A DNA stretch of 60,187 bases from Cyclobacteriaceae bacterium. GTDB lineage: Bacteria; Bacteroidota; Bacteroidia; Cytophagales; Cyclobacteriaceae. How positions within the stretch are numbered: the stretch's first letter is position 1; each line of letters opens with the position of its first letter. The notes beneath the pieces were generated by a model. The model saw only the letters and a list, made by a program, of their open reading frames with translations, did no database searches and had not been told where the DNA came from. The stretch is taken from assembly GCA_022842845.1 (NCBI GenBank), contig JALHOT010000018.1:1-60187 (forward strand), given 5' to 3'. Position numbers and translations under genes: made by a program. Positions 1 to 60,187 of the stretch are shown here, one piece after another.

Positions 1-12
1 GTCTTCCGATCT
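1..12. other. probable Illumina adapter remnant at contig end
   Basis: Read on the minus strand, bases 12 to 2 are AGATCGGAAGA, identical to the first 11 bases of the common Illumina adapter; base 1 then differs. The match begins exactly where the thrS translation stops resembling its family, and it lies at the very edge of the window. The most likely explanation is untrimmed adapter read-through at a contig end rather than genomic DNA. Confidence 0.75.
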
Positions 13-789
13 CTTTTCAGAGAAGGTGAACAATTCTAACTCTTTTCCCAGTTTACGGTGATCACGCTTCTTGGCTTCTTCCTGTAAATGCAAAAACTCT
101 TCAAGTTCCTTTGCCTTGGGGAAAGTGATGCCATACACACGCGTCAGCATTTTATTATTCTCATTGCCGCGCCAATAGGCACCGGCTACGTTAAGAATTT
201 TGGCTGCCTTGACAAAACCTGTATTGGGGATGTGTGGACCACGACATAAGTCTGTAAAATTACCTTGTGTGTAGAAGGTAATTGTTCCGTCTGCCAGATC
301 GTTAATCAACTCCAGCTTATATTCATCACCTTTCTTGGTAAAATAATCGATGGCTTCTGCCTTACTGACTTCTCTGCGCTCGTAGGCATTTGACTTCTTG
401 GCCAACTCAAGCATTTTTGCTTCAATCTTAGCCAGATCATCTTCTGCAAAAGCCTTGCCTCCTAAATCTACATCGTAGTAAAAACCATTTTCAATAGCCG
501 GGCCAATACCAAACTTAGTACCAGGGTACAATGCCTCTAAAGCTTCTGCAAATAAGTGGGCTGATGAGTGCCAGAAAGTAGCTTTACCACCTGTATCATT
601 CCAGGTCAAAATTTTAATAGAAGCATCTTCCGTTATAGGTCTTGATAAATCACGGATTTCGCCATTCACTTCAATGGCTAATGAAACTCTGGCTAAGCCT
701 TCACTTATACTTTGGGCGATCTCAATACCCTTTACTGATTGTGGGTACTCACGCACGCTGCCATCGGGCAGGGTAATTCTAACACTCAT
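1..789 (-). CDS. thrS: threonine--tRNA ligase, N-terminal part (cut by window edge)
   Basis: Charges tRNA-Thr with threonine in the cytoplasm. The visible 259 or so residues hold the TGS domain (about residues 1-65) and the N2 editing domain, with its HxxxH motif (HSSAH, about residue 75) and a later CxxxH (CRGPH). The ATG at 789 fits family starts. The catalytic and anticodon-binding domains lie off the window. The reading follows the family up to FTFSEK (base 13) and then reads RSED, which does not match the family and coincides with adapter-like DNA at bases 1-12. The true coding sequence in this window is therefore probably 13-789. A TAnnTTTG promoter sits just upstream. Confidence 0.95.
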
Positions 790-810
790 ACTTGTCGAAA
801 AAATGAATGA

Positions 811-841
811 CAAATATAGGGCTTATTCCATCATGAATAAA
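811..841 (-). promoter_or_regulatory. predicted thrS promoter (Bacteroidota type)
   Basis: On the minus strand TATATTTG (811-818) matches the TAnnTTTG -7 consensus exactly. A TTTA (838-841), one base off the TTTG -33 element, lies 19 bp upstream. This places the transcript start about 15 nt before the thrS ATG. Prediction from consensus only. Confidence 0.5.
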
Positions 842-858
842 TGCCTAACAAGAATGCT

Positions 859-3372
859 TTACAGGGTAAGTTGCACCGTGCCAAATACCCCGAACTTGCG
901 AACATCGGCCTTATCCAGATATGAAAGGCGATGGATAAAATCTATCCTGAAAAACTTAAAGATGTTCTCGACACCATACCCCAGCTCCAGGTAAGGCTTT
1001 CTAAGGGATAACTGTCCTGGAGGAAGGATCTCATTATTTGGATCGACCGACTGAACTATCAAATTTTGGCTTGCCTGACTCATGCTACCATACACCATGT
1101 TAGCGGTGCCTACCAGTCGCCATTTTAACTTTCTGAGCAGTGGCATTCGGTTAAGCAATAATCCTTCAAAATGGTGATTGTATTGGGCGGTGATGTATCT
1201 ATCACTGGCAAACTCTCCAAAATCCATTAGGTTGAAGGTAAGTGGTGTATAAATAGGTGTTTGATTACCCAGATGCAATCCTAATAAGGTATAAGGCAGT
1301 GGTTCAAATATGTATTCCGCTGAAGCCCTTAACGTACCTGTGCCCAGAATACCAAGTCTCGTTCCTTTCTCAAATGAAAAGCGTAGCTTGTTGTAGTCAA
1401 AGTCGCTACCAGCAATATCCTTAATACCTCTTGTATAACGAAGCATGAGGATTGGCCATCGCACAGTACCCATGCTTACCCGCTGGTTGTCGTCTTGCAA
1501 GAATAACTCATCTCTGGCGTAGCGGGACTCCAATATTACCTCAGATGTTGCGTACTGAGATTGTATAGGAGAATTAGCAATATCATTTGGGTTTACATAA
1601 TATCCGAAGTTAAAGGCAGGATCGAAAGTGGCATACCTCACAGATATCTTTTGGTTAAAGCCCTTGAATAACTCGCGCTGAAAATTCAGTCTTGTCTCGT
1701 CAAAATAAAAGCCCCTTCTGAAAAAACCCCAGCGCTGTGAGGCCAGTAACAAAGCATTCCCTCCTACTGCTTCATCATCAAAGCCGAGCCGTCCTAAATC
1801 CCTTCGTGTGCGTATGCTCCAGGTTGTCCATCTTCTCGTAGACAAAACTTGTCGGGCATATAAGGAGTACTTATACTTCTCATCCAAAAAACCATACCCT
1901 AGCTGTGCTCCAAAAGTCCATTTCTTATTAAAGGCATAGGTAGTTCTGAAACCCGGCATAATGCGCACGCCTTCAATGTTATTATAAGAAAGCAGATCCG
2001 GATAAGGACCAATCTCAATTTTTTTACCAATGCCTACATAACCATCAACAACTATTTTAACTATATCAGTATAGGTTCTGATAACGGGAATATTACGCAG
2101 CGTATCAATCATCTTGTACACATTGCGTTCTGTTTCTGACAGAGCCTCATGCCTTAATGTATCCCATACGTTCTCATCATTCTGATTGATTCTGGCTCTC
2201 TCATCCAACAGAATGGGGCGTTCATAAAACGATAAGTCGTAAGGCTTATTAACAAGGAAGTTTTTATTAGATGTATAGAACTTGGCAAGCATGCCTGCAC
2301 TGTTACTGTTAAGCTCACTGACATCGATCAACACTCTGTTTTTAACCGGCAACCAGGCACCGTCCTGAGTAGGTTCAAGTTCTTGTTGTATGCGTATCTT
2401 CTCAATAAAATTGATGTTAGCCCCTTTACTAATGCTCACATCAATTTGCTTCAAGGCGTAATTCTTTTTAGCTATCCACATACTGCCGGTAAAGGCCAGT
2501 TCCTGTGGCGACCTTGGGAAGAAGTCGAGCCGATAACAGAAGTGCTCACCCACATAAGTAGAATCTACCAAGTCATAGTCGTAATAGAGCCTCCAACCAT
2601 CAGCTATTGGGGAAACAAACTCCTTCTCGAGTATGTTGAGCCAATTCTGATAGAAGTTATACTCTTGAAAGGAAGAGCCCACCAACTGCGTAACCGTGGT
2701 GCCATCTTCTACACCCAAGCCATTGATTTTTGAGTGCAGAATCTTCTCAAATTTTGAGTTTGGGTTATCACGGTAGTATAGTTTGGAAACACTTTCTGTG
2801 ATGAAGATGGGTAGTATAGGCTTGCCGTCTTCACCAGCTATACGCTCCACACTGTCGAGCACCTGTGTAATCTTTTGAATCAGCTTCCGCTCCCGAAACT
2901 TCTCCGACATGTTGTCTACATCCACTTCTATTTTGGTGTAGGTATCGTATTCATAGGCAGTGAGTTTGCGTTTATCATTGTCTTTCTTGTTACGAACCAC
3001 TTGCCGTAAGATTTCAAAAGCAGGGTTCTCACCTGCCAGTACTACCACTTCCTGGAGGTTCGTGACATCTTCCTCTAATTGAAAATTGATCGTTTGTACA
3101 ATACCTTTTGTAATGGACTTAACTCTGGGTTTGTAACCAATATAAGAGGCCAGAATGGTATCAGTTGGGTTGCTGGTTTTTAGCAGGAAGTTGCCGTCAA
3201 AATCGGTTGTGGTGCCTATTGAAGTACCTTTAAACAAGACATTAACAAAGGGGATGGGATCGCCAGAATTGGCATCAGTCACCTTTCCTTTCACGATGGT
3301 TTCCTGCGCTTGAAGCGTAGTAATAACAACGAGTAAGCAAAACAGAAAAAGGTTTTTTGTAAACGACTTCAC
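859..3372 (-). CDS. DUF5686 / carboxypeptidase-like regulatory domain outer-membrane protein
   Basis: Probable outer-membrane protein of 837 aa. It starts with a signal peptide ending in LQAQ (about residue 23), followed by a CarboxypepD_reg-like beta-sandwich (about residues 25-110) as found at the N-terminus of many Bacteroidota SusC-like and DUF5686 proteins. The large remainder is a DUF5686 region, rich in aromatic, alternating beta-strand segments and ending in a short hydrophobic strand (GTVQLTL), as expected of a barrel. No plug domain or TonB box was recognised. The molecular function of the family is not established. It lies upstream of thrS on the same strand with a 69-nt gap that holds a separate promoter, so it is probably its own transcription unit. 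Confidence 0.85.
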   Translation of the reverse strand: MKSFTKNLFLFCLLVVITTLQAQETIVKGKVTDANSGDPIPFVNVLFKGTSIGTTTDFDGNFLLKTSNPTDTILASYIGYKPRVKSITKGIVQTINFQLEEDVTNLQEVVVLAGENPAFEILRQVVRNKKDNDKRKLTAYEYDTYTKIEVDVDNMSEKFRERKLIQKITQVLDSVERIAGEDGKPILPIFITESVSKLYYRDNPNSKFEKILHSKINGLGVEDGTTVTQLVGSSFQEYNFYQNWLNILEKEFVSPIADGWRLYYDYDLVDSTYVGEHFCYRLDFFPRSPQELAFTGSMWIAKKNYALKQIDVSISKGANINFIEKIRIQQELEPTQDGAWLPVKNRVLIDVSELNSNSAGMLAKFYTSNKNFLVNKPYDLSFYERPILLDERARINQNDENVWDTLRHEALSETERNVYKMIDTLRNIPVIRTYTDIVKIVVDGYVGIGKKIEIGPYPDLLSYNNIEGVRIMPGFRTTYAFNKKWTFGAQLGYGFLDEKYKYSLYARQVLSTRRWTTWSIRTRRDLGRLGFDDEAVGGNALLLASQRWGFFRRGFYFDETRLNFQRELFKGFNQKISVRYATFDPAFNFGYYVNPNDIANSPIQSQYATSEVILESRYARDELFLQDDNQRVSMGTVRWPILMLRYTRGIKDIAGSDFDYNKLRFSFEKGTRLGILGTGTLRASAEYIFEPLPYTLLGLHLGNQTPIYTPLTFNLMDFGEFASDRYITAQYNHHFEGLLLNRMPLLRKLKWRLVGTANMVYGSMSQASQNLIVQSVDPNNEILPPGQLSLRKPYLELGYGVENIFKFFRIDFIHRLSYLDKADVRKFGVFGTVQLTL

Positions 3373-3421
3373 AACTATCCAAAACTCAAAAGTAGGTATT
3401 TAGTACCTGCTTACTTACGTG

Positions 3422-4087
3422 TTACAGGCGATTTAGTTCTTCCTTCTCCCCTAAAAAACGAGGCGATGTGTTAAATAAATAGAGATCTAAAATGGCCAAA
3501 GGCCTTGCCAGCACCTCACGTGTAAGCACTTGAAGTGACTGCCAGACACCCGGCTCATCCGCTACCACTACAATAGCATCCATTTCATAGTAATTACTGA
3601 TAAAAAGTGACCGGTAGCTGTGAAATGATTGGGTAATAATGACAATACTTTCCTGGCCAAAAATCTCTTTGCAACGAACGATGGAATCGAGAGTGCGCAA
3701 GCCAGCATAATCAAGGGTAATAATGCCGGAAGGTACACCCTTGGCAATCAGGGCTTTCCTCATTTCTAGCGGCTCATTATAATAGCGGCTTCTGTTATCA
3801 CCGCTCACAATGATGTAATCTACCTTCCCTGTTTTGTACAGGTCGTAAGTAGTCTGCATCCTGTTCTCGAAGTAAGGGTTGGCACGTCCATCTGATAATT
3901 TACGACTTGTCCCCAAAACAAGGGCTACAGAACGATGCGGGGCTACTTCAGCTGTGCCGTAAACTTGTTTTTGGGTCGATAAAACCAGCCAAATATTGCA
4001 GATGGCAATAAATAGAATCAAGAATACAGCAGCGTATATGGTTACACGCTTGAACCAGCGCCAATAGTGAAAGCCCTTTCTAAACAC
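3422..4087 (-). CDS. SanA/YdcF-like DUF218 membrane protein
   Basis: A 221-aa protein with one N-terminal transmembrane helix (about residues 15-36) and a DUF218 domain (about residues 47-190). Family features visible are ALVLGTSRKLSDG, the VSGDN segment and the TQSFHSYRS segment. The length and single anchor resemble SanA, an envelope-barrier protein of enterobacteria; other relatives (ElyC, YdcF) are linked to cell-envelope metabolism. The substrate is unknown. It follows the nucleoside transporter gene on the same strand with a 19-nt gap, so co-transcription is plausible without implying a shared role. Confidence 0.8.
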   Translation of the reverse strand: MFRKGFHYWRWFKRVTIYAAVFLILFIAICNIWLVLSTQKQVYGTAEVAPHRSVALVLGTSRKLSDGRANPYFENRMQTTYDLYKTGKVDYIIVSGDNRSRYYNEPLEMRKALIAKGVPSGIITLDYAGLRTLDSIVRCKEIFGQESIVIITQSFHSYRSLFISNYYEMDAIVVVADEPGVWQSLQVLTREVLARPLAILDLYLFNTSPRFLGEKEELNRL

Positions 4088-4106
4088 AGTGCAAAGTTAA
4101 CACAGA

Positions 4107-5420
4107 TTAAGCAAAAAGTGCACCTGCTATGGTTCCACTCATCATGGTAGCAAGGGAAGCAGCAATCAAGGCGCGTGGGCCTAATTTCGACAAATCACCT
4201 TGTCTTTGCGGTGCCATACCCCCAATTCCGCCAATTTGGATGGCTATTGAACTGAAGTTAGCGAATCCACATAGGGCATAGGTGGCAATAATGATGGCTT
4301 TATCGCTCAACACCCCTGAAGCCTTCATGTCTGAGAGACTCAAATAGGCTACAAATTCATTGATAACCATTTTTTGCCCCAGTAAACTTCCTACCTGCAC
4401 AGATTCCGACCAGTCTACCCCCATGATAAAAGCAAAAACCCTAAATACCTGACCGAAAATATATTGTAGTGAGAATCCATCAAAGGCGCCCTGGGTACTC
4501 GCTACCACCCATTCATTGAGACCCGTCCAACTACCAATGCCATCTACCAACATCCAGTTTAAGGCAAAGATGACGGCAATGAAAGCCAATAGCATAGCCC
4601 CTACGTTAAGGGCTAATTTTAGTCCATCGCTGGCACCTGTAGCCAGGGCGTCTACAATATTTGATCCGATACTTTCCTTATTAACTTTTAGTGTACGGTC
4701 AATTTTCTCCGGCTCTGTTTCAGGCATAAAGACTTTAGCCATGACTATGGCAGCGGGGGCATTCATGATCGATGCACATAACAAATAGGTGGCAAATTTA
4801 GTCGCCTGTTCAGGATCAGCTCCTCCCAAGAAAGTAATGTATGCCCCCATCACACTTCCTGCAATAGTAGCCATGCCTCCAGTCATAAGGCAATGCAGTT
4901 CGGAGCTGGTCATTTTACCTATAAAAGGTTTTACCAATAAGGGAGCTTCCGTCTGCCCCATGAAAATATTCCCTGCAGCAGAGAGGCTTTCTGCTCCTGA
5001 GAGGCGCATGGTTTTGGCCATAATCCAGGCAAAGACATGTACAATTTTTTGGAGTATACCTAAGTAATAGAGCCCGGATGTTACGGCAGAGAAGAATATC
5101 AATACAGGCAAGGCCTGAAAAGCAAAAAGAAAACCAAGGTTGTGGCGCGTACCTGCAACGGCATCGCTGTTTCTGGCTAAATCACCAAAAAGAAAGGCAG
5201 CCCCATCAAGGCCGAAGTTTAGAAACTTAACAAAGCCGCTGCCTACGCTTTCAAAACCATCGCGCACGACCGCTACTTTCAATACTAAAACTGCAATGAC
5301 TATTTGTAACAGTAAACCACTGATTACCAGGCGCCAATCAATATTCTTTCTACTGGCAGAAAAGAACCAGGCGATCGCTACGATAATACCAATGCCAAGC
5401 AGGCCGCGCAAATAATCCAT
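4107..5420 (-). CDS. concentrative nucleoside transporter, NupC family
   Basis: Inner-membrane nucleoside importer of 437 aa, driven by H+ or Na+. It has repeated hydrophobic segments throughout. Family regions visible are the AGNIFMGQTEAPLLVKP segment (about residues 150-166), the GGMATIAGSVMGAY segment (about 180-195) and the C-terminal CGFANFSSIAIQIGGIG stretch, which contribute to the nucleoside and ion sites in known structures. The order N-terminal core, gate, C-terminal core is intact and the length is typical of bacterial members. Whether the coupling ion is sodium or protons cannot be told from the sequence alone. Confidence 0.92.
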   Translation of the reverse strand: MDYLRGLLGIGIIVAIAWFFSASRKNIDWRLVISGLLLQIVIAVLVLKVAVVRDGFESVGSGFVKFLNFGLDGAAFLFGDLARNSDAVAGTRHNLGFLFAFQALPVLIFFSAVTSGLYYLGILQKIVHVFAWIMAKTMRLSGAESLSAAGNIFMGQTEAPLLVKPFIGKMTSSELHCLMTGGMATIAGSVMGAYITFLGGADPEQATKFATYLLCASIMNAPAAIVMAKVFMPETEPEKIDRTLKVNKESIGSNIVDALATGASDGLKLALNVGAMLLAFIAVIFALNWMLVDGIGSWTGLNEWVVASTQGAFDGFSLQYIFGQVFRVFAFIMGVDWSESVQVGSLLGQKMVINEFVAYLSLSDMKASGVLSDKAIIIATYALCGFANFSSIAIQIGGIGGMAPQRQGDLSKLGPRALIAASLATMMSGTIAGALFA

Positions 5421-5465
5421 GTGTCTTTGATTTAATCTCTGTGATGTCGTTAACTCACAGTCAGG

Positions 5466-6068
5466 TTAGTTCCTTTTACTTAACTCATCGCGGATTTTCG
5501 CGGCCTTTTCATAGTCTTCTTTTTCAATCGCTTCTTTCAAGAGATCGTTAAGCTTATCGACAGATAGGTTCTTGTAATCATCTTTGGCTTTTACTACCTC
5601 TGCCTTCTTAGTTTTAGGTTTCGGTTCAGGCTTTACTTCAGGCTCATCATCGGCTTCATCAGTTAACACAATACCTGCTTCCGCTAAGATATTCTCATAG
5701 GTATAGATGGGAGAATCAAAACGTAAACCGATAGCAATGGCATCAGAAGGACGTGCGTCAACTTCCATCTTTTTAAGACCATCTGTGCAAACTATTTTAG
5801 CAAAGAATACTCCTTCCTTAAGATCTGAAATAATGATCTCTTCTATGGTAAAGTGAAAATTGTTAGCAAAAGCTTTGAACAAGTCGTGCGTCATCGGACG
5901 GTTAGGCGCTATTTTCTCAATTTCAATAGCAATGGCCTGCGCCTCAAACATGCCGATAATGATTGGCAATCTTCGGTTGCCCTCCACCTCTCCTAATACA
6001 AGGGCGAAAGAGCCAGTCTGCGACTGACTGGAGGACAAGCCCAGTATTTCTAACTTCAGTTTATTCAC
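5466..6068 (-). CDS. bifunctional nuclease family protein (DUF151) with C-terminal UVR motif
   Basis: A 200-aa protein. The N-terminal DUF151 domain (about residues 1-130) carries the family segments LPIIIGMFEAQAIAIEIE and VDARPSDAIAIGLRF. A charged, Lys/Glu/Pro-rich linker (about 135-165) leads to a UvrB/UvrC-type motif at the C-terminus (about 167-200; EKEDYEKAAKIRDEL). Plant and mycobacterial relatives have been reported to have DNase/RNase activity. Fusion to a UVR motif is common in Bacteroidota and suggests protein-protein contact with nucleotide-excision or Clp-type partners. Its own activity is not shown by the sequence. Confidence 0.88.
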   Translation of the reverse strand: MNKLKLEILGLSSSQSQTGSFALVLGEVEGNRRLPIIIGMFEAQAIAIEIEKIAPNRPMTHDLFKAFANNFHFTIEEIIISDLKEGVFFAKIVCTDGLKKMEVDARPSDAIAIGLRFDSPIYTYENILAEAGIVLTDEADDEPEVKPEPKPKTKKAEVVKAKDDYKNLSVDKLNDLLKEAIEKEDYEKAAKIRDELSKRN

Positions 6069-6149
6069 ACCGGTAAGTTAATAGTTATCTGCAAATAGTT
6101 AATTCTAGGTCAAAAAAACCATTGAAAAATATAACTAATTCACATCAAC

Positions 6150-7103
6150 CTACTTAGCCGCCTTTACCGCTTCAATTAGCTTGGGTAACACATCAAACGC
6201 GTCACCAACAATACCGTAATCGGCTGCTTTAAAGAATGGTGCATCTGCATCTTTGTTAATCACCACAATACATTTAGATGAATTAACACCCGCCAGATGC
6301 TGGATAGCTCCGGAGATACCTACGGCTATGTACAACTGTGGACTAACCTTAACACCAGTTTGGCCCACATGCTCATGGTGTGGTCTCCAGCCTATATCTG
6401 AAACAGGTTTGCTACAACCTGTAGCAGCACCCAATACTTTGGCCAGTTCCTCAATGGGGCCCCAGTGTTCGGGGCCCTTCATTCCACGACCTCCAGATAC
6501 TACAATGTTGGCCTCTGGCAAGAGAATCTCACCAGTAGCTTTTTCAGTTGCAGTAATTTTGGCTGCAAAGTCTGCATCTGCCAATTGAGGGGTAAAGGAT
6601 TCCGGGGCTACATCAGCACCAACTTCTTTAACCTCAGCTGCGTTCTTCTTAATGGCTATTACCTTCTTGGCATTCTTCATCTCAATCTTTGAGAAAGCCT
6701 TGCCTGTATAAATACTTTTCTTGACAACAAAGCCCGCAGCAGTTTCTGGCAACTCTGTTACGTTAGTGGCAATGCTTGCTCCTAACTTAGTAGCTACACG
6801 CGCGGCTACAGGTGTACCCAACGATGAATTGGCTAATACCAGAACATCTGCATTTTCTGCCTGCATCGCTTGCACAATAACACTGCTATAGGCTTGAATA
6901 ACGCCATCATTTAAGCGCGCATCAGCGGCATGCAGTACCTTTGCAGCACCAAATTTTCCAAGCGCAGCCAGATCAGCCGCGTCTACCGTGCCTAATGCCA
7001 GAGCCGCTACCTTGCCCCCCATGCCATGGGCATAAGCCACTGCTTCTAAAGATGTTTTTTTGATTTTACCTTCAGCACTTTCTACAAATACCAGAATGTT
7101 CAT
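6150..7103 (-). CDS. etfA: electron transfer flavoprotein alpha subunit
   Basis: Alpha subunit (317 aa) of the ETF heterodimer, which binds FAD and takes electrons from acyl-CoA dehydrogenases in the cytoplasm for delivery to ETF:quinone oxidoreductase. The N-terminal adenine-nucleotide-hydrolase-like domain is followed by the C-terminal FAD domain, with SGGRGMKGPEHW (about residues 203-214), GWRPHHEHVGQTG (about 243-255) and YIAVGISGAIQHLAG, all standard for EtfA. It lies 39 nt downstream of etfB on the same strand, the usual gene order. No dehydrogenase gene is adjacent. Confidence 0.97.
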   Translation of the reverse strand: MNILVFVESAEGKIKKTSLEAVAYAHGMGGKVAALALGTVDAADLAALGKFGAAKVLHAADARLNDGVIQAYSSVIVQAMQAENADVLVLANSSLGTPVAARVATKLGASIATNVTELPETAAGFVVKKSIYTGKAFSKIEMKNAKKVIAIKKNAAEVKEVGADVAPESFTPQLADADFAAKITATEKATGEILLPEANIVVSGGRGMKGPEHWGPIEELAKVLGAATGCSKPVSDIGWRPHHEHVGQTGVKVSPQLYIAVGISGAIQHLAGVNSSKCIVVINKDADAPFFKAADYGIVGDAFDVLPKLIEAVKAAK

Positions 7104-7142
7104 ATCGTCAATCGTTGATTGTGTTCTAACTCAAATTAATCA

Positions 7143-7883
7143 CTATAGCACTTTTGCTTCGTTCTTCAACAGGCTCACTAACTCGCCTACGTTATCAGAA
7201 GAAATCATCTTTACCGCCCCTTTCGCTGGTGGTAATTCAAACTTTTGCAAACTAACTCCGCTATCTACTGCCATGGGTTCTATTACTTGCAATGGCTTAG
7301 TGCGCGCAGACATGATACCACGCATATTTGGAATTTTCCATTCTGCGATAGGCTCTTGACAGCCAGCAACAAATGGTAAATTTACTTCCAACAACTCCTT
7401 ACCTCCTTCAATTTCACGAGCCAGTTTAGCCTTTGTGCCTTCTAACTCCAATTTCATAACGGGTGATAACGAAGGGATGCCCAATAACTCACCCACAATG
7501 CTGTGAACAACACCACCGTTAAAATCGATAGACTCACGCCCCATTAATATAAGATCATAGCCCTTTGACTTGGCATGCTCTGCAATTTGCATAGCTACAA
7601 AAAATGAGTCTGATGGTTCTGCATTGACGCGAACCGCATCATCAGCCCCGATGGCTAATGCTTTGCGAATAGTGGGCTCAGTATCAGCTGGACCTACATT
7701 GAGAACAGTCACAGTGGTACCCGCGTTGGCCTCCTTAATTTCAATGGCGCGCGCCAGCGCATAATCATCGTATGGGCCAATAATGAACTGCACACCATTA
7801 CTGTCAAATTTTGTATTGTTGTCGGTAAAATTGATTTTTGACGTGGTGTCAGGAACGTGCGAAATGCAAACTAAAATCTTCAT
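7143..7883 (-). CDS. etfB: electron transfer flavoprotein beta subunit
   Basis: Beta subunit of ETF (246 aa), which binds AMP structurally and docks partner dehydrogenases. MKILVCISHVPDT at the N-terminus and LILMGRESIDFNGG near residues 115-128 are typical of the family. I chose the ATG at 7883, which gives the conserved MKIL start. The frame is open further upstream to a TTG at 7898, but those five extra residues (MIVST) are not family-like. It is the first gene of the etfB-etfA pair and is transcribed divergently from the small TPR gene at 7979. Confidence 0.97.
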   Translation of the reverse strand: MKILVCISHVPDTTSKINFTDNNTKFDSNGVQFIIGPYDDYALARAIEIKEANAGTTVTVLNVGPADTEPTIRKALAIGADDAVRVNAEPSDSFFVAMQIAEHAKSKGYDLILMGRESIDFNGGVVHSIVGELLGIPSLSPVMKLELEGTKAKLAREIEGGKELLEVNLPFVAGCQEPIAEWKIPNMRGIMSARTKPLQVIEPMAVDSGVSLQKFELPPAKGAVKMISSDNVGELVSLLKNEAKVL

Positions 7884-7978
7884 CGTGCTCACTATCAATT
7901 AGTTGAAAACTCCTTTTCGTAAGAGGCCTCAAGATAATTTATAAAATTGGAAAAATAGTATGCACGCCTACAAAATTT

Positions 7979-8287
7979 ATGAATACGCAAAGGATTGAAA
8001 TGCTCAAAAAGCTAGTTTTAGAGGATCCGGCCGATCCATTTTATCCGTATGCGCTGGCCCTGGAGTACCTGCACACACAGCGTGCTGAGGCCCTGTCTAT
8101 ATTATTGGATGTCATGAATAAGCATTCGGAATACCTCCCAAGCTATTATCAGGCTGGCTTACTGAGCATTGAGTTAGGCAAACTAGAAGAAGGCGAAAAG
8201 ATTTTGGAGAAGGGCATAGCCCTGGCGCAAAAGCAAAACGACCGCAAAGCTTTGAATGAGCTGCGGTCGCTACTCGATAATATCTAA
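7979..8287 (+). CDS. small tetratricopeptide-repeat protein
   Basis: A 102-aa cytoplasmic protein made of about two and a half TPR-like helical hairpins. The segments around DPFYPYALALEYLHT, SYYQAGLLSIELGKLEEGEKIL and the final ALNELRSLLDNI show the small-large-aromatic spacing of TPRs. No signal peptide or catalytic domain is seen. It stands alone between the divergent etfB and the convergent dnaB, whose stop codon is only 11 nt away. The family is probably a protein-binding scaffold; the partner is unknown. Confidence 0.75.
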   Translation: MNTQRIEMLKKLVLEDPADPFYPYALALEYLHTQRAEALSILLDVMNKHSEYLPSYYQAGLLSIELGKLEEGEKILEKGIALAQKQNDRKALNELRSLLDNI

Positions 8288-8298
8288 TTTGATGAATC

Positions 8299-9816
8299 CT
8301 AGAAAGGAGCGTCTTCATCATCCAAGGAAGGCGGTGCCGGTCTTGGAGGTGCTTGAGTATCACCCGTATTCAAACGACTTTCAAATTTACGGAAGCCTTC
8401 GAAGGGACTATCGCTTGATGGGGCATCAAAGTCAGCGAACTTGGTGTATTTACCAATGAATTTCAGCTTCACTGTTCCGGTAGAACCATTTCTGTGCTTA
8501 GCAATGATCACCTCGCCCATACCTTGCGTTGGCATGTTATCTTCATCTACTTCAATTTTGTAATACTCAGGGCGATACAAGAACATGACAATATCCGCAT
8601 CCTGTTCGATAGAACCCGATTCACGCAAATCGGAAAGCTGCGGACGCTTATCTCCTCCCCTGGTTTCAACCCCACGACTTAACTGCGAAAGTGCTAAAAC
8701 CGGCACATTCAATTCTTTGGCTATTCCCTTAAGGGCACGAGAGATGGAAGCGATTTCTTGTTCGCGGTTACCACCCTGGTCTCCCTTCATCAGCTGCAGG
8801 TAGTCTATAATAATGAGTTGTACATTGTGCTCAGCTTTTAAACGTCTGCACTTAGCGCGCAATTCAAGCACCGATAAGGCAGGTGTATCATCGATGAAGA
8901 TAGGAGCCGAAGAAAGCTTATTGGTTTTATGAACTAACTGTTGCCACTCAAAATCAGCCAATTGTCCTTTCTTAATCTTTTCACCTTCTAATTCCGCTTC
9001 AGCAGAAATCATACGATTGACAAGCTGAATGGAAGCCATTTCTAATGAGAAAATAGCTACGGGCATTTTAAAGTCAACCGCAGCATTACGCAAAGCAGAC
9101 ACCACAAAAGCCGTCTTACCCATACCTGGTCGGGCGGCAATGATCACTAAATCAGAACGTTGCCATCCTGAGGTCATGCGATCGAGGGCTGTAAAACCAC
9201 TCGGTACTCCAGTAAGACCGTCTTTATGTTCTTTAAGTTTTTGTAACTCCTGAATAGCCCGATACATGAGGTTCTTCATGTTATCGTAATTCTTACGAAG
9301 GTTTGAATCAGAGATCTCGAAAACAGCTTGCTCCGTTTTATCGAGGAGTTCAAACACATCCGTTGTATCCTCGTAAGCATCTGCATGAATCTGAGACGCT
9401 ACGGTGATCAAGGTGCGCTTGATGGCCATCTCAATTATCACGCGTGCATGATATTCAATATTGGCTGCTGAGCTTACTTTAGAGGTTAGCTCGGCAATGT
9501 AGTAAGCGCCACCTACCGCATCAATTTTACCAGACTTACGCAATTGGTTTACCACTGTGCGCATATCAACCGGCTCAGTGTTTTTAAACAGCTCAACAAT
9601 GGCTGAATAAATTTCTTTATGAGCCTCTGCATAAAAATGCTCAGGCTTTAAAAACTCAACAACCGCATTGAGTGCGTTCTTCTCGAGCATGAGCGCTCCG
9701 AGTACTGCTTCTTCCAGATCAAGCGCCTGAGGCGGCAATTTGCCTAAGCTTTCAGAGATATCTCTCGGTACTAACTTGTTTGACTTGTTACCTATCCTCA
9801 GTGCTGATCGCTCCAT
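8299..9816 (-). CDS. dnaB: replicative DNA helicase DnaB
   Basis: Hexameric ATP-dependent 5'-3' helicase that unwinds DNA at the replication fork and recruits primase. The N-terminal primase-binding domain (about residues 20-125) begins with the typical LPPQALDLEEAVLGALML. The RecA-like ATPase has Walker A ARPGMGKTA (about 228-236) and Walker B LIIIDYLQLM (about 333-342), followed by the QLSRGVE arginine-finger region. The Pro/Asp-rich C-terminus ends in DDEDAPF. I chose the ATG at 9816 (505 aa) over an upstream TTG at 9861. A perfect inverted repeat and a candidate -7 box lie just upstream. Confidence 0.97.
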   Translation of the reverse strand: MERSALRIGNKSNKLVPRDISESLGKLPPQALDLEEAVLGALMLEKNALNAVVEFLKPEHFYAEAHKEIYSAIVELFKNTEPVDMRTVVNQLRKSGKIDAVGGAYYIAELTSKVSSAANIEYHARVIIEMAIKRTLITVASQIHADAYEDTTDVFELLDKTEQAVFEISDSNLRKNYDNMKNLMYRAIQELQKLKEHKDGLTGVPSGFTALDRMTSGWQRSDLVIIAARPGMGKTAFVVSALRNAAVDFKMPVAIFSLEMASIQLVNRMISAEAELEGEKIKKGQLADFEWQQLVHKTNKLSSAPIFIDDTPALSVLELRAKCRRLKAEHNVQLIIIDYLQLMKGDQGGNREQEIASISRALKGIAKELNVPVLALSQLSRGVETRGGDKRPQLSDLRESGSIEQDADIVMFLYRPEYYKIEVDEDNMPTQGMGEVIIAKHRNGSTGTVKLKFIGKYTKFADFDAPSSDSPFEGFRKFESRLNTGDTQAPPRPAPPSLDDEDAPF

Positions 9817-9826
9817 ACAAGTGGTT

Positions 9827-9870
9827 GTTGTACGTTCTTTAATTAATTTTTGGGGAGACAAACGTACAAC
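9827..9870. repeat. perfect 10-bp inverted repeat upstream of dnaB, overlapping a candidate -7 box
   Basis: GTTGTACGTT (9827-9836) is matched by its exact reverse complement AACGTACAAC (9861-9870), with 24 bp between. On the minus strand the upstream arm overlaps TACGTTTG (9859-9866), an exact TAnnTTTG -7 box facing dnaB. The arms would therefore flank the predicted transcript start, so the dyad is more likely a DNA-level operator than an RNA hairpin, if that promoter is the one used. Confidence 0.55.
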
Positions 9871-10045
9871 GCTACATAGTTACTCAGTAGACAAGTTCTG
9901 CACAAAGCATCCATGTGGAAATGTTTATAAGTATGGTTTTTCCCGTCACTAATTGTCAGCGTCATGTGAATCACGCAGCTTTGACATGAATTAGACCTGT
10001 GGAGTGAGGACAAGTCTTACTTATTTTAGCCACAAAATTTCTACA

Positions 10046-11413
10046 ATGGCAGGCAAACTGCAAAAGATACACTTTATAGCTATAGGTGGTAGTGTTATGC
10101 ACAACCTCGCAGTAGCACTGAAAGAAGCTGGTCATACTATAACAGGTTCTGATGATGAGATTTATGAACCCTCACGGTCGTATCTCAAAGAAAAAAATCT
10201 TTTACCAGCTTATGATGGCTGGAATCCTTCTATCCTTGACCGTTCCTATGATGCGGTGATTTTGGGAATGCATGCAAAAAAGGATAACCCTGAATTGCTG
10301 AAGGCCCAAGAACTTGGTTTAAAAATTTACTCTTTTCCGGAATATATTTTCGAGCAATCCCGTGATAAGCAACGAATTGTAATTGCCGGAAGCCATGGAA
10401 AAACAACTACAACTGCTTTAATCACGCACGTTCTCAATTATCATAAAAGAAAGTTCGATTATGTTATTGGTGCCCGCGTAAATGGCATAAGCAATACAGT
10501 AAAACTTTCAGATTCGCCCATCATCGTGATTGAAGGAGACGAGTATTTATCTTCTGCCCTCGATCCAACGCCAAAGTTTTTGCGTTACCAGCATCACATA
10601 GGCGTTATAACAGGTATCGCCTGGGATCATGCCAACGTTTTCCCTACTGAAGATGATTATGTGAAGCAGTTTGATCTTTTCGGAGACCAAACTCCGAAGG
10701 GTGGCATGCTCATTTATTGCGAGCAAGATTCTATGGCCATGATGATCGGCAAAAAAGAAAGACACGATGTTTTAGCCATTCCTTATAAAGGTCATTCACA
10801 TGCAGAAGAGAATCATCAAGCTTACTTAACCAATGGTAAAGAACGCTACCCCATTAAAATTTTTGGAAGCCATAATTTACAAAACATTAGTGCCGCGAAA
10901 GAGACTTTGAAGAAAGTTGGTATAAGTGCAGAAATGTTTTTTGAGGCTGTTACCAGTTTCGAAGGAGCATCAGGTCGTCTGCAAAAAGTAAAAGAAGTGC
11001 ATGGATGTACCATATTCAAGGACTTTGCCCATGCACCCTCAAAAGTAAAAGCAACCGTAAAAGCTGTAAAAGAGCTTTACGATGACAGGGAAGTAATTGC
11101 TTGCCTTGAATTACACACATACAGCAGTTTGCATAAAAACTTTCTACCTCAGTATAAAGACAGCCTCAAACATGCCAATGTAGCTGCCGTCTATTTCAAT
11201 CCTGAGAAAGTAAAAGCAAAAGGTTTTCCTGAAATTACGGAAACAGAATTAAGAAAGGCATTTAACAATACAACACTGCAGGTATTCACTAATGCAGGCG
11301 ATCTACAGCAATTCCTCCAAAGCCAATCATACCAAAATAAAAATTTATTGATGATGACTTCCGGCAATTTTGGTGGTTTAGATATCCCTCAATTAGCTGC
11401 TGAACTTATCTGA
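10046..11413 (+). CDS. mpl: Mur ligase family protein (Mpl-like UDP-MurNAc peptide ligase)
   Basis: An ATP-dependent cytoplasmic ligase of 455 aa. It has the Mur N-terminal Rossmann domain (IHFIAIGGSVMHNLA, about residues 6-20), the ATP-binding P-loop GSHGKTTTTALITH (about 115-128) and the conserved central EGDEYLSSALD. The best-known relative, Mpl, joins recycled L-Ala-gamma-D-Glu-meso-DAP tripeptide to UDP-MurNAc. The FDFAHAP-like segment KDFAHAPSKVKA in the C-terminal domain fits Mpl better than MurC. The ATG at 10046 gives the family N-terminus; an upstream GTG at 10004 is unlikely. It is transcribed divergently from dnaB. Confidence 0.85.
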   Translation: MAGKLQKIHFIAIGGSVMHNLAVALKEAGHTITGSDDEIYEPSRSYLKEKNLLPAYDGWNPSILDRSYDAVILGMHAKKDNPELLKAQELGLKIYSFPEYIFEQSRDKQRIVIAGSHGKTTTTALITHVLNYHKRKFDYVIGARVNGISNTVKLSDSPIIVIEGDEYLSSALDPTPKFLRYQHHIGVITGIAWDHANVFPTEDDYVKQFDLFGDQTPKGGMLIYCEQDSMAMMIGKKERHDVLAIPYKGHSHAEENHQAYLTNGKERYPIKIFGSHNLQNISAAKETLKKVGISAEMFFEAVTSFEGASGRLQKVKEVHGCTIFKDFAHAPSKVKATVKAVKELYDDREVIACLELHTYSSLHKNFLPQYKDSLKHANVAAVYFNPEKVKAKGFPEITETELRKAFNNTTLQVFTNAGDLQQFLQSQSYQNKNLLMMTSGNFGGLDIPQLAAELI

Positions 11414-11430
11414 CCGCCTACTCCCGAATT

Positions 11431-12237
11431 ATGAAATTAAACTTGAAGAACCCGCTGTGCTTTTTTGACTTGGAAACAACGGGCATCAACATAACACAAG
11501 ACCGAATCATTGAAATTGCTGTCATCAAACTGATGCCAGGTGGAGAGGTTCAGCGCAAAAGCAATTTACTAAACCCTACAATACCCATATCTCCGGAATC
11601 AACAACCATTCACGGTATTAAAGACAGTGATGTGGCTGACAAACCTACCTTTAAAGAAGTAGCAAAAGATTATGCTAAGTTTTTAGAAGGTTGCGACCTG
11701 GCTGGTTTTAATATTCTTAAGTTCGACATTCCAGTGCTCGTTGAAGAGTTTCTGCGTGCAGGGGTTGAGTTTGACTATAGCAGAAAAAAGATTATCGATT
11801 CTCAACGCATTTTCCACTTAATGGAGAAAAGAACGCTTTCGGCTGCTTACAAATTTTATATCGAAGAAGACATGGCGGATGCCCATTCTGCAGAAGCTGA
11901 TACTGAAGCTTCCATGAAGGTTTTGCTGGCACAGATAGAGCGTTACAATGGCCTTGATGTGACCGATGGATTAGGTAAAAAAGTTGGTGAAATACGAAAC
12001 GACATGGAAACCCTGCATAAACTGACTGGAGCCGAAATGGTTGATCTGGCAGGACGCATGGTCAGAAATACAAAGGGAGAAGAGGTCTTCAACTTTGGCA
12101 AGCATAAGGGTAAGCCAGTGACCACCGTTCTTAAAGAAGAGCCCTCCTATTACGACTGGATGATGAATGGCGATTTTGCCTTAGACACCAAAAGAAAGCT
12201 AACTGAGATAAAGCTTAGAAGCTTCAATAAAAAATAA
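11431..12237 (+). CDS. 3'-5' exonuclease (DnaQ-like) with C-terminal DUF3820-like domain
   Basis: A 268-aa protein. The DEDD exonuclease domain covers about residues 1-175, with motif I FFDLETTGI (about 11-19), motif II around LAGFNILKFDIPVL and motif III HSAEADTEAS (DEDDh type). The C-terminal part (about 210-268), with FNFGKHKGKPVTTVLKEEPSYYDWMM, resembles the small domain that follows exonuclease domains in many Bacteroidota. It probably trims 3' ends in DNA repair or proofreading-like roles; there is no sign that it is the polymerase III epsilon subunit. It lies 17 nt after the Mpl-like gene and is followed by a terminator. Confidence 0.85.
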   Translation: MKLNLKNPLCFFDLETTGINITQDRIIEIAVIKLMPGGEVQRKSNLLNPTIPISPESTTIHGIKDSDVADKPTFKEVAKDYAKFLEGCDLAGFNILKFDIPVLVEEFLRAGVEFDYSRKKIIDSQRIFHLMEKRTLSAAYKFYIEEDMADAHSAEADTEASMKVLLAQIERYNGLDVTDGLGKKVGEIRNDMETLHKLTGAEMVDLAGRMVRNTKGEEVFNFGKHKGKPVTTVLKEEPSYYDWMMNGDFALDTKRKLTEIKLRSFNKK

Positions 12238-12238
12238 C

Positions 12239-12260
12239 AGGCCCTTCGGGGCTTTTATTT
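12239..12260 (+). terminator. Rho-independent terminator after the exonuclease gene
   Basis: GCCC (12241-12244), a TTCG tetraloop and GGGC (12249-12252), then TTTTATTTT. The stem is short but closed by a very stable UUCG loop, and it sits directly after the stop codon at 12237. Confidence 0.75.
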
Positions 12261-12318
12261 TGACCAATTTATTAATCTACTTATTCTATAGATTATAAAT
12301 ATTTATTTACTTTGCGCT

Positions 12319-12576
12319 ATGCTACTTGATTATTGGATCAATCTTCGAACCAAACATAATAGTGCCGAAGCCGCACGCTGGATCAGCGCAACAAAAGCAG
12401 TTTCATGGCGAATTGTCGGAACCATCGATACATGGATTATTTCTTATCTCATCACAGGGAAGTGGGAGTTAGCCTTTTCTATTGCCTCAGTAGAAGTGTT
12501 CTCTAAAGTATTGCTCTACTACATCCATGAGCGTGCTTGGGAAAAAGTTAGGGTTCGGGTAACCACCAAAGTCTAA
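12319..12576 (+). CDS. DUF2061 domain membrane protein
   Basis: An 85-aa protein with the DUF2061 pattern: SATKAVSWRIVGTIDTWIISYLITG (split about residues 26-50), a second hydrophobic helix with conserved Glu (ASVEVFSKVLLYYIHERAWEKV), giving two transmembrane helices. The function is unknown. It is the first gene of the sulfate-assimilation operon, with only 4 nt to the reductase gene, so it may be a small membrane partner of sulfate uptake or reduction. The ATG at 12319 follows a TTACTTTG that is one base off the -7 consensus. Confidence 0.85.
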   Translation: MLLDYWINLRTKHNSAEAARWISATKAVSWRIVGTIDTWIISYLITGKWELAFSIASVEVFSKVLLYYIHERAWEKVRVRVTTKV

Positions 12577-12580
12577 ACCT

Positions 12581-13285
12581 ATGATATTACAGAATCAAAT
12601 TGAAAAACAACTGGAGACCCTCTCCACTGCAGAGGCCTTGCAATGGCTTGCTCTCCATTGTAAGGAATCTGTATTTTCAACAGCCTTCGGAGAAGAAGAT
12701 CAAATCATTACCCATATGATTGCGATCCATCAGCTCCCCATTCATGTTTTCACGCTTGATACTGGTCGCTTATTCAATGAAACTTATGAACTTTTGGACC
12801 TTACCCAAAAGCAATTCAAACTGAAAATAGAGGTGATCCTCCCTGACAGCCTGCAGGTACAAAACCTTGTCAATGTATATGGTATTAATGGCTTTTACGA
12901 ATCACTGGCAAACCGAAAAGAGTGTTGCCGTATCCGGAAAATAGAACCATTAAAAAAAATTCTCAAACCTTATAAGCTTTGGATAACAGGCCTGCGAAGT
13001 GCTCAATCTGAAAACAGACAAAACATGGCAAAGGTTGAGTGGGATGAAAACCTCAACATTATCAAATGCAATCCTTTATTAGATTGGTCTGATGAGGATG
13101 TACAAGAATACCTGACACAATACAAAGTTCCTACTAACACGCTTCACAAAAAAGGATTTGCCAGTATCGGTTGTGCACCATGCACCAGAGCCATTCTACC
13201 CGGTGAACATGCCAGGGCAGGACGATGGTGGTGGGAAGGCAGCGCGAAAGAATGTGGCCTGCACCCAACAAAAGTTACAATTTGA
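12581..13285 (+). CDS. cysH: assimilatory adenylyl-sulfate (APS) reductase, CysH family
   Basis: Reduces adenylyl sulfate to sulfite with thioredoxin-type electrons (234 aa). The PP-loop-like core starts with FSTAFGEEDQ (about residues 32-41). The cysteine pairs CC at 115-116 and CxxC at 198-201 are the [4Fe-4S] ligands that mark APS reductases; PAPS reductases of the E. coli type lack them. This agrees with the absence of an APS-kinase gene next to it and of a CysC domain on CysN. Many pipelines will name it phosphoadenylyl-sulfate reductase. It lies between the DUF2061 gene and cysD, in one operon. Confidence 0.93.
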   Translation: MILQNQIEKQLETLSTAEALQWLALHCKESVFSTAFGEEDQIITHMIAIHQLPIHVFTLDTGRLFNETYELLDLTQKQFKLKIEVILPDSLQVQNLVNVYGINGFYESLANRKECCRIRKIEPLKKILKPYKLWITGLRSAQSENRQNMAKVEWDENLNIIKCNPLLDWSDEDVQEYLTQYKVPTNTLHKKGFASIGCAPCTRAILPGEHARAGRWWWEGSAKECGLHPTKVTI

Positions 13286-13298
13286 TACAGCCATAGTT

Positions 13299-14204
13299 AT
13301 GAATGAATATCTAAAAGAATTTCCTAGAGAGTTAGAAGATGAAGCTATCTACATCATTAGAGAAGCCGCTGCTCAATTCGAAAGACCTGCTATCTTATTT
13401 TCAGGCGGTAAAGATTCAATCACTTTGGTAAGACTCGCTCAAAAAGCTTTTTACCCAGGAAAAATTCCCTTTCCATTAGTACACATCGACACAGGTCACA
13501 ATTTTGAAGAAACGATTCTGTACAGAGATTGGTTAGTTGAAAATGTTGGTGCTGATTTGATCATTGGCTCTGTACAAGATGATATTAATGCAGGACGAGT
13601 GACAGAAGAACAAGGTAAATTTGCCAGCAGAAATGCCTTACAAACAGTTACGCTTCTCAGAATCATTGAGGAACACAAATTTGATGCATGCCTTGGCGGA
13701 GCCAGAAGAGATGAAGAAAAGGCCCGCGCTAAAGAAAGGATATTCTCTGTTAGAAATGACTTCGGACAATGGGATTCTAAAAATCAAAGGCCAGAATTAT
13801 TTGACTTTCTTAATGGTAGAATACAACCGGGTGAAAATGTACGTGTATTCCCGATTTCAAATTGGACAGAGCTGGATGTTTGGAATTATATACGTGAAGA
13901 AGAATTGCCACTACCCTCCATTTATTTTGCCCACGAAAGAGCTGTATTGGAGCGAGATGGCGTACTCTGGCCTTATGCGGATTTTGTCTATAAAGATTCA
14001 AAAGAAAAATTAATCCCTAGGCAGGTTAGATTTAGAACCGTTGGAGATATGAGTTGCACGGCAGCTCTCCCCTCTTCGGCATCGACCATCGAAGAAATTA
14101 TTGAAGAAATTATTGCCGCGACTGTTTCTGAAAGAGGTACACGCCTAGACGATAAACGAAGCGAGGCAGCCATGGAACAAAGAAAAACAAATGGTTACTT
14201 CTGA
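13299..14204 (+). CDS. cysD: sulfate adenylyltransferase small subunit CysD
   Basis: With CysN it makes APS from ATP and sulfate, the first step of sulfate assimilation. The 301 aa are the usual length for CysD. The PP-loop FSGGKDSITLVRLA (about residues 31-44), the following HIDTGHNFEETI and the GARRDEEKARAKERIFS segment are all present. The frame is open upstream into the reductase gene, but the ATG at 13299 gives the family start (MNEYLKEF) and a 13-nt gap from the reductase stop. The gene precedes cysN by 24 nt. Confidence 0.97.
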   Translation: MNEYLKEFPRELEDEAIYIIREAAAQFERPAILFSGGKDSITLVRLAQKAFYPGKIPFPLVHIDTGHNFEETILYRDWLVENVGADLIIGSVQDDINAGRVTEEQGKFASRNALQTVTLLRIIEEHKFDACLGGARRDEEKARAKERIFSVRNDFGQWDSKNQRPELFDFLNGRIQPGENVRVFPISNWTELDVWNYIREEELPLPSIYFAHERAVLERDGVLWPYADFVYKDSKEKLIPRQVRFRTVGDMSCTAALPSSASTIEEIIEEIIAATVSERGTRLDDKRSEAAMEQRKTNGYF

Positions 14205-14228
14205 TGAATCAAGCATAACTACAACAAG

Positions 14229-15479
14229 ATGGATGTACTACGGATAGCAACTGCAGGAAGTGTGGATGATGGGAAAAGCACTTTAATTGGGCGACTTTTA
14301 TTTGAAACCAATTCAATTACCAAGGATAAATTAGAAGCGCTGGAGAAGGCTAGCCAACGCAAAGGGATTGGCTTTCTGGATTTATCGCTACTTACTGATG
14401 GGCTAATTGCTGAAAGAGAGCAAGGCATCACAATCGATGTTGCACATATCTATTTTAATACGCCTAAAAGAAAATTTATCATTGCCGATACCCCTGGTCA
14501 TGTTGAGTATACCCGAAACATGATTACAGGTGCTTCGAAAGCCAATGTTTCATTAATTCTCATTGACGCGAGGCATGGCATTGTTGAGCAAACCTATAGA
14601 CATTTTCTGATTGCCAGTCTTTTATGCGTCCCAACTGTGGTGGTATGCATTAACAAAATGGATTTAGTTGCATTCTCAGAAAAGATATTCAACAACATTC
14701 AGGCAGACTTTGAGAATTTGGCAACATCAGTGGATGGATTTAAACCTCAATTGATTTTTATTCCGATCAGCTCTTTATTGGGTGATAATCTGACTAGTCT
14801 TTCTCTACAAACACCTTGGTACACGGGTCACTCTCTACTTCACATACTTGAGCACATCCAAGCAGTTGAACCTGTTTCTAAAAAAGAATCACGCTTACCC
14901 ATCCAGTATGTAATACGCCCCAGAAACGAGCGATTTCATGATTTTCGGGGCTATGCAGGAAGATTATTGAGCGGTCGCCTGGCTGTGGGGGATCCCGTAA
15001 CAGTCCTCCCATCCGGCCGTAGCACAAGGATAAATAAGCTTTTACAATACACCCATGAATTGCAAGAAGCCGTGGCTGGACAATCTTTTACCCTAACCTT
15101 GGAAGATGACCTGGATATCAGCAGAGGGGATATGCTAGTCAAGAGCGATGAGGTGCCAAAAGTAATCTCCGAATTTAAATCAGATGTTTGCTGGCTTCAT
15201 CAACAGCCTTTGCTAACTAACAAGACCTATTTACTCCAGCATGGTACTTCACGTACCAAGGCAAAGGTAACCCATATTCAGTACGTAGTAGACCCTATTT
15301 TCCAAAGGAAAATTGAATCAAGAGAGACTTTAGGAATGAATGATATCGCCAGGGTGATCCTCAGGACTGCTAAGCCACTACCCATTGACCCTTATCGGGT
15401 AAACAAGGCTAATGGCTCTTTCATCCTCATTGATGAAACCACTAACCAAACAGTGGGTGTTGGTTTAAATGCTCTATAA
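14229..15479 (+). CDS. cysN: sulfate adenylyltransferase large subunit CysN (GTPase)
   Basis: GTP-hydrolysing subunit that drives APS synthesis by CysD (416 aa). It is an EF-Tu-like G domain: G1 GSVDDGKST (about residues 10-18), G3 DTPGH (about 88-92), G4 NKMD (about 142-145), followed by the beta-barrel domains. The length shows that no APS-kinase domain is fused at the C-terminus, consistent with an APS-reductase route. It is the last gene of the operon; the TerB-like gene converges on it with a 1-nt gap. Confidence 0.97.
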   Translation: MDVLRIATAGSVDDGKSTLIGRLLFETNSITKDKLEALEKASQRKGIGFLDLSLLTDGLIAEREQGITIDVAHIYFNTPKRKFIIADTPGHVEYTRNMITGASKANVSLILIDARHGIVEQTYRHFLIASLLCVPTVVVCINKMDLVAFSEKIFNNIQADFENLATSVDGFKPQLIFIPISSLLGDNLTSLSLQTPWYTGHSLLHILEHIQAVEPVSKKESRLPIQYVIRPRNERFHDFRGYAGRLLSGRLAVGDPVTVLPSGRSTRINKLLQYTHELQEAVAGQSFTLTLEDDLDISRGDMLVKSDEVPKVISEFKSDVCWLHQQPLLTNKTYLLQHGTSRTKAKVTHIQYVVDPIFQRKIESRETLGMNDIARVILRTAKPLPIDPYRVNKANGSFILIDETTNQTVGVGLNAL

Positions 15480-15480
15480 A

Positions 15481-15828
15481 TCAAGGATTTTTTGAACCTG
15501 CATTTTTTAGGTATTGATTAAGCTCTTCCTTTTTAAAGCCGAGCTTCTCGGCTACTGTTATGATCAAATCCAGCTCAGACTTGGCAAATTCACCATCGAC
15601 AGTAGCGAAATCGATCATCTCCTGTAATTGTTTTTCGCGATCAACAAGATTTTGAGGTATCAGATAAATATATTCGTTGGCCCGATTCAACATAACATTC
15701 ATTCTATCCAGTGGTATGCCTCGCTCGTAAGCTATTTTAGAAAGGGCAACACGCTCACTTTCTTCAATTTTACCATCAGCAGCTGACAAAGATACCAGGT
15801 TGCGGAAGTGTTCTATTTCAGTAGCCAT
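15481..15828 (-). CDS. TerB-like (tellurite-resistance family) protein
   Basis: A 115-aa all-helical protein resembling the TerB/DjlA N-terminal fold. Two similar halves each carry the acidic repeat of this family: LVSLSAADGKIEESERVAL (about residues 11-29) and MIDFATVDGEFAKSELDLI (about 71-89), a possible metal-binding arrangement. There is no signal peptide. TerB-like domains occur far more widely than tellurite resistance, so no resistance function is claimed. It is a single gene between cysN (convergent) and the M48 peptidase gene. Confidence 0.8.
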   Translation of the reverse strand: MATEIEHFRNLVSLSAADGKIEESERVALSKIAYERGIPLDRMNVMLNRANEYIYLIPQNLVDREKQLQEMIDFATVDGEFAKSELDLIITVAEKLGFKKEELNQYLKNAGSKNP

Positions 15829-15847
15829 TATAGATCAGTTTTTAAGT

Positions 15848-15878
15848 CATCGCCAATTCCATTATCGGATTGGCGATG
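15848..15878 (-). terminator. perfect inverted repeat, possible terminator of the M48 gene
   Basis: CATCGCCAAT (15848-15857) and ATTGGCGATG (15869-15878) form a perfect 10-bp stem with an 11-nt loop, 7 nt after the stop codon of the M48 peptidase gene on the minus strand. The T-run after it is weak (ACTTAAAAA), so termination is only likely, not clear. Confidence 0.45.
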
Positions 15879-15884
15879 AATAAT

Positions 15885-16685
15885 TTAATTCTTCTTGTAA
15901 TACTTCAGTGCTTCGGGCATGGCGGCATTTAAGTCGCGTATGCGTGTATCATCCGAAGGGTGAGTTGATAACCACTCTGGCGGTTTCTGCCCACCACTGC
16001 CGGCTGACATCCGCTCCCAAAATTTAGGTGCTTCTTGCGGATCATAGCCTGCCATGGCCATAAAGATCAGTCCAATTTTATCTGCCTCTGACTCGTGTTT
16101 ACGCGAAAAGCTTAACATCCCCAACTGAGAACCATAACCCATGGCCTGAGCAAAGACTTGCTTGGTTAAACCCGGATTTTGCCCCATGGCTGCTCCCAAT
16201 GTACTCAGGCCAAATTGTTGTACTAGACCTGTGCTCATGCGTTCGCGACCGTGGTTGGCGATGGCATGAGCCACCTCATGACCCATCACTACCGCCACTC
16301 CGTTTTCATCTTTACAAATTGGCATAATAGCCGTATAGAAAGCTACCTTACCACCCGGCATACACCAGGCGTTAACTGTTTGAGGATCATCTATTAAGTT
16401 GAACTCCCAGGCAAATCCCTCCAACTCAGCACTCGCACCTTTTTCGGCCATGTACTGTTCAACCGCTTTTTGAATTTTAAGCCCAACCCTCTTCACCATT
16501 TCAGTTTGTTCTCGGTTGGAAGAAAGAGGGCCTTTTTTGATTACTTCATCATATTGCTGGGCAGCCATAGGAATGATTTCGCTATTGGATACCAAGCTCA
16601 GCTGAGATCGCCCCGTGACAGGCACCGTTGCGCAAGCATAACACAGCGTACCCGCTGCAAAAAGAAAAACTACCTTTCTAAACAT
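15885..16685 (-). CDS. M48 family metalloprotease, probable lipoprotein
   Basis: A zinc endopeptidase of 266 aa in the BepA/LoiP-like M48C group, which act in envelope quality control. The zinc motif HEVAH is at about residues 136-140, with the third ligand in the downstream ESEADKIG segment. The N-terminus is hydrophobic and ends in CYACATVP, a plausible but non-canonical lipobox. I chose the ATG at 16685 (MFRKVVFL), giving a normal signal sequence, over one at 16712. C-terminal HPSDDTRIRDL is usual for this group. It is transcribed divergently from the FAH gene. Confidence 0.9.
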   Translation of the reverse strand: MFRKVVFLFAAGTLCYACATVPVTGRSQLSLVSNSEIIPMAAQQYDEVIKKGPLSSNREQTEMVKRVGLKIQKAVEQYMAEKGASAELEGFAWEFNLIDDPQTVNAWCMPGGKVAFYTAIMPICKDENGVAVVMGHEVAHAIANHGRERMSTGLVQQFGLSTLGAAMGQNPGLTKQVFAQAMGYGSQLGMLSFSRKHESEADKIGLIFMAMAGYDPQEAPKFWERMSAGSGGQKPPEWLSTHPSDDTRIRDLNAAMPEALKYYKKN

Positions 16686-16767
16686 AGGTGTGGGATTTGT
16701 GTAAAAATACAACTCTATTCATTTTTTGTTTAATAGATTTGAGTTTTAAGTGTAGAAATTTGATCAT

Positions 16768-17382
16768 ATGAGAATATTTGCCATCGGCCGCAACTATGCA
16801 GAGCATATTAAGGAATTAAATAATGAAAGACCAGACGAACCTGTTATTTTCACAAAACCAGATACGGCTATTCTAAAAAACAACGCTCCGTTTTACTACC
16901 CTGATTTTTCTAAAGACATCCATTACGAAGTAGAGCTTGTATTACGTGTTTGTAAGGAAGGCAAAAACATTCAGGAAAAATTTGCCAACAAATACTATGA
17001 TGCTATTGGCATTGGTGTTGATTTTACCGCCCGTGATTTGCAGCAAAAAGCAAAAGAGAAAGGATTGCCATGGGACATTGCCAAAGGCTTCAATGGATCA
17101 GCCCCGATTTCAGACAAATTTATTCCTGTAGCTGATTTTAAAAACCTGCAAGACATCAACTTCAGCCTGAGCGTTGACGGCCATACCAAACAACAAGGCA
17201 ATACCAGTCTCATGCTCTTCAACTTCGACTACATTATTGCATACCTTTCAAAATTCTTTACCCTTCGCACAGGTGATCTTATCTTTACCGGTACACCAAA
17301 AGGCGTTGGCCCGATAAGTATAGGCAATAAACTGAGCGCTGCTATTGAAGGGGAAATACTGTTAGAATTTGAGGTGAAGTAA
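16768..17382 (+). CDS. fumarylacetoacetate hydrolase family protein
   Basis: A 204-aa FAH-fold enzyme of the short type, which includes acylpyruvate hydrolases and oxaloacetate decarboxylases. It has the N-terminal IGRNYAEHIKEL, the metal-binding DIHYEVELVL (about residues 50-59) with acidic ligands, GIGVDFTARDLQ, and the C-terminal GDLIFTGTPKGVGP. The exact substrate cannot be assigned. A TAGATTTG (16734-16741) that matches the -7 consensus lies about 27 nt before the ATG. No catabolic partners are adjacent. Confidence 0.88.
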   Translation: MRIFAIGRNYAEHIKELNNERPDEPVIFTKPDTAILKNNAPFYYPDFSKDIHYEVELVLRVCKEGKNIQEKFANKYYDAIGIGVDFTARDLQQKAKEKGLPWDIAKGFNGSAPISDKFIPVADFKNLQDINFSLSVDGHTKQQGNTSLMLFNFDYIIAYLSKFFTLRTGDLIFTGTPKGVGPISIGNKLSAAIEGEILLEFEVK

Positions 17383-17414
17383 TTTTTTTATTGTGCAGCA
17401 AATAGGCTGCGATA

Positions 17415-19316
17415 ATGTTTGTGTACATGAAGGGTCTGGTATTTATCGTGATAGTTGTATTGTGTTTTCAAAAAACTTATGCACAATCTGTCGACCGCTA
17501 TCTGTTTCCTATTCAACCCGGACAAACGGCTTCGCTTGCCGGAACACTGGGTGAATTAAGGTCAAACCATTTCCATACCGGTATAGATATCAGGACTAAT
17601 AACCAGATTGGTTTTGCCGTGCTGGCTGTAAAGGATGGATACATTTCAAGAGCTGCTATGAGTCCGGGTGGTTATGGCAACGTACTATACGTTACACACC
17701 CTGATGGAAATACATCTGTATACGCCCACCTGGACAGCTTCAAAGGCAAGTTAGAGCAGTATGTTTTACAGGAACAATATAGACGCAAAACCTTTGAAAT
17801 AGATTTATACTTCCGCCAAAACCAATTTCCTGTTGCCAAGGGAGACACCATTGCTCTTTCAGGAAACACAGGATCTTCCAGCGGACCGCACTTGCATTTT
17901 GACATCCGCGATAAAAACAACCTGGCGCTGGATCCGCTTTCCTTCAACTTCCCAGAAGTAATTGACAATGCTACGCCTTACACTGAAAAGCTTGCCTTGA
18001 AAACTTTGAACATCAATGCAAGAATTAATGACCGATTCGGAAGACAAGAATTCTATGTACAAAGAAACGGCAATGATTTTTTTCTTCCCTTCCCCATTCT
18101 TGCCTACGGAAGCATCGGAATAGAGTTGATTGCCAAAGATAAGTTAGCAGCAGGCAGTCCTTTCTTTGGTGGTGTCAATTTCATCGAGGTTTTTGAAGAT
18201 GAGCAATTGATCTTCAAGCAAAGTATAGAAAAACTTGACCTAACTGAAGGTCGGGCCATTAACGCCCTCATCAGTTTCAGAAGCCTGCGTGGTAGCAATA
18301 ACAAATTTTATAAACTATATGTAGACGATGGTAATTCACTCCCCTTCTACCCGAATGCTGTGAACAGTGGAAAAATAACAGTGAAGGAAGGAGATGAGAA
18401 ATCGATCAAGATAATCTACAAGGACATTTTTAATAATAGCTCCAGTCTTCAGTTCAAACTGAAGGGCAGCTTGCCGGCTAAAGAACTTTTGCTAGACAAT
18501 ACATCAAAACCTTCCTTACGAAAAGAAATATTAGATAACACGCTTGTGTTGACTGCTGATAGACCTATTGCAGAGAAAAGCATGGCTTTGCTATACTATA
18601 AAAACAGCATTGATACGCTTGAACCAACCTATGGTGGCAAATACTCTTCTACTTATCTCGTTGATTTAACAAAGAAGTTACCTGACTCTGTTAAACTTGC
18701 AACCGAGCAGTACACCACCTATTTCAAAGCAATGGTGCCTTCCGCTACTGCTTATACATACTACAGTGATGATGCCGAAATTTTCTTCCCAAAAGGAAGT
18801 TTGTATGACACACTGTATTTGACAGTTAAGAATAATAAATACCAGGATGCTACCGAATATATTTCTATTGGCGACCCGCTAACCCCATTACACAAGTTCA
18901 TCAGCATTTCGTGGAAGTGCGATAAAGCCAGTGTTTGGAATGAGTCCTGGGCAGTGTATAAAAAAAGTGGTAATGACTTGGCTTATATCGGGGGCAGCCT
19001 CATTAATGGAAGAATCAAATTCAATACGCGCGACTTTGGCACCTTCCAACTAGCGCAGGATACAATTCCCCCTAACATCAAACCCATAAGCATTACCAAT
19101 ACAAGGGTAATTTTTAAGATCAAGGACAACCTTTCGGGTATTGATAAATACGAAGTAAACATAAATGGCAAATGGCTGTTAATGCATCTTGACGGCAAAA
19201 GCGGAACAATAAAATCAGAGCGTCTTAATAAAAATGAAATACTGAAAGGCGAGCTTGTTCTTATTGTGAAAGACAGAGCCGGCAATGTTGAAACCTATAA
19301 ACAGATAATCCCTTAG
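17415..19316 (+). CDS. M23 family metallopeptidase (LytM-like), exported
   Basis: A 633-aa exported protein with a signal peptide ending in TYAQ. A LytM/M23 domain follows (about residues 30-165) with the zinc-site motifs HFHTGIDIR and HLHFDIRD, suggesting peptidoglycan peptide cleavage or a regulatory, septum-associated role. The long C-terminal part (about 190-633) is beta-rich without a recognised catalytic domain; it may hold Ig-like modules. The first ATG at 17415 is used; the ATG at 17427 gives a more typical signal start (MKGLVF) and may be the true one. The bcp gene starts 3 nt after the stop. Confidence 0.9.
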   Translation: MFVYMKGLVFIVIVVLCFQKTYAQSVDRYLFPIQPGQTASLAGTLGELRSNHFHTGIDIRTNNQIGFAVLAVKDGYISRAAMSPGGYGNVLYVTHPDGNTSVYAHLDSFKGKLEQYVLQEQYRRKTFEIDLYFRQNQFPVAKGDTIALSGNTGSSSGPHLHFDIRDKNNLALDPLSFNFPEVIDNATPYTEKLALKTLNINARINDRFGRQEFYVQRNGNDFFLPFPILAYGSIGIELIAKDKLAAGSPFFGGVNFIEVFEDEQLIFKQSIEKLDLTEGRAINALISFRSLRGSNNKFYKLYVDDGNSLPFYPNAVNSGKITVKEGDEKSIKIIYKDIFNNSSSLQFKLKGSLPAKELLLDNTSKPSLRKEILDNTLVLTADRPIAEKSMALLYYKNSIDTLEPTYGGKYSSTYLVDLTKKLPDSVKLATEQYTTYFKAMVPSATAYTYYSDDAEIFFPKGSLYDTLYLTVKNNKYQDATEYISIGDPLTPLHKFISISWKCDKASVWNESWAVYKKSGNDLAYIGGSLINGRIKFNTRDFGTFQLAQDTIPPNIKPISITNTRVIFKIKDNLSGIDKYEVNINGKWLLMHLDGKSGTIKSERLNKNEILKGELVLIVKDRAGNVETYKQIIP

Positions 19317-19319
19317 ATT

Positions 19320-19883
19320 ATGTCATTTTTAAAAGTTGGTACCAAGGCACCTGATTTTTCGGTTAAAGATCAAAGCGGTAAGCTTGTTAAGCTTACTGAA
19401 TTTAAAGGCAAAAAGGTAGTACTCTATTTCTATCCAAAAGACGCTACCCCTACCTGCACCGTGGAAGCTTGTAACCTTCGCGATAATTACACCGCCCTTC
19501 AAAAAGCCGGCTATCAGGTTCTGGGCGTTAGCACGGATTCAGAAAAATCGCACCAGAAGTTTATTACCAAAGAGAAATTGCCTTTCACACTATTAGCGGA
19601 TACTGACAGAAAATTACACGAAGCTTACGGCACCTGGGTTGAAAAATCGATGTATGGCAAAAGCTATATGGGAACTGCACGGGTTACCTACCTCATTGAT
19701 GAAAAAGGTTTTATCCAGGAGGTAATCGAAAAGGTAGTCTCCAAAGATCATGCTGCCCAAATACTTGGCACCGCAGGTGAACCAGCCGTAAAAATTGCCA
19801 AGAAAGCAGTAGCTAAAAAGGAAGCGGCACCTGTCAAGAAATTGGCGAAGAAGGCTGCGAAAAAGGCAGCCAAGAAGAAATAG
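19320..19883 (+). CDS. bcp: thioredoxin-dependent peroxiredoxin (Bcp/PrxQ) with basic C-terminal tail
   Basis: Reduces hydroperoxides using thioredoxin. The peroxidatic site is DATPTCTVEACNLRD (about residues 41-55), with the peroxidatic Cys in PTC and the resolving Cys five residues later, the PrxQ pattern. The catalytic domain ends near residue 150. A tail of about 36 residues, almost entirely Lys, Ala and Pro (KKAVAKKEAAP, KKAAKKAAKKK), follows and is not part of the usual Bcp. Such histone-H1-like tails suggest nucleic-acid contact. The gene follows the M23 gene by 3 nt and is followed by a strong terminator. Confidence 0.95.
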   Translation: MSFLKVGTKAPDFSVKDQSGKLVKLTEFKGKKVVLYFYPKDATPTCTVEACNLRDNYTALQKAGYQVLGVSTDSEKSHQKFITKEKLPFTLLADTDRKLHEAYGTWVEKSMYGKSYMGTARVTYLIDEKGFIQEVIEKVVSKDHAAQILGTAGEPAVKIAKKAVAKKEAAPVKKLAKKAAKKAAKKK

Positions 19884-19906
19884 GTATTTACGATTGCTAT
19901 AACTTC

Positions 19907-19946
19907 AAAAAATGCAGCCTGGGCACGTTCCATGCTGCATTTTTTT
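19907..19946 (+). terminator. Rho-independent terminator after bcp
   Basis: AAAAAATGCAGC (19907-19918) pairs with GCTGCATTTTTT (19934-19945), a 12-bp stem around a 15-nt loop, ending in a run of seven T. It lies 23 nt after the bcp stop. Confidence 0.8.
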
Positions 19947-19996
19947 ATATGAAATCCTACATTTTTCCCACATCTTCGCGCCAATAATTCAGCAAT

Positions 19997-20845
19997 ATGG
20001 CCACAACCGATTTAACAACCCTTAAGAAGCTTTCCTCTCAGATCAGAAGAGATATCGTTCGCATGGTGCATGCCTGCCAATCAGGCCACCCCGGAGGTTC
20101 CTTAGGTTGCGTTGAATACTTTGTAGCGCTGTATTTCCATTTTATGAAGCATGACAAAAGCTTCAACATGAATGGACAGGGAGAAGATCTCTTCTTCGTT
20201 TCTAATGGTCATATTTCCCCGGTTTGGTATGCTACGCTGTCAAGAGCCGGCTATTTTGATGTAAAGGAACTATCCACCTTTAGATTTTTGAACACACGTC
20301 TGCAAGGCCACCCAGCTACACACGAGCACCTGCCTGGTATACGAGTAGCTTCAGGGTCTTTAGGCCAAGGACTTTCGGTAGCCCTCGGAGCAGCGCAAAG
20401 CAAAAGACTCAATGGTGATGATCGCTATGTGTATGTACTGATGGGTGATGGCGAACAACAAGAAGGTCAAGTGTGGGAAGCAGCCATGTATGCGGCCCAC
20501 AATAAGATTGATAATATCATCGCGACAATCGATTATAATGGTCAGCAGATAGATGGATCTGTTAATGAGGTACTCAGTTTGCTAGATCTTAAGGCAAAGT
20601 GGGAAGCTTTTGGATGGGCTGTTAACGAATTTAATGGCAACGAGCTGGAAGAAGTGGTAAAGGGCATGGAGAAAGCACACAGCATGGCCAAAAAAGGAAA
20701 GCCTGTACTCAACCTGATGCGCACAGAAATGGGTTTTGGGGTTGACTACATGATGGGATCACACAAGTGGCATGGGGTTGCTCCAAATGACGAGGAACTA
20801 AAGAAAGCCTTAGCGCAATTGGAGGAAACGGTTGGTGATTATTAG
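19997..20845 (+). CDS. transketolase N-terminal subunit
   Basis: The thiamine-diphosphate-binding N-terminal half of a split transketolase (282 aa), an enzyme that moves two-carbon units in the pentose phosphate pathway. It has SGHPGGSLG (about residues 29-37), LQGHPATHEHLPG, the ThDP/metal motif GDGEQQEGQVWEAAMYA (about 150-166), and a C-terminal HKWHGVAPNDEEL. The pyrimidine-binding and C-terminal domains are absent, so it must pair with a separate C-terminal subunit. That subunit is usually adjacent but is not here: the next gene is on the opposite strand. Confidence 0.93.
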   Translation: MATTDLTTLKKLSSQIRRDIVRMVHACQSGHPGGSLGCVEYFVALYFHFMKHDKSFNMNGQGEDLFFVSNGHISPVWYATLSRAGYFDVKELSTFRFLNTRLQGHPATHEHLPGIRVASGSLGQGLSVALGAAQSKRLNGDDRYVYVLMGDGEQQEGQVWEAAMYAAHNKIDNIIATIDYNGQQIDGSVNEVLSLLDLKAKWEAFGWAVNEFNGNELEEVVKGMEKAHSMAKKGKPVLNLMRTEMGFGVDYMMGSHKWHGVAPNDEELKKALAQLEETVGDY

Positions 20846-20899
20846 AGCGGGTTCTTTTGCCCGTTCTTACAGGCAAAATCTTAATCAAATAAGCAATAC

Positions 20900-21457
20900 C
20901 TATACTGATTCCTTCATCTGAAAAGTATAAATGGTTGGGTCGAGTCTTAGCGTTCCTTCATTAAAATCTCGTATAAAAATTTCAACGGTTTCATCGGTCA
21001 CTTCTTCTACATGAAGTCCGATGTCGAGGGCTATACCAAAGTCTACATTAAGGTCTTTATCAACGTGCTCCTTTACTTTAACAGCACCGTCTTCCTCTAG
21101 TTCCATAATTACTTCGGCCATGAAAAGGCCTATCTCTTCTTCCAAATCATCTAATGGTTCCAAATTACCATTTTCATCTTCTTCATAATTGATCTTCTTG
21201 TAAGCCGGAAACTGTTGGGCAGCCCGGTGCTCCGCTATTTCGAAGAGTTCTCCTTCGTGTTGCATGCGCAGCGTATATAAGACCGCATCATAGATTACCT
21301 CCTTGCCTTCATGCTTACCAATGAAAAAGAAATGTGCATACTCTTCAGTACGATCATCTTCATCATCGAATAAGAAAGTCTTACCCAAAGCCTTCATTTC
21401 GGCTTTGTATTGATTAATTTCCTCAGCTAAAAATCCTCTGTTTTCTTTCACGGGCAT
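20900..21457 (-). CDS. acidic conserved hypothetical protein
   Basis: A 185-aa soluble protein of unknown function, strikingly rich in Glu and Asp (for example LFDDEDDRTEEY and INYEEDENGNLEPLDDLEEEIG). There is no signal peptide, membrane helix or catalytic motif that I recognise. The gene has a clean start, its codon use looks like its neighbours, and flanking genes on both sides leave tight gaps, so it is very likely real. It follows the carbonic-anhydrase gene on the same strand with 53 nt between, and may be its operon partner. Confidence 0.7.
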   Translation of the reverse strand: MPVKENRGFLAEEINQYKAEMKALGKTFLFDDEDDRTEEYAHFFFIGKHEGKEVIYDAVLYTLRMQHEGELFEIAEHRAAQQFPAYKKINYEEDENGNLEPLDDLEEEIGLFMAEVIMELEEDGAVKVKEHVDKDLNVDFGIALDIGLHVEEVTDETVEIFIRDFNEGTLRLDPTIYTFQMKESV

Positions 21458-21510
21458 GCAATACTTATCTCTCTCAATCTAAAAAATCCCTGCATTAATT
21501 CAAAAGAAAA

Positions 21511-22023
21511 TCATTCTTTAAACCACTCAGCATACATGGGATAGTTTTTAGCTGTTCTGGCTATCACTTCCTGCATTTCAGGACCGACATCCTTAACTTT
21601 TTTGGCAGGAATTCCTGCGTAAATACTTCCGGGCTCTACAATGGTTTTAGGTAGTATAATGGCGCCTGCGGCAATGACAGAACCAGCACCGATTACTGCA
21701 TCATCCATAATAATCGCCCCCATACCTACCAATACGTTGTCTTCGATGGTACAACCATGAGCGATGGCCTTATGTGCTATCGATACATTGTTTCCAATAA
21801 CGGTTTTTGCCTTTTGGTAAGTGCAATGGATAACAGCACCATCTTGGATATTGGTGTTGTTACCGATGGTAATGGAATGGACATCGCCCCTTACCACCGC
21901 GTTGAACCAAACGGTACAATTATCACCCATTGTAACATCCCCTACTATTACTGCACCATCTGCGAAGAAGCAATTCTTACCAAAGCTGGGCGTAAAGCCT
22001 CTGACTGATTTAATAACGGCCAT
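21511..22023 (-). CDS. gamma-class carbonic anhydrase family protein (hexapeptide repeat)
   Basis: A 170-aa left-handed beta-helix protein built of hexapeptide repeats (GNNTNIQDGAVIHC, IGNNVSIAHKAIAHGCTI, LVGMGAIIMDDAVIGAGSVI). The three His residues expected at the trimer-interface zinc site are visible (VIHC, IAHK, AHGC). Members may hydrate CO2, or act as YrdA/PaaY-like proteins with weak or no activity; the sequence alone does not decide. It is transcribed divergently from miaB. Confidence 0.9.
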   Translation of the reverse strand: MAVIKSVRGFTPSFGKNCFFADGAVIVGDVTMGDNCTVWFNAVVRGDVHSITIGNNTNIQDGAVIHCTYQKAKTVIGNNVSIAHKAIAHGCTIEDNVLVGMGAIIMDDAVIGAGSVIAAGAIILPKTIVEPGSIYAGIPAKKVKDVGPEMQEVIARTAKNYPMYAEWFKE

Positions 22024-22152
22024 AAAGGAGTTTAATTAAAGGATTAAAGTTCAAGATTAATGATAAGAAGAGATTAGCCCAATTTTGAATTTATAAATTG
22101 AAAAATTGAGCTTGATTCTGCCAATATGTCACTAAGAATGCAATAAAAGGCT

Positions 22153-22160
22153 TATTTTTG
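22153..22160 (+). promoter_or_regulatory. -7 promoter box upstream of miaB
   Basis: TATTTTTG matches TAnnTTTG exactly and lies 21 nt before the miaB ATG. No clear TTTG is seen at the expected -33 distance. It probably drives the miaB-to-secG gene run. Confidence 0.5.
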
Positions 22161-22181
22161 CGTCTTGGATAGGGTTAAGAC

Positions 22182-23648
22182 ATGGAGAATTTAGTAACAG
22201 ACCTGAATATTTTAGATCAAAACACTACCGAGGCCTGCGAAACAGTGAAAACAACAACTGACCAGCACACCGGTAAGGGGCGCAAGTTATATATCGAAAG
22301 TTATGGCTGTCAGATGAATTATTCTGATAGCGAAATCGTAGCTTCTATTCTGAATAAAGAAGGTTTTGACACCACCTCCGACATAGAGAAGGCTGATGTC
22401 GTTTTTCTAAACACCTGTTCTATTCGCGAGAAGGCCGAGCAAACGGTAAGGCATAGACTCATGCATATTAATGGGCTAAAGAAACACAGGCCCGAACTCT
22501 TGGTTGGCGTCCTTGGCTGCATGGCCGAACGCCTGAAAACCAAATTGTTAGAAGAGGAAAAACTTGTCGACCTGGTGGCAGGCCCAGATGCCTACCGCGA
22601 TTTGCCTAAGTTGATTAGCCAGGTGGACGAAGGAGACCGCGCGATCAATACATTCTTATCGAGAGATGAGACGTATGCAGACATCACCCCTGTACGCTTG
22701 AATAGTAACGGAGTAACCGCCTTCATCTCCATCATGCGGGGTTGCGACAATATGTGCACTTTTTGTGTCGTGCCTTTTACACGTGGTCGTGAGCGTAGCC
22801 GCGATCCGGAATCAATTATTGCTGAAGCACAGAATTTATTCGATAGAGGCTTTAGAGAAGTTACGCTACTTGGCCAAAATGTAGACTCCTATAAATGGAG
22901 TCCAGAGGAAAACAATAAAGCCTGGTTGGAAAAGAAAGGCATTACTAACACGGTAACTTTTGCCAACTTACTGGAAATGGTGGCACAAGTGAGTCCGAAA
23001 TTGCGCATCCGTTTCTCTACCTCACACCCCAAAGACATTACCGATGAGGTGTTGCACACCATGGCTAGCTATGAAAATATTTGCAAGAATATACACCTAC
23101 CCGTGCAAAGCGGAAGCTCTCGCATTTTGGAAATGATGAATCGTGGTTATACGCGCGAATGGTATCTGGGCAGAGTAGGCAGGATTAAAGAAATTCTGGG
23201 CAATGAATGTGGCATTACGTCCGACATGATTGCTGGTTTTTGCAGCGAGACAGAAGAAGATCATCAGGAAACCCTCTCTCTCATGGATACGGTGCAGTAT
23301 GATTTCTCATATATGTTCTACTATTCTGAGCGCCCGGGTACACTGGCAGAGAAAAAGTTTAAAGACGATATAGACCTATCGATTAAAACCAGACGCCTGG
23401 ACGAAATCATTAAAAAGCAGCGTGAACACTCTTTACAAAGCAACCTGCGTGACGTTGGTAAAGTTCATACTGTATTAATCGAAGGCTTTTCGAAAAAGTC
23501 AGTTAACGACTTACAAGGCAGGAACACTACCAATAAAGTAATTGTTTTCCCTAAGGGAAATCACAAAAAAGGAGATTACGTACAGGTATTGGTAACAGAA
23601 TGTACAGGCGGCACTTTAATTGGTAAGGTAGTGAGCCCTGAGGCTTAA
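22182..23648 (+). CDS. miaB: tRNA-2-methylthio-N6-dimethylallyladenosine synthase MiaB
   Basis: A radical-SAM methylthiotransferase (488 aa) that modifies i6A37 of tRNAs reading UNN codons. The N-terminal UPF0004 domain supplies three Cys for the auxiliary [4Fe-4S] cluster (YGCQMN, NTCSIR, LGCMAE). The radical SAM CxxxCxxC is [19 protein letters not shown] (about residues 186-204). A C-terminal TRAM domain ends the protein. The extension of about 35 residues before [13 protein letters not shown] is usual in Bacteroidota. It heads a run conserved in the phylum: sigma-54 regulator, lptE, TPR protein, secG. Confidence 0.97.
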
Positions 23649-23664
23649 CGCTAAAAAACAAAAA

Positions 23665-24936
23665 ATGACCATTACAGATTCAGAAATAGTTAGTGTAAAA
23701 CAACGCTTCAGCATCATCGGCAATTCTACATTGCTCAACAATGCCGTGCGTGTAGCCATGCAAGTGGCTCCGACAGATATGTCGGTTTTGATAACCGGAG
23801 AAAGCGGTAGTGGAAAAGAATCGTTCTCAAAAATTATACACCACCTGAGTGCGCGCAAGCACGGCCAGTTCATTGCCATTAACTGTGGATCCATTCCGGA
23901 AGGAACCATCGACTCTGAGTTATTCGGCCATGAGAAAGGATCCTTTACAGGGGCCCACGAATCACGGAAAGGTTATTTTGAAGTTACCAATGGAGGCACC
24001 ATTTTCTTAGATGAAATTGGTGAAATGCCCCTCGCTACACAGGCTCGATTGCTCCGTGTTTTGGAAAATGGAGAATTTATAAAAGTAGGTTCTTCAAAAG
24101 TACAAAAAACTGATGTGCGTGTTGTAGCGGCCACCAATGTGAACCTGATGCGCAAAGTGGAAGATGGTAAGTTTAGAGAAGATCTTTATTATCGATTGAG
24201 CACCGTTCCTATCTATGTACCGCCTTTAAGAGAAAGAGGAACTGACATAGAACTATTGTTTAGAAAGTTTGCTGGTGATTTCGCAGAGAAATATAAGGTG
24301 AAACCCATTATCCTGACAGCCGATGCGAAAGAGGTATTGCTCAAGTATCGGTTTCCGGGTAATATTCGTCAATTAAAAAATCTGGTGGAGCAAATCAGCG
24401 TACTCTCAACAGATGATAAAGAAATTAATGCGGAAAGACTTCTGCAATACATACCCCGGGAAACAAACTTGCCTGCAGTATATAGAGATGCCGTTGATAA
24501 AGAGAACTTTTCAGAGCGTGACATCCTCTATAAAGTACTCTTCGATATGAAGAAGGACGTACTTGACTTAAAGAAGTTGGTGCTTGATTTATATAATAAT
24601 CAAGGCAAGGCTGGGCAGTTAATGAAAGAACACTCCCATCTTTTTGATGGTATTGAGGAAAGTATCCCTGCCGTGGTTAGCAACAACGAGCCATTGGTGC
24701 TTAACTACCCTAACAATGGCAATACAGTGGCCCCTACGCCTGAAGTAGACGAAGAGACCCATGACATCAGTCATGAGACAGAAGAGGATACGCTATCGAT
24801 AGAGAAAAAAGAAAAGGAACTCATTATGCGTGCCTTGCGTAAAAACAACAATAGACGCAAATATGCGGCACGTGATTTGGGTATCTCTGAAAGAACTTTA
24901 TATAGAAAAATCAAACAGTACGAACTTGAAGAGTAG
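23665..24936 (+). CDS. sigma-54-dependent transcriptional activator (no receiver domain)
   Basis: A 423-aa AAA+ enhancer-binding protein. Walker A is TGESGSGKESF (about residues 45-55), the sigma-54 contact loop is GSFTGA (in place of the common GAFTGA), and Walker B is GGTIFLDEIGEM (about 111-122). The C-terminal Fis-type helix-turn-helix follows a Glu/Asp-rich linker (RKYAARDLGISERTLYRKIK). There is no N-terminal receiver or GAF domain, so activity must be set by expression, partners or the linker. It lies 16 nt after miaB and 4 nt before lptE. Its targets are unknown. Confidence 0.93.
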   Translation: MTITDSEIVSVKQRFSIIGNSTLLNNAVRVAMQVAPTDMSVLITGESGSGKESFSKIIHHLSARKHGQFIAINCGSIPEGTIDSELFGHEKGSFTGAHESRKGYFEVTNGGTIFLDEIGEMPLATQARLLRVLENGEFIKVGSSKVQKTDVRVVAATNVNLMRKVEDGKFREDLYYRLSTVPIYVPPLRERGTDIELLFRKFAGDFAEKYKVKPIILTADAKEVLLKYRFPGNIRQLKNLVEQISVLSTDDKEINAERLLQYIPRETNLPAVYRDAVDKENFSERDILYKVLFDMKKDVLDLKKLVLDLYNNQGKAGQLMKEHSHLFDGIEESIPAVVSNNEPLVLNYPNNGNTVAPTPEVDEETHDISHETEEDTLSIEKKEKELIMRALRKNNNRRKYAARDLGISERTLYRKIKQYELEE

Positions 24937-24940
24937 AACT

Positions 24941-25486
24941 ATGAATTGTACCTTTTTAAGAAGCCCCAAATTTACTGTTATATTCTTTCTTACTATTCTA
25001 CTAAGTTTATACACCACTTCTTGTGGTGTATACTCTTTCTCTGGAGTTTCCATCAGCGCCAGCAGCATTTCTATAAGCGAGTTTTATAACAATACTGATC
25101 TGGGCCCGGCCAACATAGGGCAGACCTTTACCAATAAATTGAAAGACTATATGCTGCAAAACACCTCCATGGCCATTGTACAGCAAAATGGAGAACTTCT
25201 TATGGAAGGTGTTATTACTGATTTTAGGATTACCGATGTCGCCCCTACTGCTGCAGCCAATCCCAATCAAAGAGATGCTGCTGCGCTTAGCCGGCTAACT
25301 ATTACTATAAAGGTTACTTATACCAATACAACAGACGATGCTACCTCCTTTCGGGATAAAACATTTTCCTTCTACGAAAACGTAGATAATGATATCGCCC
25401 CAGATGCGATAAGCGAGGTGGTCATTAATAAGATATTGGATCAGATTATTCTCGATATCTTCAATGCCTCGGTTGCCAATTGGTAA
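24941..25486 (+). CDS. lptE: LptE family lipoprotein (LPS transport)
   Basis: The outer-membrane lipoprotein partner of LptD, expected to help place lipopolysaccharide in the outer leaflet (181 aa). A signal peptide with lipobox TTSC lies near residues 24-27, followed by GVYSFSGVSI, the usual start of Bacteroidota LptE. The central QNTSMAIVQQNGELLMEGVI is family-like. The ATG at 24941 is chosen because it starts the signal peptide; the frame is open upstream inside the regulator gene. It belongs to the miaB-secG operon. Confidence 0.88.
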   Translation: MNCTFLRSPKFTVIFFLTILLSLYTTSCGVYSFSGVSISASSISISEFYNNTDLGPANIGQTFTNKLKDYMLQNTSMAIVQQNGELLMEGVITDFRITDVAPTAAANPNQRDAAALSRLTITIKVTYTNTTDDATSFRDKTFSFYENVDNDIAPDAISEVVINKILDQIILDIFNASVANW

Positions 25487-25525
25487 AAATTGAACTATTT
25501 TAGACGACTGATCCAAACCTGAGGG

Positions 25526-26512
25526 ATGACCAAATCAGAATTTAAGGAACTACTCCATCGCTATACCAAGAGCACCCAAAAGGAGGCTGAACAAGTTATT
25601 CTGTTGGAGAAAGAGTATCCTTACAGCCAAATTCTACATTCACTGGCTGCCCGTTTAAGTAAAGATCATAGTCTTCCTGCTCATCAAGAAGAATTGCAGC
25701 TGGCAGCTGTGTACAGTGCCGACCGCCATGTGCTTAAACTGATCATGACGGGAGAATTAGAAACAAATACTACTTCGGATAATGCTGTTAATACTGATGG
25801 TCACTCCTCAGATGAAGAGTATCATGATTATGCCGATGAGGTTGTCCATGACCTGGAGAGGCTCCATGAACTGAAGCATAATTTTGAAATGCTTTATGAT
25901 GAGCAAACCAAAAGAAATAATGCAGGTCAACAAAAGACCGCCAGTACCAAAGTACAAACGCGTGAAATCAAGAAGGCAAAATCAAAGACAAAGGAGCCTG
26001 TAAAATCAAAAGCTGGTAAAGGTCCTGTGAATACCGCTAGGGTGGTTAAGTCATCTAAAAAAGTGAAACTTAAGGCAAAGAAAACCCTGGCAAAAACTGC
26101 TAAAGCAGTCCCTGCTAAAAAAAAGCTCAAACCAAAGCATCAAAAAAAAAGCCTACAGCCAAAAAAAGAAACGCTAAACGATGATATTCTTCAGGAAATT
26201 GAAGCAACCAAACGCAAACTCAAACCTGAAAGCTCCAAACAGAAGGAACAAATTCAACTCATCGACCAGTTTATCAAAGCACAGCCAAGTATTAGTAGCC
26301 TGAGAGACCGTGCCGCTTCGGCTCCTCAAGGTGACCTCGCATCCTACAAGCAAGGAGAGTTTGGAGATCAGATCATTTCCGAAACCCTGGTAGGTATATT
26401 AATCAGGCAGGGCAAGAAAGAAAAGGCTATTGAAGTGCTCAAAAAGCTAATTTGGAAATTTCCACAAAAAAAGGCTTACTTTGCGGCTCAAATTGAAGAA
26501 CTTAAGAAGTAA
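25526..26512 (+). CDS. lysine-rich protein with C-terminal TPR-like segment
   Basis: A 328-aa protein of unknown function found between lptE and secG. The N-terminus (about residues 1-90) is helical and begins MTKSEFKELLHRY. A middle region of about 85 residues (about 131-218) is low-complexity and dominated by Lys, Ala, Pro and Val. The C-terminus (about 225-328) returns to a folded, TPR-like helical end (ISETLVGILIRQGKKEKAIEVLKKLIWKFPQ, split about 285-315). The position before secG is shared in Bacteroidota. It lacks a signal peptide; the basic region could bind nucleic acid or membrane. Confidence 0.75.
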   Translation: MTKSEFKELLHRYTKSTQKEAEQVILLEKEYPYSQILHSLAARLSKDHSLPAHQEELQLAAVYSADRHVLKLIMTGELETNTTSDNAVNTDGHSSDEEYHDYADEVVHDLERLHELKHNFEMLYDEQTKRNNAGQQKTASTKVQTREIKKAKSKTKEPVKSKAGKGPVNTARVVKSSKKVKLKAKKTLAKTAKAVPAKKKLKPKHQKKSLQPKKETLNDDILQEIEATKRKLKPESSKQKEQIQLIDQFIKAQPSISSLRDRAASAPQGDLASYKQGEFGDQIISETLVGILIRQGKKEKAIEVLKKLIWKFPQKKAYFAAQIEELKK

Positions 26513-26514
26513 TC

Positions 26515-26856
26515 ATGTACACACTTATCATTGGATTTATCATTTTTCTGGCTTTTCTGCTTGTAATTGTTGTTTTAGCCCAAAATTCTAAAGGCGGTGG
26601 CCTCACCAGCCAGTTTGGAGGTTCAGGAGCCAGCAACATGTTTGGTGTAAAAAAGACAGGCGATTTTCTTGAAAAAGCTACTTGGGTATTAGTTGCCCTC
26701 ATCATGGTTTTAGCCTTGGCCACTAATTTTACTACTCCAAGTGTAAGAAGCTCTAACGAAATTTTGGATGCTGCCGGTGAACAAGCACCTGCTCAGCAGC
26801 CTGTAGATAACTCAAATACTATTCCAGTAGAGGCTCCTGCAGACTCAGCTCAATAA
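26515..26856 (+). CDS. secG: preprotein translocase subunit SecG
   Basis: A small SecYEG subunit (113 aa) that speeds protein export. Two membrane helices (about residues 2-22 and 55-75) flank the conserved cytoplasmic loop VLAQNSKGGGLTSQFGGSG and FGVKKTGDFLEKATW. The C-terminal tail is rich in Pro, Ala and Gln. It starts 2 nt after the preceding stop and ends the miaB operon, with a terminator just downstream. Confidence 0.95.
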   Translation: MYTLIIGFIIFLAFLLVIVVLAQNSKGGGLTSQFGGSGASNMFGVKKTGDFLEKATWVLVALIMVLALATNFTTPSVRSSNEILDAAGEQAPAQQPVDNSNTIPVEAPADSAQ

Positions 26857-26876
26857 CATTTTACGAAACACATGTA

Positions 26877-26897
26877 AAGCCCCGCAAGGGGCTTTTT
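26877..26897 (+). terminator. Rho-independent terminator after secG
   Basis: AAGCCCC (26877-26883), GCAA loop, GGGGCTT (26888-26894), then TTT. A 7-bp stem with a GNRA tetraloop, 20 nt after the secG stop, closes the miaB-to-secG operon. Confidence 0.85.
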
Positions 26898-26913
26898 CAT
26901 TTAAAGGCATTGT

Positions 26914-27909
26914 ATGGAAACTTTTTGGATCGATTCAGGAAAAATTAAGGTCTCCGCAGTAGCACTTGGTGGACGCATCACATCGCTGCTTACACCTGAT
27001 CATAATGGAAATATCGCTGATGTAGTGCTAAGCCCGCAAGACCTTACTAAGGGCAATCCATTTTACGGAGCTATTATTGGTCGTGTGGCCAATCGTATCA
27101 AAGAAGGCAAGCTCAATCTAGCAGGCAAATCTTATCAGTTAAGCATTAATAATCCACCTAACCATTTGCACGGTGGTCCTCAGGGCTTTCATGCCGCACA
27201 GTGGCAGGTCGTGGCTAAAAAGCCAGATACTATGCATCTCCAGTATAAAAGCCCTGCCGGAGAAGAGGACTATCCAGGTAACGTTACTGCCGAAGTCAGC
27301 TACACGGTAAAAGATTTTGATTTGATTATCGAAATGAAGGCCAGCAGCGATGCCACCACAGCTATCAACATGAGTCATCACTGCTTTTTTAATTTAGCAG
27401 GCGAAGGCAATGGAGATATTTTGGACCATCGCCTACAAATCAATGCAGACTATTTTACACCACTGACTGCCCATCAAATACCAACAGGTGAAATTCGCCC
27501 AGTACTTGGCAGTTATTTTGATTTCAAAAAATTGAAACGCATAGGGCAAGACATCAATGCGGCAGATGAACAGTTAACTTTTGGCAACGGGTATGATCAT
27601 AACTATATCATCACTCAGGAAAATCCAGCCACGCAAGCCTTAACGGTAGCAGCCAGGGTTGAAGAACCCATGAATGGCCGCTGTATGGAGGTGCACACCA
27701 ATGCCCCTGGTATCCAATTGTATACTGGTAACTTTATGGATGGTACTGATATAGGAAAAACAGGCATTCCTTATGCTAGACGTACTGCCTTCTGTTTGGA
27801 ACCCCAACATTTCCCGGATGCGCTTAACCATCCACATTTTCCCTCCATTATTCTTGAGGCTGGACAAACCTACAGCCGCACCATCATTTATCGTTTCGGC
27901 ACATGCTAA
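26914..27909 (+). CDS. galM: aldose 1-epimerase (galactose mutarotase)
   Basis: Interconverts alpha and beta anomers of aldoses (331 aa). It is a beta-sandwich enzyme with the conserved N-terminal GRVANRIKEGKLNLAGKSY (about residues 50-68), HLHGGPQGFHAAQW (about 86-99), the catalytic-His segment NMSHHCFFNLAGEG (about 152-165) and the C-terminal FCLEPQHFPDALNHP carrying the catalytic Glu. There is no signal peptide, so it is cytoplasmic. It stands alone after the secG terminator, with no sugar-utilisation genes next to it. Confidence 0.95.
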   Translation: METFWIDSGKIKVSAVALGGRITSLLTPDHNGNIADVVLSPQDLTKGNPFYGAIIGRVANRIKEGKLNLAGKSYQLSINNPPNHLHGGPQGFHAAQWQVVAKKPDTMHLQYKSPAGEEDYPGNVTAEVSYTVKDFDLIIEMKASSDATTAINMSHHCFFNLAGEGNGDILDHRLQINADYFTPLTAHQIPTGEIRPVLGSYFDFKKLKRIGQDINAADEQLTFGNGYDHNYIITQENPATQALTVAARVEEPMNGRCMEVHTNAPGIQLYTGNFMDGTDIGKTGIPYARRTAFCLEPQHFPDALNHPHFPSIILEAGQTYSRTIIYRFGTC

Positions 27910-27941
27910 GTAAGTTGTGAGCACTGTACGCCACAAATGCT

Positions 27942-27949
27942 TATTTTTG
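27942..27949 (+). promoter_or_regulatory. -7 promoter box upstream of the Rieske gene
   Basis: TATTTTTG matches TAnnTTTG exactly, 13 nt before the ATG at 27963. A GTTG at 27914-27917 is farther away than the usual 19-bp spacing, so the -33 element is uncertain. Confidence 0.45.
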
Positions 27950-27962
27950 AGTGCTTGCTGAT

Positions 27963-29000
27963 ATGACTCAATCATTGATATTAAAGAACCTCTGGTATTT
28001 TGCCATGCATGGTTCCTTTCTAAAATCCGGAAAGCTCACTGCAAAAGAGATAGCAGGAGAGCGTATTGCCTTTGGCAGAAATGAAAATGGTGAACCCTTC
28101 GCCCTCCGCGATAACTGCCCGCATAGAGGCGTGCCCTTATCAGAGGGTTGGTACAAAGACAACCGCATTCAATGCTGTTATCATGGTTGGGAATTTGATT
28201 GCTCGGGAAACTGCACCAATATACCAGCCTTGGCTGATAAAGCTTTTGATACCAAAAAGATCAAGGTCTTTGAATATCCTTGTAAAGAAGTTAATGGCAC
28301 GATTTGGATTTATATCCCCCAAAATAAACTTCAACTTCAGGATGCAAACAGTAGCCTGCCCAACTTACTTATTCCTAATGAAAAGCAATTTCTCTTTGTA
28401 GAAAAGGTAACGATGCCAACTGACATTGATCACGCAGTGATTGGTTTAATCGACCCTGCCCACGTTACTTTTGTGCATCAATCTTGGTACTGGCGTTCAG
28501 CTAAAAAATTAAAACTTAAAACCAAAGAATTTGCTCCATCTGAAAAAGGTTTTAAGATGGTGAGACACAAACCCTCTTCTAACTCCAAAGGGTATAGCAT
28601 ATTAGGAGAAAGCTCTACTGAAATTGATTTTCAATTACCGGGTAACCGATTTGAACACATTAAAGTTGGCAAGCACGAGATTGTTTCCATTACCTGCCTT
28701 ACTCCTATTAACGAAAATGCTACGGAGCTAAACCATATTTTCTATACCACTATCCCTGCCGTTAAGTACTTATGGTGGCCGCTTCGCCAATTGGGTAAGC
28801 AGTTCATTCACCAAGACTTAGGGGTATTCAACAAATTAAAAAGAGGATTAGAAACAAAACCTACTTTAATGCTGTTAGGTGAACCTGATATGCAAGCGCG
28901 TTGGTATCATGAACTAAAACGGCAATGGGATCTATCTCAACAAAATAAAACAGAATTTGTCAACCCGGTAAAAGATCAGACCCTTCACTGGATTACCTAA
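27963..29000 (+). CDS. Rieske [2Fe-2S] oxygenase, aromatic-ring-hydroxylating type
   Basis: The oxygenase component of a Rieske non-haem iron system (345 aa). The Rieske domain (about residues 6-115) has the ligands C-x-H in CPHRGVPLS (about 46-54) and C-x-x-H in CCYHGWEFD (about 70-78). The C-terminal catalytic domain includes IGLIDPAHVTFVHQSWYW, which supplies a His-rich iron site. The ATG at 27963 sits just after a -7 box and replaces an upstream GTG at 27951. No ferredoxin or reductase gene is nearby, so the electron donor and substrate are unknown. Confidence 0.88.
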   Translation: MTQSLILKNLWYFAMHGSFLKSGKLTAKEIAGERIAFGRNENGEPFALRDNCPHRGVPLSEGWYKDNRIQCCYHGWEFDCSGNCTNIPALADKAFDTKKIKVFEYPCKEVNGTIWIYIPQNKLQLQDANSSLPNLLIPNEKQFLFVEKVTMPTDIDHAVIGLIDPAHVTFVHQSWYWRSAKKLKLKTKEFAPSEKGFKMVRHKPSSNSKGYSILGESSTEIDFQLPGNRFEHIKVGKHEIVSITCLTPINENATELNHIFYTTIPAVKYLWWPLRQLGKQFIHQDLGVFNKLKRGLETKPTLMLLGEPDMQARWYHELKRQWDLSQQNKTEFVNPVKDQTLHWIT

Positions 29001-29007
29001 ATTACGG

Positions 29008-30087
29008 CTAATACTCGATGTAAGCTCCGATGGAAACTCTTTGCACCGGGTTTATTGGATCGTTGCTATAGATCGTAATGAATTTTTGTTGAGTACCCTT
29101 TCGTTGCTCACCATTAAAACGTATCGTTAATGACTGAGCCTTTCCTGGCACAATTGTCTGCTTTTCCAATTCGGTAGTCAAACACTGACAGTTACTTTGA
29201 ATGTAACGTATCTTCAACTCTTGCCTGCCATTATTGATTAAAGAAATCTTTCGCTCAACAGTGTTACCAGCAGCAAAGCGACCCAAATCGATAATGGATT
29301 CTGACAAAGCCAGACGAGGGGATTTGGCAAGTTCCTCTTTGGTTAATGGTGGAAAAAACTCCTCTAGGGTAGCGTAGACAGAAAAAGATTTGCGAGGCAA
29401 CTCTTTATCGTTGGTTATAAACTCTATGTTGTCGCTTTGAAAACCATAGGCATTTCTCTGCAATCCGTTGTATCCAACACGGATCGTTCCCTTCTCTCCT
29501 TCCTTTAGCGTTGTAAAAGAAAGATCTATTTTGACATGCTTGGGAGCAATCGGTAAACCATTGACGGTTATAGGAGCATCACCACCATTTACTACTTCAA
29601 ATTCTTTCCACACATACTCATCCTTCAAAAAAACCTTTCCCATGTTAAAGCCTGTACTGACCAGCCTCCAATTACCCTTAGTCTCTCTAAATGTGCTGTA
29701 ATTATTTTCGAGCACTACATTGCCTTTGATCGTTAGTACCACTGTCTCAGCTTGACCATCTGTGGTAACTGCAAGCGTTTTGTTAAAAAAGCCAGGTCTT
29801 GATTTTGGATCGAACTTAGCAGCAACAAAACCCTTTGCCCCTGGTGCCACTACATCTTTCGTCCAATCGGGTGTTGTACAACCACACGATGGCTTGACCC
29901 CCAGTATTTTAACAGGCCGGCCACTTACATTCTCAAACTGAAAGTTGTGTGTAACAGGGCCTGCTACTTCTTGCACATTACCAAAATCAAAAACCATTTC
30001 CTCAAAACGAAGCGTTTCCTTTCGCTGGGCCAAAAGACTTGACGAAGTATAAATGAGAATGAAGGCCGCTATAAAAACTCTTTTCAT
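29008..30087 (-). CDS. DUF1573 domain exported protein
   Basis: A 359-aa exported protein with a signal peptide ending near SSLLAQ. Two DUF1573 modules (Ig-like, ASPM/SPD-2/Hydin-related) are visible: one near residues 25-120 (FEEMVFDFGNVQEVAG, GVKPSCGCTTPDW) and one near 255-355 (SESIIDLGRFAAGNTVERKI, IQSNCQCLTTELEKQTIVPG). Each carries the usual CxC. These modules are common in periplasmic Bacteroidota proteins of unknown function. The ATG at 30087 (MKRVF) is chosen over one 9 nt upstream. It converges on the Rieske gene with a 7-nt gap. Confidence 0.87.
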   Translation of the reverse strand: MKRVFIAAFILIYTSSSLLAQRKETLRFEEMVFDFGNVQEVAGPVTHNFQFENVSGRPVKILGVKPSCGCTTPDWTKDVVAPGAKGFVAAKFDPKSRPGFFNKTLAVTTDGQAETVVLTIKGNVVLENNYSTFRETKGNWRLVSTGFNMGKVFLKDEYVWKEFEVVNGGDAPITVNGLPIAPKHVKIDLSFTTLKEGEKGTIRVGYNGLQRNAYGFQSDNIEFITNDKELPRKSFSVYATLEEFFPPLTKEELAKSPRLALSESIIDLGRFAAGNTVERKISLINNGRQELKIRYIQSNCQCLTTELEKQTIVPGKAQSLTIRFNGEQRKGTQQKFITIYSNDPINPVQRVSIGAYIEY

Positions 30088-30206
30088 AATGATCATTAAT
30101 AAGGAAAATAAGCTGATAAAATCAACATTTCACCAAGCATCAAAGTAACGCTGAATTTCGGAGAAAATTACCAATAGAAGTGATCATGATTCAGGGCTTT
30201 TGCCTT

Positions 30207-30214
30207 TATATTTG
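30207..30214 (+). promoter_or_regulatory. -7 promoter box upstream of trpS
   Basis: TATATTTG matches TAnnTTTG exactly and lies 6 nt before the trpS ATG, so the leader would be nearly absent. No clear -33 element is seen. Confidence 0.45.
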
Positions 30215-30220
30215 TGCATT

Positions 30221-31192
30221 ATGGCAAGAATTTTAACGGGTATACAAAGCAGTGGACGCCCACACTTAGGCAATTTGTTGGGAGCAATTATCCCCGCCAT
30301 TAAATTATCTCAGCAAGCAGGCAATGAATCTTTTTTCTTTATTGCCGACTTACATTCAATGACCTCCATTAAAGATGCCACTACGCGCATCAATAATGTC
30401 AATGCCGTTGCTGCTGCGTGGTTGGCCTTTGGCTTTGATATTGAGAAAAACCTTTTGTACCGGCAATCGCGCATTCCGGAAGTATGTGAACTTACATGGT
30501 ATTTAAACTGCATGACGCCCTTTCCTATGCTGGCGAATGCGCATTCATTCAAAGACAAATCTGAGAAACTGGCTGATGTTAATGCAGGATTGTTTACATA
30601 CCCTGTGCTGATGACGGCTGATATCATTTTGTATAATGCCAACTTAGTGCCGGTAGGAAAAGACCAAAAACAACATCTGGAAATGGCGCGCGACCTGGCC
30701 ACTGCCTTTAATAATCAATATGGGGAAACCTTCGTAGTGCCTGAAGCAAGGATTGAGGAAAGTGTAATGACCATACCCGGTACAGACGGACAAAAAATGA
30801 GCAAGTCCTATGGAAATATCATAGACATCTTTTTACCCGAAAAGGAATTACGCAAGCAGGTGATGTCTATTGTCACTGACAGTACCCCTATGGAAGCTCC
30901 TAAAAATCCTGACACCGATAATGTTTTTGCCATCTATAGCCTTGTAGCAAATGCTGATCAAAGTGAAGCCATGCGTGCTAAATACCTGGCTGGCCATTAT
31001 GGCTATGGTCATGCCAAGCAAGAACTCTTTGAATTACTCTTAAGCAAATATGCTCAAGAGCGCGAAGCCTTTAATTTCTATATGAGCAATTTACCAGAAC
31101 TGAACAAGAAACTAGCGCAGGGAGAAGATAAAGCACGTGTAATCGCGCAAGAAGTGCTGGCACGCGTTCGTCAAAAGTTAGGATTTGCTTAA
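30221..31192 (+). CDS. trpS: tryptophan--tRNA ligase
   Basis: A class I synthetase that charges tRNA-Trp (323 aa). The HIGH motif appears as GRPHLGN (about residues 10-16) and KMSKS as QKMSKSYGN (about 192-200). The DLHSMTS and PVLMTADIILYNA segments are standard for TrpRS. The ATG at 30221 gives the family start MARILTGIQ; an upstream in-frame start at 30200 is not supported. It converges on the trp operon end with 6 nt between the genes, placing tryptophan charging beside tryptophan synthesis. Confidence 0.97.
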   Translation: MARILTGIQSSGRPHLGNLLGAIIPAIKLSQQAGNESFFFIADLHSMTSIKDATTRINNVNAVAAAWLAFGFDIEKNLLYRQSRIPEVCELTWYLNCMTPFPMLANAHSFKDKSEKLADVNAGLFTYPVLMTADIILYNANLVPVGKDQKQHLEMARDLATAFNNQYGETFVVPEARIEESVMTIPGTDGQKMSKSYGNIIDIFLPEKELRKQVMSIVTDSTPMEAPKNPDTDNVFAIYSLVANADQSEAMRAKYLAGHYGYGHAKQELFELLLSKYAQEREAFNFYMSNLPELNKKLAQGEDKARVIAQEVLARVRQKLGFA

Positions 31193-31198
31193 GTTATC

Positions 31199-31552
31199 TT
31201 ACTGAAACAACTTTTTAAAAACCTCTTCATCGAAGCCTACTGCTAGCACTTGGCCATCAGCTTCAAGTAAAGGTCGCTTAATCATGCTGGTGTATTCTTT
31301 GAGTACAGCAAGCGCTGCCTTTTCATTCGTAACTTTTGCCTGCTCCTCCTCAGAGAGCTTTTTCCAGGTGGTGCCCTTTTTATTTAAGAGCAATTCCCAC
31401 CCTACCTGCTTACTCCACTTTTTCAGTTTGGCCTCCGAGATGCCCTCCTTCTTATAATCGTGAAAAACATACTTGATCTTTTTCTTATCAAGCCAAGTTG
31501 TTGCCTTCTTTACTGTATCGCAACTCTTTATACCGTATATAATCAATTCCAT
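31199..31552 (-). CDS. Spx/ArsC-like thioredoxin-fold protein
   Basis: A 117-aa protein of the ArsC/Spx/YffB fold. The N-terminal IIYGIKSCDTVKKATTWLD holds one conserved Cys (about residue 11) but lacks the CxxC of Spx redox switches. KRPLLEADGQVLAVGFDEE near residues 92-110 is the cis-Pro and C-terminal family motif. It could be a glutathione- or thioredoxin-linked reductase; true arsenate reduction is not indicated. It is 31 nt after aroF on the same strand, so it may be the last gene of the trp operon. Confidence 0.85.
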   Translation of the reverse strand: MELIIYGIKSCDTVKKATTWLDKKKIKYVFHDYKKEGISEAKLKKWSKQVGWELLLNKKGTTWKKLSEEEQAKVTNEKAALAVLKEYTSMIKRPLLEADGQVLAVGFDEEVFKKLFQ

Positions 31553-31583
31553 AGATAATTGTTATTCAATAATATCGTACCTA

Positions 31584-32594
31584 TTAAAGTGCATGTAAAA
31601 ACTCATAGGCTTTCTTCAACTTTTGTATCAACAAAGCTGACTCTGCAAAATCTAATGTCTGCTGTCCGTCACTCGCTGCTTTTTCGGGTTGCTGATGCGT
31701 TTCATAAATTATTCCATCTGCTCCTGCCATCACCGCTGCCAAGGCTACAGGCTCAACAAACTCACGAATACCAATACCATGAGAAGGATCTGCCACTACT
31801 GGTAAGTGTGTTTTTTCCTTGAGTATAGGAATCGCATTAATATCCATGGTGTTGCGGCTGGCCTTTTCATAAGTACGAATACCACGCTCGCACAAAATCA
31901 ATTTTTCATTACCAGCAGAGAATACATATTCAGCTGAATACAATAACTCCTCAATAGTACCTGATATGCCGCGCTTGATCATCACTGCTTTGTCTACTTT
32001 ACCTAACTCATCCAAGAGGTTAAAGTTTTGTGTATTTCTGGCACCCACCTGAAACACGTCTACGTAATCATACATCTCAGCTATCTGGCTGACCTGCATG
32101 ACCTCAGTAACAATCTTAATACCGGCTTCCTTTGCTTGCTTGTACCATAGCTTCAACCCATCAACGCCCATCCCTCTAAAAGCATAGGGTGAACTGCGCG
32201 GTTTGAACACGCCTCCGCGCATGATGCGCACATCATTATCTTTTAAATGTTGAAGGGTAAGCGCTACCTGCTGCTCACTTTCTATGGAACAAGGGCCTGC
32301 CATAATCGCCAGTTTGCCCTCTCCGATAGTCACGCCATCACCTAGATCCATTTGAGATCTCCCCACCTTCCACTTCCGGGAAACCAATTTATAATCATCT
32401 GATACGCGATGAATATCTTTGATGCCTGGCATATGACCAAGGGTACGCAAATCAAATTCTTGCTTGCCAATGCCAACCAGGTAATGATTACCCTGGGTGG
32501 TTACTTCAGTTGTTTTGTAGCCAAGCTTGGCAACTGCCTGAGCAATCTGTTCTTTTTCTGGCGCTGAAATCGCACTATTAAACTGAATAATCAT
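31584..32594 (-). CDS. aroF: 3-deoxy-7-phosphoheptulonate synthase (DAHP synthase, AroF/type I beta)
   Basis: The first committed step to aromatic amino acids: condenses phosphoenolpyruvate and erythrose-4-phosphate (336 aa). The N-terminal ferredoxin-like/ACT-like domain (about residues 1-75) precedes a KDO8P-synthase-type TIM barrel with IMAGPCSIES (about 93-102), RGGVFKPRSSPYAF, KRGISGTIEELL and the metal-binding VVADPSHGIGIRE. The N-terminal domain in this class can mediate feedback inhibition. It is 3 nt after trpA, so it is part of the trp operon and under the attenuator upstream of trpE. Confidence 0.93.
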   Translation of the reverse strand: MIIQFNSAISAPEKEQIAQAVAKLGYKTTEVTTQGNHYLVGIGKQEFDLRTLGHMPGIKDIHRVSDDYKLVSRKWKVGRSQMDLGDGVTIGEGKLAIMAGPCSIESEQQVALTLQHLKDNDVRIMRGGVFKPRSSPYAFRGMGVDGLKLWYKQAKEAGIKIVTEVMQVSQIAEMYDYVDVFQVGARNTQNFNLLDELGKVDKAVMIKRGISGTIEELLYSAEYVFSAGNEKLILCERGIRTYEKASRNTMDINAIPILKEKTHLPVVADPSHGIGIREFVEPVALAAVMAGADGIIYETHQQPEKAASDGQQTLDFAESALLIQKLKKAYEFLHAL

Positions 32595-32597
32595 AAA

Positions 32598-33380
32598 CTA
32601 TTTTTCCTTTTTAAGGCTTGTAACAAAAGTGTGAATGTCCTTTTCTAAATCTGCAGACTTTTCAAGCATGGCAATAAATGCGCTGCCTATTATTGCGCCA
32701 GGTGCATACTGGCAAGCTTGAGTAAAAGTTGAGTGATCATGAATGCCAAAACCAATAAGATGAGGATTTTTCATTTGAAGTGCGGCTAACCTTTCAAAGT
32801 AAGCTATTTGATCAGGATTAAAACTGCCTTTAGTACCCGTTGTACTCGATGCTGAAACGGCATATACAAAACCCGATGACAGTGAATCAATCATACGGAT
32901 ACGCTCTTCGGAAGTAGTCGGTGAAATCAAAAAAGACATGCAAAGGCCAACTTCTTCCATTGACTTTTGATAAAACTTTTGAAACTCATTGACAGGAAGG
33001 TCCGGCAAAATCAAACCATCAGCACCTGCTGCTTTAGCATCTTTAATAAAACGTTCTACGCCATATTGCATTACCGGATTCAAATAGCCCATGAGTACGA
33101 TGGGCAGCTTCACTTGCTTTCTGATCTCCTTTACTTGCTCGAGCAATAAAGGCAAAGTCATGCCTGCATCCAAGGCTACTTTATTACTCGCTTGTATGGT
33201 AGGTCCATCTGCCACAGGGTCTGAAAAGGGAATACCTATCTCAATAATATCAGCCCCTGCCTCTTCCAGTATTTTGGCAATGCGAATGGTGTCATGCTTA
33301 CCGGGAAAACCAGCCGTATAAAAGATGGAAAGTATCTTATGGCTCTTCTTTTCAAAGAGTGAAATCAATCTGTTTTTCAT
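32598..33380 (-). CDS. trpA: tryptophan synthase alpha chain
   Basis: Cleaves indole-3-glycerol phosphate to indole and glyceraldehyde-3-phosphate, and passes indole to TrpB (260 aa). GADIIEIGIPFSDPVADGPTIQ contains the catalytic Glu and Asp (read as two pieces near residues 39-60), and PDLPVNEF and ISPTTSEERI are in their usual places. It lies 10 nt after trpB in the operon. Confidence 0.97.
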   Translation of the reverse strand: MKNRLISLFEKKSHKILSIFYTAGFPGKHDTIRIAKILEEAGADIIEIGIPFSDPVADGPTIQASNKVALDAGMTLPLLLEQVKEIRKQVKLPIVLMGYLNPVMQYGVERFIKDAKAAGADGLILPDLPVNEFQKFYQKSMEEVGLCMSFLISPTTSEERIRMIDSLSSGFVYAVSASSTTGTKGSFNPDQIAYFERLAALQMKNPHLIGFGIHDHSTFTQACQYAPGAIIGSAFIAMLEKSADLEKDIHTFVTSLKKEK

Positions 33381-33390
33381 TTGTCACTGA

Positions 33391-34572
33391 TTAATATTTT
33401 CCCCACTTGATATACGTATCTAAATCTTTATCACCCCTTCCGGATAAATTGATCACGACTACATCATCTTTATCAAAACTTATCTTATCAAGCGCTGCCA
33501 AAGCATGCGCTGTTTCTATGGCGGGTATAATGCCTTCCAAGCGACTTAAGGCAATGCCTGCCTGCATGGCCTCTTCATCGGTAATACTCAAAAACTGCGC
33601 ACGTTCCGTTTCAAACAAATGGGCATGCATGGGGCCAATACCTGGATAATCAAGCCCTGCAGAAATAGAATAAGGTTCTATCACCTGTCCATCCTCTGTT
33701 TGCATGAGCAAAGTTTTGCTGCCATGCAAAACACCTGGCTTTCCTAAAACGGTTGTCGCAGCTGATTCTCCTGAGTCAACACCTTTACCAGCTGCCTCTG
33801 CACCTATCAAGGTCACTTGCTCTTCTTCAATAAAATGATAAAAGGCACCGGCTGCATTACTGCCACCACCTACGCAGGCAATTACATAATCAGGATAGGG
33901 GTTGCCAATTTCTGTAGTTAACTGCGCCTTAATTTCCTGACTGATCACAGATTGAAACCTGGCCACCATATCTGGATAAGGATGTGGGCCTACTACAGAA
34001 CCAATAATATAATGTGTATCGGTAGGGTTGTTAATCCAGTGACGCATCGCTTCATTCGTAGCATCTTTCAAGGTCATGCTGCCACTCAGTGCCGGAACCA
34101 CCTTTGCACCTAAAATACGCATACGCTCTACATTAGGCTTCTGCCTTTCCATGTCATGTTTGCCCATGTACACAATACAGTCCATACCCATTAATGCGCA
34201 AACAGTAGCGGTAGCCACGCCATGTTGACCGGCACCAGTTTCTGCAATGATCTTGTTCTTGCCAAGAGCCCTTGCCACCAGTATTTGCCCAATGGTATTG
34301 TTTACCTTATGGGCACCGGTGTGACATAAATCTTCCCGCTTCAAATAAATGCTGGCGCCATACTGGGCTGACAATCGTTTGGCGAGAAACAAAGGTGTTG
34401 GTCTTCCTACAAAGTCTTTCAATAAGTCATGAAAAGATTTTTGAAAAGAAGGAGTTGATATAATGTCGAGATAACGCTCACGCAACTCTTCTACGTTTGG
34501 GTGCAACATCTCAGGAATATAAGCGCCACCAAAATTTCCATAATAACCTTCATCTGATACCCTGTACTTCAT
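33391..34572 (-). CDS. trpB: tryptophan synthase beta chain
   Basis: A PLP enzyme that joins indole and serine to make tryptophan (393 aa). The PLP Lys is in HKVNNTIGQ (about residues 85-93). The phosphate loop is [10 protein letters not shown] and the C-terminal [13 protein letters not shown] is conserved. Its start overlaps the trpF stop by 4 nt (ATGA), suggesting translational coupling. Confidence 0.98.
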
Positions 34573-35198
34573 GATATTTCGTTTAGTGTCTTTATCATAC
34601 TTTTAATTTTGTCAATATCCTTTAGCCCTGGACTAAGCTCAACGCCACTATTGATATCTATTCCTAAAAAATTAGGATGCTGAAATTTTTGAATGGCTTC
34701 TGCATGTTCAAGGCTAATGCCTCCGCTTAATAAAAAAGGCACGGATCCCTCATACTGCTCAAGCAATGACCAATCGAAGCGATAACCGTTGCCACCATAT
34801 TGCTGTCCTTTGGTATCAAATAAAAAGTATTTGACAGAAGGAGCATACTTGGTGAGTGAGGTAAAGTCAAAATCTTTGTCTATTCTGAACGCCTTGATGA
34901 TGTGGATGTTGGCATCTTTGAGTCTTTTCACCAGCTCAACATTTTCATCACCATGCAACTGCACATAATCCAATGAATGTAATCGAGACAATTGAGATAT
35001 TCTCTCAGGGCTTTCGTTTACAAAGACTCCTACTCTTTTTGTTTGCTCAGATAAGAGCGCGGGCATGACAAAGTTCTCTCCAACAAAGCGGGGAGATTTT
35101 TCATAAAATATAAACCCCATCCAATCCGGTGATAAGGCTGATACCTCCCGACAATTAACGGGATCACGCATACCACAAACCTTTAGTTGAATTGCCAT
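34569..35198 (-). CDS. trpF: phosphoribosylanthranilate isomerase
   Basis: Amadori rearrangement of N-(5-phosphoribosyl)anthranilate to CdRP (209 aa, free-standing rather than fused to TrpC). The catalytic Cys is in KVCGMRDP (about residues 6-13), and the catalytic Asp is in the [18 protein letters not shown] segment (about 125-143). [11 protein letters not shown] and GIDINSGVE carry phosphate binding. It overlaps trpC by 1 nt and trpB by 4 nt. Confidence 0.96.
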
Positions 35199-35980
35199 TA
35201 TAATTGTGCAATAAAATCTTTGGCTACCAACTCAGGCCTGCTGCTTTTCATGAAGGTCTCTCCTATCAGAAAACCTTTGTAACCATAGGATTTCAGTTCC
35301 TTAATTAAAGCAGGTTGGTCTATACCACTTTCCGAAACAGGCACTACTTCTTTTGGCATGAGGGCACTCAGGCGCTTAGAGGTGTCGATGCTTACCTCAA
35401 ATGTCTTCAGGTCTCGGTTGTTCACGCCTATCAAGGCAATACCTGAATCAAGGTTAGCCTGTAATTCTTGCTCGTCATGTACCTCAAGCAATACCTCCAT
35501 ACCCAATGAAAAGGCCAGCGTTGTTAGTTGTTTAATTTGTTGTGGTGTTAAAATCGCAGCGATCAATAAAATCACATCGGCTCCTATCGACTTGGCCTCA
35601 ATAACCTGATATTCATCAATGATAAAATCTTTGCGCAGAATAGGACAAAAATTAAACTTGCGTGCTACGCGTAAATCGTCTGAACTGCCTCCAAAGAAAT
35701 CCTTATCGGTGAGTACCGATAAAGCCGAGGCACCTGCCTGCATGTAACCTATCGAAGTTCTTTCGATGGATACATAGGGATTGATATCACCTTTTGAAGG
35801 TGACTTCCGTTTGATCTCAGCAATAATACCCGACTTATCTTCCCGCAATAAGTATTTTTTCATAGAAACAGTGGGTGATGAGAAATAAAGAGAACTTTCC
35901 AACAGCTTTACCGGATACAATGATTTGCGCTCCTCAACTTCCTTGTGTTTAACACTAACGATCTTTTCTAAAATATTCAT
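35198..35980 (-). CDS. trpC: indole-3-glycerol phosphate synthase
   Basis: Ring-closing decarboxylase of the pathway (260 aa). The TIM-barrel motifs IAEIKRKSPSKGDI (about residues 52-65), ILRKDFIIDEYQV (about 113-125), LEVHDEQEL, IGVNNRDLKTF and VSESGI are all present. The stop overlaps the trpF start by 1 nt and its start overlaps the trpD stop by 1 nt. Confidence 0.97.
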   Translation of the reverse strand: MNILEKIVSVKHKEVEERKSLYPVKLLESSLYFSSPTVSMKKYLLREDKSGIIAEIKRKSPSKGDINPYVSIERTSIGYMQAGASALSVLTDKDFFGGSSDDLRVARKFNFCPILRKDFIIDEYQVIEAKSIGADVILLIAAILTPQQIKQLTTLAFSLGMEVLLEVHDEQELQANLDSGIALIGVNNRDLKTFEVSIDTSKRLSALMPKEVVPVSESGIDQPALIKELKSYGYKGFLIGETFMKSSRPELVAKDFIAQL

Positions 35981-36981
35981 TACGCAAGTTTGTTTTGTAA
36001 ACTGATTAAACGATCAAATGTTTTCATGGCTTTGCCACTTAATAAAGCCTCGCGGGCATCTTCTATACAAGCAGCCAAACCCCTTTCGCGATTGGCGGCA
36101 AATAAAGCAAGCCCTGCATTGGCCAATACAACTTCATTTTGTGCTTGTGTTCCTTTACCTGACAGAATACTGGTAAAAATTTGAGCAGCCTCAGGAACGG
36201 TAACACCGCCACTGATCTCTTCTTGCCTTAATCTATTAAAGCCTAAGGCTTCAGGCTCTAACTGATGCTCCCCTTCATTATTATAAAACTTAAAGGCACC
36301 TGTTAAAGAAACTTCATCGTAGCCATCCAGGGCGTGGACAATCAAAAAATCCTTATTCGTTTTTTGATAGATGTACGCATATTGTCTTGCCAACTCCAGG
36401 TTAAACACGCCCACTAACTGCCGTGATGGAAAGGCGGGGTTAATCATCGGCCCTAGCATATTAAAGAAAGTTTTGACACCCAACTCTTTTCGTATCGGTG
36501 CCACATTCTTCAAAGCCGGATGAAACAAAGGGGCATGCATGAAACAAATATTGGTTTCAGCTACACTTCTTTTTAATAAGTCCCTATCGTTAGAAAACTT
36601 AAATCCAAAATATTCCAGAATATTAGAAGAACCACTCACCGAGGAGACACCATAGTTGCCATGTTTGGCCACAGGCTGTCCGGCAGCTGCCACTACAAAA
36701 CTAGAGAGTGTTGAAATATTGAAAGTATTTTTTCCATCGCCTCCAGTACCACACAGATCCATGACAGGCTCCTCAAAATCCACAGGAATACATAACTCCA
36801 ACATCGCATCTCTAAAGCCCTCCAACTCTGCTACAGTGATGCTACGCATCATATAAACTGTAATGAAAGAGGCGATTTGGCTTGGGTTATAATGACCCGA
36901 AGCCATGTCGATCAACACCTGCCTGGCCGTTGCCTTATCCAATGCCTGATGATCAATTAACTCATTAAGTATCTTTTTCAT
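35980..36981 (-). CDS. trpD: anthranilate phosphoribosyltransferase
   Basis: Transfers phosphoribosyl from PRPP to anthranilate (333 aa). The PRPP/glycine-rich motif DLCGTGGDGKNTFNIST (about residues 74-90), KHGNYGVSS and the GPMINPA segment are present. I chose the ATG at 36981 (MKKILNEL); the frame is open to a TTG at 37005 that would overlap trpG. The ATG leaves an 8-nt gap from the trpG stop. Confidence 0.97.
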   Translation of the reverse strand: MKKILNELIDHQALDKATARQVLIDMASGHYNPSQIASFITVYMMRSITVAELEGFRDAMLELCIPVDFEEPVMDLCGTGGDGKNTFNISTLSSFVVAAAGQPVAKHGNYGVSSVSGSSNILEYFGFKFSNDRDLLKRSVAETNICFMHAPLFHPALKNVAPIRKELGVKTFFNMLGPMINPAFPSRQLVGVFNLELARQYAYIYQKTNKDFLIVHALDGYDEVSLTGAFKFYNNEGEHQLEPEALGFNRLRQEEISGGVTVPEAAQIFTSILSGKGTQAQNEVVLANAGLALFAANRERGLAACIEDAREALLSGKAMKTFDRLISLQNKLA

Positions 36982-36989
36982 AAGGGAGT

Positions 36990-37556
36990 TTAGTGGTTTA
37001 TCCAATTTTGAATCATACGAGGACCATCAGGTGTCATGATAGACTCAGGATGAAACTGTACGCCACGCACATCATATAAACTGTGGTACAAAGCCATGAT
37101 CAGCCCTTCTTCATTCACAGCACTTACTTTTAAGTGAGCCGGAATGCTATCAGTTTTCACTGCCCATGAATGGTAATGCGTTGATTGGAAAGTGTCGGAC
37201 AAATCTTTAAACAGATAATCATCCTTATCGGTAATTGTAGACATGGATGTTACCCCATGCAATACTTTAGGGATGTTAAAAAGTTGTGCGCCAAATACCT
37301 CTGCTATGCCTTGATGTCCGAGGCATACACCTAAAATACTTTTGGTTGATGCATAAGTCTTAATCACCGCTTTCATAATACCAGCTTCATCCGGAATACC
37401 AGGACCCGGTGATAAAAGTATTTTATCGTAATCCCCTACAGCCTCAAGGCTAATGGCATCATTGCGAAAGATGGCTGGTTGATGTCCCAAAGCCCGGATG
37501 ATATGAACCAGGTTGTAGGTAAATGAATCGTAGTTATCGAGTACTAATATTTTCAT
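36990..37556 (-). CDS. trpG: anthranilate synthase component II (glutamine amidotransferase)
   Basis: Supplies ammonia from glutamine to TrpE (188 aa). The catalytic triad is visible: Cys in GVCLGHQ (about residues 78-84), His and Glu in FHPES near the C-terminus. SPGPGIPDEAG near residue 50 is the oxyanion strand. It is a separate subunit, not fused to TrpE or TrpD, and lies 11 nt after trpE. Confidence 0.96.
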   Translation of the reverse strand: MKILVLDNYDSFTYNLVHIIRALGHQPAIFRNDAISLEAVGDYDKILLSPGPGIPDEAGIMKAVIKTYASTKSILGVCLGHQGIAEVFGAQLFNIPKVLHGVTSMSTITDKDDYLFKDLSDTFQSTHYHSWAVKTDSIPAHLKVSAVNEEGLIMALYHSLYDVRGVQFHPESIMTPDGPRMIQNWINH

Positions 37557-37567
37557 AATGCTTAGAC

Positions 37568-38974
37568 TTAAATGGTGGTGGCCATAGTAATGGCCTTTCT
37601 TAAAGCACTTAGTTTATTGTTTACTTCTTGCAATTCACTATGGGCATCTGATTTAGCAACAATACCTGCCCCCGCCTGGTAAGTAAGTTGATTTTGCTTG
37701 CTCAAAAATGTACGGATCATGATGGCATGATTGAAGCTTCCGTTAAATCCGATGAAGCCAATGGCGCCCCCATAAAAGCTCCGGTTAACATTTTCATACT
37801 GATTAATGAGTGTAATGGCTTTGTGCTTAGGTGCACCCGACAAGGTGCCTGCAGGAAAAGTATCAACCGCTACCTGAAGTGCGGAGCTTCCTGCTCTCAG
37901 CACACCACTCACCTTCGACACCAGGTGAATAACATGAGAGTAAAACTGCACTTCTTTGAATACCTCTACCTTAACCTCCTCCGCATGGCGGCTCATATCG
38001 TTTCTGGCCAAATCAACCAGCATCACATGCTCAGCATTTTCTTTCTCATCCATTTTTAGTTTTTCAGCCAGGGCCAAATCTTCCTGATCGTTGCCAGTTC
38101 TGCGAAAGGTACCGGCAATGGGATAGATATAGGATTTCTGATTGGCAATCTGTATCTGCGCTTCAGGGGATGAACCCAGAAGACGAAAGCTGCCGTAATC
38201 AAAGTAGAATAAATAGGGCGATGGGTTAATGGAGTGCAAGGCACGGTACACATTAAACTCATCACCCCGAAAGCGAGAGGTAAATCTTCTGGAGAGTACC
38301 AGTTGAAAAACATCTCCGCGGTAGCAATGTTGCTTGGCTTGTTCCACCATCCTTAAAAATTCATCATCAGTCACATTCGATGACTCCTCACTCTCCTGAG
38401 AGAAAGAATAGGTAGCTACTTTATTGCTGTAAATGATCTGCTGCAAACGATCCAACGCGCTTTCGTCTGATGGATTTGATTCACCTTCAACGCTGTGGTG
38501 AAATAAAGTAAGTTCATTTGAAAAATGATCGACAACGATTACGTAGCGATAAAGCTTATACAGGATATCCGGTATTCCCTTTTCAGTTTTCGTGATAGTC
38601 ACTGATTCAAAGAAACGAATAGCATCAAAGGTGGTATAACCAAAAAGACCGGATGGATTATGGCGACTGCTCAGCTGCTTATCTGAAACAAAAGCCTGGG
38701 TGAAAGCATGTAGCTGATCTAGTAAAGCATCGGTTTTTCTTAAGTCACGACTACCATCGGGTAAACGGATTTCTACCTGGTCATCATCCACCTGAAAAGA
38801 AGCTATCGGGTCGCTGCAGATAAAGGATAAACTATTCTCATCACCATGGTAATCAGAGCTTTCGAGGAGAATACTGCCAGCAAAGACATCGCGCAGTTTC
38901 AGGTATATATTCACCGGGGTGAGGGTATCTGCCAGCAGCTTTCTTTCCTTGGTCTTAAGCGTAAACTTTTTCAT
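37568..38974 (-). CDS. trpE: anthranilate synthase component I
   Basis: Converts chorismate to anthranilate with TrpG (468 aa). LLESS (about residues 36-40) is the element that binds tryptophan for feedback inhibition. The chorismate-binding domain includes GDVFQLVLSRRF, IYPIAGTFRRTG, LVDLARNDM and TFPAGTLSGAPKHKA. It is the first structural gene of the trp operon. Its ATG lies 15-20 nt after an attenuator T-run and 78 nt after the stop of the leader peptide. Confidence 0.97.
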   Translation of the reverse strand: MKKFTLKTKERKLLADTLTPVNIYLKLRDVFAGSILLESSDYHGDENSLSFICSDPIASFQVDDDQVEIRLPDGSRDLRKTDALLDQLHAFTQAFVSDKQLSSRHNPSGLFGYTTFDAIRFFESVTITKTEKGIPDILYKLYRYVIVVDHFSNELTLFHHSVEGESNPSDESALDRLQQIIYSNKVATYSFSQESEESSNVTDDEFLRMVEQAKQHCYRGDVFQLVLSRRFTSRFRGDEFNVYRALHSINPSPYLFYFDYGSFRLLGSSPEAQIQIANQKSYIYPIAGTFRRTGNDQEDLALAEKLKMDEKENAEHVMLVDLARNDMSRHAEEVKVEVFKEVQFYSHVIHLVSKVSGVLRAGSSALQVAVDTFPAGTLSGAPKHKAITLINQYENVNRSFYGGAIGFIGFNGSFNHAIMIRTFLSKQNQLTYQAGAGIVAKSDAHSELQEVNNKLSALRKAITMATTI

Positions 38975-38987
38975 TGTTCAGCATGGG

Positions 38988-39028
38988 TATAAAATAAAAA
39001 GGCCTGTTCCGTTGATCGGAACAGGCCT
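38988..39028 (-). terminator. trp operon attenuator hairpin upstream of trpE
   Basis: On the minus strand AGGCCTGTTCC (39018-39028) pairs perfectly with GGAACAGGCCT (39000-39010), extended by one C-G pair to a 5-nt loop. It is followed by TTTTTATTTTAT, an intrinsic terminator placed before, not after, a gene. It lies 24 nt after the stop of a Trp-rich leader peptide. Leader GATCGG (plus-strand 39071-39076) can pair with CCGATC in the terminator arm (39014-39019), with partial extension, giving a candidate antiterminator. Confidence 0.85.
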
Positions 39029-39052
39029 CTACAAATTATTTATTTGTAAACA

Positions 39053-39124
39053 TCAAGACATAGCCGTGCACCGATCGGAGTTCGATCTATGCCACCACCA
39101 TGCTATGTTTACGATTTGAATCAT
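39053..39124 (-). CDS. trpL: trp operon leader peptide with three consecutive Trp codons
   Basis: A 23-codon ORF, ATG at 39124 and TGA at 39053-39055, starting MIQIVNIAWWWHRSN. Codons 9-11 are TGG TGG TGG (39092-39100), far beyond chance for a short ORF in front of trpE. The leader RNA can also fold: ACATAGC (39102-39108) with GCTATGT (39058-39064), enclosing GATCG/CGATC (39083-39087 with 39073-39077). Ribosome stalling at the Trp codons would open these and free pairing with the terminator arm. This is the classic attenuation layout; the function is inferred. Confidence 0.88.
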   Translation of the reverse strand: MIQIVNIAWWWHRSNSDRCTAMS

Positions 39125-39132
39125 GTGAGTAG

Positions 39133-39309
39133 TTATTCTGCTTTTTTACGCGCAACTTTTTTTGCTTTTGCTGGTGCAGCGGGTGCGTCAGCAGTTTTTT
39201 TAGAAGCTGTACGCTTTAATCTTGCCTTAATAGCGTCTTTGCTTCTTGAATTACCGAAAGAACCTATCGTTCTTTTACCTTTTGCTGTTTTTTTATCTCC
39301 TCTTCCCAT
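39133..39309 (-). CDS. 30S ribosomal protein THX family, with basic C-terminal tail
   Basis: A 58-aa basic protein. The first 22 residues, MGRGDKKTAKGKR then GSFGNSR, match the THX (bTHX) peptide, which sits in the head of the 30S subunit in Thermus. The remaining 36 residues are a Lys/Ala/Pro-rich tail (ASKKTADAPAAPAKAKK), an extension of the kind seen in Bacteroidota THX. The ATG at 39309 gives the family start; an upstream in-frame start at 39348 adds residues without similarity. The stop codon is 8 nt before the trp leader-peptide ATG. Confidence 0.85.
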   Translation of the reverse strand: MGRGDKKTAKGKRTIGSFGNSRSKDAIKARLKRTASKKTADAPAAPAKAKKVARKKAE

Positions 39310-39331
39310 AGGGTTGTTATGAATACGGGGG

Positions 39332-39362
39332 CAATAATACAAACGCAATTTGAATTAGCAAA
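39332..39362 (-). promoter_or_regulatory. predicted promoter of the THX-trp transcription unit
   Basis: On the minus strand TTTG (39359-39362) is followed after exactly 19 bp by TATTATTG (39332-39339), one base off TAnnTTTG. The expected start is near 39326, about 17 nt before the THX ATG. No comparable promoter was seen between THX and trpL, where only 8 nt separate the genes, although one inside the THX gene cannot be excluded. Confidence 0.6.
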
Positions 39363-39413
39363 ATCAGGTATTTAATTTCCTACATGTGATTTTTCTTACA
39401 ATCAAAGGCAATG

Positions 39414-41471
39414 TTACCAAATCTTCACGCGCTCTGCCTCCGCTCTGTACATCTTGTCGCCAGGCTTGATGCCAAAAGCTTCGTAGAAGTAAGGCAAGTT
39501 CGTTAATGGCCCATTGGCCCTATACATTCCTGGGGCATGCGGATCCGTAAGCACCTGGGTGCGTAAGGTTTCATCGCGGTACTTGACACGCCAGATAGTG
39601 GCCCAGGAAATGAAAAAGCGCTGTTCAGGTGTGAAGCCATCGATCTTACCCGGATGCTGTTGAGGATTCTCCCGCAAAAATCGTTGTAAGCCTTCATAAG
39701 CAGCCGTAACCCCACCTAAGTCACCAATGTTTTCGCCTAAGGTAAACTGGCCTTGTACAAACACACCTGGCAGTGGCTGATACTGATCAAACTGATTGAC
39801 CAAAGCTTTGCCTTTGTTTTGAAAGTTTGCATAGTCATTCTCCTGAAACCAGTTTTTCAAATTACCAGCGACATCAAACTTAGCACCCTGGTCATCAAAG
39901 CCATGCGATATCTCATGCCCTATTACTGCCCCAATTCCCCCATAGTTAACTGCTTCATCGGCACGATAATCATAAAAAGGTGGTTGAAGAATACCGGCCG
40001 GAAATACGATCTCATTAAATAAGGGATTGTAATAGGCATTGATGGTTTGGGGTGTCATCTGCCATTCAGATTTGTCGACCGGCTTGCCCAGCTTCGCAAA
40101 TTCACGCTTTGTTTCATATGATCTGGCATTCATTACATTCTGAAAGTAGGAGGCCGTTTCAGGATCTTTACTCACCGGCATGCCTACATAATCTCTGAAA
40201 GTATCCGGATAACCAATCTTGACCGTCATGCCACTTAACTTTTGCAATGCCATCATTTTAGTAGAGTCAGTCATCCAATCCAGTTGCTTGATTCTGTCCA
40301 CGAAGGCTAACTTGATATTTTCCACCATCAATTGTGCCTTTTGTTTCGCTTCAGGAGGAAAAGCTGTCTCTACATATAATTGTCCTATAGCATCACCCAA
40401 GACACCATTGGTCATGTCCAATACCCTTTTCCAACGGGGCCTTATCTGTTGTACACCTGCCAGGTATCGCCTGTTAAAGTCAAAAGACTCTTCTACAAAA
40501 GCATTGTTAAGTAAAGGAGCCGCTTTACGCAAAAGGCTGGCCTTCAGATAAGTTTTGATATCGTCTATTCTATAAGTGCTAACGATTTGTTCATAGGCGG
40601 TCATGTAGGCAGGCTCGGTTACAGTAACTGTATCAGCCTTAATATTTAAAGTGTTGAAGTAGTTTTTCCAATCGACCGAGGGCGTCAATTTATATAACTC
40701 ATCAACAGCCTTAGGATGGTATAAATTGTAGGGATCGCGACTCGCTTCCTTGCTGAGCATGGCTTTAGCCATCTGGGTTTCGAGTGCCAACACTAGCGTA
40801 GCATTGCGTGCCGCCAGGCTTTCTGTTTCACCAGCGAGCACAAAGAGTTTTTTAATATGTTGGACATATCGCTCCCTGGTTTCTTTGGATTTGGCATCCG
40901 TCTTCAGGTAGTAATCTCTCTCCGGTAAACCCAAGCCACCGGCCCCAAGGTAAGGCACTACTTTATCACTATTCTGTAAATCTGAGAGAATAAAAATGCC
41001 AAAAAAAGCCTCACTGCCTGTCAATAAATCATCAGTTAAATAGCTCTGAATCTGCGACTTATTCTTAATCAATTCAATTTTCTCTAGATAAGGCTTCAAT
41101 ACACTGACACCCGCCTTTTCTGCCAACAGAGAATCCATGCCGACTGCATAGAAATCGGCTGCCTTCCGCTGATCCGAGCCTTCGGGGTATTGGGTATCAG
41201 TAGCCGCTTTCTTTAAAATATCCAGCAACACTTGTTGATTCGCTTCACGCAATTCTGCAAAACTGCCCCACGATCCTTGATCGGCCGGTATGGTACTCTT
41301 AGCCAACCATCCACCATTGACATATTTAAAGAAGTCATCTCCAGGACTGACAGTCGTATCCATGTTGGACAAAACGATGCCAACACCTTCCTGTAGCTGA
41401 CTTTCCTTTTCAGCACCACAGGACACCAGTAAAAAACAAATTAAGCTTAAGAAGCAATGAATCTTTTTCAT
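39414..41471 (-). CDS. M13 family metallopeptidase (neprilysin-like), lipoprotein
   Basis: A zinc endopeptidase of 685 aa. The signal peptide has lipobox LVSC (about residues 15-18), so it is a lipoprotein. The N-terminal Peptidase_M13_N domain (MDTTVSPGDDFFKYVNGGWL near residues 38-57) leads to the catalytic domain with zinc motif GHEISHGFDDQG, and the ENIGDLGGV motif that gives the third ligand. C-terminal RAEAERVKIW ends with the family Trp. It probably degrades peptides at the cell envelope. It is a single gene. Confidence 0.95.
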   Translation of the reverse strand: MKKIHCFLSLICFLLVSCGAEKESQLQEGVGIVLSNMDTTVSPGDDFFKYVNGGWLAKSTIPADQGSWGSFAELREANQQVLLDILKKAATDTQYPEGSDQRKAADFYAVGMDSLLAEKAGVSVLKPYLEKIELIKNKSQIQSYLTDDLLTGSEAFFGIFILSDLQNSDKVVPYLGAGGLGLPERDYYLKTDAKSKETRERYVQHIKKLFVLAGETESLAARNATLVLALETQMAKAMLSKEASRDPYNLYHPKAVDELYKLTPSVDWKNYFNTLNIKADTVTVTEPAYMTAYEQIVSTYRIDDIKTYLKASLLRKAAPLLNNAFVEESFDFNRRYLAGVQQIRPRWKRVLDMTNGVLGDAIGQLYVETAFPPEAKQKAQLMVENIKLAFVDRIKQLDWMTDSTKMMALQKLSGMTVKIGYPDTFRDYVGMPVSKDPETASYFQNVMNARSYETKREFAKLGKPVDKSEWQMTPQTINAYYNPLFNEIVFPAGILQPPFYDYRADEAVNYGGIGAVIGHEISHGFDDQGAKFDVAGNLKNWFQENDYANFQNKGKALVNQFDQYQPLPGVFVQGQFTLGENIGDLGGVTAAYEGLQRFLRENPQQHPGKIDGFTPEQRFFISWATIWRVKYRDETLRTQVLTDPHAPGMYRANGPLTNLPYFYEAFGIKPGDKMYRAEAERVKIW

Positions 41472-41557
41472 AAGGGATGACAGTAAAAGCTTAAAGATAT
41501 AGCGCTATTCCTGTAACTTCATAGCCTTAAAACTGTTAAAGCTTAAAACAGATTGTT

Positions 41558-42034
41558 ATGGCAAGACCATCGGTAGAAATTATAGAAGCATTAAGGAAAA
41601 CGGCCAATACATTAGCTAGCACCAAGCATTACCAATGGGGACATATGGGGGCCTGCAATTGCGGCTTTCTGGCACAAGAAATTACCCAGTTTAAAAAAGA
41701 AGAGATCCACGCAAGGGCCATGCAAAGATACGGTGACTGGACAGAACAACTGAACGACTACTGCCCCACCAGTGGTTTACCTTTCGATGATTTGATCAGC
41801 GAACTCATCGCCTTTGGTTTTGATGCCGATGATTTAAAGCATTTAGAAAGGCTTTCTGATGGAACAGTTCTACGCACACTTCCCTTGGAGCAACGGAACC
41901 TTAGCCACAATAAGAAGGCCGATGTGATTGTTTACTTGCACGCCTGGGCCTCATTGCTTGAAGCTAAATTGGTGGAGAAGATCAACCTGCCTGTTTTTGA
42001 ACAGGAGAAGACTTTTGCCGAAGTATCGATTTGA
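41558..42034 (+). CDS. conserved hypothetical protein with CNCG motif
   Basis: A 158-aa soluble protein. Visible features are WGHMGACNCGFLAQEIT (about residues 27-43), where two Cys and a His could bind a metal, a YCPTSGLPFDDLISELIAFGF stretch with another Cys, and a helical C-terminus (VIVYLHAWASLLEAKL). No domain of known function is recognised; similar proteins occur in Bacteroidota. It is transcribed alone, followed by a terminator hairpin. No function is proposed. Confidence 0.75.
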   Translation: MARPSVEIIEALRKTANTLASTKHYQWGHMGACNCGFLAQEITQFKKEEIHARAMQRYGDWTEQLNDYCPTSGLPFDDLISELIAFGFDADDLKHLERLSDGTVLRTLPLEQRNLSHNKKADVIVYLHAWASLLEAKLVEKINLPVFEQEKTFAEVSI

Positions 42035-42058
42035 GTCATTAATATAAGCTCCTGATTT

Positions 42059-42084
42059 AAAAGCCTTTATTACAAAGGCCTTTT
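42059..42084 (+). terminator. terminator hairpin after the CNCG-motif gene
   Basis: AAAAGCCTTT (42059-42068) pairs with AAAGGCCTTTT (42074-42084) with a single bulged base, ending in TTTT. It sits 25 nt after the stop at 42034 and, read from the other strand, also follows the GNAT gene. Confidence 0.65.
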
Positions 42085-42114
42085 CTATTGATAAGGCCTG
42101 CATTTCAGGATTAA

Positions 42115-42657
42115 TTACTGAGGCAATACATAAACCCAGCAGTCTTTGACTGCATTATCCTGGTTGGGAAAACGTATCCATCTTTGTAATGTAGCCTCTC
42201 TTACATAGCCATTCTTCTCGAGAACTCTGGCTGAAGCAGGATGCTCACAATCAACGAAGGAGCCGATGCGGTAAATACCTGACATGCTCTTTAGCGTTTC
42301 TGTAACCAGGGCGCAAGCCTCGCTTGCATAGCCATTACCCCAATGGGAAGGACTTAAGATATAACCAAATTGTATTCTACCCCTTTCATTGATAAGTCCA
42401 TAAGAACCAATTAATTGTCCGGTTAGCTTTAACCTGATGGAATAAGAATAATCCAGACCTTTATTCCAGGCGTCATGTGCATACTTTAAGTATGCCCTGG
42501 TTTCTTTTACATACTCATGTCTTGGCCAGGATACAAAGCGGGTGGCTTCGGCTTTACTCGCAAAGGCATAGAAAATTTCTTCTGCATCTTCGTACCTTAG
42601 CCGCTGTAATAGCAGGCGTTCAGACGCAAGGTTCTCAGGCAAATTCAATCGGTCCAT
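42115..42657 (-). CDS. GNAT family N-acetyltransferase (RimJ/RimL-like)
   Basis: A 180-aa acetyltransferase that uses acetyl-CoA. It has the RimJ/RimL-like start LASERLLLQRLRYEDAEEIF (about residues 10-29), IGSYGLIN, the acetyl-CoA-binding region ILSPSHWGNGYASEACALV (about 100-118) and NPASARVLEKNGY-like HPASARVLEKNGYV. The substrate may be a protein N-terminus or a small molecule; the sequence does not tell. It is a single gene, divergent from the small gene at 42671 with a 13-nt gap. Confidence 0.88.
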   Translation of the reverse strand: MDRLNLPENLASERLLLQRLRYEDAEEIFYAFASKAEATRFVSWPRHEYVKETRAYLKYAHDAWNKGLDYSYSIRLKLTGQLIGSYGLINERGRIQFGYILSPSHWGNGYASEACALVTETLKSMSGIYRIGSFVDCEHPASARVLEKNGYVREATLQRWIRFPNQDNAVKDCWVYVLPQ

Positions 42658-42670
42658 ACCTTAAATATAA

Positions 42671-42913
42671 ATGGCAAAATCCAACAACATTGTTCATCAA
42701 TACTTCAAAAAGCAATTAGAGGGTTTCAAGATATTGGTAAAGGTAAATCCAATCCAATTTAAAGGCACCGAAATTATGGTGCCCGAAACAGGTGAAGTTG
42801 AACTTCGCGATCTTGAATTTGATGAAGCCATTTTTGAAGACCTGGAAGCGGATGGCTTCAGTGCCTGCACTGCCCTTGAGTTCAACCTCTATGCCAGTGG
42901 TTTAGCTAAGTGA
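42671..42913 (+). CDS. small conserved hypothetical protein (80 aa)
   Basis: An 80-aa soluble protein, basic at the N-terminus (MAKSNNIVHQYFKKQLEG) and acidic toward the C-terminus (GEVELRDLEFDEAIFEDLEADG). No known domain is recognised. It has a clean ATG and lies between the divergent GNAT gene and the SRP RNA promoter. Similar short proteins are found in Cytophagia, as far as I recall; the function is unknown. Confidence 0.65.
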   Translation: MAKSNNIVHQYFKKQLEGFKILVKVNPIQFKGTEIMVPETGEVELRDLEFDEAIFEDLEADGFSACTALEFNLYASGLAK

Positions 42914-42963
42914 TGTCAAGGAGCAAGGCTTAAAAAAACAAATCCTCAAAGGCCCATATTAAA

Positions 42964-42994
42964 ATTGCTAATTGACAATTGCTTTGTACCTTTG
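42964..42994 (+). promoter_or_regulatory. SRP RNA promoter (Bacteroidota -33/-7 type)
   Basis: ATTG (42964-42967), a 19-bp spacer, then TACCTTTG (42987-42994), an exact TAnnTTTG. The RNA 5' end expected from the stem (42999) lies 5 nt after the -7 box, as it should for this promoter class. Confidence 0.75.
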
Positions 42995-42998
42995 CATC

Positions 42999-43089
42999 GC
43001 AAGTCGGCACGACCAGCTCCTGCTGAACTCCCCCAGGACCGGAAGGTAGCAAGGGTAGGCGGTTGTAGCGGTGCGATGTTGGCTTGCAC
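42999..43089 (+). ncRNA. ffs: small bacterial SRP RNA (4.5S)
   Basis: RNA of the signal recognition particle that binds Ffh and guides membrane-protein targeting. The conserved apical domain is CCCAGGACCGGAAGGTAGCA (43032-43051) with the GGAA tetraloop and the Ffh-binding internal loops. The ends pair: GCAAGTC (42999-43005) with GGCTTGC (43081-43087). A T-run (CTTTTTATTT) follows directly. The length of about 90 nt fits the short bacterial form without an Alu domain. Confidence 0.93.
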
Positions 43090-43205
43090 TTTTTATTTCT
43101 CTCCTTGCCTATTTTCAGGCATCCTACAAAATCTCCGCTCTCCTTACCATCTAGTAGACAGTTTCAGTTAACTTTACAGCTCACTGTAACCACTACCACC
43201 ATACC

Positions 43206-43862
43206 ATGAAATTCTTTATTGATACCGCCAACCTGAACGAAATCCGTGAAGCCTACGATTTAGGGGTACTTGATGGCGTAACCACTAATCCATCCTTAAT
43301 GGCCAAAGAAGGCATTAAAGGCGATGCCAATGTACGTGCCCATTACAAAGCCATCTGCGACATTGTTGATAATAATGTAAGTGCCGAAGTGATTGCTACT
43401 GACTTTGAAGGCATGATTAAAGAAGGAAAAGAGCTGGCTAAGATCGATGATAAGATTGTGGTGAAGATCCCGATGATCAAAGACGGCATTAAAGCCATCA
43501 AGAAATTCTCCAGCGAAGGCATCCGCACCAATTGTACTTTAGTATTCTCTCCTGGTCAGGCCATTTTAGCCGCCAAGGCCGGAGCAAGCTACCTTTCTCC
43601 TTTTGTAGGTCGTTTGGACGATATCTCTCAGGATGGTCTGGAATTCATCGCACAGGTACGCGTGATCTATGACAACTATGGTTTTGATACCGAAATCCTT
43701 GCAGCTTCTGTACGCCATACCATGCACTTAATTAAGTGTGCAGAAATTGGTGCCGATGTAGTGACCTGTCCTTTAAATGTTATCACTGGTTTATTGAACC
43801 ATCCTCTGACAGATTCAGGCCTGGCCAAGTTCTTAGCAGACCATAAAAAGGTAAACGGATAA
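43206..43862 (+). CDS. fsa: transaldolase-like fructose-6-phosphate aldolase
   Basis: A 218-aa protein of the short transaldolase family (MipB/TalC). It is a TIM barrel with MKFFIDTANLNEIREAYDLG at the start, DGVTTNPSLMAKEG (about residues 24-37), the Schiff-base Lys in VVKIPMIKDG (about 87-96), and SPFVGRLDDI. Members are either F6P aldolases or true transaldolases; the sequence does not separate these safely. Its position after the SRP RNA gene has no obvious functional meaning. Confidence 0.93.
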   Translation: MKFFIDTANLNEIREAYDLGVLDGVTTNPSLMAKEGIKGDANVRAHYKAICDIVDNNVSAEVIATDFEGMIKEGKELAKIDDKIVVKIPMIKDGIKAIKKFSSEGIRTNCTLVFSPGQAILAAKAGASYLSPFVGRLDDISQDGLEFIAQVRVIYDNYGFDTEILAASVRHTMHLIKCAEIGADVVTCPLNVITGLLNHPLTDSGLAKFLADHKKVNG

Positions 43863-43870
43863 ATTAACCT

Positions 43871-43907
43871 TAAGCACAATAAGGGGCAGGTACCACTGTT
43901 GTGCTTA
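43871..43907 (+). terminator. inverted repeat between fsa and ftsE, possible terminator
   Basis: TAAGCACAA (43871-43879) and TTGTGCTTA (43899-43907) form a perfect 9-bp stem around a 19-nt loop, followed by TACATTTTA. The T-run is weak; it may be a terminator for fsa or a leader element of ftsE, whose ATG is at 43926. Confidence 0.4.
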
Positions 43908-43925
43908 TACATTTTACCCTTAGGC

Positions 43926-44636
43926 ATGTTTTCATCTGATCCCATCGTTCGCATTCAAGAGGCTACCATATTTCAGGAGCACAACACTGTATTGGGCAAT
44001 GTAAACCTTACGATCGATAAGGGTGAGTTTGTTTTTTTGGTAGGTCGCACCGGTTCTGGTAAATCATCTTTACTCAAAACCCTGTATGCCGATCTGCCTT
44101 TGCGCCTGGGCGATATGAGTGTAGCCGGATTCAACATTCGGGGCATCAAGGCTTCGCAGGTGCCATTGCTCAGAAGAAAGCTGGGCATCATCTTTCAGGA
44201 CTTTCAACTCTTTAACGACAGAACCGTAGGTGAAAACCTTACTTTCGTGATGAAGGCGACTGGCTGGAAAGAATCTGCTAAAATCAAAAACCGTTTATCG
44301 GAGGTGTTGATGCAGGTAGGCTTAGGCTCTGTCGAAAAGAAAATGCCGCACCAACTTTCTGGTGGAGAGCAGCAACGTGTCGTGATTGCCCGTGCTTTAC
44401 TCAACGAACCTTTGATGTTGATTGCTGATGAACCTACCGGTAACCTGGATCCGGAAGTATCAGATGGCATTCTGAAGCTATTTCAGGATATCAATAAAAG
44501 TGGTACGGCTGTATTAATGGCCACGCACGACTATCGCCTGATTAAAAAATTTCCAACCCGCATCCTGAAGTGTGAACACACCAAGATTCTTGATTCTACG
44601 AAGGAGAGCTTTGAACTGACGACAGAAAGCTTATGA
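43926..44636 (+). CDS. ftsE: cell division ATP-binding protein FtsE
   Basis: ABC-type ATPase that works with FtsX to control peptidoglycan hydrolases at the septum (236 aa). Walker A is GRTGSGKSS (about residues 40-48), the signature LSGGEQQRV, and Walker [12 protein letters not shown]. The ATG at 43926 is chosen; an upstream TTG at 43899 would lie inside the hairpin. Its last 4 nt overlap the start of the aminotransferase gene (ATGA). ftsX is not adjacent, which is common in this phylum. Confidence 0.92.
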
Positions 44637-45697
44637 TCAACCTGACGCCAGGACCCTCGCAACTTTACTTTACCGTAGCCGATCACCTGAAAAAAGCCTT
44701 GCGTGAGAATGTGCTTTCCTTATCGCACAGGAGTAAAGATTTTGAAATGATTTATCAGGAATCTACTGAAGGCTTGCGTAGTCTCTTGGGTATACCTGAT
44801 ACACACAGCATTGTTTTCACCTCTTCTGCCACAGAAGTATGGGAACGCAGTATACAAAACCTTGTAGCTGAAAAGAGTTTTCATTTTGTGAATGGTGCTT
44901 TCTCCAAACGCTACCACGAAATCGCACAGCAATTAGGGAAGCAAGCCTTGTTGCGGGAAGCCGCTGAGGGAGAAAGCTTTTCTGATTTTAGTATACCAAA
45001 GGATACAGAACTTATTGCTGTCACCCATAATGAAACCAGCACAGGTGTATCCTGGCCTGTCAATGCCATACACAGCTTAAAAGATAACAACCCAGATGCG
45101 CTGGTGGTGGTCGATGCGGTATCTTCTTTACCCTACCCGCAATTTGATTACACCAAAGTCGATTCCGTTTTCTTCTCAGTGCAAAAGGCCTTTGGTATGC
45201 CAGCCGGTTTAGGCGTGTGGATAGTCAACGAAGCATGTTTAGCAAAGGCTGAAACACTTCAAGCCCAAGGCTATCAAACAGGTACTTACCATAACTTAAG
45301 CACCCTGCATGCCTTTGCCAAAAAGCATCAGACACCTGAAACACCCAATGTGTTAGGCATTTACTTGTTGGGGAAAATTGTTGGCGATTTTCTAAGGCGA
45401 GGCATCCTTACCTTAAGAAGAGAAACAGACTATAAAGCTGCCATCCTCTACAATACCTTGCAAGACCATGCGCAGATCAAGCCCCTGGTGCAGGACGTGC
45501 ATTGGCAATCTAAAACCGTCATTGTAGCCAATACAGGATCGCACACTGCTGCGATAAGAACCGCGCTGCAAGCCAAAGGACTAGCCCCCGGTGAAGGGTA
45601 TGGCAAAAGCAAAGAGAATCAATTACGTTTTGCTAATTTTCCTGCTCATTCAAAAGAACAATACGAGTTATTAGTGGATACGCTTGCTGCCTTTTGA
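44633..45697 (+). CDS. class V aminotransferase, phosphoserine-aminotransferase-like
   Basis: A PLP-dependent enzyme of fold type I (354 aa). It begins [14 protein letters not shown], as in SerC and alanine-glyoxylate aminotransferases. The PLP Lys is in VFFSVQKAFGMPAGLG (about residues 178-193), and the cofactor-binding Asp is in VVVDAVSSLP. THNETSTG is the SerC-like active-site segment. It may make serine (SerC) or a related product; a decision needs comparison with a second serC in the genome. Start and ftsE stop overlap by 4 nt. Confidence 0.8.
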   Translation: MINLTPGPSQLYFTVADHLKKALRENVLSLSHRSKDFEMIYQESTEGLRSLLGIPDTHSIVFTSSATEVWERSIQNLVAEKSFHFVNGAFSKRYHEIAQQLGKQALLREAAEGESFSDFSIPKDTELIAVTHNETSTGVSWPVNAIHSLKDNNPDALVVVDAVSSLPYPQFDYTKVDSVFFSVQKAFGMPAGLGVWIVNEACLAKAETLQAQGYQTGTYHNLSTLHAFAKKHQTPETPNVLGIYLLGKIVGDFLRRGILTLRRETDYKAAILYNTLQDHAQIKPLVQDVHWQSKTVIVANTGSHTAAIRTALQAKGLAPGEGYGKSKENQLRFANFPAHSKEQYELLVDTLAAF

Positions 45698-45755
45698 AAT
45701 TTCAAGGTTTAAATGTCCGCTTAACAAATTACCCTGATCTGCGTTAATTCAGCAC

Positions 45756-46592
45756 ATGGTCGATCTGTACAATTTCCTCTCTAGTTGGCAACTCTTCCCT
45801 GAAAAGGGCACGTACGAATTTGGTCAAAGACCTAAATCGGGTAATTATAAAATGCAATGGCGTGCCGAGCATAGCAGTCTGTTCATTGCTATGAACTGGG
45901 TTACGCTGGAGGATCAGGCCTTTACTGCCGAATACAGTGTACCCGGAGATGGGCTCTTCCATACCCTGGAAGATAATCCCATGGCCAACCGTCTGAAGCT
46001 CTCCATCCTTAACTCGCTAACCTTCGAAGTACTCTTTCTGCAAGATGAAAAAGAGCACTTGTGCATCCGCCACGAAATCATGCCCAGTGGTTTATTGAAA
46101 GTGACCCAAAGCAATTATCAGCATCCTGATAAAGTGCTCACCAATGCCGAGATTTATCACAAGCAATTCAGTGTCTTACCTTACGCTTCCTCTGCTGCGG
46201 GAGCGGTAGTGAAGCAAAATGAAGAAGGCATCATCCGCCATAAAGCCCTCAGCGCCATGGAAGAGCAAACCAACATGCAGTTGGAGCAGATACGCAAACA
46301 AATCGAGCTTCTGGCTTTGCAAGCCAAAGAGATCGTTACCCGCAAAGAATTGTCGATGTTGATATACGAGGCCAAATTAAACTTTGCACCTGTAATCGGA
46401 CAGAGTTATTATCTATACGAAAGCAAAGAAGAAGGGCACTTGCTCAGCATGATCGCACCCAATGAATGGGGAAGAAAACCTATGCCTTTCAAGCGCTTTG
46501 TGAGTACGGTTAAGTTACTGGCCGATCATACCTGGGTAGAAGTAAAACAGCAGGCCGATTACAGTTCCAACTTAATGCCTACCGGACAATGA
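45756..46592 (+). CDS. DUF2452 domain protein
   Basis: A 278-aa cytoplasmic protein. The N-terminal half is beta-rich. The C-terminal half begins with a predicted helix (LEQIRKQIELLALQAKEIVTR, near residues 173-193 in two parts) and continues IYEAKLNFAPVIGQSYYLYE and LSMIAPNEWGRKPMPFKRFV, the DUF2452 pattern. Its function is unknown. The last 34 nt overlap the 3' end of the convergent exonuclease III gene. Confidence 0.75.
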   Translation: MVDLYNFLSSWQLFPEKGTYEFGQRPKSGNYKMQWRAEHSSLFIAMNWVTLEDQAFTAEYSVPGDGLFHTLEDNPMANRLKLSILNSLTFEVLFLQDEKEHLCIRHEIMPSGLLKVTQSNYQHPDKVLTNAEIYHKQFSVLPYASSAAGAVVKQNEEGIIRHKALSAMEEQTNMQLEQIRKQIELLALQAKEIVTRKELSMLIYEAKLNFAPVIGQSYYLYESKEEGHLLSMIAPNEWGRKPMPFKRFVSTVKLLADHTWVEVKQQADYSSNLMPTGQ

Positions 46593-47332
46593 TCTGAACC
46601 CATCAGCTCATTATAAATCAAGGCTTCTTGTACTTTGGGCATCAGTCTTTCGCTCACCAAAAAATAATCGATACGCCAGCCCGTGTTGTTGGCACGCGCA
46701 TTAAAGAGGTAGTTCCAATAGGTGTACTTAACTTCTTCCGGATGTAAGTGCCGGAAGGTATCGACAAAACCAGCATTTAATAAGGCAGTAAAACTATCAA
46801 TCTCTTGCTGGGTGTAACCAGCCGATTTATTGTAGTTCTGCTTAGGCCGCGCTATATCAATGGCTTGATGCGCCACATTCAAATCACCACAGATAATCAC
46901 AGGCTTGCGTTTGTTGAGCCAACTGACGTAATCGCGAAAAGCATCATCCCAGGTTTGCCTGTATTCCAAACGCTTTAAGCCTTCTCCGGAATTAGGGGTG
47001 TAAACGGTTACCAAGATAAAAGTATCATACTCTGCCGTCACTACCCTACCCTCCTGGTCGTGTTCCTCCACACCCATATCGTAGCTGATGGTGAGCGGCT
47101 CTTGCTTGGTGATGATGGCTGTGCCCGAATATCCTTTGCGTGCCTTCGAATCGTTCACATAGGATTTATACTCAGGAAAAATCTCCAGCACAGCCTTCAC
47201 ATCTGCCACGGTGGCCTTATGCTCCTGCAAACACAATACATCCGGATTTAAAGCCTTGATGTCTTTGGCAAAATCCTTTTTAATAATGGAACGAATTCCA
47301 TTCACATTCCAATTCACTAAATGCAAAGCCAT
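46559..47332 (-). CDS. xth: exodeoxyribonuclease III
   Basis: AP endonuclease and 3'-5' exonuclease for base-excision repair (257 aa). The endonuclease/exonuclease/phosphatase fold has WNVNGIRS (about residues 8-15), CLQEHKA with the metal-binding Glu, the catalytic Asp/Asn in CGDLNVAH (about 148-155), and C-terminal DYFLVSERL and GSDHCPVGIKLEL. It follows the flotillin gene with 2 nt between, and its 3' end overlaps the DUF2452 gene. Confidence 0.95.
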   Translation of the reverse strand: MALHLVNWNVNGIRSIIKKDFAKDIKALNPDVLCLQEHKATVADVKAVLEIFPEYKSYVNDSKARKGYSGTAIITKQEPLTISYDMGVEEHDQEGRVVTAEYDTFILVTVYTPNSGEGLKRLEYRQTWDDAFRDYVSWLNKRKPVIICGDLNVAHQAIDIARPKQNYNKSAGYTQQEIDSFTALLNAGFVDTFRHLHPEEVKYTYWNYLFNARANNTGWRIDYFLVSERLMPKVQEALIYNELMGSDHCPVGIKLEL

Positions 47333-47334
47333 CG

Positions 47335-48879
47335 CTATTTCTTAGGCGCTCCTGTTTCTGGTTTGGTAGGCGTTGCAGGGGCTTCAGAGGCCTCTGTAGT
47401 TTCCTTACCTTCTTTACCCAGATAGGAAGGCAATTCAAGGCCTGCCATTTTAAATACTTCCTGCAAAGGCGGTACTGATTGGTACATGCCTGAAATGAAG
47501 TTAGCCGTTGAAGACTTACCATCTTTGCTGTTGCCACCATCCCACACAGTAATCTTATCAATTTGAATATTCTTAATGGCTTCGGCCTGCAACTTCACCA
47601 ACTCCGGCAATTTATCCGCAATGATAAGCATGGCTGCATCTTTCGAGCTATTGCCCGCGGCACCCACAATCTGGCGAAGACCTTCAGCCTGCTTGGTTAA
47701 GATTTCATAAATACCTTGCGCTTCTGCTTGTCTCTGTAACAACACAGCATCTGCCTCACCTTTCGCTCGTTCGCGTATGCGCTCGGCTTCAGCCTGCGCT
47801 TCGATGATGGCCTTTTGTTTCTGAATTTCGGCCGCTACTACAATGTTGGCATTTTGCGAAGCGCGTTCGCGGTCGGCACGGGCCTCTTCTGCTTTTTGTT
47901 CTGCCAGGTAGGCTTCTTCCAATGCCTTCGCAGCTTGTACTTTTTCGGCAGCAATGGCTTTCTTCAAAGCTTCCGCTTCACGCTCCCTGCGTTCAGCATC
48001 TGAGCTGGCTATCGCGATCTTCGACTGGTTTTCACCCGTTACAGCCAAAGCATTGGCATCGGCTGTTTTAATACGGGTATCTCTTTCCGCTTCTACCTTA
48101 CCAATTTGTTCATCGCGTTTGGCGGCTGCAATCAATACTTCTCTGTCTTTTACCGAGTTCGCAACATTGGTATCGCGATCGCGTTGCATTTCTGCTACTT
48201 TAATATCACGTTCTTTCTCTGCTTCTGTTTTACCGATATCTCCCAGACGTTCCTGTTCTGCCACGCGGATCTTAGCTTCGTTGATCGCCTTTGCTGCCGC
48301 TTCCTTACCCAGGGCTGCGATGTAACCACTTTCATCTTTAATATCGGTGATGTTTACGTTGATCAGCTTCAAACCGATCTTCTTCAACTCCACCTCTACA
48401 TTGTGCGATACATTCAATAAGAATTTATCACGGTTGGTATTAATCTCTTCAATGTCCATCATGGCCACTACCAAACGCATCTGTCCTACAATGATATCGT
48501 GCGCCAGGGAGTGTACATCGTTGCGCTGCAAACCCAGCAAGCGCTCAGCTGCATTTTCCATCACACCGGTTTCGGTGGAAATACCCACGGTGAATTTAGA
48601 AGGCACATCCACGCGAATGTTTTGCTTACTGAGGGCATTGGTCAGGTTTACTTCGATAGAGATAGGCGTAAGATCCATGAAGGCATAATCCTGGAAAACA
48701 GGCCAGATAAAGGCAGCGCCACCGTGTATACACTTGGCAGAATCGCCTCCGCCTACTTTACCATATACAACCAAAATGCGGTCGGAAGGACAACGCTTGT
48801 ACCTGCGGAAGAAGGTAACGAGCACAATAAAAACAAAGAATACCGCCAGGGCTAAAACCGGAAGTGCATAAAAACTCAT
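47335..48879 (-). CDS. flotillin-like SPFH protein
   Basis: A 514-aa membrane-associated scaffold. An N-terminal hydrophobic segment (about residues 4-24) anchors it, followed by the SPFH/PHB domain (about 30-195) and a long Ala/Glu/Lys-rich coiled coil (about 200-400) typical of flotillins. The C-terminus is Pro/Thr-rich. In other bacteria such proteins organise membrane domains and affect fluidity. It pairs with the NfeD-like gene just upstream, 6 nt away, the usual arrangement. Confidence 0.93.
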   Translation of the reverse strand: MSFYALPVLALAVFFVFIVLVTFFRRYKRCPSDRILVVYGKVGGGDSAKCIHGGAAFIWPVFQDYAFMDLTPISIEVNLTNALSKQNIRVDVPSKFTVGISTETGVMENAAERLLGLQRNDVHSLAHDIIVGQMRLVVAMMDIEEINTNRDKFLLNVSHNVEVELKKIGLKLINVNITDIKDESGYIAALGKEAAAKAINEAKIRVAEQERLGDIGKTEAEKERDIKVAEMQRDRDTNVANSVKDREVLIAAAKRDEQIGKVEAERDTRIKTADANALAVTGENQSKIAIASSDAERREREAEALKKAIAAEKVQAAKALEEAYLAEQKAEEARADRERASQNANIVVAAEIQKQKAIIEAQAEAERIRERAKGEADAVLLQRQAEAQGIYEILTKQAEGLRQIVGAAGNSSKDAAMLIIADKLPELVKLQAEAIKNIQIDKITVWDGGNSKDGKSSTANFISGMYQSVPPLQEVFKMAGLELPSYLGKEGKETTEASEAPATPTKPETGAPKK

Positions 48880-48885
48880 AGGGGT

Positions 48886-49464
48886 CTATTTAGAGGTGAC
48901 TAATAATACATTTTCGTTGACTATTGCTTTCACTACCACCATACTACCGGTAGCAATGTTGTCTTCATCATCAGTAAGGGCATCCAGGGTGCGCAAGGTA
49001 CCCTGTACTTTGATTTGCACTTGGCCCAGGCCTCCGCGTTTGGCGGCAATGGTTAAATACACCTGTCCACTTTTACCAATGGCTTTTTCGAATTTCATGG
49101 TGCCATCACCACTGGCCTTAGCCAGAAAGTAAAAGAGCGAAGCCATGATGAGCATCATGGCGAGGCCTGCCACAAAAGCAATGATGGCAGCTGTGCTTTC
49201 TGATATGCCCATGTCTATACAGGCAATGCCCGTCCAAGAAAAGATGGTGAAGAAAGCGATCAGGTTTTTGAGGGTAAAGAACTGAAAGCCTATACCCGTA
49301 TCTGCTTCAACCTCTGCATCGGGCGTGTCATCTGGCACATCGCCTCCGCCAAAAAAGGATAATAGTAATTGTAAGAGGAAAAAGAGTGTAAAGGGTACAG
49401 CCAGAATCCAGTAGAACTTTAAAGAAAAACTAAGACCTGCCCACCAAGCATTTAAATCGCCCAT
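48886..49464 (-). CDS. NfeD-like membrane protein with OB-fold tail
   Basis: A 192-aa protein with about three membrane helices (about residues 12-40, 65-85 and 88-113) and a soluble C-terminal OB-like domain (about 120-192; IGKSGQVYLTIAAKRGGLGQVQIKV in two parts). This is the NfeD/YqiJ type that accompanies flotillins (floA-yuaF, yqiK-yqiJ pairs). It lies 6 nt upstream of the flotillin gene. The helical core contains a FTIFSWTGIACIDMGIS segment. Likely role: partner or regulator of the flotillin assembly. Confidence 0.85.
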   Translation of the reverse strand: MGDLNAWWAGLSFSLKFYWILAVPFTLFFLLQLLLSFFGGGDVPDDTPDAEVEADTGIGFQFFTLKNLIAFFTIFSWTGIACIDMGISESTAAIIAFVAGLAMMLIMASLFYFLAKASGDGTMKFEKAIGKSGQVYLTIAAKRGGLGQVQIKVQGTLRTLDALTDDEDNIATGSMVVVKAIVNENVLLVTSK

Positions 49465-49565
49465 TGTTGTTGAGAATTGTGAAACAAAATAGAGGGAAAA
49501 TGGGGAATTACAATGCCCCGGCAGGACAAAAATTAAGGCTTTAAATAATCAATGATCTTAACAAA

Positions 49566-50228
49566 TCAAAAAGCATATGCAAAGGATAGCTGTGCAAATT
49601 GATTCCAAGCACTATAAACTGTAGTAGAATATGATCCTGAATAAATTCTTGTCAACCCACGGTACAATTCCACACCCAAACTCGTTCGCTTGGTCAACTG
49701 ATGTGATAATCCTCCTAAGATACCCACTTCGGGCCGACCCGTAAGAACATCGACACTGGCATTATAGGGCGCCCAAAAGCGACCATAAAGCCCAGCCTTA
49801 AGACCCAGTTTAGTTTTAGGCGGATTGAATTGTAAAACAAGAGGAATATCAGTAACCAAATGGTTTCTACTACTTACTGTTTTATTTAGACTAAAGTTTA
49901 AGTCCGGCTCGTTGAAGTAAGTATTATTACCTGAACCATAAATGTAGGACTCTCTTTTGAATTTCAATCCAAAATACATCCCTGATTTTAATTCAAAATA
50001 CTTGCCTACTTGCTTTGAAAGGCCCAACCCTATTCTTACTTCAGCCGAAGCATAGTCTGGAGGAGAAGTATAACCTTTGCAGATAAAACTTGACCTTCCT
50101 ATGCTTACAACACCAGTGTATTGCAGTTTTTTATTGCTAGTAGCCACAAGAGATTGGGCCATGCCTTTGAGGCTAATCATTGTAATAACTAATACAATTT
50201 GAATCTTTAGTGTTGTTCGCATAATCAT
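49566..50228 (-). CDS. exported outer-membrane beta-barrel protein
   Basis: A 220-aa protein with a signal peptide ending in KGMAQS and eight or so alternating hydrophobic/polar strands (for example AEVRIGLGLSKQVGKYFELKSG and GLKAGLYGRFW). It ends with Phe (LSFAYAF), as barrels recognised by BamA do. It resembles the PorT-like barrel group, though a specific family cannot be given. It may start at the second ATG at 50222. No close functional neighbours are seen; the repeat-rich gap lies directly upstream. Confidence 0.75.
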   Translation of the reverse strand: MIMRTTLKIQIVLVITMISLKGMAQSLVATSNKKLQYTGVVSIGRSSFICKGYTSPPDYASAEVRIGLGLSKQVGKYFELKSGMYFGLKFKRESYIYGSGNNTYFNEPDLNFSLNKTVSSRNHLVTDIPLVLQFNPPKTKLGLKAGLYGRFWAPYNASVDVLTGRPEVGILGGLSHQLTKRTSLGVELYRGLTRIYSGSYSTTVYSAWNQFAQLSFAYAF

Positions 50229-50308
50229 TACCCGATTAGAAGCCTACATGATACGAGTGCAGGTATTACAACGTGCTTAAGCATATTAAATTATATGTTC
50301 AAAAGATA

Positions 50309-50337
50309 TTTTGACCAACTTTCAGGTTTGGTCAAAA
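50309..50337. repeat. perfect 10-bp inverted repeat
   Basis: TTTTGACCAA (50309-50318) and TTGGTCAAAA (50328-50337) pair perfectly across a 9-nt loop. The A/T-ended arms make a terminator-like hairpin in both directions, but no gene ends here. It lies about 80 nt upstream of the barrel-protein gene. Confidence 0.6.
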
Positions 50338-50443
50338 ATCGATTAGTCTTCTTTCAAGATCACTCAAGCCTCTTTCTCAAGCGGTACCTAAACCAGTTTA
50401 TGACAATATTTCTAGACAGATACAAAATATAAACCCTTTGTCC

Positions 50444-50505
50444 AGTTTCTTAGTCGCCATTTACACACTTAAGTAGGCGGTGTCATAAAGTTTCTTAGTC
50501 GCTAT
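50444..50505. repeat. two 17-bp direct repeats, 45 bp apart
   Basis: AGTTTCTTAGTCGCCAT (50444-50460) and AGTTTCTTAGTCGCTAT (50489-50505) differ at one base. Repeated internal sequences at this spacing recall the multiple terminal repeats of IS21-type elements, but no transposase is present, so a remnant end is only a possibility. Confidence 0.6.
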
Positions 50506-50673
50506 CAAATGATTAGAAGAAGTAAGCTTCTTTGAAACTTGAATGATCACCTTAAGAAGTGAAGTAAACGCCTGAAAACCTTGAGCCAGTACCTGACAAA
50601 GTGAAGTTAGCACCTCCCAAAATTAAACCAACACCTGGTAAACCGGTTAACGCTCCCCTGGTTAAAAACAAAA
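50506..50673. repeat. degenerate 21-bp tandem repeat array, about 8 units
   Basis: Units start at 50506, 50527, 50548, 50569, 50590, 50611, 50632 and 50653, in strict 21-bp phase. On the minus strand the shared core is close to ACTTCA..TTT..CAGGTG. The units at 50548 and 50590 share 15 of 21 positions; outer units are weaker. Frames through it hit stops, so it is not a gene now, although one frame shows a 7-residue periodicity with Pro in each unit. Confidence 0.65.
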
Positions 50674-50674
50674 A

Positions 50675-50702
50675 GCCCTGCTTGGATAAGCAGGGCCTTT
50701 TT
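50675..50702 (-). terminator. terminator after the 49-aa basic gene
   Basis: GCCCTGCTT (50675-50683), loop GGAT, AAGCAGGGC (50688-50696): a 9-bp perfect stem flanked by A- and T-runs on both sides. It lies 27 nt after the stop of the minus-strand gene at 50723. Confidence 0.8.
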
Positions 50703-50722
50703 ATCGTTATGAAAGAGGGCGA

Positions 50723-50872
50723 TTAAGCCTTCTTCTTGAATTCTTCTTTGATCTCTTCGATATCTACATTCTTGATCACCGGCTTAAAGCCTTGGTTCTT
50801 CAAAGACTGGCGTCTTACGGCAGATATTGATTTATCTTTGCGGTTCTTTCTCTTCAGTCGGGTTACAGCCAT
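50723..50872 (-). CDS. small basic conserved protein (49 aa)
   Basis: A 49-aa ORF, ATG at 50872 and TAA at 50723-50725. It starts MAVTRLKRKNRKDKSISAV and continues through a Lys/Arg-rich first half to an acidic helix, VDIEEIKEEFKKK. It is flanked by a promoter-size gap to hisS and by a strong terminator, which supports a real gene. The charge pattern is like a small ribosome- or nucleic-acid-associated protein, and I recall similar short proteins in Bacteroidota, but no family name can be given. Confidence 0.7.
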   Translation of the reverse strand: MAVTRLKRKNRKDKSISAVRRQSLKNQGFKPVIKNVDIEEIKEEFKKKA

Positions 50873-50987
50873 GACAAATATGTTTAAAAGGAGCGCAAAA
50901 GTAATAAGTGCTTGCGAATTATCAAATAATTGGTGCTGAATTTCCCGAAAATTTAGCCCTATTCAGTAATTTGCCCCCTTCTTGACT

Positions 50988-52358
50988 ATGGAAAAACCAT
51001 CTATTCCCAAAGGAACCCGCGATTTTGGCCCTATGGCCATGGGAAAACGCCAGTTTATCTTCAACACCATCCGTGCTGTGTACCAGAAATACGGCTTCCA
51101 GCCCCTGGAAACGCCATCTATGGAGAACCTTTCGGTACTGACGGGTAAGTACGGAGAAGAGGGAGATCAGTTATTGTTTAAGATTTTGAATTCAGGTGAC
51201 TTTCTTAAAGACGTTGACAGCTCGAAGCTGGAAGCCCGAAACTCGAAGCAGCTTACTTCAGCTATTGCCGAAAAAGGCCTCCGCTACGACCTCACCGTTC
51301 CCTTCGCGCGCTATGTGGTGATGAACCGCCATGAGATTGCTTTTCCTTTTAAGCGTTATCAAATGCAACCCGTATGGCGTGCTGACCGGCCGCAGAAGGG
51401 CCGCTACCGCGAATTTTACCAATGCGATGCCGATGTGGTAGGCACTACTTCCCTCCTCTGCGAAGCAGAAATTGTGATGATGATCCGAGAGGTGATGAAG
51501 GGATTGGGTATTCAGGATTTTACCATCAAGATTAATCACCGTGGCGTCCTAAAAGGAATAGCGGATACGATTGAAGCCACCGGAAAAGAAACAGCTTTGT
51601 ATGTGGCCATTGATAAGCTCGATAAAATCGGACGCGAGGGTGTGAGCAAAGAATTGTCTGAAGCCGGCTTTGCCCCTGATAAAATCGATTTACTCTTCAC
51701 CATTTTAAGTACCGCTGGCAGCAACGAAGCAAAGCTGGAAACCCTGCGCAAACTTTTCCAATCCACCAATGGGCAACAAGGCTTAGCTGATTTACAAAGT
51801 GTTTTTACTTTGTTACAAGAAGCCGGCAGTGATCAAAGTCATCTGGAGTTTGACATATCCCTGGCACGCGGACTGAGTTACTACACAGGCTGCATCTTTG
51901 AAGTAAAAATCAACAACGTAGCCATTGGCAGCGTGAGTGGCGGTGGGCGTTATGATAATTTAACCCAGAGCTTTGGTGACAAAGAAAGTCTTTCGGGTGT
52001 GGGTATTTCATTTGGCGTGGATCGTATTTACGATGTGATGGAAGAACTACAACTCTTCCCGAAAGCAACGCAGCGCTCCTCTACTGTTTTAATCTGCCAC
52101 CTCGATGCCGAAAGCATGCGCTATGGCTTAAAAACACTTACGCAACTGCGATCAGCAGGCATTGCCACAGAGTTGTATCCGGATGAAAGCAAGCTGAAGA
52201 AGCAACTGGACTATGCCAATAAAAAGATGATTCCTTTTACGATCGTTATTGGCGAAGAAGAACGCAACAATGGCTTGCTGGCTTTCAAAAATATGGAAGC
52301 AGGCACGCAGGAAAAAATGAAGCTGGAAGCGATCATACAAGCACTCAAGGCTCAGTAA
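50988..52358 (+). CDS. hisS: histidine--tRNA ligase
   Basis: A class II synthetase (456 aa) that charges tRNA-His. Motif 1 region is KGTRDFGPMAMGKRQFIF (about residues 8-25), motif 2 is YQMQPVWRADRPQKGRYREFYQCDAD (in two parts, about 126-151), and the His-binding LARGLSYYTG is near 290-299; motif 3 is GGGRYDN and GVGISFGVDRI. The C-terminal anticodon domain follows. I chose the ATG at 50988 (MEKPSIPKG) over a TTG 6 nt upstream. It is transcribed divergently from the 49-aa basic gene. Confidence 0.97.
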   Translation: MEKPSIPKGTRDFGPMAMGKRQFIFNTIRAVYQKYGFQPLETPSMENLSVLTGKYGEEGDQLLFKILNSGDFLKDVDSSKLEARNSKQLTSAIAEKGLRYDLTVPFARYVVMNRHEIAFPFKRYQMQPVWRADRPQKGRYREFYQCDADVVGTTSLLCEAEIVMMIREVMKGLGIQDFTIKINHRGVLKGIADTIEATGKETALYVAIDKLDKIGREGVSKELSEAGFAPDKIDLLFTILSTAGSNEAKLETLRKLFQSTNGQQGLADLQSVFTLLQEAGSDQSHLEFDISLARGLSYYTGCIFEVKINNVAIGSVSGGGRYDNLTQSFGDKESLSGVGISFGVDRIYDVMEELQLFPKATQRSSTVLICHLDAESMRYGLKTLTQLRSAGIATELYPDESKLKKQLDYANKKMIPFTIVIGEEERNNGLLAFKNMEAGTQEKMKLEAIIQALKAQ

Positions 52359-52456
52359 GCGTCAAACCATACACTGCGATAACCTAAGCAGTGGATGATT
52401 GAAGAACTGAGCTCATAAGCATAAGCGGTAAAAAATTTTATAAACCATCCTTCACC

Positions 52457-53956
52457 ATGTCGGCTAACCACCACACCATTAGTACCGAAACCCTTACGCT
52501 TGATACCCTGGCGAGCATTGCCTTTGAGGCTACGCAGCTATCATTGCCACCCGAGGTGATCGCTAAGATTCAACGGTGCAGAACTTACCTCGATGAAAAG
52601 CTGAAAAAATCCTCCGCGCCTATTTATGGCATCAACACAGGCTTTGGCTCTCTGTACAATAAAAACATCTCTGCCGACCAGCTTGAAAAGCTGCAGGAAA
52701 ATCTGGTGAAGTCGCACGCTTGCGGTACAGGGGCGGAAGTGCCCCAAGAGATTGTTCGCCTGATGCTTTTTTTAAAGGTGCAGTCCCTAGCTTATGGTCA
52801 TTCAGGCGTGCAGGTAAGTACGGTGCAGCGACTGGTCGATTTTTTCAACCACGAAGTGTACCCGGTAGTGTACGAGATGGGCTCGCTTGGCGCCTCTGGC
52901 GATCTGGCCCCACTTGCCCATTTGTGTTTACCCTTGCTCAACAAGGGGGAAGCCTATTACAAACATACACGCTACCAGGCTGCCGATTTGAATAAGCAAT
53001 TCAACTGGGCACCTTTGCATCTTCAATCTAAAGAAGGATTGGCCCTCTTGAATGGCACCCAGTTTATGCTGGCCTATGGTTTATGGAGCAGCTTACAGGC
53101 CCAAAGAATTTTAGATCTTGCGAATATTATAGGAGCCCTTTCCCTGGATGCCTTTGACGGGCGCATAGAAGCCTTCGATGAAAAAATTCATGCCGTACGT
53201 GCGCATACAGGTCAGGTACAGGTGGCGGCCACTATACGGAACCTGTTGAAAGACAGTGAAATCATCAAGCAAAACAAGAAACACGTACAAGACCCCTACT
53301 CTTTCCGTTGCATCCCGCAAGTGCATGGCGCCAGTGCCGATACCATTGCTTATGTGAGCAGTGTGATGCTGAAAGAAGCCAATAGCGTAACCGATAACCC
53401 CAATATCTTCCCCGAAGCCGATGCGATTCTCTCCGGAGGCAATTTTCACGGACAGCCTTTGGCCCTTGCTCTTGATTTTCTGGCCATTGCCGTGGCTGAG
53501 TTGGGTAATATTTCGGAGCGCAGAACGTATCAGTTAATTTCCGGATCGCGTGACTTACCCAATTACCTAGTGGCCAATCCCGGTATTAATTCTGGCATGA
53601 TGATACCCCAATATACAGCGGCCTCCATTGTAAGTCAGAACAAGCAATTATGCAGCCCTGCTTCGGTGGATTCTATTGTTTCATCCAACGGACAAGAAGA
53701 CCATGTAAGCATGGGCGCCAATGCCGCAACCAAAGTGCATAAAGTCATCAATAACCTTTACTCAGTGCTGGCAATAGAATTGCTCACCGCTGCACAGGCC
53801 ATTGAATTCAGAAAGCCTTTGCATACGTCTGCTTACTTGCAGAAATTCGTGGATACTTTTAGAAAGGATGTACCGTTTATACAGGAAGATCGCTTATTGC
53901 ATACTGACATGATCAAAGCCGAAAACTTTTTAAAGCACTTTGACCTGAAGGCATGA
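52457..53956 (+). CDS. hutH: histidine ammonia-lyase
   Basis: Deaminates histidine to urocanate (499 aa). The MIO cofactor forms from Ala-Ser-Gly in GSLGASGDLAPLAHL (about residues 137-151). The substrate-pocket motif NLVKSHACGTG carries Ser-His as in histidine rather than tyrosine ammonia-lyases, and YGINTGFGSL precedes it. SRDLPNYLV and the QEDHVSMG segment are also conserved. The downstream steps (hutU, hutI, hutG) are not in the window. The stop overlaps the start of the next gene by 4 nt (ATGA). Confidence 0.93.
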   Translation: MSANHHTISTETLTLDTLASIAFEATQLSLPPEVIAKIQRCRTYLDEKLKKSSAPIYGINTGFGSLYNKNISADQLEKLQENLVKSHACGTGAEVPQEIVRLMLFLKVQSLAYGHSGVQVSTVQRLVDFFNHEVYPVVYEMGSLGASGDLAPLAHLCLPLLNKGEAYYKHTRYQAADLNKQFNWAPLHLQSKEGLALLNGTQFMLAYGLWSSLQAQRILDLANIIGALSLDAFDGRIEAFDEKIHAVRAHTGQVQVAATIRNLLKDSEIIKQNKKHVQDPYSFRCIPQVHGASADTIAYVSSVMLKEANSVTDNPNIFPEADAILSGGNFHGQPLALALDFLAIAVAELGNISERRTYQLISGSRDLPNYLVANPGINSGMMIPQYTAASIVSQNKQLCSPASVDSIVSSNGQEDHVSMGANAATKVHKVINNLYSVLAIELLTAAQAIEFRKPLHTSAYLQKFVDTFRKDVPFIQEDRLLHTDMIKAENFLKHFDLKA

Positions 53957-55878
53957 GGGGAATAGCACTGTTTTTGATTAGTTTCATGATACTGGCGCAG
54001 GCCTATGCGCAACCCTATACCAGCCGCCAGGGTAAATTCCGTGTAAACGAAAGAAAAGGCTGTGCACCATTCACCGTTACTTTTGAAACCTTATTACCCG
54101 GTGGCTGCGGTACCAATCCTTGTGTGATCGATTTCTTAGGCGATGGATTCACAGCGGGGCCAGATAACCGGAATACTTCCCCTGCTACTTTTACCTATAA
54201 CACCCCGGGTACCTACAGCCTGCGGGTTTGTTACAGCAACCAATGCTCTGCAGCCGATGTGGACGATATACAAATTGAGGTAGTCGCGAATAGAGATCCT
54301 GATTTCGATCTTTTTGCCTGCAGCGGCAATGGTGTACAGGTAAAAGTAAACGATACACATTACAACCAATACTTCATCAGTTACAGCGATGGTGCTTCTG
54401 TACTGGTACCTTCTGGCAGCCTGGCCCGTGACAACCATGTATTTCCTGTTGCTGGTGCGCAAAGCATTAGTGTGCAGGGCAGAAACTTAAATGCCGCCAA
54501 CAATTGCGTGAGCGTGCAAAAGAATTTTACCGCACAAGTTAACCTCACAGCGCCTGCCTTTACTTCATTGTCTGCCATCAATCCTACACAGGCCGACCTG
54601 CGCTATACCCTGCCGGTGAATACCAATAGCCGCATCGATATTGCTACCAACAACATCAATACTTTTCAGGCACTTAAGTTTGCTTACGAGGACAACCGCG
54701 ATACGCTTAATAACCTTGACCAGGAGGCCGCTTATTATTGCTTCCGTATCAATGCCATGGATGCCTGTACCAACAGCATAGCGGTCTCCACCCCTGTTAT
54801 TTGCACCATGCGCCTGAATGTGAGCGCCCAGGATGGTTTCAACCGCCTGCAATGGACAAACAACAATGTGAATGTAAACAGCTATAGTGTTAGGCGAGAT
54901 GCGCAAGCGAGTTACTTTGGTAGCATTGCTGCCAGCCTCAGCACCATTGATGATACCGAAAGCATTTGTAACCAGGAGCATTGCTACCAATTGACCGCCA
55001 ATTATACTGGGGGTGTTACGGTTACTTCCCTGCAAAAATGTGTTACCAGTTTCTCGGCCCAAAAGCCACCAAGAATCAGCGATATTACTGCCAGCATCAA
55101 CGACAATGAAGAACTGGAGCTTTATTGGCAGGATGCTGCAGAAGCTATAGAATATTCAATTTTAAAAAATAACAATGGTGGTGCTTATTCCTTCTTAGGA
55201 AAGGATGTGCAAAGTCCTTTTACCGATACAAACTACAGTACGACTGAGGCTGCCTGCTATGAAATTTTATATGATGATGCCTGTAAGAACGTAAGTGATG
55301 TAAGTCCGGAAGCCTGCCCTGTCGTTATCCAGGCCAGCGTTTCGGCCGATAACATTGTCAGCCTGAACTGGAATGCCTACCAGGGTTGGGCCAATGGTAT
55401 TACCACTTACCGCTTAGAGAAATATTCCAAGACTGGAGGATTGCTGCGCGCCTATACCCTTGGCAATGTTACCAACTTCACCGATAGCGAAACCGACTTA
55501 TTTAACCAGGTAGTATACTACAGAATTTTTGTAGTGGCTGCTGACGGTGGCCTTGGGCCGGCTACCTCTAACCGTTTGGAAGTCATTAAGAAACCCAACC
55601 TCTTTTATCCCAGAGCCTTTACACCCGATGGACAAGGACCAGGCGAGAATGAAATCTTTAAAGTTTTCGGGCAATATGTTTCTTCCTTCGAAATGAAAAT
55701 CTTTAATCGCTGGGGCGAGTTGGTTTTCACCTCCAATGATATTGACAATGGCTGGGATGGTACCTTCAGAGGTGTAGATCAACCCGATGGCACCTATGCT
55801 TTTGTATCGACCATTCAAGACTTTGCCGGCAGAAGTTTTACCCAATCGGGGGCAGTTGTGCTGATGCGTAAAAAGTAA
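53953..55878 (+). CDS. secreted PKD/gliding-motility C-terminal domain (CHU_C) protein
   Basis: A 641-aa exported protein: signal peptide ending in AYAQ, an N-terminal PKD-like beta-sandwich (about residues 25-100; GCAPFTVTFETLLPGG, FTYNTPGTYSLRVCYSN), several fibronectin III-like modules (about 195-545), and a C-terminal CHU_C domain (about 550-641; FYPRAFTPDGQGPGENEIFKV in two parts, FNRWGELVF, GWDGTFRG). CHU_C marks a type B cargo of the type IX secretion system. Many Cys pairs suggest disulfides. Its start overlaps hutH by 4 nt, an unexpected pairing. Confidence 0.9.
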   Translation: MRGIALFLISFMILAQAYAQPYTSRQGKFRVNERKGCAPFTVTFETLLPGGCGTNPCVIDFLGDGFTAGPDNRNTSPATFTYNTPGTYSLRVCYSNQCSAADVDDIQIEVVANRDPDFDLFACSGNGVQVKVNDTHYNQYFISYSDGASVLVPSGSLARDNHVFPVAGAQSISVQGRNLNAANNCVSVQKNFTAQVNLTAPAFTSLSAINPTQADLRYTLPVNTNSRIDIATNNINTFQALKFAYEDNRDTLNNLDQEAAYYCFRINAMDACTNSIAVSTPVICTMRLNVSAQDGFNRLQWTNNNVNVNSYSVRRDAQASYFGSIAASLSTIDDTESICNQEHCYQLTANYTGGVTVTSLQKCVTSFSAQKPPRISDITASINDNEELELYWQDAAEAIEYSILKNNNGGAYSFLGKDVQSPFTDTNYSTTEAACYEILYDDACKNVSDVSPEACPVVIQASVSADNIVSLNWNAYQGWANGITTYRLEKYSKTGGLLRAYTLGNVTNFTDSETDLFNQVVYYRIFVVAADGGLGPATSNRLEVIKKPNLFYPRAFTPDGQGPGENEIFKVFGQYVSSFEMKIFNRWGELVFTSNDIDNGWDGTFRGVDQPDGTYAFVSTIQDFAGRSFTQSGAVVLMRKK

Positions 55879-55929
55879 TTCATTCCTTTCCCGTATTTTC
55901 GTGCCCGTGTTTAATTAAACCTTATAGCT

Positions 55930-56268
55930 ATGTTCGACATGATGAAGATGATGGGCAAGATGAAAGAAGTGCAAGCCCGTATGAAAGAAGCGCAGGACAA
56001 TCTGGTACACATTCGTGCCCATGGAGAATCTGGTGCCGGTATGGTGCAGGCCACTGTTAATGGCAAACGACAGCTCATCTCATTAACCATAGACCCTTCT
56101 TTACTCAAAGCAGAGGACAAAAGCATTGTTCAAGACTTAGTCATAGCCGCTGTAAACAAAGCCAGTGATGAAGCTGAAATCCAGGCCAAAGAAGCTTTGA
56201 AGAAAAGCACAGAAGGTCTATTGCCCAACATACCGGGCATGGATCTTGGCAGCTTAATGGGCGCTTAA
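55930..56268 (+). CDS. YbaB/EbfC family nucleoid-associated protein
   Basis: A 112-aa DNA-binding protein, a dimeric tweezer-like fold. Family features: MFDMMKMMGKMKEVQARMKE (about residues 1-20), the central HGESGAGMVQATVNGKRQL strands and ITIDPSLL-like LTIDPSLLKAEDK. The C-terminus ends in Gly/Met/Leu-rich PNIPGMDLGSLMG. It normally sits near dnaX or recR, but here it follows the CHU_C gene by 51 nt and precedes the glycosyltransferase. Confidence 0.93.
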   Translation: MFDMMKMMGKMKEVQARMKEAQDNLVHIRAHGESGAGMVQATVNGKRQLISLTIDPSLLKAEDKSIVQDLVIAAVNKASDEAEIQAKEALKKSTEGLLPNIPGMDLGSLMGA

Positions 56269-56313
56269 GTTTCCAACACTCCCTTAAAATCTTAGAAGCT
56301 TTAACTTTTAACC

Positions 56314-57303
56314 TTGAGCAGAGTCGCAGTTGTTATCCTTAACTACAACGGAGAAAAATTTCTTCAACAGTTTCTGCCTTTCGTGCTGCAATACAGCCAG
56401 GGGACAGCGATTGTAGTAGCCGATAATGCCTCGACCGATACATCAGTATCCATCCTGCGTCAGCAATTCCCGACAGTACGCCTCCTACAACTCGAGCAGA
56501 ACTATGGTTTTTGCGGAGGCTATAACCGCGCCTTGAAGCAAGTTGAAGCCGACTATTATGTTTTGCTCAACTCAGATGTAGAAGTGACGGCCCATTGGCT
56601 GGAGCCTATGCTTGCTTTGATGGAAAGCAATGGGCGCATCGGAGCAGTACAACCTAAAATCAGGGCTTATCATCAGCGCAGTCATTTTGAATATGCCGGT
56701 GCAGGCGGTGGCTTTATTGATCTACTTGCTTATCCCTTTTGTCGTGGCCGTATATTCGATGCTGTAGAAATGGATGAAGGTCAGTATAACGATGACCGTG
56801 AAATCTTCTGGGCAACAGGCGCTTGCATGCTGGTGCGGAGCGAAGTTTATCATAAGCTGGGCGGCTTGGACGAAGACTTCTTTGCGCACATGGAAGAAAT
56901 CGATCTGTGCTGGCGGATGAAGAGAAGTGGTTATACCATTTATTATGCAGGTAATTCTACCGTGTATCATGTGGGCGGTGGCACCCTTTCGAAAATCAAT
57001 CCCCGCAAAACCTATTTGAATTTTAGAAATGGATTGGCATTGATGGTGAAGAACCTGCCCTGGTCATCTTTAGGATGGAAGCTTCCTTTGCGCATGGCCC
57101 TGGACCTCGTAGCTGCTCTTCGCTTTGTAGTCCAAGGTCAGTTAGACCATGCCGGTGCCGTATTACGCGCCTTGGGCGATTTCATCATGACCTTTAATAA
57201 GCATGTGAACAAACGTTCGGGAGCATACCCAAAGATAAGCGCAATGTACCCAGGCCTGGTTATTGGGGATTACTTTATCCGTAAACGCAAGCCTCAGCTT
57301 TGA
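56314..57303 (+). CDS. glycosyltransferase family 2 protein
   Basis: A GT-A fold transferase of 329 aa. RVAVVILNYNGEKFLQQFL (about residues 3-21) and VVADNASTDTSV (about 33-44) bind the nucleotide-sugar. The DxD-like motif is LLNSDVEV (about 87-94), and the acceptor region is GGLDEDFFAHMEEIDLCWR (about 188-206). It is like rhamnosyl- or other cell-surface-polysaccharide transferases. The start codon is TTG at 56314: an in-frame stop lies 9 nt upstream and no ATG occurs before the conserved region. Confidence 0.92.
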   Translation: MSRVAVVILNYNGEKFLQQFLPFVLQYSQGTAIVVADNASTDTSVSILRQQFPTVRLLQLEQNYGFCGGYNRALKQVEADYYVLLNSDVEVTAHWLEPMLALMESNGRIGAVQPKIRAYHQRSHFEYAGAGGGFIDLLAYPFCRGRIFDAVEMDEGQYNDDREIFWATGACMLVRSEVYHKLGGLDEDFFAHMEEIDLCWRMKRSGYTIYYAGNSTVYHVGGGTLSKINPRKTYLNFRNGLALMVKNLPWSSLGWKLPLRMALDLVAALRFVVQGQLDHAGAVLRALGDFIMTFNKHVNKRSGAYPKISAMYPGLVIGDYFIRKRKPQL

Positions 57304-57531
57304 TTAAAAATCCCAAATAGGACTTCTTTTGCGCTGGTATTTCCTGAAATTCATGATAAAAGCCAGGGCTAGGTATATAATGATAGGTGAGCCGTAAGCA
57401 ATGAAAGAGGCATAAATAAAGAATAGCCTTATGCTCCAGGTAGCTACGCCCAATTTTTCACCTAACCGATGACAGACTCCGAAGGCATAACTCTCCCACA
57501 AAAATTGCAAATGTTCTACGAAACCTTTCAT
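57304..57531 (-). CDS. PspC domain protein
   Basis: A 75-aa membrane protein with the PspC pattern: AFGVCHRLGEKLGVATWSIRLFFIYASF (in two parts, residues 16-43) and a second hydrophobic stretch (YGSPIIIYLALAFIMNF). PspC domains relate to phage-shock membrane-stress signalling, but short stand-alone forms are common and of uncertain function. It converges on the glycosyltransferase gene; the two stops are adjacent. Confidence 0.85.
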   Translation of the reverse strand: MKGFVEHLQFLWESYAFGVCHRLGEKLGVATWSIRLFFIYASFIAYGSPIIIYLALAFIMNFRKYQRKRSPIWDF

Positions 57532-57714
57532 AAAGCTTTATCTATGTTTTAACTTCAAAAACTGCTCTTTATCGGAAAAACAGAGATTCGGTAACAAAGT
57601 TATGAAATCAGAGATTCTCAAATTTAGCCCAAATCACATTTTTTTGACTATTATTGCACAAAAATTACATCAAAGTAGTAATACAACTCTAAAACTAACT
57701 AAAAACGTATTCCA

Positions 57715-59490
57715 ATGAGAAAATTAGTTTACTCACTACTCATCTTGGCTACTTTAACCATTGGAGGCTGTACGCTGCCTCAAATGATTAAAAAAGCAAA
57801 AGAGCAACAATTGACTGTTACTCCTAATCCCCTGGAAGTTCATAAGGATACTGTCGCTTTCGACATGGCAGCAAACCTTCCTGTTAAGATGTTGAAGAAA
57901 GGAACTGCTTACACGATTAATCCTTTCTACAAATACAACGATCAGGAACTGGCTATCAGCCCTATCGAAATCAAAGCAGAAGATTATCCTAACGCAGGCA
58001 CAGAACAGCCAAGAGCAACTAAATCTTTCTCATTCCCTTACCAGCCTGCTATGAAGACTGGTGTGATGGAAATTGAGGGTGTCGCTTCTGCTAAAGGTAA
58101 ATCAAAAGCAACTCCTCGCATGCAGGTAGCTACCGGCTTGATCACTACTTCTAAGTTAGTGAAGCCTGTGTTCCACGCAGCTTTCGCTGAACATGGTTAT
58201 AACAATGCAGAAGAAATTATCCCTGTTGTTATTCCTGATTTCATTTTCGAACAAGGCAAGTCAGTATTGCGTGGTTCAGAAACTAAAGCTGAAAAAGGAA
58301 AGCAGTTAGATGCATTCATTGCTGCTAAAAATATTACCCGTACTGTGACTATCACTGGTACTCACTCACCAGAAGGTGCTGAGCGTATCAACAAGAAATT
58401 GTCTGAAGAGCGTGCCGCGGCTATTGAAAAATACTACCGCGCTCAAATGAAGAAATACGACTACAAAAACGTTGCAGACGAAATAAAATTCATCTTGAAG
58501 CCAGTTGTTGAAGATTGGGCTGAATTCAAAAAGGCTTTGTCTACTTATGAGGGTATTTCCTCAGAAGAAAAGTCAGCTTTCTTGAACATTGTTAACAACG
58601 GTGCTGATTTCGAATCACAGGAGAAAGAATTGAAGAAACTTGCTTCTTATAAGAAGGTTTTCAAGGATGTGTACCCTGGCTTGCGTGCTGCTAAGACTGA
58701 GATCTTAACTGTAAAGGACAAGAAGACAGATGCAGAAATATCAGTATTGGCTAAGCAAGTGGCTGGTGGTTCAGTATCTGCTGACACACTTTCTTTCGAA
58801 GAAATGATGTATGCTGCTACCCTCACTCCTTCTTTGGATGAGAAAGCTGCTATCTACGAAGCTGCTACCAAGAAAGGTACCAACTGGAATGCGCACAATA
58901 ACTTAGGCGCTGTGTACATTGCTCAGGCTATCGAAAACCCTGCAAAAGCTACTGAATTGGCTAACAAGGCTAAGGCTCAATTAGACATTGCTGCCAAAAT
59001 CAATGCTACTGGCGAAGTACACGCTAACTTAGCTTCTGTACATATGATGTTAGGCAATGCTTACGCTTCTTACAACCATGCTACTGCTGCTCTTGGCAAG
59101 CGTTTGTCATCAGACAACAGCCGTGGTGTGAATGGCGTAAAAGGTGCCGCTGAAATTGTAAAAGCACAATATGCTGAAGCCGTTCGCTCTACAACATCAG
59201 CTACTGATAATGCAGACAATGCCTTCAACAAAGGTCTTGCACAAGTATTAAATAAGGATTACCAGAACGCAGTAACTTCATTCGGTGAAGCTACCAGCAA
59301 AAACAGCAACCTGGCTATTGCTCACTATGGTGCTGCCGTAGCACATGCTCGCTTAGGCAATGCCGATAAGGTAGTAGAAAGCCTGATCGCTGCGGTGCGC
59401 ATCGATGCTTCTTTGAAGCAGGCTGCTCTATCTGACCTTGAATTCTCTAAGTACGCAGCTACCGAAGCGTTCCGCAATGCTTTGAAGTAA
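57715..59490 (+). CDS. OmpA-like domain / TPR lipoprotein
   Basis: A 591-aa lipoprotein with signal peptide ending in lipobox IGGC (about residues 16-19). A beta-rich N-terminal part is followed by an OmpA-like peptidoglycan-binding segment (about 180-255; FIFEQGKSVLRGSETKA, TITGTHSPEGAERINKKLSEERAAAIEKYY in two parts) and TPR-like repeats (about 380-590). The codons favour GCT for Ala much more than neighbouring genes do, and two terminators follow, both suggesting high expression. It probably links the outer membrane to the cell wall. Confidence 0.85.
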   Translation: MRKLVYSLLILATLTIGGCTLPQMIKKAKEQQLTVTPNPLEVHKDTVAFDMAANLPVKMLKKGTAYTINPFYKYNDQELAISPIEIKAEDYPNAGTEQPRATKSFSFPYQPAMKTGVMEIEGVASAKGKSKATPRMQVATGLITTSKLVKPVFHAAFAEHGYNNAEEIIPVVIPDFIFEQGKSVLRGSETKAEKGKQLDAFIAAKNITRTVTITGTHSPEGAERINKKLSEERAAAIEKYYRAQMKKYDYKNVADEIKFILKPVVEDWAEFKKALSTYEGISSEEKSAFLNIVNNGADFESQEKELKKLASYKKVFKDVYPGLRAAKTEILTVKDKKTDAEISVLAKQVAGGSVSADTLSFEEMMYAATLTPSLDEKAAIYEAATKKGTNWNAHNNLGAVYIAQAIENPAKATELANKAKAQLDIAAKINATGEVHANLASVHMMLGNAYASYNHATAALGKRLSSDNSRGVNGVKGAAEIVKAQYAEAVRSTTSATDNADNAFNKGLAQVLNKDYQNAVTSFGEATSKNSNLAIAHYGAAVAHARLGNADKVVESLIAAVRIDASLKQAALSDLEFSKYAATEAFRNALK

Positions 59491-59515
59491 TCAACAATCA
59501 TCATTGGATAAAAAA

Positions 59516-59545
59516 GCCCTTCCGCCAAAACGGAAGGGTTTTTTA
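59516..59545 (+). terminator. strong terminator after the OmpA/TPR gene
   Basis: CCCTTCCG (59517-59524) pairs with CGGAAGGG (59531-59538), with a 6-nt loop, flanked by A- and T-runs (TTTTTT). It lies about 27 nt after the stop. Confidence 0.85.
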
Positions 59546-59554
59546 TTTGTTTAA

Positions 59555-59572
59555 AAAGCCCTGCGGGCTTTC
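59555..59572 (+). terminator. second terminator hairpin, in tandem
   Basis: AAAGCCC (59555-59561), TGC loop, GGGCTTT (59565-59571): a 7-bp perfect stem ten bases after the first terminator's T-run. Tandem terminators shield the pyruvate dehydrogenase gene from read-through. Confidence 0.6.
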
Positions 59573-59617
59573 ATACTCGGTCTGGCCATACTATTTTTAC
59601 ACACTTTCTTAAAAGCT

Positions 59618-60187
59618 ATGAGAGAAATTCAGTTTAGAGAAGCCCTTCGGGAAGCCATGAGTGAAGAAATGCGCAGAGATCCAAGCGTATTTTTAATGGG
59701 AGAAGAAGTGGCTGAATACAACGGTGCTTACAAAGTAAGCCAGGGCATGTTAGATGAGTTTGGTCCGGACCGGGTAATTGATACCCCTATTGCCGAACTG
59801 GGCTTTGCCGGTATCGGGGTAGGCGCAGCCATGAATGGCCTCCGCCCTATTATCGAATTCATGACCTTCAATTTCTCCCTGGTTGCTATAGACCCCATCA
59901 TCAGCTCAGCTGCTAAAATGCTGTCGATGTCTGGAGGACAGATCAATGTGCCTATTGTGTTCCGTGGCCCTACCGGCAATGCCGGCCAGCTGGGTGCACA
60001 ACACTCACAGAACTTTGAGAATTGGTACGCTAACACCCCCGGATTAAAGGTGGTGGTACCTGCTAATCCATATGATGCTAAGGGCTTAATGAAGACTGCC
60101 ATTCGCGATAATGACCCTGTGATATTTATGGAGTCTGAATTGATGTATGGCGACAAAATGCATGTGCCTGCTGAAGAATACCTGATC
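59618..60187 (+). CDS. pdhB: pyruvate dehydrogenase E1 component, beta subunit (partial)
   Basis: The first 190 residues of the E1 beta subunit of the pyruvate dehydrogenase complex, cut by the window end. [20 protein letters not shown], the ThDP-binding Glu region [20 protein letters not shown] (about residues 53-72) and the IEFMTFNF segment (about 84-91), [15 protein letters not shown] and [18 protein letters not shown] are typical. The enzyme decarboxylates pyruvate with the alpha subunit and passes the acetyl group to lipoyl-E2. The partner genes are not in the window. Confidence 0.95.

Follow-up and report, generated by a model that had tools for sequence, protein, structure and literature searches.

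Ribosome-mediated attenuation of tryptophan operons is a textbook mechanism that is known mainly from Proteobacteria. In the E. coli trp attenuator, after which the 1:2 and 2:3 helices are numbered here, a pause hairpin keeps the ribosome and RNA polymerase in step. Within the Bacteroidota, described as a phylum without Shine-Dalgarno sequences (PMC6847099), a "Bacteroidete tryptophan peptide leader RNA" appears in Table 1 of Weinberg et al. (2010; PMC2864571) and is represented in Rfam as RF01692 (Bacteroid-trp). This RNA has been discussed as E. coli-like (PMC6414381), and strong signs of attenuation by leader peptides have been reported upstream of amino acid operons in Flavobacterium psychrophilum (PMC9723704). 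The locus described here was first noted in a reading of the DNA alone (the sequence-only reading), which stated that leaders of this sort are not commonly annotated in the phylum; because RF01692 and the Flavobacterium papers describe such leaders, this claim of novelty is unsupported. A different RNA, the trpB motif (RF04312), is a candidate riboswitch for which its authors allow classic attenuation as well (PMC11109978).

We analyzed a stretch of 60,187 nt from a Cyclobacteriaceae genome, referred to as the window, in which all parts of the putative attenuator are located on the minus strand:

39332..39362, minus strand: candidate promoter of the whole unit, with TTTG (39362-39359), 19 nt, and TATTATTG (39339-39332)
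39133..39309, minus strand: gene for 30S ribosomal protein THX, 58 aa (NCBIfam TIGR04560, 40.5 bits, cut-off 26)
39124-39053, minus strand: Trp leader peptide ORF MIQIVNIAWWWHRSNSDRCTAMS (ATG, 23 codons, TGA)
39100-39092, minus strand: TGG TGG TGG of the leader ORF, read from the sequence
39046..39112, minus strand: leader (1:2) hairpin, in which GTAAACATAGCATGG.. pairs with ..GCTATG..TGTTTAC, with the inner stem GATCG/CGATC
39076-39071, minus strand: antiterminator strand GATCGG, extending weakly into GCA..GGC downstream
39030-38998, minus strand: intrinsic terminator hairpin, with a 14-bp stem (8 G-C) and a 5-nt loop
38997-38988, minus strand: T-rich tail TTATTTTATA after the terminator hairpin
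37568..38974, minus strand: trpE, the first structural gene of trpEGDCFBA, with its ATG at 38974 (Pfam and ORFs)

The 23-codon ORF with three consecutive Trp codons and the terminator with a T-run before trpE, all reported by the sequence-only reading, are present on the minus strand. Its 12-bp GC-rich hairpin is indeed a strong terminator, but the stem comprises 14 bp, eight of them G-C. The pairing that it proposed between GATCGG and the terminator arm agrees with the complementarity of GATCGG (39076-39071) to CCGATC (39019-39014), which covers the upper end of the terminator 5′ arm and extends into the loop. The 1:2 hairpin is predicted to hide the antiterminator strand, and the region from 38980 to 39125 folds at −58.6 kcal/mol compared with a shuffle mean of −30.8 (z −7.8). 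TrpE matches Pfam models PF00425 and PF04715 above cut-off, and its best NCBIfam model, TIGR00564, scores 411.6 bits, below the cut-off of 517.7. It is followed by trpG, trpD, trpC, trpF, trpB, and trpA together with a DAHP-synthase-like ORF, all closely spaced or overlapping; trpE, trpG, and trpD were identified by family matches and the remaining trp ORFs were named from their own sequence. That DAHP-synthase-like ORF (31584-32594, minus strand), likewise named from its sequence, starts 3 nt past the trpA ORF. Elsewhere in the window, a small SRP RNA (Rfam RF04183, 76.4 bits) is encoded at 42990-43091 on the plus strand.

Because TGGTGGTGG occurs at 118 sites in the genome, the Trp-codon triplet by itself is no evidence for a leader. 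Among 3,000 dinucleotide shuffles of 38975-39132, none contained a leader with three consecutive Trp codons (WWW), 39 contained a leader with two Trp codons, and 64 contained a terminator-like site. The trp leader is the only minus-strand ATG ORF of 8–50 codons with WWW in the window; two such ORFs are found on the plus strand, at 37557 and 45095.

We collected the regions upstream of trpE from 130 of the 148 genomes that represent the family of the window (the host family); the remaining 18 (e.g., G122, G067, G142, G091, G056, G014, and G116) were omitted owing to contig edges, fragments, or only distant matches, or were unsampled. A leader was defined as an ATG ORF of 8–50 codons that has at least two TGG codons within three codons and lies no more than 350 nt from trpE. 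By this rule, a Trp leader is encoded ahead of trpE in 128 of the 130 regions, compared with none on the antisense strand and 0–5 per 130 in ten shuffled sets; WWW is found in 104 of these leaders and WW only in 18, and the W-x-W type is present as well. The two uncounted regions are those of G002, which has no leader, and G042, in which a leader with a GTG start was seen by eye. Behind these 128 leaders, a strict stem scan found a terminator in 117 (0–1 of 130 in shuffled sets), and a looser folding scan, run without a shuffle control, found one in all 128.

As TGG has no synonym, synonymous changes cannot separate codon reading from a conserved base motif. The strongest evidence that the Trp run is read as codons, with translation itself predicted, is the reading frame: an ATG located 4–14 codons before TGGTGG with no intervening stop is found in frame in 122 of 123 regions, and in the other two frames in two and none of the 123. 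Family conservation, the shuffles of 38975-39132, and the reading-frame test together exclude a chance ORF. Outside the Trp run, most leader bases differ between genera, and the C-terminus of the peptide is highly variable between genera. The variability of the C-terminus weighs against the idea, drawn by analogy from rnTrpL/peTrpL of Sinorhizobium, for which a precedent is given in PMC7298713, that the terminated RNA or the leader peptide might additionally act in trans, and we regard such a role as very unlikely.

Leaders of this kind extend beyond the host family. Among 24 named Bacteroidota loci (L002–L025; L002, L007, and L024 are the same contigs as G033, G044, and G074), all except L012 have a TGGTGG leader. 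By TrpE, the nearest named species is Chryseotalea sanaruensis (85% identity). In the class, trpE was detected at an E value of 1e-100 or better in 46 of 149 genomes; after exclusion of five host-family genomes and of G199, which has almost no upstream sequence, 40 genomes yielded 41 regions (G158 has two, and the regions from its second copy and from G202 are short). A Trp leader is present in 33 of these 41, and the ORF rule identified none in the other eight (G202, G168, G211, G210, G244, G215, G273, and G149). In G244, G215, and G273, the end of a gene that by eye is trpB-like abuts trpE, and an RF01692 match is located approximately 1.3 kb before trpE; the leader thus seems to remain with whichever gene comes first in the operon.

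To assess the antiterminator, we let the segment downstream of the Trp codons pair with the terminator 5′ arm and loop from the same genome and, for comparison, with those from other genomes. Across the 128 family leaders, own pairing scored −12.57 and foreign pairing −10.21, with none of 2,000 permutations as low, and with one genome for each of 71 genera the values were −12.44 and −10.46 (sd 0.29; 0 of 5,000 permutations), although the relatedness of the genomes inflates the significance of such permutations. The 1:2 pairing between the leader start and the post-Trp segment is also stronger within a genome (z −6.2; 0 of 2,000). The capacity of the leader to fold on itself, as the sequence-only reading had it, is seen in the predicted hairpin, the folding energy of the region, and this pairing test. 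Three negative controls were flat: the post-Trp segment with the terminator 3′ arm (z +1.8), the same segment with the trpE start (z +0.3), and the leader start with the terminator 5′ arm (z +0.9). The antiterminator signal is strong as a family average and modest per genome: of the 128 genomes, only 15 have own pairing that ranks in the top 5% of swaps and 50 have own pairing with p 0.02 or better relative to shuffled segments, and 17 of the 71 genera fail to beat their own median swap. For the window, only one of 127 foreign terminators matches the pairing of its own.

The sequence-only reading had suggested a search for compensatory changes. In the 16 type-I leaders, the group to which the window belongs, compensating changes are seen in 33 cells of the leader hairpin and terminator, a level that none of 500 shuffles reached; two of the five measures in the same test fall inside the shuffle range (73 and 145 of 500), and by eye three rows of the alignment look shifted by one base at the terminator. 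The inner 1:2 stem is paired in 91% of cells and the outer CATAGC/GCTATG stem in 66%. The type-I antiterminator, in contrast, is 85% paired and nearly invariant, with three of nine pairs changed on both sides, a number often equalled by shuffles. More telling is that between groups the whole helix is exchanged: GATCGG:CCGATC in type I corresponds to GTGA[AG]CAGC:GCTGTTCAC in other relatives. The two helix types are interleaved on the TrpE tree, where type-I G125 is found next to type-II G073 and type-I G130 next to type-II G083, so the swap seems to have occurred repeatedly and on both sides each time, as judged from this gene tree only.

In a folding model of the window, the antiterminator pairing is 0.79–0.80 with a ribosome on the Trp codons, 0.23 without a ribosome, and 0.17 with a ribosome at the stop codon. 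In 117 of 128 leaders, the value for the stalled ribosome is higher than that for the free RNA by more than 0.1, and in no leader does it fall short of the free-RNA value by more than 0.1. Because 60 swapped terminators gave means (0.557 stalled and 0.153 free) nearly equal to those of the own terminators (about 0.60 and 0.16), this contrast indicates a possible geometry and is not specific evidence.

We then asked how well existing RNA models cover these leaders. With strict filters and approximately 20 candidates scored per genome, RF01692 was found above cut-off in none of 148 host-family genomes and in five of 149 class genomes, and among the 20 of 24 named loci that were submitted to Rfam, one (L022) reaches the cut-off. 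Given leaders in 128 of 130 regions, a main Trp control therefore looks largely unannotated in the host family, and the remark that standard tracks miss the leader was a fair one. The kind of attenuator is already known, its host-family members are largely missed by RF01692, and the fusion to THX described below is a variant of it. A covariance model built from the 16 type-I leaders (R1), a search of the sort that had been proposed, matches 144 of 148 host-family and 213 of 296 phylum genomes at an E value of 0.01. Many weaker matches lie elsewhere in the genomes, some of them paired on both strands like palindromic terminators (e.g., G069:C8), and for this reason the R1 genome tallies are not used as evidence. 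Its best 33 host-family matches by E value, of which 11 are training sequences, are all directly before trpE; the 34th (G081:C4, 45.0 bits) is not.

These searches also bear on whether a Trp-binding riboswitch, a T-box, or a protein-bound RNA is in control and the ORF is incidental. The window has a match to the RF04312 trpB motif that could be read this way, but at 34.6 bits it falls below the gathering cut-off of 59, and membership in that family was rejected. T-box models gave no match at gathering score in the window and none up to E 10 in 38900-39330, and with no T-box or known riboswitch at the Rfam cut-off, both were ruled out. Moreover, what is conserved is the Trp run in frame with an ATG, whereas other bases mostly vary and W-x-W leaders exist. 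We therefore consider control by such an RNA highly improbable.

The ORF upstream of the leader encodes ribosomal protein THX, which scores 27.7 bits against Pfam RPS31, below the cut-off of 32.5, and its stop codon is 8 nt ahead of the leader ATG. The terminator hairpin would serve well as a THX terminator, and with 23 nt between it and the trpE ATG it might do only that, the Trp ORF being a chance occurrence and trpE having a promoter of its own downstream. However, Trp leaders are present in 128 of 130 regions although no THX was found within 800 nt in 97 of them, the frame test gave 122 of 123, and the antiterminator and 1:2 pairings track each other across genera, all of which makes this explanation extremely improbable.

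A close junction between THX and the leader, by contrast with those 97 regions, is found in 18 of the 130 host-family genomes, in which a gap of −1 to 15 nt separates the THX stop from the leader ATG (THX-fused genomes); in 15 further genomes THX is within 800 nt with a gap of at least 20 nt. Among 11 named relatives from the group of the window, the gap is 0–9 nt in nine, two of which (L002 and L007) are counted in the 18 as well, and in the remaining two (L004 and L025) the THX start is masked or outside the scanned stretch. The THX fusion is the unusual part of this locus; it lies beyond the region covered by the sequence-only reading, which did not mention it, and it looks new, a narrow literature search for it having returned no paper.

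The candidate promoter before THX resembles the sigma-ABfr promoters of Bacteroidota. TTTG-N15..22-TAnnnTTG is found directly before THX in 16 of the 18 fused genomes, and the other two (G135 and G017) have a −7-like TATCATTG or TATTATTG there. From the THX ATG to that of the leader, none of the 18 contains the same two-part pattern, and none has a perfect TAnnTTTG in the 40 nt preceding the leader ATG; four of 18 match the −7 box there at five of six positions, as do 43% of shuffled 40-mers. In the nonfused family leaders, by contrast, the 40 nt preceding the ATG include a perfect TAnnTTTG in 70 of 110 cases (3.7% in shuffles), and the median distance from the box to the ATG is 10 nt. If transcription began 5 nt behind the G of the box, as it does in Flavobacterium johnsoniae (PMC6847099), the 5′ UTR of many of these leaders would be very short; in many uncoupled relatives, such as L013, L018, and L020, the trp leader mRNA may thus be nearly leaderless.

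Such promoters in relatives raise the alternative that attenuation is real but that in the window the leader promoter lies inside or just behind THX, which would then be a mere neighbor, and degenerate promoters would slip past the patterns used. We consider this unlikely in view of the absence of both the perfect box and the relaxed two-part pattern from all 18 fused genomes at these positions, the two-part pattern before THX in 16 of them, and the narrow range of the gap between stop and ATG. The transcript most likely starts before the THX gene, and THX and trp are probably cotranscribed. With the spacing as the guide, we lean, if only slightly, toward the view that the leader is translated mainly by ribosomes reinitiating after THX.

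On the TrpE tree, which samples 50 host-family genomes and five others rather than all 130, the 18 THX-fused genomes form one clade with support of 100/100. The simplest story for the order of events is that THX and trp first became adjacent and that a single loss of the intervening promoter followed. We marginally favor a reading in which, in this one clade, the promoter of the trp attenuator was lost and the attenuator turned into a conditional 3′ end of the THX gene, its leader being read by ribosomes that have just left THX; the ribosomal-protein promoter would drive trp, attenuation would be the only Trp-specific control, and a ribosome already in step with RNA polymerase at the Trp codons would take the place of the pause hairpin. 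The fusion offers a natural experiment in how a leader ORF without a Shine-Dalgarno sequence obtains its first ribosome and bears on how RNA polymerase and the ribosome stay in step.

The sequence holds the hallmarks of a classical trp attenuator, namely a leader ORF with adjacent Trp codons, an intrinsic terminator, a 1:2 hairpin over the Trp codons, and an antiterminator mutually exclusive with the terminator. With in-frame Trp codons, covarying helices, and the position before trpE, the sequence-only reading was very probably right in proposing attenuation of the E. coli type, and we likewise regard the element as, with high probability, a ribosome-mediated transcription attenuator of the trp operon. 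The ORF, its reading frame and conservation, the terminator, and the covariation of helices across genomes are supported by sequence comparison, and from them we infer the response to Trp-tRNA. In the mechanism that we propose, the transcript would begin upstream of THX, and ribosomes finishing THX would restart 8 nt further on, at the leader ORF. When charged tRNA-Trp is ample, the ribosome would pass the three Trp codons and reach the stop codon, where GATCGG would be covered or refolded into the leader hairpin, the terminator would form, and only THX mRNA would be made. When charged tRNA-Trp is scarce, the ribosome would stall on the Trp codons and cover the 5′ arm of the leader hairpin; the freed GATCGG would then pair with the 5′ arm and loop of the terminator, letting RNA polymerase continue into trpE.

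Two further observations concern attenuators elsewhere. Two trp attenuators in series precede trpE in ten of the 130 host-family genomes (G074, which is L024, and G106, G079, G080, G011, G023, G146, G037, G055, and G115), each with two WW/WWW leaders whose ATGs are 122–169 nt apart and with a terminator hairpin for each leader; for comparison, chance leaders number 0–5 per 130 regions. A perfect TAnnTTTG is found before the first leader in eight of the ten and before the second in none, and R1 matches both copies in G074. These tandem attenuators provide a test case for whether two serial ribosome-sensing switches sharpen a response. In the genome of the window itself, a His leader MKNTQNINLHHHHHVNHADRGCAMF followed by a hairpin that by eye is terminator-like precedes hisG (L231 from about position 1178; G000 contig C12, about 65.9 kb), so attenuation probably serves a second operon in the same genome.

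Among described systems, RF01692 is likewise a Trp-codon leader RNA before trp genes of Bacteroidota, and the weak match in the window spans the whole model but scores 31.7 bits, below the gathering cut-off of 49. The RF04312 trpB motif similarly combines a hairpin, an antiterminator shoulder, and a terminator before trpB or amino acid transporter genes (PMC11109978), but belongs to Firmicutes and Fusobacteria and, as given above, is matched at only 34.6 bits against 59. A leader-peptide attenuator adjoining a ribosomal-protein gene is also seen in E. coli, listed as "Intergenic (pheM-rplT)" in PMC5371410, although there the amino acid is Phe instead of Trp and the ribosomal protein is a different one. 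Antitermination by a stalled ribosome would be shared with the leaderless trpL attenuator of Sinorhizobium meliloti (PMC7298713), which the many uncoupled relatives with an ATG near the promoter box may resemble in being almost leaderless too, whereas the leader in the window is probably not 5′-terminal and follows THX. With E. coli trpL, the locus has in common a Trp-rich leader peptide and alternative terminator and antiterminator structures (PMC6414381); it differs in that its leader is probably the second cistron behind THX.
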